DNA from: Clostridia bacterium | Lineage (GTDB): Bacteria; Bacillota_A; Clostridia; Oscillospirales; CAG-272 | DNA length: 11,695 nucleotides | Assembly: GCA_017472105.1 (NCBI GenBank) | Contig: JAFUQY010000397.1 | Span: 1 to 11,695, forward strand | Direction: 5' to 3' | Shown here: piece by piece, positions 1 through 11,695 of the stretch | Layout of the letters: every line of letters starts with the position of its first letter | Position numbering within the stretch: position 1 is the first letter of the stretch | Program-made: the position numbers and the translations under genes | Notes under the pieces: model-generated | Seen by the model: only the letters and a program-made list of their open reading frames with translations | Told to the model about the DNA's origin: nothing | Databases searched by the model: none

Positions 1-1
1 A

Positions 2-1036
2 AGTCTCGGAATTTCCGCCGCGTCCGTGAGTCAGTGGGAATGCGGCAAAACTGCGCCGGATATTTCCCAGCTTCCCATTCTGGCGAATATTTTCGAGGTG
101 ACGACGGATCATCTTCTCGGCGTGGACGTGGACAGCAAGGAACAGGAAATCCAGCGGATCGTGAAGAAGGCGTTTGAATTTTATAAAAACAACCACGCCG
201 AATACGCAGTTCCGATTCTTGAAGAAGGACTTCGTCGATATCCAACCTCCCACAGACTTATGTTTCAGCTTGCCCGCGTTTATCAATCCTGCAAGCTAAA
301 GGCTGTCAGTGACGAAACCTGCGACCACTATAACAAAGAGATCATACGTCTCTGTGCAAAAGTGCGAAGTGAATCTACTGATGATCAGATACGCATCGGC
401 GCAACGCAAACACTCTGTTATACCTACTCCGATCTTGGAATGCTCAATGAAATTTCCGAGATCGCAAAAAGCCAGCCCAACATCTTTGCCACTCGGGAAG
501 TCTACGCATTGCTCGCACTCACCGGAACACAGAAATATGAATACAACCGTGTATATTTCACCAGACTGCTCGATACACTTCTCGGTACAATGAAGCGTTT
601 CAACAAACAATTGGATGACGGCTCCTATCCCTATTCCAAAGAGGAAGAGGCTGAAATTGCAAAAAAAGTTCTTGCGGTTTTCGACATTGTGTTTGAAGAC
701 GGCAATTACGGTTTCTTCCGTGGGCGGGTAATTCATCAGCACAAAATTCTTTCTGGATATTACAGTAAATGCGGTGATCGTGAAAATGCCCTGCATTATC
801 TGGAAGAAGCTGCACAACAGGCTGTTATTGCTGACACTGTTGACAAACCGCAGGAATCTTACACCTGTCTTCTTCTGCGTGGACGTCCTTTCGGTGAAGG
901 TATCCTCACCTCAAACGAAAACGCCTGCCTCTCCCTCCTGAACCACATGGCGCAGTCCTGCTTCGACTTCATCCGGGACGAGGAGCGATTCACCGCCGTC
1001 ACCGAACAGCTCAGTCCGCACGCCGCCGAACGGTAA
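2..1036 (+). CDS. XRE-family HTH regulator with TPR-like C-terminal region (5' end cut by window)
   Basis: The frame is open from the first bases of the window, so the true start lies upstream. A GTG at position 26 is only an internal Val codon. The first visible residues, LGISAASVSQWECGKTAPD, followed by ISQLPILANIFEVTTDHLLG, match the recognition helix and the fourth and fifth helices of Cro/C1-type (XRE) DNA-binding domains. About 30 N-terminal residues of that domain are therefore missing. The remaining roughly 300 residues are helical, with TPR-like stretches (around HAEYAVPILEEGLRRYPTS and YSKCGDRENALHYLEEAA). This suggests a regulator whose C-terminal superhelix senses a peptide, protein or small molecule; the ligand cannot be told. 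The middle of the gene (about 170-880) is visibly more AT-rich than the ends and the neighbouring genes. The gene ends 37 bases before the convergent aldolase gene. Confidence 0.85.
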   Translation, partial: SLGISAASVSQWECGKTAPDISQLPILANIFEVTTDHLLGVDVDSKEQEIQRIVKKAFEFYKNNHAEYAVPILEEGLRRYPTSHRLMFQLARVYQSCKLKAVSDETCDHYNKEIIRLCAKVRSESTDDQIRIGATQTLCYTYSDLGMLNEISEIAKSQPNIFATREVYALLALTGTQKYEYNRVYFTRLLDTLLGTMKRFNKQLDDGSYPYSKEEEAEIAKKVLAVFDIVFEDGNYGFFRGRVIHQHKILSGYYSKCGDRENALHYLEEAAQQAVIADTVDKPQESYTCLLLRGRPFGEGILTSNENACLSLLNHMAQSCFDFIRDEERFTAVTEQLSPHAAER

Positions 1037-1037
1037 T

Positions 1038-1063
1038 AAAAACCGGCAGCCGAAGCCACCGGT
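1038..1063 (-). terminator. Intrinsic terminator of the DapA-like gene
   Basis: Read on the minus strand, the hairpin is ACCGGTGGC-TTCG-GCTGCCGGT. It has a 9-bp stem including two G-T wobbles, capped by a C(UUCG)G tetraloop, and runs straight into TTTTATTA. It starts 11 bases after the stop codon of the minus-strand aldolase gene. On the plus strand the stem is not followed by a T-run, so it probably serves only the minus-strand gene. Confidence 0.85.
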
Positions 1064-1073
1064 ATGATTCGAT

Positions 1074-2027
1074 TCACAGCCCCAGTTTCTCTTCCATACG
1101 GCATGCCGCACGGTGCATCTGCTCCACGCACATGGCGTCGTACGGTCTGAAATCCGCCGTGTTTCTCGACTTTGCGTACAGCTGCATGGGATTGCCCGCG
1201 ATTTTTGCATGATGATACTTCGCCGTGATCGGGTATGCGAGGGATTCCGTGAACGCCGCGAGACTGAGAAAATCCGCGGCTTCCTCCGCCGTCTCCGGGT
1301 CGTTTGCCCAATTTTCGCACAGCCACACGTACAGCTTCGGATGGAAGTTCGCCATGATGCCGCAGTAACCCGCACTGCCGGATTTCAGGCACGGCAGAAG
1401 CGTCTGGGCGTTGGCGTTGAACAGCAGAAGCTCCGTACCGGCGAGGATTTTCATCCGTCTGCCGATCTCGTCCGCGTCACAGCAAGTGTCCTTGATGAAC
1501 CGGAATCTCTCCGTCGACACCGCCCAGCGGAGCATCTCCGGCGTCAGAAGGCGCTTGTACGGTGACGGGCATTCGTACAGTCCGAGCTTCGTCTCCTCCG
1601 GCAGCTTCGCAATCAGCTTTTCGCAGTCACGGATCCAATTTCCGTCGGATGTGTTCGCGATATCCATGCGGTTGGTGATGAGGATGACGGCGTCCGCTCC
1701 GGTTTCGGCAATGCGGTTCAGCTCCCGCACCTGATCGTCAGACGCGTCGGAGACATGCCCGGATGAAACAATCGTCATTGGTTTCCGGGATTTGTCGGTT
1801 CTCGCCAGAGCATCTGCGGTATTTTTCACGGTACGCGTCAGCTTCACGCGGTCATCCTCGCCGAGGAACCAGATTTCGCTCGACTGACAGGACGCAAAAA
1901 TCCCGCCGCATCCCATACGCCAGTACCATTCGGTCAGAGCCGCGACTCCGCCGTAGTCCACTGTGCCGTCCGTGTTGTAAGGCGTAATCATCGTCGGATA
2001 CGCGCCGCGATTGTAGATCTTTTCCAT
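1074..2027 (-). CDS. DapA/NAL-superfamily class I aldolase or lyase (dihydrodipicolinate synthase family)
   Basis: The 317-residue protein has the length and order of motifs of the DHDPS / N-acetylneuraminate lyase TIM-barrel family, which uses a Schiff-base lysine to add to or cleave pyruvate-type or related ketoacids. Lys179 in FRFIKD is the expected Schiff-base residue, and Tyr151 in LYECPSP corresponds to the tyrosine that precedes it. The usual GTTGE carboxylate-binding loop reads CQSSE at 47-51, so the substrate probably differs from that of true DapA. The ATG at 2027 is preceded by GGAGG six bases upstream. A near-consensus promoter and a strong terminator frame it as a single-gene transcript. 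The divergent gene is a GH127-like protein, which suggests catabolism of a sugar acid or other sugar derivative rather than lysine synthesis; that is inference. Confidence 0.85.
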   Translation of the reverse strand: MEKIYNRGAYPTMITPYNTDGTVDYGGVAALTEWYWRMGCGGIFASCQSSEIWFLGEDDRVKLTRTVKNTADALARTDKSRKPMTIVSSGHVSDASDDQVRELNRIAETGADAVILITNRMDIANTSDGNWIRDCEKLIAKLPEETKLGLYECPSPYKRLLTPEMLRWAVSTERFRFIKDTCCDADEIGRRMKILAGTELLLFNANAQTLLPCLKSGSAGYCGIMANFHPKLYVWLCENWANDPETAEEAADFLSLAAFTESLAYPITAKYHHAKIAGNPMQLYAKSRNTADFRPYDAMCVEQMHRAACRMEEKLGL

Positions 2028-2059
2028 GCCGTGCCTCCGGTAAATTTGTTGTTACTTCG

Positions 2060-2088
2060 GTTATACCACATCCGGGCGGCGTTGTCAA
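2060..2088 (-). promoter_or_regulatory. Promoter of the DapA-like gene
   Basis: On the minus strand, -35 TTGACA (2088-2083) is followed by a 17-base spacer and -10 TATAAC (2065-2060). A TG dinucleotide one base before the -10 box would also make it an extended -10 promoter. The predicted start of transcription is near 2053, giving a short leader with GGAGG before the ATG at 2027. Confidence 0.85.
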
Positions 2089-2101
2089 GCACTTTTTTCT
2101 G

Positions 2102-2130
2102 TTGACAAATCGGTGCGGAAACTATATAAT
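2102..2130 (+). promoter_or_regulatory. Consensus promoter of the GH127-like gene
   Basis: TTGACA (2102-2107), a spacer of exactly 17 bases and TATAAT (2125-2130) form a perfect consensus housekeeping promoter. Transcription should start near 2137, about 20 bases before the ATG at 2157. The -35 box lies only 13 bases from the -35 box of the divergent promoter, so the two polymerase sites overlap. Confidence 0.9.
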
Positions 2131-2156
2131 GAAGAAAAAACACCTGAGGTACAGTT

Positions 2157-3743
2157 ATGGAATTCAAGAAAACCGTCAGCTGCAATACGCACGATCTCGA
2201 TCTCGCCATCCGCGAAGGCATGCGTCCGATGCAGACCTTCTTCGACCCGACGCGGGACAACCTGCCCTTCTTCGGCAACGAAATGGCACCGGACTGCCGA
2301 AATTCCCACCATCCCACGTTCAGTGCGGCACACATTCCCGGACGCTGGCTCTGCGCGCTCCTGCATGCGGAGGAAGTGACCGGCATTCCGGCAGACCCGG
2401 CGGCGGTGGAAAATCTCCGCAGATGGGCGTTTGCGACTCTGGAAAAGCATCCGATCGGGTTCCCGGCGTGCATGGACTTTGACAAAATGGAGTTCATCGA
2501 CGCAACCGACCTGCACAATCTCCGCGAAATCATGCATGCCCTGTTCGCTCTGGTGAAGTGGAGACGGGACGATCATGCACGGGAGCTTGCACTTGGCGTC
2601 ATCCGTGCGTTCAACCGGTATTTCGATTTTGACACCGCGAAGTTTGACGAAGAAGCCTACACCCGCGAGACCGGTGCGAAAGCGATGTACAGCTGCTGTG
2701 CGCCGTCGGAGGGACTTCTCTTCCCGGTTCACTTCGGACGCTACATCGGGCCTCTGGTGAAGTTCTGGCGCGCGTCCGGCGAACCCGAGGCACTGGAGCA
2801 GGCAATCCGTCTCAAGGACACCTGCTTCACCCACATCCTCCTCGAAGACGGGGATTACGACGCTGTCCGCTTCGGCAGTCACACCCACTCCACGACCGCG
2901 ATGATCTCCTCTCTCGCACAGCTCGGCGACGTCACGAACGATCCCGCAGTTTTCCGCCGCATCGACGCATTCTTCAGAAACGGACTGCGGAAAATCGCGC
3001 TCCCGTTCGGCTGGTGCATCGAAGGCAACGGACGCCGCGATATCGTCGGGGAAATCAACAACACCTCCGACATCATGGAAGCGTGCCTCATCATGGGACG
3101 ACACGGGTACGGAGGATACTACGCCATGGCGGAACAGATTCTCCGGGCGCATTTTCTGCCGTCCCAGCTGCTCGATCCCTGCTTTATTCCCGAGGACGAG
3201 GACGAATCCCACGCGGATACCTACCGGATGGCAAGCCGCAGTGTTGGTTCGTTCGGATTCCCGACGCCGTACGGTCACGAGGATCATCCCGGCGCGTGGA
3301 TTTCGTTCAACTGGGACATCGTGGGCGGCGGCGTGAACGGTCTCTGCGAAGCGTACAAGGCATGCTCCGCGTTCGAGGACGGCGTGCTGACAATTCCGCT
3401 TCACTTTGCGGCTGAGCGCGACACACACGTCACGACCGATCCGTACCGCAATGACGGCGTCATGCGTATCACCGCCAAGCAGGACAATCTGTGCATGAAG
3501 ATCCGCATTCCCGCGCGTGCATCGGTGAAATCGGTGAGCGTTCCGTACACATGCGAGGGTGAATGGCTGTATCCCGCTCCCGTGAAGGCAGGCGAAACCG
3601 TTCAGCTCGCGTTTGACTTTGCGGTGCGCGATATCACCTACGACTTCCGCGGCAGACGGATCACGTTCCGCTGGAGAGGCGAAGAGGTAATCGCTGCAAA
3701 CAACGGTGAGAGACGGCTGTGTTACTTCCCGGATCTTGAATAA
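2157..3743 (+). CDS. GH127/DUF1680-like putative glycoside hydrolase
   Basis: The product is 528 residues with no signal peptide, hence cytoplasmic. Residues about 1-400 are helical with conserved-looking aromatic, His and Cys positions (for example YSCCAPSEG, GSHTHSTTAM and WCIEGNG), as expected of an (alpha/alpha)6 six-hairpin barrel. The C-terminal 120 residues look like the beta-sandwich of the GH127/DUF1680 beta-L-arabinofuranosidase-like group: MKIRIPA, then a GEWLYP stretch, then KAGETVQLAFDF and a closing FRWRGEEVIA. I recognise the fold style rather than a specific enzyme; a heptosidase, arabinofuranosidase or unsaturated-sugar hydrolase role are all possible. GAGGT lies six bases before the ATG. 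It shares its control region with the DapA-like gene, pointing to one sugar-degradation function. Confidence 0.6.
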   Translation: MEFKKTVSCNTHDLDLAIREGMRPMQTFFDPTRDNLPFFGNEMAPDCRNSHHPTFSAAHIPGRWLCALLHAEEVTGIPADPAAVENLRRWAFATLEKHPIGFPACMDFDKMEFIDATDLHNLREIMHALFALVKWRRDDHARELALGVIRAFNRYFDFDTAKFDEEAYTRETGAKAMYSCCAPSEGLLFPVHFGRYIGPLVKFWRASGEPEALEQAIRLKDTCFTHILLEDGDYDAVRFGSHTHSTTAMISSLAQLGDVTNDPAVFRRIDAFFRNGLRKIALPFGWCIEGNGRRDIVGEINNTSDIMEACLIMGRHGYGGYYAMAEQILRAHFLPSQLLDPCFIPEDEDESHADTYRMASRSVGSFGFPTPYGHEDHPGAWISFNWDIVGGGVNGLCEAYKACSAFEDGVLTIPLHFAAERDTHVTTDPYRNDGVMRITAKQDNLCMKIRIPARASVKSVSVPYTCEGEWLYPAPVKAGETVQLAFDFAVRDITYDFRGRRITFRWRGEEVIAANNGERRLCYFPDLE

Positions 3744-3751
3744 ACAAAAAG

Positions 3752-3782
3752 TCCCGGACTCCGTGTGAGAATCCGGGATTTT
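3752..3782 (+). terminator. Bidirectional-looking intrinsic terminator between convergent genes
   Basis: TCCCGGA (3752-3758) pairs perfectly with TCCGGGA (3772-3778). An inner CTC/GAG pair and a CGTGT loop are also present, followed by TTTTGTT. An AAAAA run at 3746-3750 gives the opposite strand a U-tract, so it could also end the minus-strand transporter operon, whose last stop codon is at 3790. Confidence 0.85.
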
Positions 3783-3789
3783 GTTATGC

Positions 3790-4620
3790 TTACAGAATTT
3801 TCGAGAGGAAATCCTTCAGTCTGGGGTGCTTGGGATTGCCGAAGAATTCTGCCGGCGCCGCTTCCTCGAGGATTTTGCCTTCGTCGATGAAGACCACGCG
3901 GTTGGCAACTTCCTTCGCAAAGCCCATTTCGTGGGTTACGATGACCATCGTCAGGCCTTCGCGTGCCAGCGTCTTCATCAGATCGAGAACCTCGCCGACC
4001 ATTTCGGGGTCAAGTGCGGAGGTGGGCTCGTCGAAGAGGATGACGTCGGGGTTCATCGCCATCGCACGGATGATCGCCACACGCTGCTTCTGACCGCCGG
4101 AGAGCGTGGACGGGTAAACGTCAGCCTTGTCCTCAAGACCGATCCGCTTGAGAAGGCGTTCAGCGTTCGCGCGTGCTTCGGCTCTGATCTTCTGCTTGTC
4201 CGTCGTGATGGGAGTCGGCTCCAGCTTCTTGTCCGCCTTGCGGAAGGTGTTGGTAAACTTCACCCACGCGTTGCGGGACTTCGCTTTCCGCAGATCCTCC
4301 AGACCGATGTGCACGGGTGCGAGCATAATGTTCTGGATGACGGTCTTGTTGTTGAAGAGGTTGAACTGCTGGAACACCATGCCCATTTTGCGGCGGTGTA
4401 CGTTGATGTCGACCTTCATGTCGGCGATGTCCACACCACCGAAGATGATCTGACCGCCGGACGGGTCCTCCATGCAGTTGAGACAGCGCAGGAACGTGCT
4501 CTTGCCGCATCCGGACGGGCCGAGAACGCAGATGATATCGCCCTTGTTCACGGTGATGTCGATGCCCTTGAGCACCTCTTTGTCACCGAAGTTTTTTTGC
4601 AGGTTAATTACGTCGATCAC
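3790..4620 (-). CDS. Polar amino-acid ABC transporter, ATP-binding protein (GlnQ/HisP type)
   Basis: This is the ATPase of the amino-acid importer. Walker A is GPSGCGKST (34-42), the Q-loop glutamine is about 84, the ABC signature LSGGQ is 173-177, Walker B VILFDE ends at Glu198, and the H-loop histidine is 230. The downstream segment [15 protein letters not shown] is typical of the polar amino-acid subfamily. It is 276 residues against roughly 240 for the family; the excess is a basic insertion of about 35 residues at roughly 109-146, between the Q-loop region and the signature. Translation starts at GTG 4620, inside the last 17 bases of the permease gene, so the two are translationally coupled. 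GGAG lies about 11 bases upstream. The substrate cannot be assigned. Confidence 0.93.
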
Positions 4621-5314
4621 TTTTTCTCAGGCTCCTTTCCATCAGCTTGATGAGCAGTGTGATGAGCATTACGAGAGCGATATAAATGATCGCCATGGTC
4701 AGATACGGCACCATGAATTCATAGGAATTGGAGCCGATGTAGTTGAATGCCACGTAAAGGTCCGCCGCGCCGACGAAGGATACAACGGAGGTTTCCTTGA
4801 TGAGCGCGATGAACTCGTTGCCGAGGGTCGGCAGAATATTCTTCACCGCCTGCGGAATGACGATCTTCATCATGGTGGTGCCGAAGGAAAGACCGACAGC
4901 ACGTCCGGCTTCCATCTGACCGCCGTCGACGGAGAGAATACCGCCGCGCATGATTTCGGATATGTATGCACCGCTGTTTAAGCCGAATACCGCGATTGCC
5001 ACGTTGACGCCGGACATGTTCACGCCGATCAGGGGGAGCATGACGTAGTAGAACAGAAGGAGCTGTACTACCATAGGCGTGCCGCGGAAGAAGCCGACAT
5101 AGAAGGTGCAGATGCCGTTGAGGACCTTCGGCAGGGTCTTGTATTTCGGAATCACGCGGACGGTCGCGATCAGGGTACCGATGACGATACCGATAATCAG
5201 ACCGAGCACCGCGATGATGCAGGTATTCTGAAGACCTTCGATGACCTTCACGTACCCGCCCTCATCCACGAGGATCCGGATAAAGTTTGCTAATTTTTTC
5301 TCAAAACTTCCCAT
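4604..5314 (-). CDS. Polar amino-acid ABC transporter, permease (HisM/GlnP type)
   Basis: The inner-membrane subunit has 236 residues from the chosen ATG. Several hydrophobic spans are visible, roughly 30-51, 68-97, 102-122, 175-192 and 204-224. The family signature [16 protein letters not shown] (75-90) and the EAA loop EAGRAVGLS (135-143), which docks on the ATPase, are intact. The frame is open to a GTG at 5335, but that codon directly follows a hairpin. The ATG at 5314 has AAAGGA just upstream and starts at MGSFEKK, so I prefer it. The gene is downstream of the binding-protein gene, separated by about 115 bases that hold the hairpin, and it overlaps the ATPase gene by 17 bases. Confidence 0.92.
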
Positions 5315-5332
5315 TTTGTCCTTTATGCAAAA

Positions 5333-5372
5333 CACGCTGCTCTTCCGTCGGTTGGGTAAACGAAAGAGCAGC
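5333..5372 (-). promoter_or_regulatory. Intercistronic hairpin between binding-protein and permease genes
   Basis: On the minus strand GCTGCTCTT (5372-5364) pairs perfectly with AAGAGCAGC (5344-5336) across a 19-base loop. After three bases (GTG) comes a short TTTT. Such a structure between a binding-protein gene and its permease gene commonly acts as an mRNA-stabilising or partial-termination element that raises expression of the binding protein over the membrane parts. The T-run is short, so full termination is unlikely. Confidence 0.65.
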
Positions 5373-5429
5373 TGTTTCAGTCAGTGATTGATGCTTACTC
5401 GGTTGGCTCGATAGCCGGATTTCCGCTGA

Positions 5430-6269
5430 TTAGTTTAATTCGTTGAACGCTTCAACAATTGCAGCAGCGGGAGCAGCGTCGATGATAACGTACTTGAGGT
5501 TGCCGTTGATGAGGTCCTGAACTGCGAGAGAGCCGTTCTTGTAGCCTACACATTCAACGGGAAGACCGTTAAAGCCCCAGTCAGCGTCGCCTTCCACGTA
5601 GAACTGGCCGGTGGTGCCGGTCTGTACGCCTACCTTGGTGGTCTTGTCGAGGCCGTTGAGGATTGCTTCAACAGCAGCGCCGTCAGCACATGCGTCGAAG
5701 GTGGTGTCGTCAGCGAGGGTGATGAGCTTCTGGGATGCCTTGTAGTAGGAATCGGTGAAAGAAACGTATTCCTTGCGTTCTTCGTTGATGGTCAGACCTG
5801 CCATAGCGATGTCGCACTTCTGCTGACCGACGGAGAGACATACAGCGTCAAAGTCCATGTTGGAGATAACGAGTTCGAGACCGAGTTCCTGTGCGAGAAG
5901 GGACGCGATTTCCATGTCGATGCCGTAGTAGGATTCGCCCACGGTGTATTCGAAGGGTTCGAAAGCAGCGTTGGTAGCAACTACGAGCTGATCCTTGGAT
6001 TCGTCAAGAGCAGCGGAGGTAACAGCGGTGGGAGTGCCGTCGCCGAAGTACTTGTTGCAGATTTCTTCGAAAGTGCCGTCAGCCATGATCTTTGCGATGA
6101 AAGCGTTGGTCTTTTCGAGAAGTTCGGGCTGGTTCTTATCAACGCCGAATGCGTAGTCTTCCTGGGTGAGTTCGATTTCAACGACCTTCACGCCGGTGGA
6201 GCCGCCGCAGGATGCGAATACGAAAGTCAGCATCAGAGCAGCGAGAGCGAGAGAGATGATCTTTTTCAT
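5430..6269 (-). CDS. Amino-acid ABC transporter substrate-binding lipoprotein, apparently circularly permuted
   Basis: The 279-residue SBP_bac_3-type protein captures an amino acid outside the cell for the downstream permease and ATPase. A lipoprotein signal (MKKII, hydrophobic core, lipobox FASC with Cys21) leads the protein. The core begins at 94 with QLVVATNAAFEPFEY, then GIDMEIA (116-122), AGLTINEERKE with Arg165 (the usual carboxylate binder), TGTTG (217-221) and VIIDAAPA with Asp264. Oddly, residues about 28-76 (ELTQEDYAFGVDKNQPELL then a KADGTF-type helix ending KYFG) are what normally ends this family. The protein stops at 279, just where that segment would follow. ATG 6269 has GGAG eight bases upstream. 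A longer reading from 6326 would start at the -10 box and is rejected. Confidence 0.93.
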   Translation of the reverse strand: MKKIISLALAALMLTFVFASCGGSTGVKVVEIELTQEDYAFGVDKNQPELLEKTNAFIAKIMADGTFEEICNKYFGDGTPTAVTSAALDESKDQLVVATNAAFEPFEYTVGESYYGIDMEIASLLAQELGLELVISNMDFDAVCLSVGQQKCDIAMAGLTINEERKEYVSFTDSYYKASQKLITLADDTTFDACADGAAVEAILNGLDKTTKVGVQTGTTGQFYVEGDADWGFNGLPVECVGYKNGSLAVQDLINGNLKYVIIDAAPAAAIVEAFNELN

Positions 6270-6296
6270 GTCTTGTCTCCTGAATGATTTTGTTTT

Positions 6297-6312
6297 TGAT
6301 ATGAAGATATCA
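6297..6312. promoter_or_regulatory. Inverted repeat TGATAT-N4-ATATCA in the transporter leader
   Basis: A perfect 6-bp inverted repeat with a GAAG/CTTC centre lies 15 to 30 bases downstream of the -10 box and about 30 bases before the binding-protein start codon. It could be an operator for a dimeric repressor or a small leader hairpin. Nothing in the window identifies the factor. Confidence 0.4.
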
Positions 6313-6326
6313 TTTGAGGGTATCAT

Positions 6327-6355
6327 ATTATAACATCTCCCGCCCGGAAAAGCAA
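6327..6355 (-). promoter_or_regulatory. Promoter of the amino-acid transporter operon
   Basis: On the minus strand, TTGCTT (6355-6350), 17 bases and a perfect TATAAT (6332-6327) precede the binding-protein gene. Transcription should start near 6320, giving a leader of about 50 bases. This supports translation starting at 6269 rather than 6326. Confidence 0.8.
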
Positions 6356-6572
6356 GACCTAAAGCTAAAAATTATTCACTGTTTTTGAATGTTTTTTCGC
6401 CTGATTTTGGAAGAAATCTCAATATTCCGCATAAATACAAGCCGGCTATAAGAAAATCCTGTAATACTGTGCCGTTTCAGGTGAAAATCGTCCACAATTC
6501 CGGAAAACGGGATGTATAGAAGAAATGCATGTCGGTTATGCTGTAAACAAATCCAAACCCACGGAGGCAGTC
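6356..6572. other. Upstream part of the divergent gap between transporter operon and tepA-like gene
   Basis: The whole gap from 6270 to 6572 is about 300 bases. Its left part holds the transporter promoter and inverted repeat listed separately. The rest is AT-rich and holds no ORF that looks real. A weak plus-strand promoter candidate is TCCACA (6491-6496), 18 bases, TATAGA (6515-6520), with a TTCCGGAA palindrome (6498-6505) in its spacer. I see no terminator or RNA gene here. Confidence 0.35.
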
Positions 6573-7265
6573 ATGGAAGAAAACAGAAACGAAAAGAACA
6601 CGGAGAAGGACACCCCGGAGAGCATCAGGAGCACCGGAAGCGTCATTTCCTCATCCGGCGAGGAGACGATCCACTGTCTCACCGTCATCGGGCAGATTGA
6701 GGGACACTACGCGCTCGGCGACGGACAGAAGGCAACCAAATACGAGCACCTGATCCCGCTGCTGGTATCCATTGAGGAAAGCCGCGAGATCGACGGGATG
6801 CTCATGGTGCTGAACACAATGGGCGGAGACGTCGAGGCGGGACTGGCACTGGCGGAAATGGTCGCGAGCATGTCCAAACCCACAGTCTCCCTCGTGCTCG
6901 GAGGCGGACATTCCATCGACGTTCCGCTTGCCGTATCGGCGAAAAAATCCTTCATCGTGCCGTCCGCGACCATGACCATTCACCCCGTCCGGATCAGCGG
7001 AACCGTCATCGGCGCACCGCAGTCGTTCTACTACTTCGAGCAGATGCAGGACAGGATCATCCGCTTTGTCACGGAGCATTCCGCCGTCAGTGAAGAGACC
7101 TTCCGCTCGCTCCTCATGAGGACGGATCAGATTGCCACGGACGTCGGCTCGATCGTAGAAGGCACGGAGGCGAAGGAAATCGGGCTCATCGACGAAACGG
7201 GCGGTGTCAGCGATGCCCTTGCCGCACTGCGGACGATGATCCGGGAACACAAAACCTCATATTAA
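6573..7265 (+). CDS. tepA: ClpP-class serine protease homologue, TepA (translocation-enhancing protein) type
   Basis: The 230-residue protein has the ClpP/crotonase fold order. NTMGGDVEAGLALAEM (81-96) is the oxyanion-side motif. Ser114 in GGGHSIDVP is the nucleophile, His137 in ATMTIHPVR is the general base, and Asp190 in IATDVG is the likely third triad residue. IVPSATMTIHP and EAKEIGLIDETGG are the hallmarks by which I recognise TepA/YmfB of Bacillus. There is no signal peptide, but the first 30 residues are charged and low-complexity. The in-frame ATG at 6525 has no ribosome site, whereas ATG 6573 has GGAGG five bases upstream, so 6573 is taken. In Bacillus the gene sits by spoIIIE; here it stands alone. 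The cellular substrate is unclear, as it is for the family. Confidence 0.85.
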   Translation: MEENRNEKNTEKDTPESIRSTGSVISSSGEETIHCLTVIGQIEGHYALGDGQKATKYEHLIPLLVSIEESREIDGMLMVLNTMGGDVEAGLALAEMVASMSKPTVSLVLGGGHSIDVPLAVSAKKSFIVPSATMTIHPVRISGTVIGAPQSFYYFEQMQDRIIRFVTEHSAVSEETFRSLLMRTDQIATDVGSIVEGTEAKEIGLIDETGGVSDALAALRTMIREHKTSY

Positions 7266-7308
7266 TTATGAATTTTTCCCAAATCCACTTTCATTTCCGC
7301 CGCGGCTG

Positions 7309-7317
7309 TGATACAAT
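7309..7317 (+). promoter_or_regulatory. Extended -10 promoter for the fucU-like and AAA+ genes
   Basis: TGATACAAT (7309-7317) is a TGn-extended -10 element with a good TACAAT hexamer, 43 bases before the ATG at 7360. No convincing -35 box lies 16-18 bases upstream, which is usual for extended -10 promoters. There is no clear terminator between the tepA-like gene and this site, so read-through is also possible. Confidence 0.5.
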
Positions 7318-7359
7318 AGAGCTATAAAAATTCTGACAACCACGATTGGAGACAATACC

Positions 7360-7797
7360 ATGCTGAACGGAATTCCGAAAATCATCTCTCCCGAGCTTCT
7401 TATGGTTCTCGACAAAATGGGACACGGCGACGAAATCGTGTTCTCCGACTCCAACTTTCCCGGTGAATCCATCGCGCGATCCTCCGGTGCCGTGATTCTC
7501 CGCGCTGACGGATGCGGTGTACCGGAGCTTCTCCGTGCGGTTCTTCCCCTGTTCCCGCTCGATTCGTACGATGACAACGTGTATCTCATGGACAAAACCG
7601 AATCCGACCGGGATCTTGAGATTCCGATCTGGGAGGAATACAAAGCCATCGCCGCACAGTACACGGATGCGGAGCCGGTGTATCTCGAGCGGTTCGGGTT
7701 CTACGAGCGCGCGAAGAAGGCATACGCCGTTGTTGTGACCGGCGAGAGCGCGATTTATGCGAACGTAATTCTGAAAAAAGGCGTTGTGAAGGAATAA
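7360..7797 (+). CDS. fucU: FucU/RbsD-family sugar mutarotase
   Basis: The 145-residue protein closely resembles E. coli FucU, which interconverts the alpha and beta anomers of L-fucose. It opens with GIPKIISPELL, then MGHGDEIVFSD around 20-30 with the catalytic His of GHGDE, then a LPLFPLDSYD stretch, and ends with FGFYERAKKAYAVVVTGE and ILKKGV. These are FucU rather than RbsD features. Length equals the family norm. GGAG lies eight bases before the ATG. No fucose isomerase, kinase, aldolase or permease is in the window, so the actual sugar is uncertain. The next gene starts after four bases, so both are probably one transcription unit. Confidence 0.88.
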   Translation: MLNGIPKIISPELLMVLDKMGHGDEIVFSDSNFPGESIARSSGAVILRADGCGVPELLRAVLPLFPLDSYDDNVYLMDKTESDRDLEIPIWEEYKAIAAQYTDAEPVYLERFGFYERAKKAYAVVVTGESAIYANVILKKGVVKE

Positions 7798-7801
7798 ACC
7801 G

Positions 7802-8935
7802 ATGGCTGACAAAAAAGACGAAATCATCAACTTACAGCTCGACATCATCCGCAAGATGACGGAGAACAACATCAAGCGGCTCAGCGACGACATCTGGGGT
7901 CCCTCGCGGAATGCCCGGCAGACCGTTTCGAACGCTCAGAAGCCCGCTGTGCCCGTGAAAAACGATGTCCCCGTCACGCCATCCGCTCCTTCCTCCGGGA
8001 ACGCGAAGAAATCCGACGAGGACCTCATCAAAGCCTCCGACGGTGCCGACGTGATCGTGAACGACCCGGATGAGGAAGCGCCGCCGAAGGAAGACATCGC
8101 GGATCTGAAAAAGGAGCTGGACTCCTACATAGGTCTGGACGAAGTGAAAAAAGAGGTGAAGAACCTCATCAATATGGCGACCGTGTACAAGCTCCGTCAG
8201 GACAACAATCTTCCCAATCCCGACATGTCCCTGCATCTGGTGTTCTCCGGCAATCCCGGCACGGGCAAAACCATGATCGCACGGTTCATGGCGCGGGTCT
8301 ATCACTCCCTCGGGCTCCTCTCCGTCGGCAAGCTGATTGAAGTCGACCGCAGCGGCCTCGTCGCGGGATACATCGGTCAGACCGCCATCAAGACCGCGAA
8401 GGTGCTCGAATCCGCAAAGGGCAGCGTGCTCTTCATCGACGAAGCCTACACGCTCACCTCGAAGACTGAGAACGACTTCGGTTTTGAAGCCGTCGACACC
8501 ATCCTCAAGGCAATGGAGGACAACCGGGACGATCTGGTCGTTATCGTGGCAGGCTATATTGATTTAATGGAAGAGTTTATCGACTCCAACCCCGGTCTGC
8601 GTTCGCGCTTCAACAAGTACATCGACTTTGCCGACTACACTGCGGACGAGATGATGGGCATTTTCAAAATGAACTGCGAAAAGAGCTTCTACGTTCTCGA
8701 CACGGATGCCGAAGCCGAAGTGAAGGAATACCTCACCGCTGTTGCTGACGCCGCAGGGGAATTCGGCAATGCGAGAGGCGTGCGCAATACCTTTGAGAAA
8801 ATCCTCACCGAGCAGGCAAACCGCATCGCGGAAATGGACGCCGTCTCCCGGGATGACCTGATGAAGATCACGAAGGATGACGTGACAAAGGCACTGTTCG
8901 AAGACACCGGCGATGGTGTGGAAAACCAAACCTGA
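7802..8935 (+). CDS. AAA+ ATPase of the CbbX / SpoVK type
   Basis: The 377-residue protein has an N-terminal helix (about 5-30), a long Pro/Ser/Lys-rich and acidic linker (33-100) and one CbbX-like AAA+ module. Walker A is GNPGTGKT (150-157), the likely pore loop is GLVAGYIGQT (185-194) and Walker B is VLFIDEAY (209-216). Arginine fingers lie in NPGLRSRF (263-270) and the sensor-2 arginine is in GNARGVRN (322-329). Relatives are SpoVK of spore-formers, the Rubisco activase CbbX and EccA of type VII secretion, all hexameric remodelling motors. The ribosome site AAGGA overlaps the end of the fucU-like gene. No Rubisco, ESX or spore gene is nearby, so the client is unknown. The last codons, encoding GVENQT, are made by the first unit of a palindromic repeat array. 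Confidence 0.88.
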   Translation: MADKKDEIINLQLDIIRKMTENNIKRLSDDIWGPSRNARQTVSNAQKPAVPVKNDVPVTPSAPSSGNAKKSDEDLIKASDGADVIVNDPDEEAPPKEDIADLKKELDSYIGLDEVKKEVKNLINMATVYKLRQDNNLPNPDMSLHLVFSGNPGTGKTMIARFMARVYHSLGLLSVGKLIEVDRSGLVAGYIGQTAIKTAKVLESAKGSVLFIDEAYTLTSKTENDFGFEAVDTILKAMEDNRDDLVVIVAGYIDLMEEFIDSNPGLRSRFNKYIDFADYTADEMMGIFKMNCEKSFYVLDTDAEAEVKEYLTAVADAAGEFGNARGVRNTFEKILTEQANRIAEMDAVSRDDLMKITKDDVTKALFEDTGDGVENQT

Positions 8936-9067
8936 ATGGTTTGGAAAACCAAATCTGAGGTTGGGAAAACCCAACCATGAATGGTTGGGAAAATCAAACC
9001 TTAAGTTTGGAAAATCAAACCTCAATGGTTGGGAAAAGCAAACCTCGATGGTTGGGAAAAGCAAACC
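8915..9067 (+). repeat. Array of seven palindromic tandem repeats overlapping the AAA+ gene's 3' end
   Basis: Seven units start at about 8915, 8938, 8959, 8983, 9004, 9027 and 9050, so the period varies from 21 to 24. Each is a 17-18 base palindrome of the form GGTTTGG-AAAA-CCAAACC separated by 3-6 base spacers, usually tgaat, tcaat or tcgat. Unit 3 (GGTTGGG-AAAA-CCCAACC) is a perfect 7-bp stem. Units 2 and 1 have one mismatch each. Units 4, 6 and 7 carry TC or GC in place of CC and pair less well. Unit 1 is in the coding sequence of the ATPase, and the TGA stop lies in the first spacer. The transcript would carry several AAAA-loop hairpins in a row. Function unknown. Confidence 0.9.
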
Positions 9068-9072
9068 CTAAT

Positions 9073-9105
9073 AACATATATAATAACTTATATAATAACT
9101 ATAAT
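9073..9105 (+). repeat. AT-rich direct repeats before cdd
   Basis: Directly after the palindromic array come two copies of a TATATAATAACT-type 12-mer and a third, shorter TATAATAA copy. They contain TATAAT at 9079-9084, 9091-9096 and 9100-9105. Any could be a -10 element, but none has a recognisable -35 box 16-18 bases upstream. The last copy runs into the ribosome site AAAGGAGG (9107-9114) of cdd. Confidence 0.7.
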
Positions 9106-9122
9106 AAAAGGAGGAGAAAGAA

Positions 9123-9560
9123 ATGGACAGCCGAACGCTTCTTGACGCCGCGATCTCTGCCATGCAGTCCGCGTATGCACCGTACTCGCACTTTCAAGTG
9201 GGAGCCGCACTTCTGACACAGTCGGGCGAGGTCTATACGGGATGCAATATCGAGAACGCCGCCTATTCCTGCACCGTGTGCGCCGAGCGGACTGCGTTTT
9301 TCACAGCCGTGCGCGACGGTCACCGGAAGTTTTCGAAAATCGCCGTTGTCGGAGGCATGAACGGTGTGCTCTCGTCCTTCACGTACCCGTGCGGTGTCTG
9401 CCGTCAGGTGATGCGTGAGTTCTGCGACGACGATTTCACCCTCATCTTCACCGACGGCACAGCCGTACAGGAGCTGAAGCTGAGCGATCTTCTGCCGTAC
9501 TCCTTCTCCCCGGCAAATCTGAACGAACCGCACGGAGGATCAGCACATGAGAATGTTTGA
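9123..9560 (+). CDS. cdd: Cytidine deaminase
   Basis: The enzyme deaminates cytidine and deoxycytidine to uridine and deoxyuridine. The 145-residue length fits the small tetrameric, one-zinc form. Zinc ligands Cys53, Cys90 and Cys93 and the proton-shuttle Glu55 are seen in TVCAERTA and PCGVCRQ. NIENAAY (42-48) and the N-terminal YAPYSHFQVGAAL are family hallmarks. The ATG follows a strong AAAGGAGG site by eight bases. It overlaps the phosphorylase gene by 14 bases, so its product can pass straight to that enzyme. The C-terminal tail of about 15 residues beyond the core is poorly conserved in type and includes the overlap region. Confidence 0.97.
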   Translation: MDSRTLLDAAISAMQSAYAPYSHFQVGAALLTQSGEVYTGCNIENAAYSCTVCAERTAFFTAVRDGHRKFSKIAVVGGMNGVLSSFTYPCGVCRQVMREFCDDDFTLIFTDGTAVQELKLSDLLPYSFSPANLNEPHGGSAHENV

Positions 9561-10839
9561 CGTAATCGGGAAAAAGAAACGCGGACTTGCCCTCTCGGAG
9601 GAAGAAATCGCGTTCTTTGTCGAAGGCTACACATCGGGCGAAATCCCGGATTATCAAGCGTCGGCGCTCTGCATGGCGATCTGCTTCAACGGGATGAGCC
9701 CGGACGAATGCGCTTCCCTGACCCGGCACATGATGCACTCCGGGGACGTCATCGACCTTTCGCACTTCCCGTACACAGCGGACAAGCACTCCACGGGCGG
9801 CGTCGGTGACAAAACCTCCCTCATCATCACACCGACAGCGGCAGTGCTCGGTCTGAGCGTGGCGAAAATGTCGGGACGCGGACTCGGACACACCGGCGGC
9901 ACCATCGACAAGCTCGAATCCATCCCCGGATTTCAGACGACCCTCTCGCCCGAGCGCTTCATGCGTCAGGTGAATGAGATCGGCGCGGCACTGATCGGAC
10001 AGAGCGGCAACCTCGCACCGGCGGACAAAAAGCTCTACGCCCTGCGCGACGTGACCGCCACCGTGGATTCCATCCCGCTCATCGCGTCGTCGATCATGTC
10101 GAAAAAGCTCGCGGCAGGAGCGCACACCATCGTCCTCGACGTAAAATACGGCAGCGGCGCATTCATGAAGACCCCTGACGACGCCGTGACGCTCGCCGAA
10201 ACCATGGTAAAACTCGGCAAAGCCAACGGACGGAACACAGCCGCCCTGATTACGTCCATGGAAACACCGCTCGGCGAATACGTCGGCAACTCCGTGGAGG
10301 TCATGGAGGCATACCACGTTCTCTGCGGCAGGGTTCACGGGGATTTGTACGACGTCTCCTCGGCTCTGTGCACGAACATGGTGTCTCTCGCGAAGGGAAT
10401 CCCATACGACGACGCGCTCACGCAGGTGAAGGACGCCATCGACTCCGGTGCGGCACGGCAGAAAATGCTCGACTGGATATCCGCACAGGGAGGCGACACC
10501 GCATACCTCACCGAAGAGCGGTTTGCAGTCGGAAAACACCGCCGCGAAATCACAGCGGAGCACGACGGATGGCTTTCCACGGACTCCGAAGGCATCGGAC
10601 GGGCGGCATGTCTGCTCGGAGCGGGACGCCTGACCAAGGATGACACTCCCGATCTGAGTGCCGGAATCCGCCTGTGTGCCAAGCGCGGCGACAGAATCCG
10701 GCAGGGCGACATTCTCGGCGTGCTGTACACATCGGATGAAAGCAAGCTCGAGAGCGGTGCGCGGGAATTCATCGCATCCATGCACATCACGGACGAGAAA
10801 CCCGCCGACATGCCGCTGATTTACAGGACAGTTTATTAA
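9547..10839 (+). CDS. pdp: Pyrimidine-nucleoside phosphorylase (thymidine phosphorylase family)
   Basis: The enzyme cleaves uridine, deoxyuridine or thymidine with phosphate to the base and (deoxy)ribose 1-phosphate. The 430 residues are the usual length. KHSTGGVGDKTS (80-91) binds phosphate and the family signature MSGRGLGHTGGTIDKLE lies at 108-124. His81, Arg167 and Lys186 correspond to E. coli thymidine phosphorylase His85, Arg171 and Lys190. The shorter Gram-positive form accepts both uridine and thymidine, hence the pdp name rather than deoA; that is inference. GGAGG (9534-9538), inside the cdd coding region, lies eight bases before the ATG, which favours coupled translation. No clear terminator follows. 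Confidence 0.95.
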   Translation: MRMFDVIGKKKRGLALSEEEIAFFVEGYTSGEIPDYQASALCMAICFNGMSPDECASLTRHMMHSGDVIDLSHFPYTADKHSTGGVGDKTSLIITPTAAVLGLSVAKMSGRGLGHTGGTIDKLESIPGFQTTLSPERFMRQVNEIGAALIGQSGNLAPADKKLYALRDVTATVDSIPLIASSIMSKKLAAGAHTIVLDVKYGSGAFMKTPDDAVTLAETMVKLGKANGRNTAALITSMETPLGEYVGNSVEVMEAYHVLCGRVHGDLYDVSSALCTNMVSLAKGIPYDDALTQVKDAIDSGAARQKMLDWISAQGGDTAYLTEERFAVGKHRREITAEHDGWLSTDSEGIGRAACLLGAGRLTKDDTPDLSAGIRLCAKRGDRIRQGDILGVLYTSDESKLESGAREFIASMHITDEKPADMPLIYRTVY

Positions 10840-10968
10840 CCTTGCAAACAATTCACCCGCGTCGCTCGTTCTTACGCAGGGACCGGCGTCCCCGACAGTC
10901 CTTTCGAAGTTCAGGCAATCACACTGAGACAATCAAAGCCGTTCACCGGCAAACAATACGAGGTACCT

Positions 10969-11695
10969 ATGAGAAAGTACATTCTTCCTCCGACCGGCGG
11001 TGCGTACAAGGCGAATCTGCACTGCCACTCCACCATCTCCGACGGACGCGTTTCCGTGGAAGAGCTGAAAACCCGCTACATGCAGAAGGGCTACTCCATC
11101 ATCGCGTACACGGACCACGACGTTCTCGTTGACCACCGCGACCTGTGCGACGAAAACTTCCTTGCCCTCAACGGCTACGAAATGGAAGTCAACGGCCCCG
11201 ACGGCAAGACCGCGCACATGTGCCTCATCGCAAAGGATCAGGACAACCTGACGCAGGTCTGCTACAACAAGGACAAGTACATCTGGGGCAACGCGCTGGC
11301 ATTCAAGCCCGGACTGAAGTTCTATCAGGACGACTACGAACGGCAGTATTCCCACGAAGGCGTGTCCGACATGATGAAGAAGGGCCGCGATGCCGGATTC
11401 TTCGTCACCTACAACCATCCCGCGTGGTCCCTCGAGGATTACACCAATTACAGCGGCTACGAAGGCATGCACGCGATGGAAATCTGGAACACCGGATGCG
11501 TTTACGCCGGTTTTGACGACTACAATCCGCAGGTTTACGATCTCCTCCTGCGTCAGGGCAAGCGCATCTTCTGCATCGCCGCGGACGACAACCACAACGG
11601 CCGCTCCTTCGATTCCCCGCACTGTGACTCCTTCGGCGGCTGGATCGTCGTACGCTGTGAAAAGCTCGACTACAAGTGCGTCACCGATGCGCTCG
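10969..11695 (+). CDS. PHP-domain metal-dependent hydrolase (3' end cut by window)
   Basis: The frame is open from ATG 10969 to the last base, giving 242 residues. PHP metal-binding motifs appear in order: NLHCHSTISDG (His18, His20, Asp25), YTDHD (Asp49, His50), LNGYEMEV (Glu71), His83 in TAHMCLI, His150 in TYNHPAW, and Asp207 and His209 in AADDNH. This set supports a two- or three-metal phosphoesterase-like site, as in stand-alone PHP hydrolases and histidinol-phosphatase relatives. The C-terminal rest is missing, so substrate class cannot be judged. GAGG five bases before the ATG supports the start. The 129-base gap after the phosphorylase gene has no recognised promoter, so co-transcription with the nucleoside genes is possible. 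Confidence 0.85.
   Translation, partial: MRKYILPPTGGAYKANLHCHSTISDGRVSVEELKTRYMQKGYSIIAYTDHDVLVDHRDLCDENFLALNGYEMEVNGPDGKTAHMCLIAKDQDNLTQVCYNKDKYIWGNALAFKPGLKFYQDDYERQYSHEGVSDMMKKGRDAGFFVTYNHPAWSLEDYTNYSGYEGMHAMEIWNTGCVYAGFDDYNPQVYDLLLRQGKRIFCIAADDNHNGRSFDSPHCDSFGGWIVVRCEKLDYKCVTDAL

Follow-up and report, generated by a model that had tools for sequence, protein, structure and literature searches.

We report that a gene in the 11,695-nucleotide stretch of Clostridia bacterium DNA analysed here (contig JAFUQY010000397.1; the window) encodes a circularly permuted SBP_bac_3 substrate-binding protein (SBP), neither truncated nor duplicated. Its product is very probably a lipoprotein of a polar-amino-acid ABC importer that has its termini in lobe 2, arose by tandem duplication, fusion and loss, and still forms a Venus flytrap. 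The SBP_bac_3 family supplies textbook examples of transport proteins and scaffolds for biosensors, and is depicted with a single chain order. An earlier note on this DNA had proposed the permutation; the window gene is no single curiosity, as proteins of this family seem to have been permuted several times independently.

Results

Chain order of the window protein

The gene lies on the minus strand, which corrects the earlier note, and runs in one uninterrupted frame from an ATG at 6269 to a stop codon at 5430-5432 (Table 1). PF00497 matches its 279-residue product with 109.6 bits (cut-off 26.4; E = 1.2e-31, Pfam) in two stretches, the family tail lying in front of the body, and the Pfam matches at E up to 1 were solely PF00497, PF10613 and LPAM_1. 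None of the NCBIfam models reached its cut-off on this protein or on those of loci L112, L115, L140 and L085, and no Rfam match was found in the window at gathering scores. Read from the N-terminus, the order is a lipoprotein signal with Cys21, the residues that normally end the family, a 12-residue linker, the usual family start (QLVVATNAAFEPFEY) and the last lobe-2 helix, whereas the canonical SBP_bac_3 chain runs from lobe 1 through lobe 2 and back to lobe 1.

When compared with solved structures by phmmer, window residues 94-273 corresponded to residues 11-176 of 4zv1, an ancestral Arg/Gln-binding protein, and window residues 23-77 to its residues 179-233, tiling the 4zv1 chain in swapped order with a gap of 2 residues. 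GlnBP (8hnj) concurs, with window residues 18-77 equivalent to its residues 161-220 (tail) and 95-208 to 2-116 (head). In a mapping profile built from 27 canonical SBPs, positions 31-200 match residues 89-274, and positions 203-254, the profile end, match residues 26-76, in keeping with the earlier claim that the closing segment of the family follows the lipobox. The relocated segment comprises the canonical C-terminal ~52 residues (GlnBP ~170-222), directly behind the lipobox and before the canonical N-terminus, and nothing of note is lost or doubled relative to a canonical SBP. In E. coli GlnBP numbering the cut is at 167/170 (type A). Put together, the two parts make up the GlnBP chain with a discrepancy of about 3 residues at most, so the chain is permuted, as first proposed, and not truncated or duplicated. 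Neither of the two outcomes set beforehand as contradicting this reading was observed: the tail does align to the profile end, and the modelled protein has no extra closing segment, its C-terminus being the last lobe-2 helix (residues 265-278) with nothing further.

In the accessible part of PMC13229503, the large domain of GlnBP comprises residues 5-84 and 186-224 and the small domain residues 90-180. The cut therefore falls in the small domain, lobe 2, and the anchor would therefore shift from lobe 1 to lobe 2. That the lipid anchor joins the fold at a different point, as the earlier note held, is thus borne out, whereas the cut, placed there near the hinge, belongs inside lobe 2.

Table 1 Features of the permuted gene and its operon (window positions).
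Feature	Position	Strand	Remarks
Permuted SBP_bac_3 substrate-binding lipoprotein gene (predicted)	5430..6269	minus	279 aa + stop
Signal peptide ending in lipobox (residues 1-21, Cys21)	6207..6269	minus	from sequence; Cys21 invariant in alignments A1 and A3
Relocated canonical C-terminal segment (residues 25-78; GlnBP about 170-223)	6036..6197	minus	last lobe-2 strand, hinge 2, lobe-1 C-terminal helices
Linker, old C-terminus to old N-terminus (residues 77-88)	6006..6041	minus	
Lobe 1, canonical N-terminal part (residues 94 to about 174)	5748..5990	minus	
Hinge 1 and lobe 2 to new C-terminus (residues 175-279)	5433..5747	minus	
Amino-acid ABC permease (PF00528, TIGR01726)	4604..5335	minus	directly downstream of the SBP gene
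ABC ATPase (PF00005; best NCBIfam match GlnQ, under cut-off)	3790..4620	minus	directly downstream

Predicted structure and ligand site

The AlphaFold model obtained from a 66-row alignment has a pLDDT of 90.1 and a pTM of 0.77, an earlier model from 38 close rows being weaker (79.5 and 0.72). Mean pLDDT is 86-98 over the residue blocks of 31-80 and 75 for block 21-30. Both hinge strands are present in the model (37-44; 176-178 with 180-185), and Cys21 is tethered to the last lobe-2 strand (residues 27-30), with hinge 2 (about 36-40) following a few residues later. For the predicted packing of the relocated tail we rely on the confidence of this model. Foldseek and VIA align mainly the body, because both follow chain order: VIA rows start at model residue ~88, a few already at 45-48, end at 276-279, and pair this stretch with the fronts of canonical chains, whose tails stay unpaired, as with 1wdn (paired over 4-172 of 223) and 4zv1 (7-182 of 226), and the rows beginning at 45-48 carry no weight as tail evidence.

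The predicted equivalents of the ligand site are N100, F103, F140, G158, T160 and R165 in lobe 1 and Q216, T220, I263 and D264 in lobe 2. R165 and D264 correspond to R75 and D157 of GlnBP, which we take to be ligand-binding sites; both are invariant in the 66-row alignment (A3), and their equivalents are kept in all 10 other permuted proteins checked. Altogether the window protein keeps 6 of 10 GlnBP ligand sites, differing at D10 (N), K115 (Q), G119 (T) and H156 (I), and the canonical protein of L117 shows the identical four differences. Ligand sites other than R75 and D157 vary among permuted proteins, and in the fused protein of L143 most differ. The window protein probably binds an amino acid and takes part in its transport.

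Conservation and operon context

A homologue search listed 120 proteins, including the window's own, at 73 % identity or more. The permuted order was common to all 38 aligned rows (the window protein and 37 of the other 119 listed), in which mean column identity was 80 %, and Cys21 was invariant in alignments of 38, 67 and 66 rows. We then took the best 80 of 338 confirmed matches in a genome scan as the type A locus set (78 different sequences). Every one of the 80 loci has the permuted order (a cruder classification rule gave 76 permuted and 4 'other') and 73 have the lipobox pattern. By their record titles, most of these loci belong to metagenome assemblies, with animal guts a frequent source; among them is a single named isolate, Acetivibrio mesophilus N2K1 (L067), which is also permuted. 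Agreement on this scale is neither chance nor a product of assembly.

As to whether permuted homologues always sit beside a permease and an ATPase, they mostly do, both genes being found downstream in 72 of the 80 loci. Of the other 8 loci, 5 are no more than 2.5 kb from the end of their contig; a permease is present in 3 of these and neither gene in 2. The remaining 3 have an ATPase ~710 nt downstream, which leaves room for a permease missed by the rule used. In the window, the adjacent permease scores 75.1 bits against TIGR01726 (cut-off 42.2) and the ATPase 286.3 against the GlnQ model, below the equivalog cut-off of 379, an arrangement that identifies a polar amino acid ABC importer operon with a GlnQ-like ATPase. 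Taken together, conservation, operon and AlphaFold model fit a working protein.

With 276 aa, the ATPase of this operon exceeds the GlnQ model (240) by about 36 residues, seemingly through an insertion at window positions of about 4195-4311 (minus strand), between two matched stretches (the second, residues 143-275, matching model positions 107-239); a 276-aa ATPase is also found in three type A loci. Elsewhere in the window, two plus-strand ORFs of 528 and 336 aa (2157-3743 and 26-1036) have no Pfam match at E 0.001, and the neighbours at 1074-2027 and 6525-10839 look ordinary (a DHDPS-family enzyme, a Clp-protease-family protein, RbsD/FucU, an AAA ATPase, a cytidine deaminase and a pyrimidine nucleoside phosphorylase).

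A close canonical relative of the window protein was not found among the best 120 matches of a de-permuted query, a search which scored the 7998 candidates with most shared words. In a single alignment these matches (29 of the 120 were new identifiers) spanned just 72-74 % of the query, as permuted proteins would.

Permuted binding proteins elsewhere in the phylum

We searched 398 genomes of the phylum to which G001 belongs with a profile of the junction (old tail, linker and old head); the resulting counts are lower bounds. Among the matches listed, stand-alone permuted genes scored at least 182.7 bits and head-only matches at most 128.6, fused permuted proteins overlapping the head-only range (164.0 in G403, 130.4 and 118.5 in G140, 119.5 in G049). 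At least 12 stand-alone permuted genes were found in at least 12 of the 398 genomes, of four kinds by cut site in GlnBP numbering: type A at 167/170 (G001, G228), type B at 96/97 (G252, G086), type C at 127/130 (G102, G241, G289) and type D at 108/109 (G103, G192, G017, G137, G217). In relatives, for example at G002:C357 and G003:C16, a six-frame search placed PF00497 positions 97-131 upstream of 1-110 within one gene.

Permuted domains also occur in longer chains. A permuted domain is fused ahead of a permease in L143, L251 and L167, with L252 and L255, of like length, as candidates by length; L150 has permuted domains paired in tandem with a permease; L253 joins a permuted domain, permease and ATPase in 916 residues; and L348, L354 and L357 join two permuted domains, permease and ATPase in 1134-1154 residues. 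Whole importers thus lie in single chains of 916-1154 aa (L348:1333-4734, L354:766-4227, L357:2775-6197, L253:1112-3859). In a plasmid collection 25 records matched the junction query, 24 of them over 40-55 % and one over 80 %, the latter annotated as a substrate-binding protein/permease of Enterococcus faecalis.

At the level of the clostridial order of G003 (genome of L007, an Oscillospiraceae record), we surveyed 295 genomes with two junction profiles and fetched loci, and found at least 76 permuted genes in at least 61 genomes. The cuts cluster at a few sites, lying at profile positions 129-136 in 27 genes, 142-144 in 8, 154 in 1 and 186-209 in 40; every one of the 76 opens lobe 2, and lobe 1 is never cut. 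Profile A4 is biased towards cuts at HMM positions 125-203, and the shorter profile A5, which needs about 204-255 and 31-66, would allow cuts at 66-128; it added at least 9 permuted genes, all with lobe-2 cuts. The reach of both profiles ends at cuts inside 31-66 or 204-255, and all sampled search centres come from one phylum. Three of the 76 genes encode more than 450 aa, and a lipobox-like motif is present in 70 of the other 73. Among the first 65, a permease comes next in 60, 3 are long fusions with an ATPase next and the other 2 are situated where the fetched sequence ends.

The 76 leave out ten unfetched long-frame rows (748-1224 aa, 7 genomes) and one unfetched G611 row, the canonical tandems L318 and L321, the double permuted L348, L354 and L357, L190 and L370 (truncated at contig ends) and L352 (resembling type A, carrying an insertion and matched in three stretches). 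A candidate lobe-1 cut in L257 (422 aa, GGDEF) was dropped, as its frame, followed upstream, enters the beginning of a first SBP domain, which makes it a truncated tandem; the locus (1943-3340) holds an SBP tandem whose truncated second copy is joined to GGDEF, possibly a decaying sensor. Likewise, L142, taken at first to hold a duplicated stretch (HMM 99-141), is by eye a type D protein with a longer called start. Permuted genes lie side by side in L325 (2485-4261; types A and D) and in L368 (1930-3800; two of type B), and such pairs are possible material for further rearrangement.

Position of the membrane anchor

In the placed permuted genes the new N-terminus and with it the anchor are located in lobe 2 or immediately behind hinge 1, versus lobe 1 in canonical lipoproteins. 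The tether from Cys to domain has a median of 8 residues in type A (73 loci) and the canonical tether to the first strand a median of 16 (98 of 125 proteins with a lipobox), measured to a different landmark. It is possible, at somewhat less than even probability, that anchored type II amino-acid SBPs of Clostridia have been repeatedly permuted, each time opening lobe 2 and closing lobe 1, because an anchor on lobe 2 or the hinge changes or improves opening, docking on the permease or the handover of ligand to it, with tandem SBP duplication feeding the process.

Neutral origin is a serious rival to anchoring as the driver. A rearrangement without effect, spreading by drift from tandem copies, is in our judgement about as probable as the anchoring explanation, and would agree with the several cut sites tolerated and with the unchanged operons and ligand Arg and Asp. 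Against drift stand the restriction of all 76 listed cuts to lobe 2, even with a profile permitting 66-128, and the conservation of type A over many genomes.

Apparent separate origins

For a tree of permuted and canonical proteins, permuted chains were restored to canonical order and near-copies thinned, giving 109 rows, 17 of them permuted; eight far canonical rows and all but one of the permease-fused permuted rows were omitted. This tree has 6 changes between canonical and permuted order, 6 also being the 5-95 % range of 200 bootstrap trees, and a single permuted clade is rejected (cost 507 log-likelihood units, AU p = 6.4e-38). A quick 147-row tree including fused rows has 7 changes, of which starred branches force at least 5, and a 201-row tree has 14, with at least 7 of them forced. 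The changes may be gains or losses; we take canonical order to be ancestral, as its spread suggests. Judging from these sequences, permutation in SBP_bac_3 appears to be recurrent, with several independent events.

The type A stem is long (1.03, 109-row tree). In the 201-row tree, six type D rows are nested in the window's 34-row clade (support 100; nested forks 86-94), which implies that the position of the cut can also shift inside a lineage already permuted. In the 109- and 147-row trees the five type D genes of the 398-genome search instead group with canonical L208, L278, L279 and L280.

Origin of the permuted gene

The most likely route for the window gene, as we reconstruct it, is duplication, fusion and loss. 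An SBP gene would have been duplicated in tandem and its two copies fused one behind the other, with loss of the outer portions (the front of copy 1 and the tail of copy 2), leaving the tail of copy 1, a linker and the body of copy 2 beneath the first signal peptide. The Venus flytrap would have been kept, with lobe 1 now continuous, both hinge strands predicted and R165 and D264 retained, and the visible change would be a short tether that ties the lipid anchor to lobe 2 instead of lobe 1.

Arrangements resembling such stages exist. L189 has two neighbouring SBP genes ahead of one permease and ATPase; L168/L188 encode a fused SBD-SBD protein with no further Pfam domain at E 1e-8; and L116, L318 and L321 encode SBD-SBD proteins of 727-763 aa, whose length leads one to expect a permease part. 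In the 109-row tree L168 and permuted L085 are sisters (97/89). In the 201-row tree L168 is sister of an 11-row permuted clade that includes L085 (86), and permuted L334 branches outside both (94), so that the change around L168 may have gone in either direction. In the same tree L318 and L321 group with permuted L332 (94). An intermediate of type A's own was not seen among the loci examined.

Alternatively, another SBP gene could have supplied the tail, with loss of the original one, which we consider improbable. The nearest canonical sequences of the type A tail (L122, L139, L137) do differ from those of the body (L117, L178), as a chimera would predict; the tail is unplaceable because its ~52 residues are too short. 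In types B, C and D and in L085, in contrast, the top canonical matches of the two halves overlap, and fused pairs of the same family exist, as duplication, fusion and loss would require. Still less probable, to the point of being very doubtful, is a domain-swapped oligomer in which a molecule lends its N-terminal segment to lobe 1 of its neighbour. The short internal linker (12-14 residues in the 80 type A loci) would suit a swap, which is compatible with the monomer model; that model is, however, confident as a monomer, and the old N- and C-terminal parts of GlnBP share one lobe according to the accessible part of PMC13229503. An assembly or gene-calling artefact, or a decaying gene, has a negligible probability: most sequences do come from metagenome assemblies, but the order recurs in independent data sets, with intact frames and conserved lipobox and ligand residues, and in the isolate A. 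mesophilus N2K1's own genome.

Discussion

The window protein resembles GlnH/GlnBP of E. coli and other type II SBP_bac_3 proteins in sequence family, two lobes, two hinge strands, the ligand Arg and Asp, and an operon with permease and ATPase; it differs in having the canonical tail first, an anchor on lobe 2 and a lobe-2 helix as new C-terminus. In the GlnPQ SBD1-SBD2 tandem of Lactococcus lactis (6h30) the junction of tail, linker and body occurs internally (query 38-192 equals chain 186-336), between two complete canonical domains, whereas the permuted protein retains the middle only. Three alignments, from the best 60 of 83 solved-structure sequence matches, show 6h30, 4zv1 and 8hnj all in canonical order.

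Natural permutation has, as far as the accessible part of PMC4990184 goes, already been published for a type I SBP, TpMglB-2 (Tp0684) of Treponema pallidum, likewise a naturally permuted, anchored binding protein of an ABC importer. In that part of the article, strands near the canonical N-terminus sit near the C-terminus, homologues occur in Gram-positives, and the authors raise anchoring as a possible reason for the permutation and consider tail capture for their own protein. TpMglB-2 belongs to a type I sugar-binding fold and another family ('Type Ic/Cluster Bc'), described there as one family and not as repeated events; the window protein shares the permuted chain and a membrane anchor, predicted from its lipobox, and lies outside that sugar-binding family. 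Among the full-text matches listed, from a collection covering few subscription journals, none was seen to describe a naturally permuted type II amino-acid SBP, and the main texts of two articles on permutation detection (PMC12667903, PMC13133429) contain none of the transport or binding-protein terms searched for.

The sample shows plausible stages of the process, from neighbouring copies and fused pairs to permuted single domains and permuted domains fused to permease and ATPase. This makes it testable how circular permutations arise and whether the point at which a binding protein is attached to the membrane matters for import, and it offers natural permutants for sensor design. It is also a warning that Pfam and NCBIfam matches alone pass permuted genes as ordinary. 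If the anchoring explanation is true, permutation would be a regular evolutionary move in the type II SBP family.
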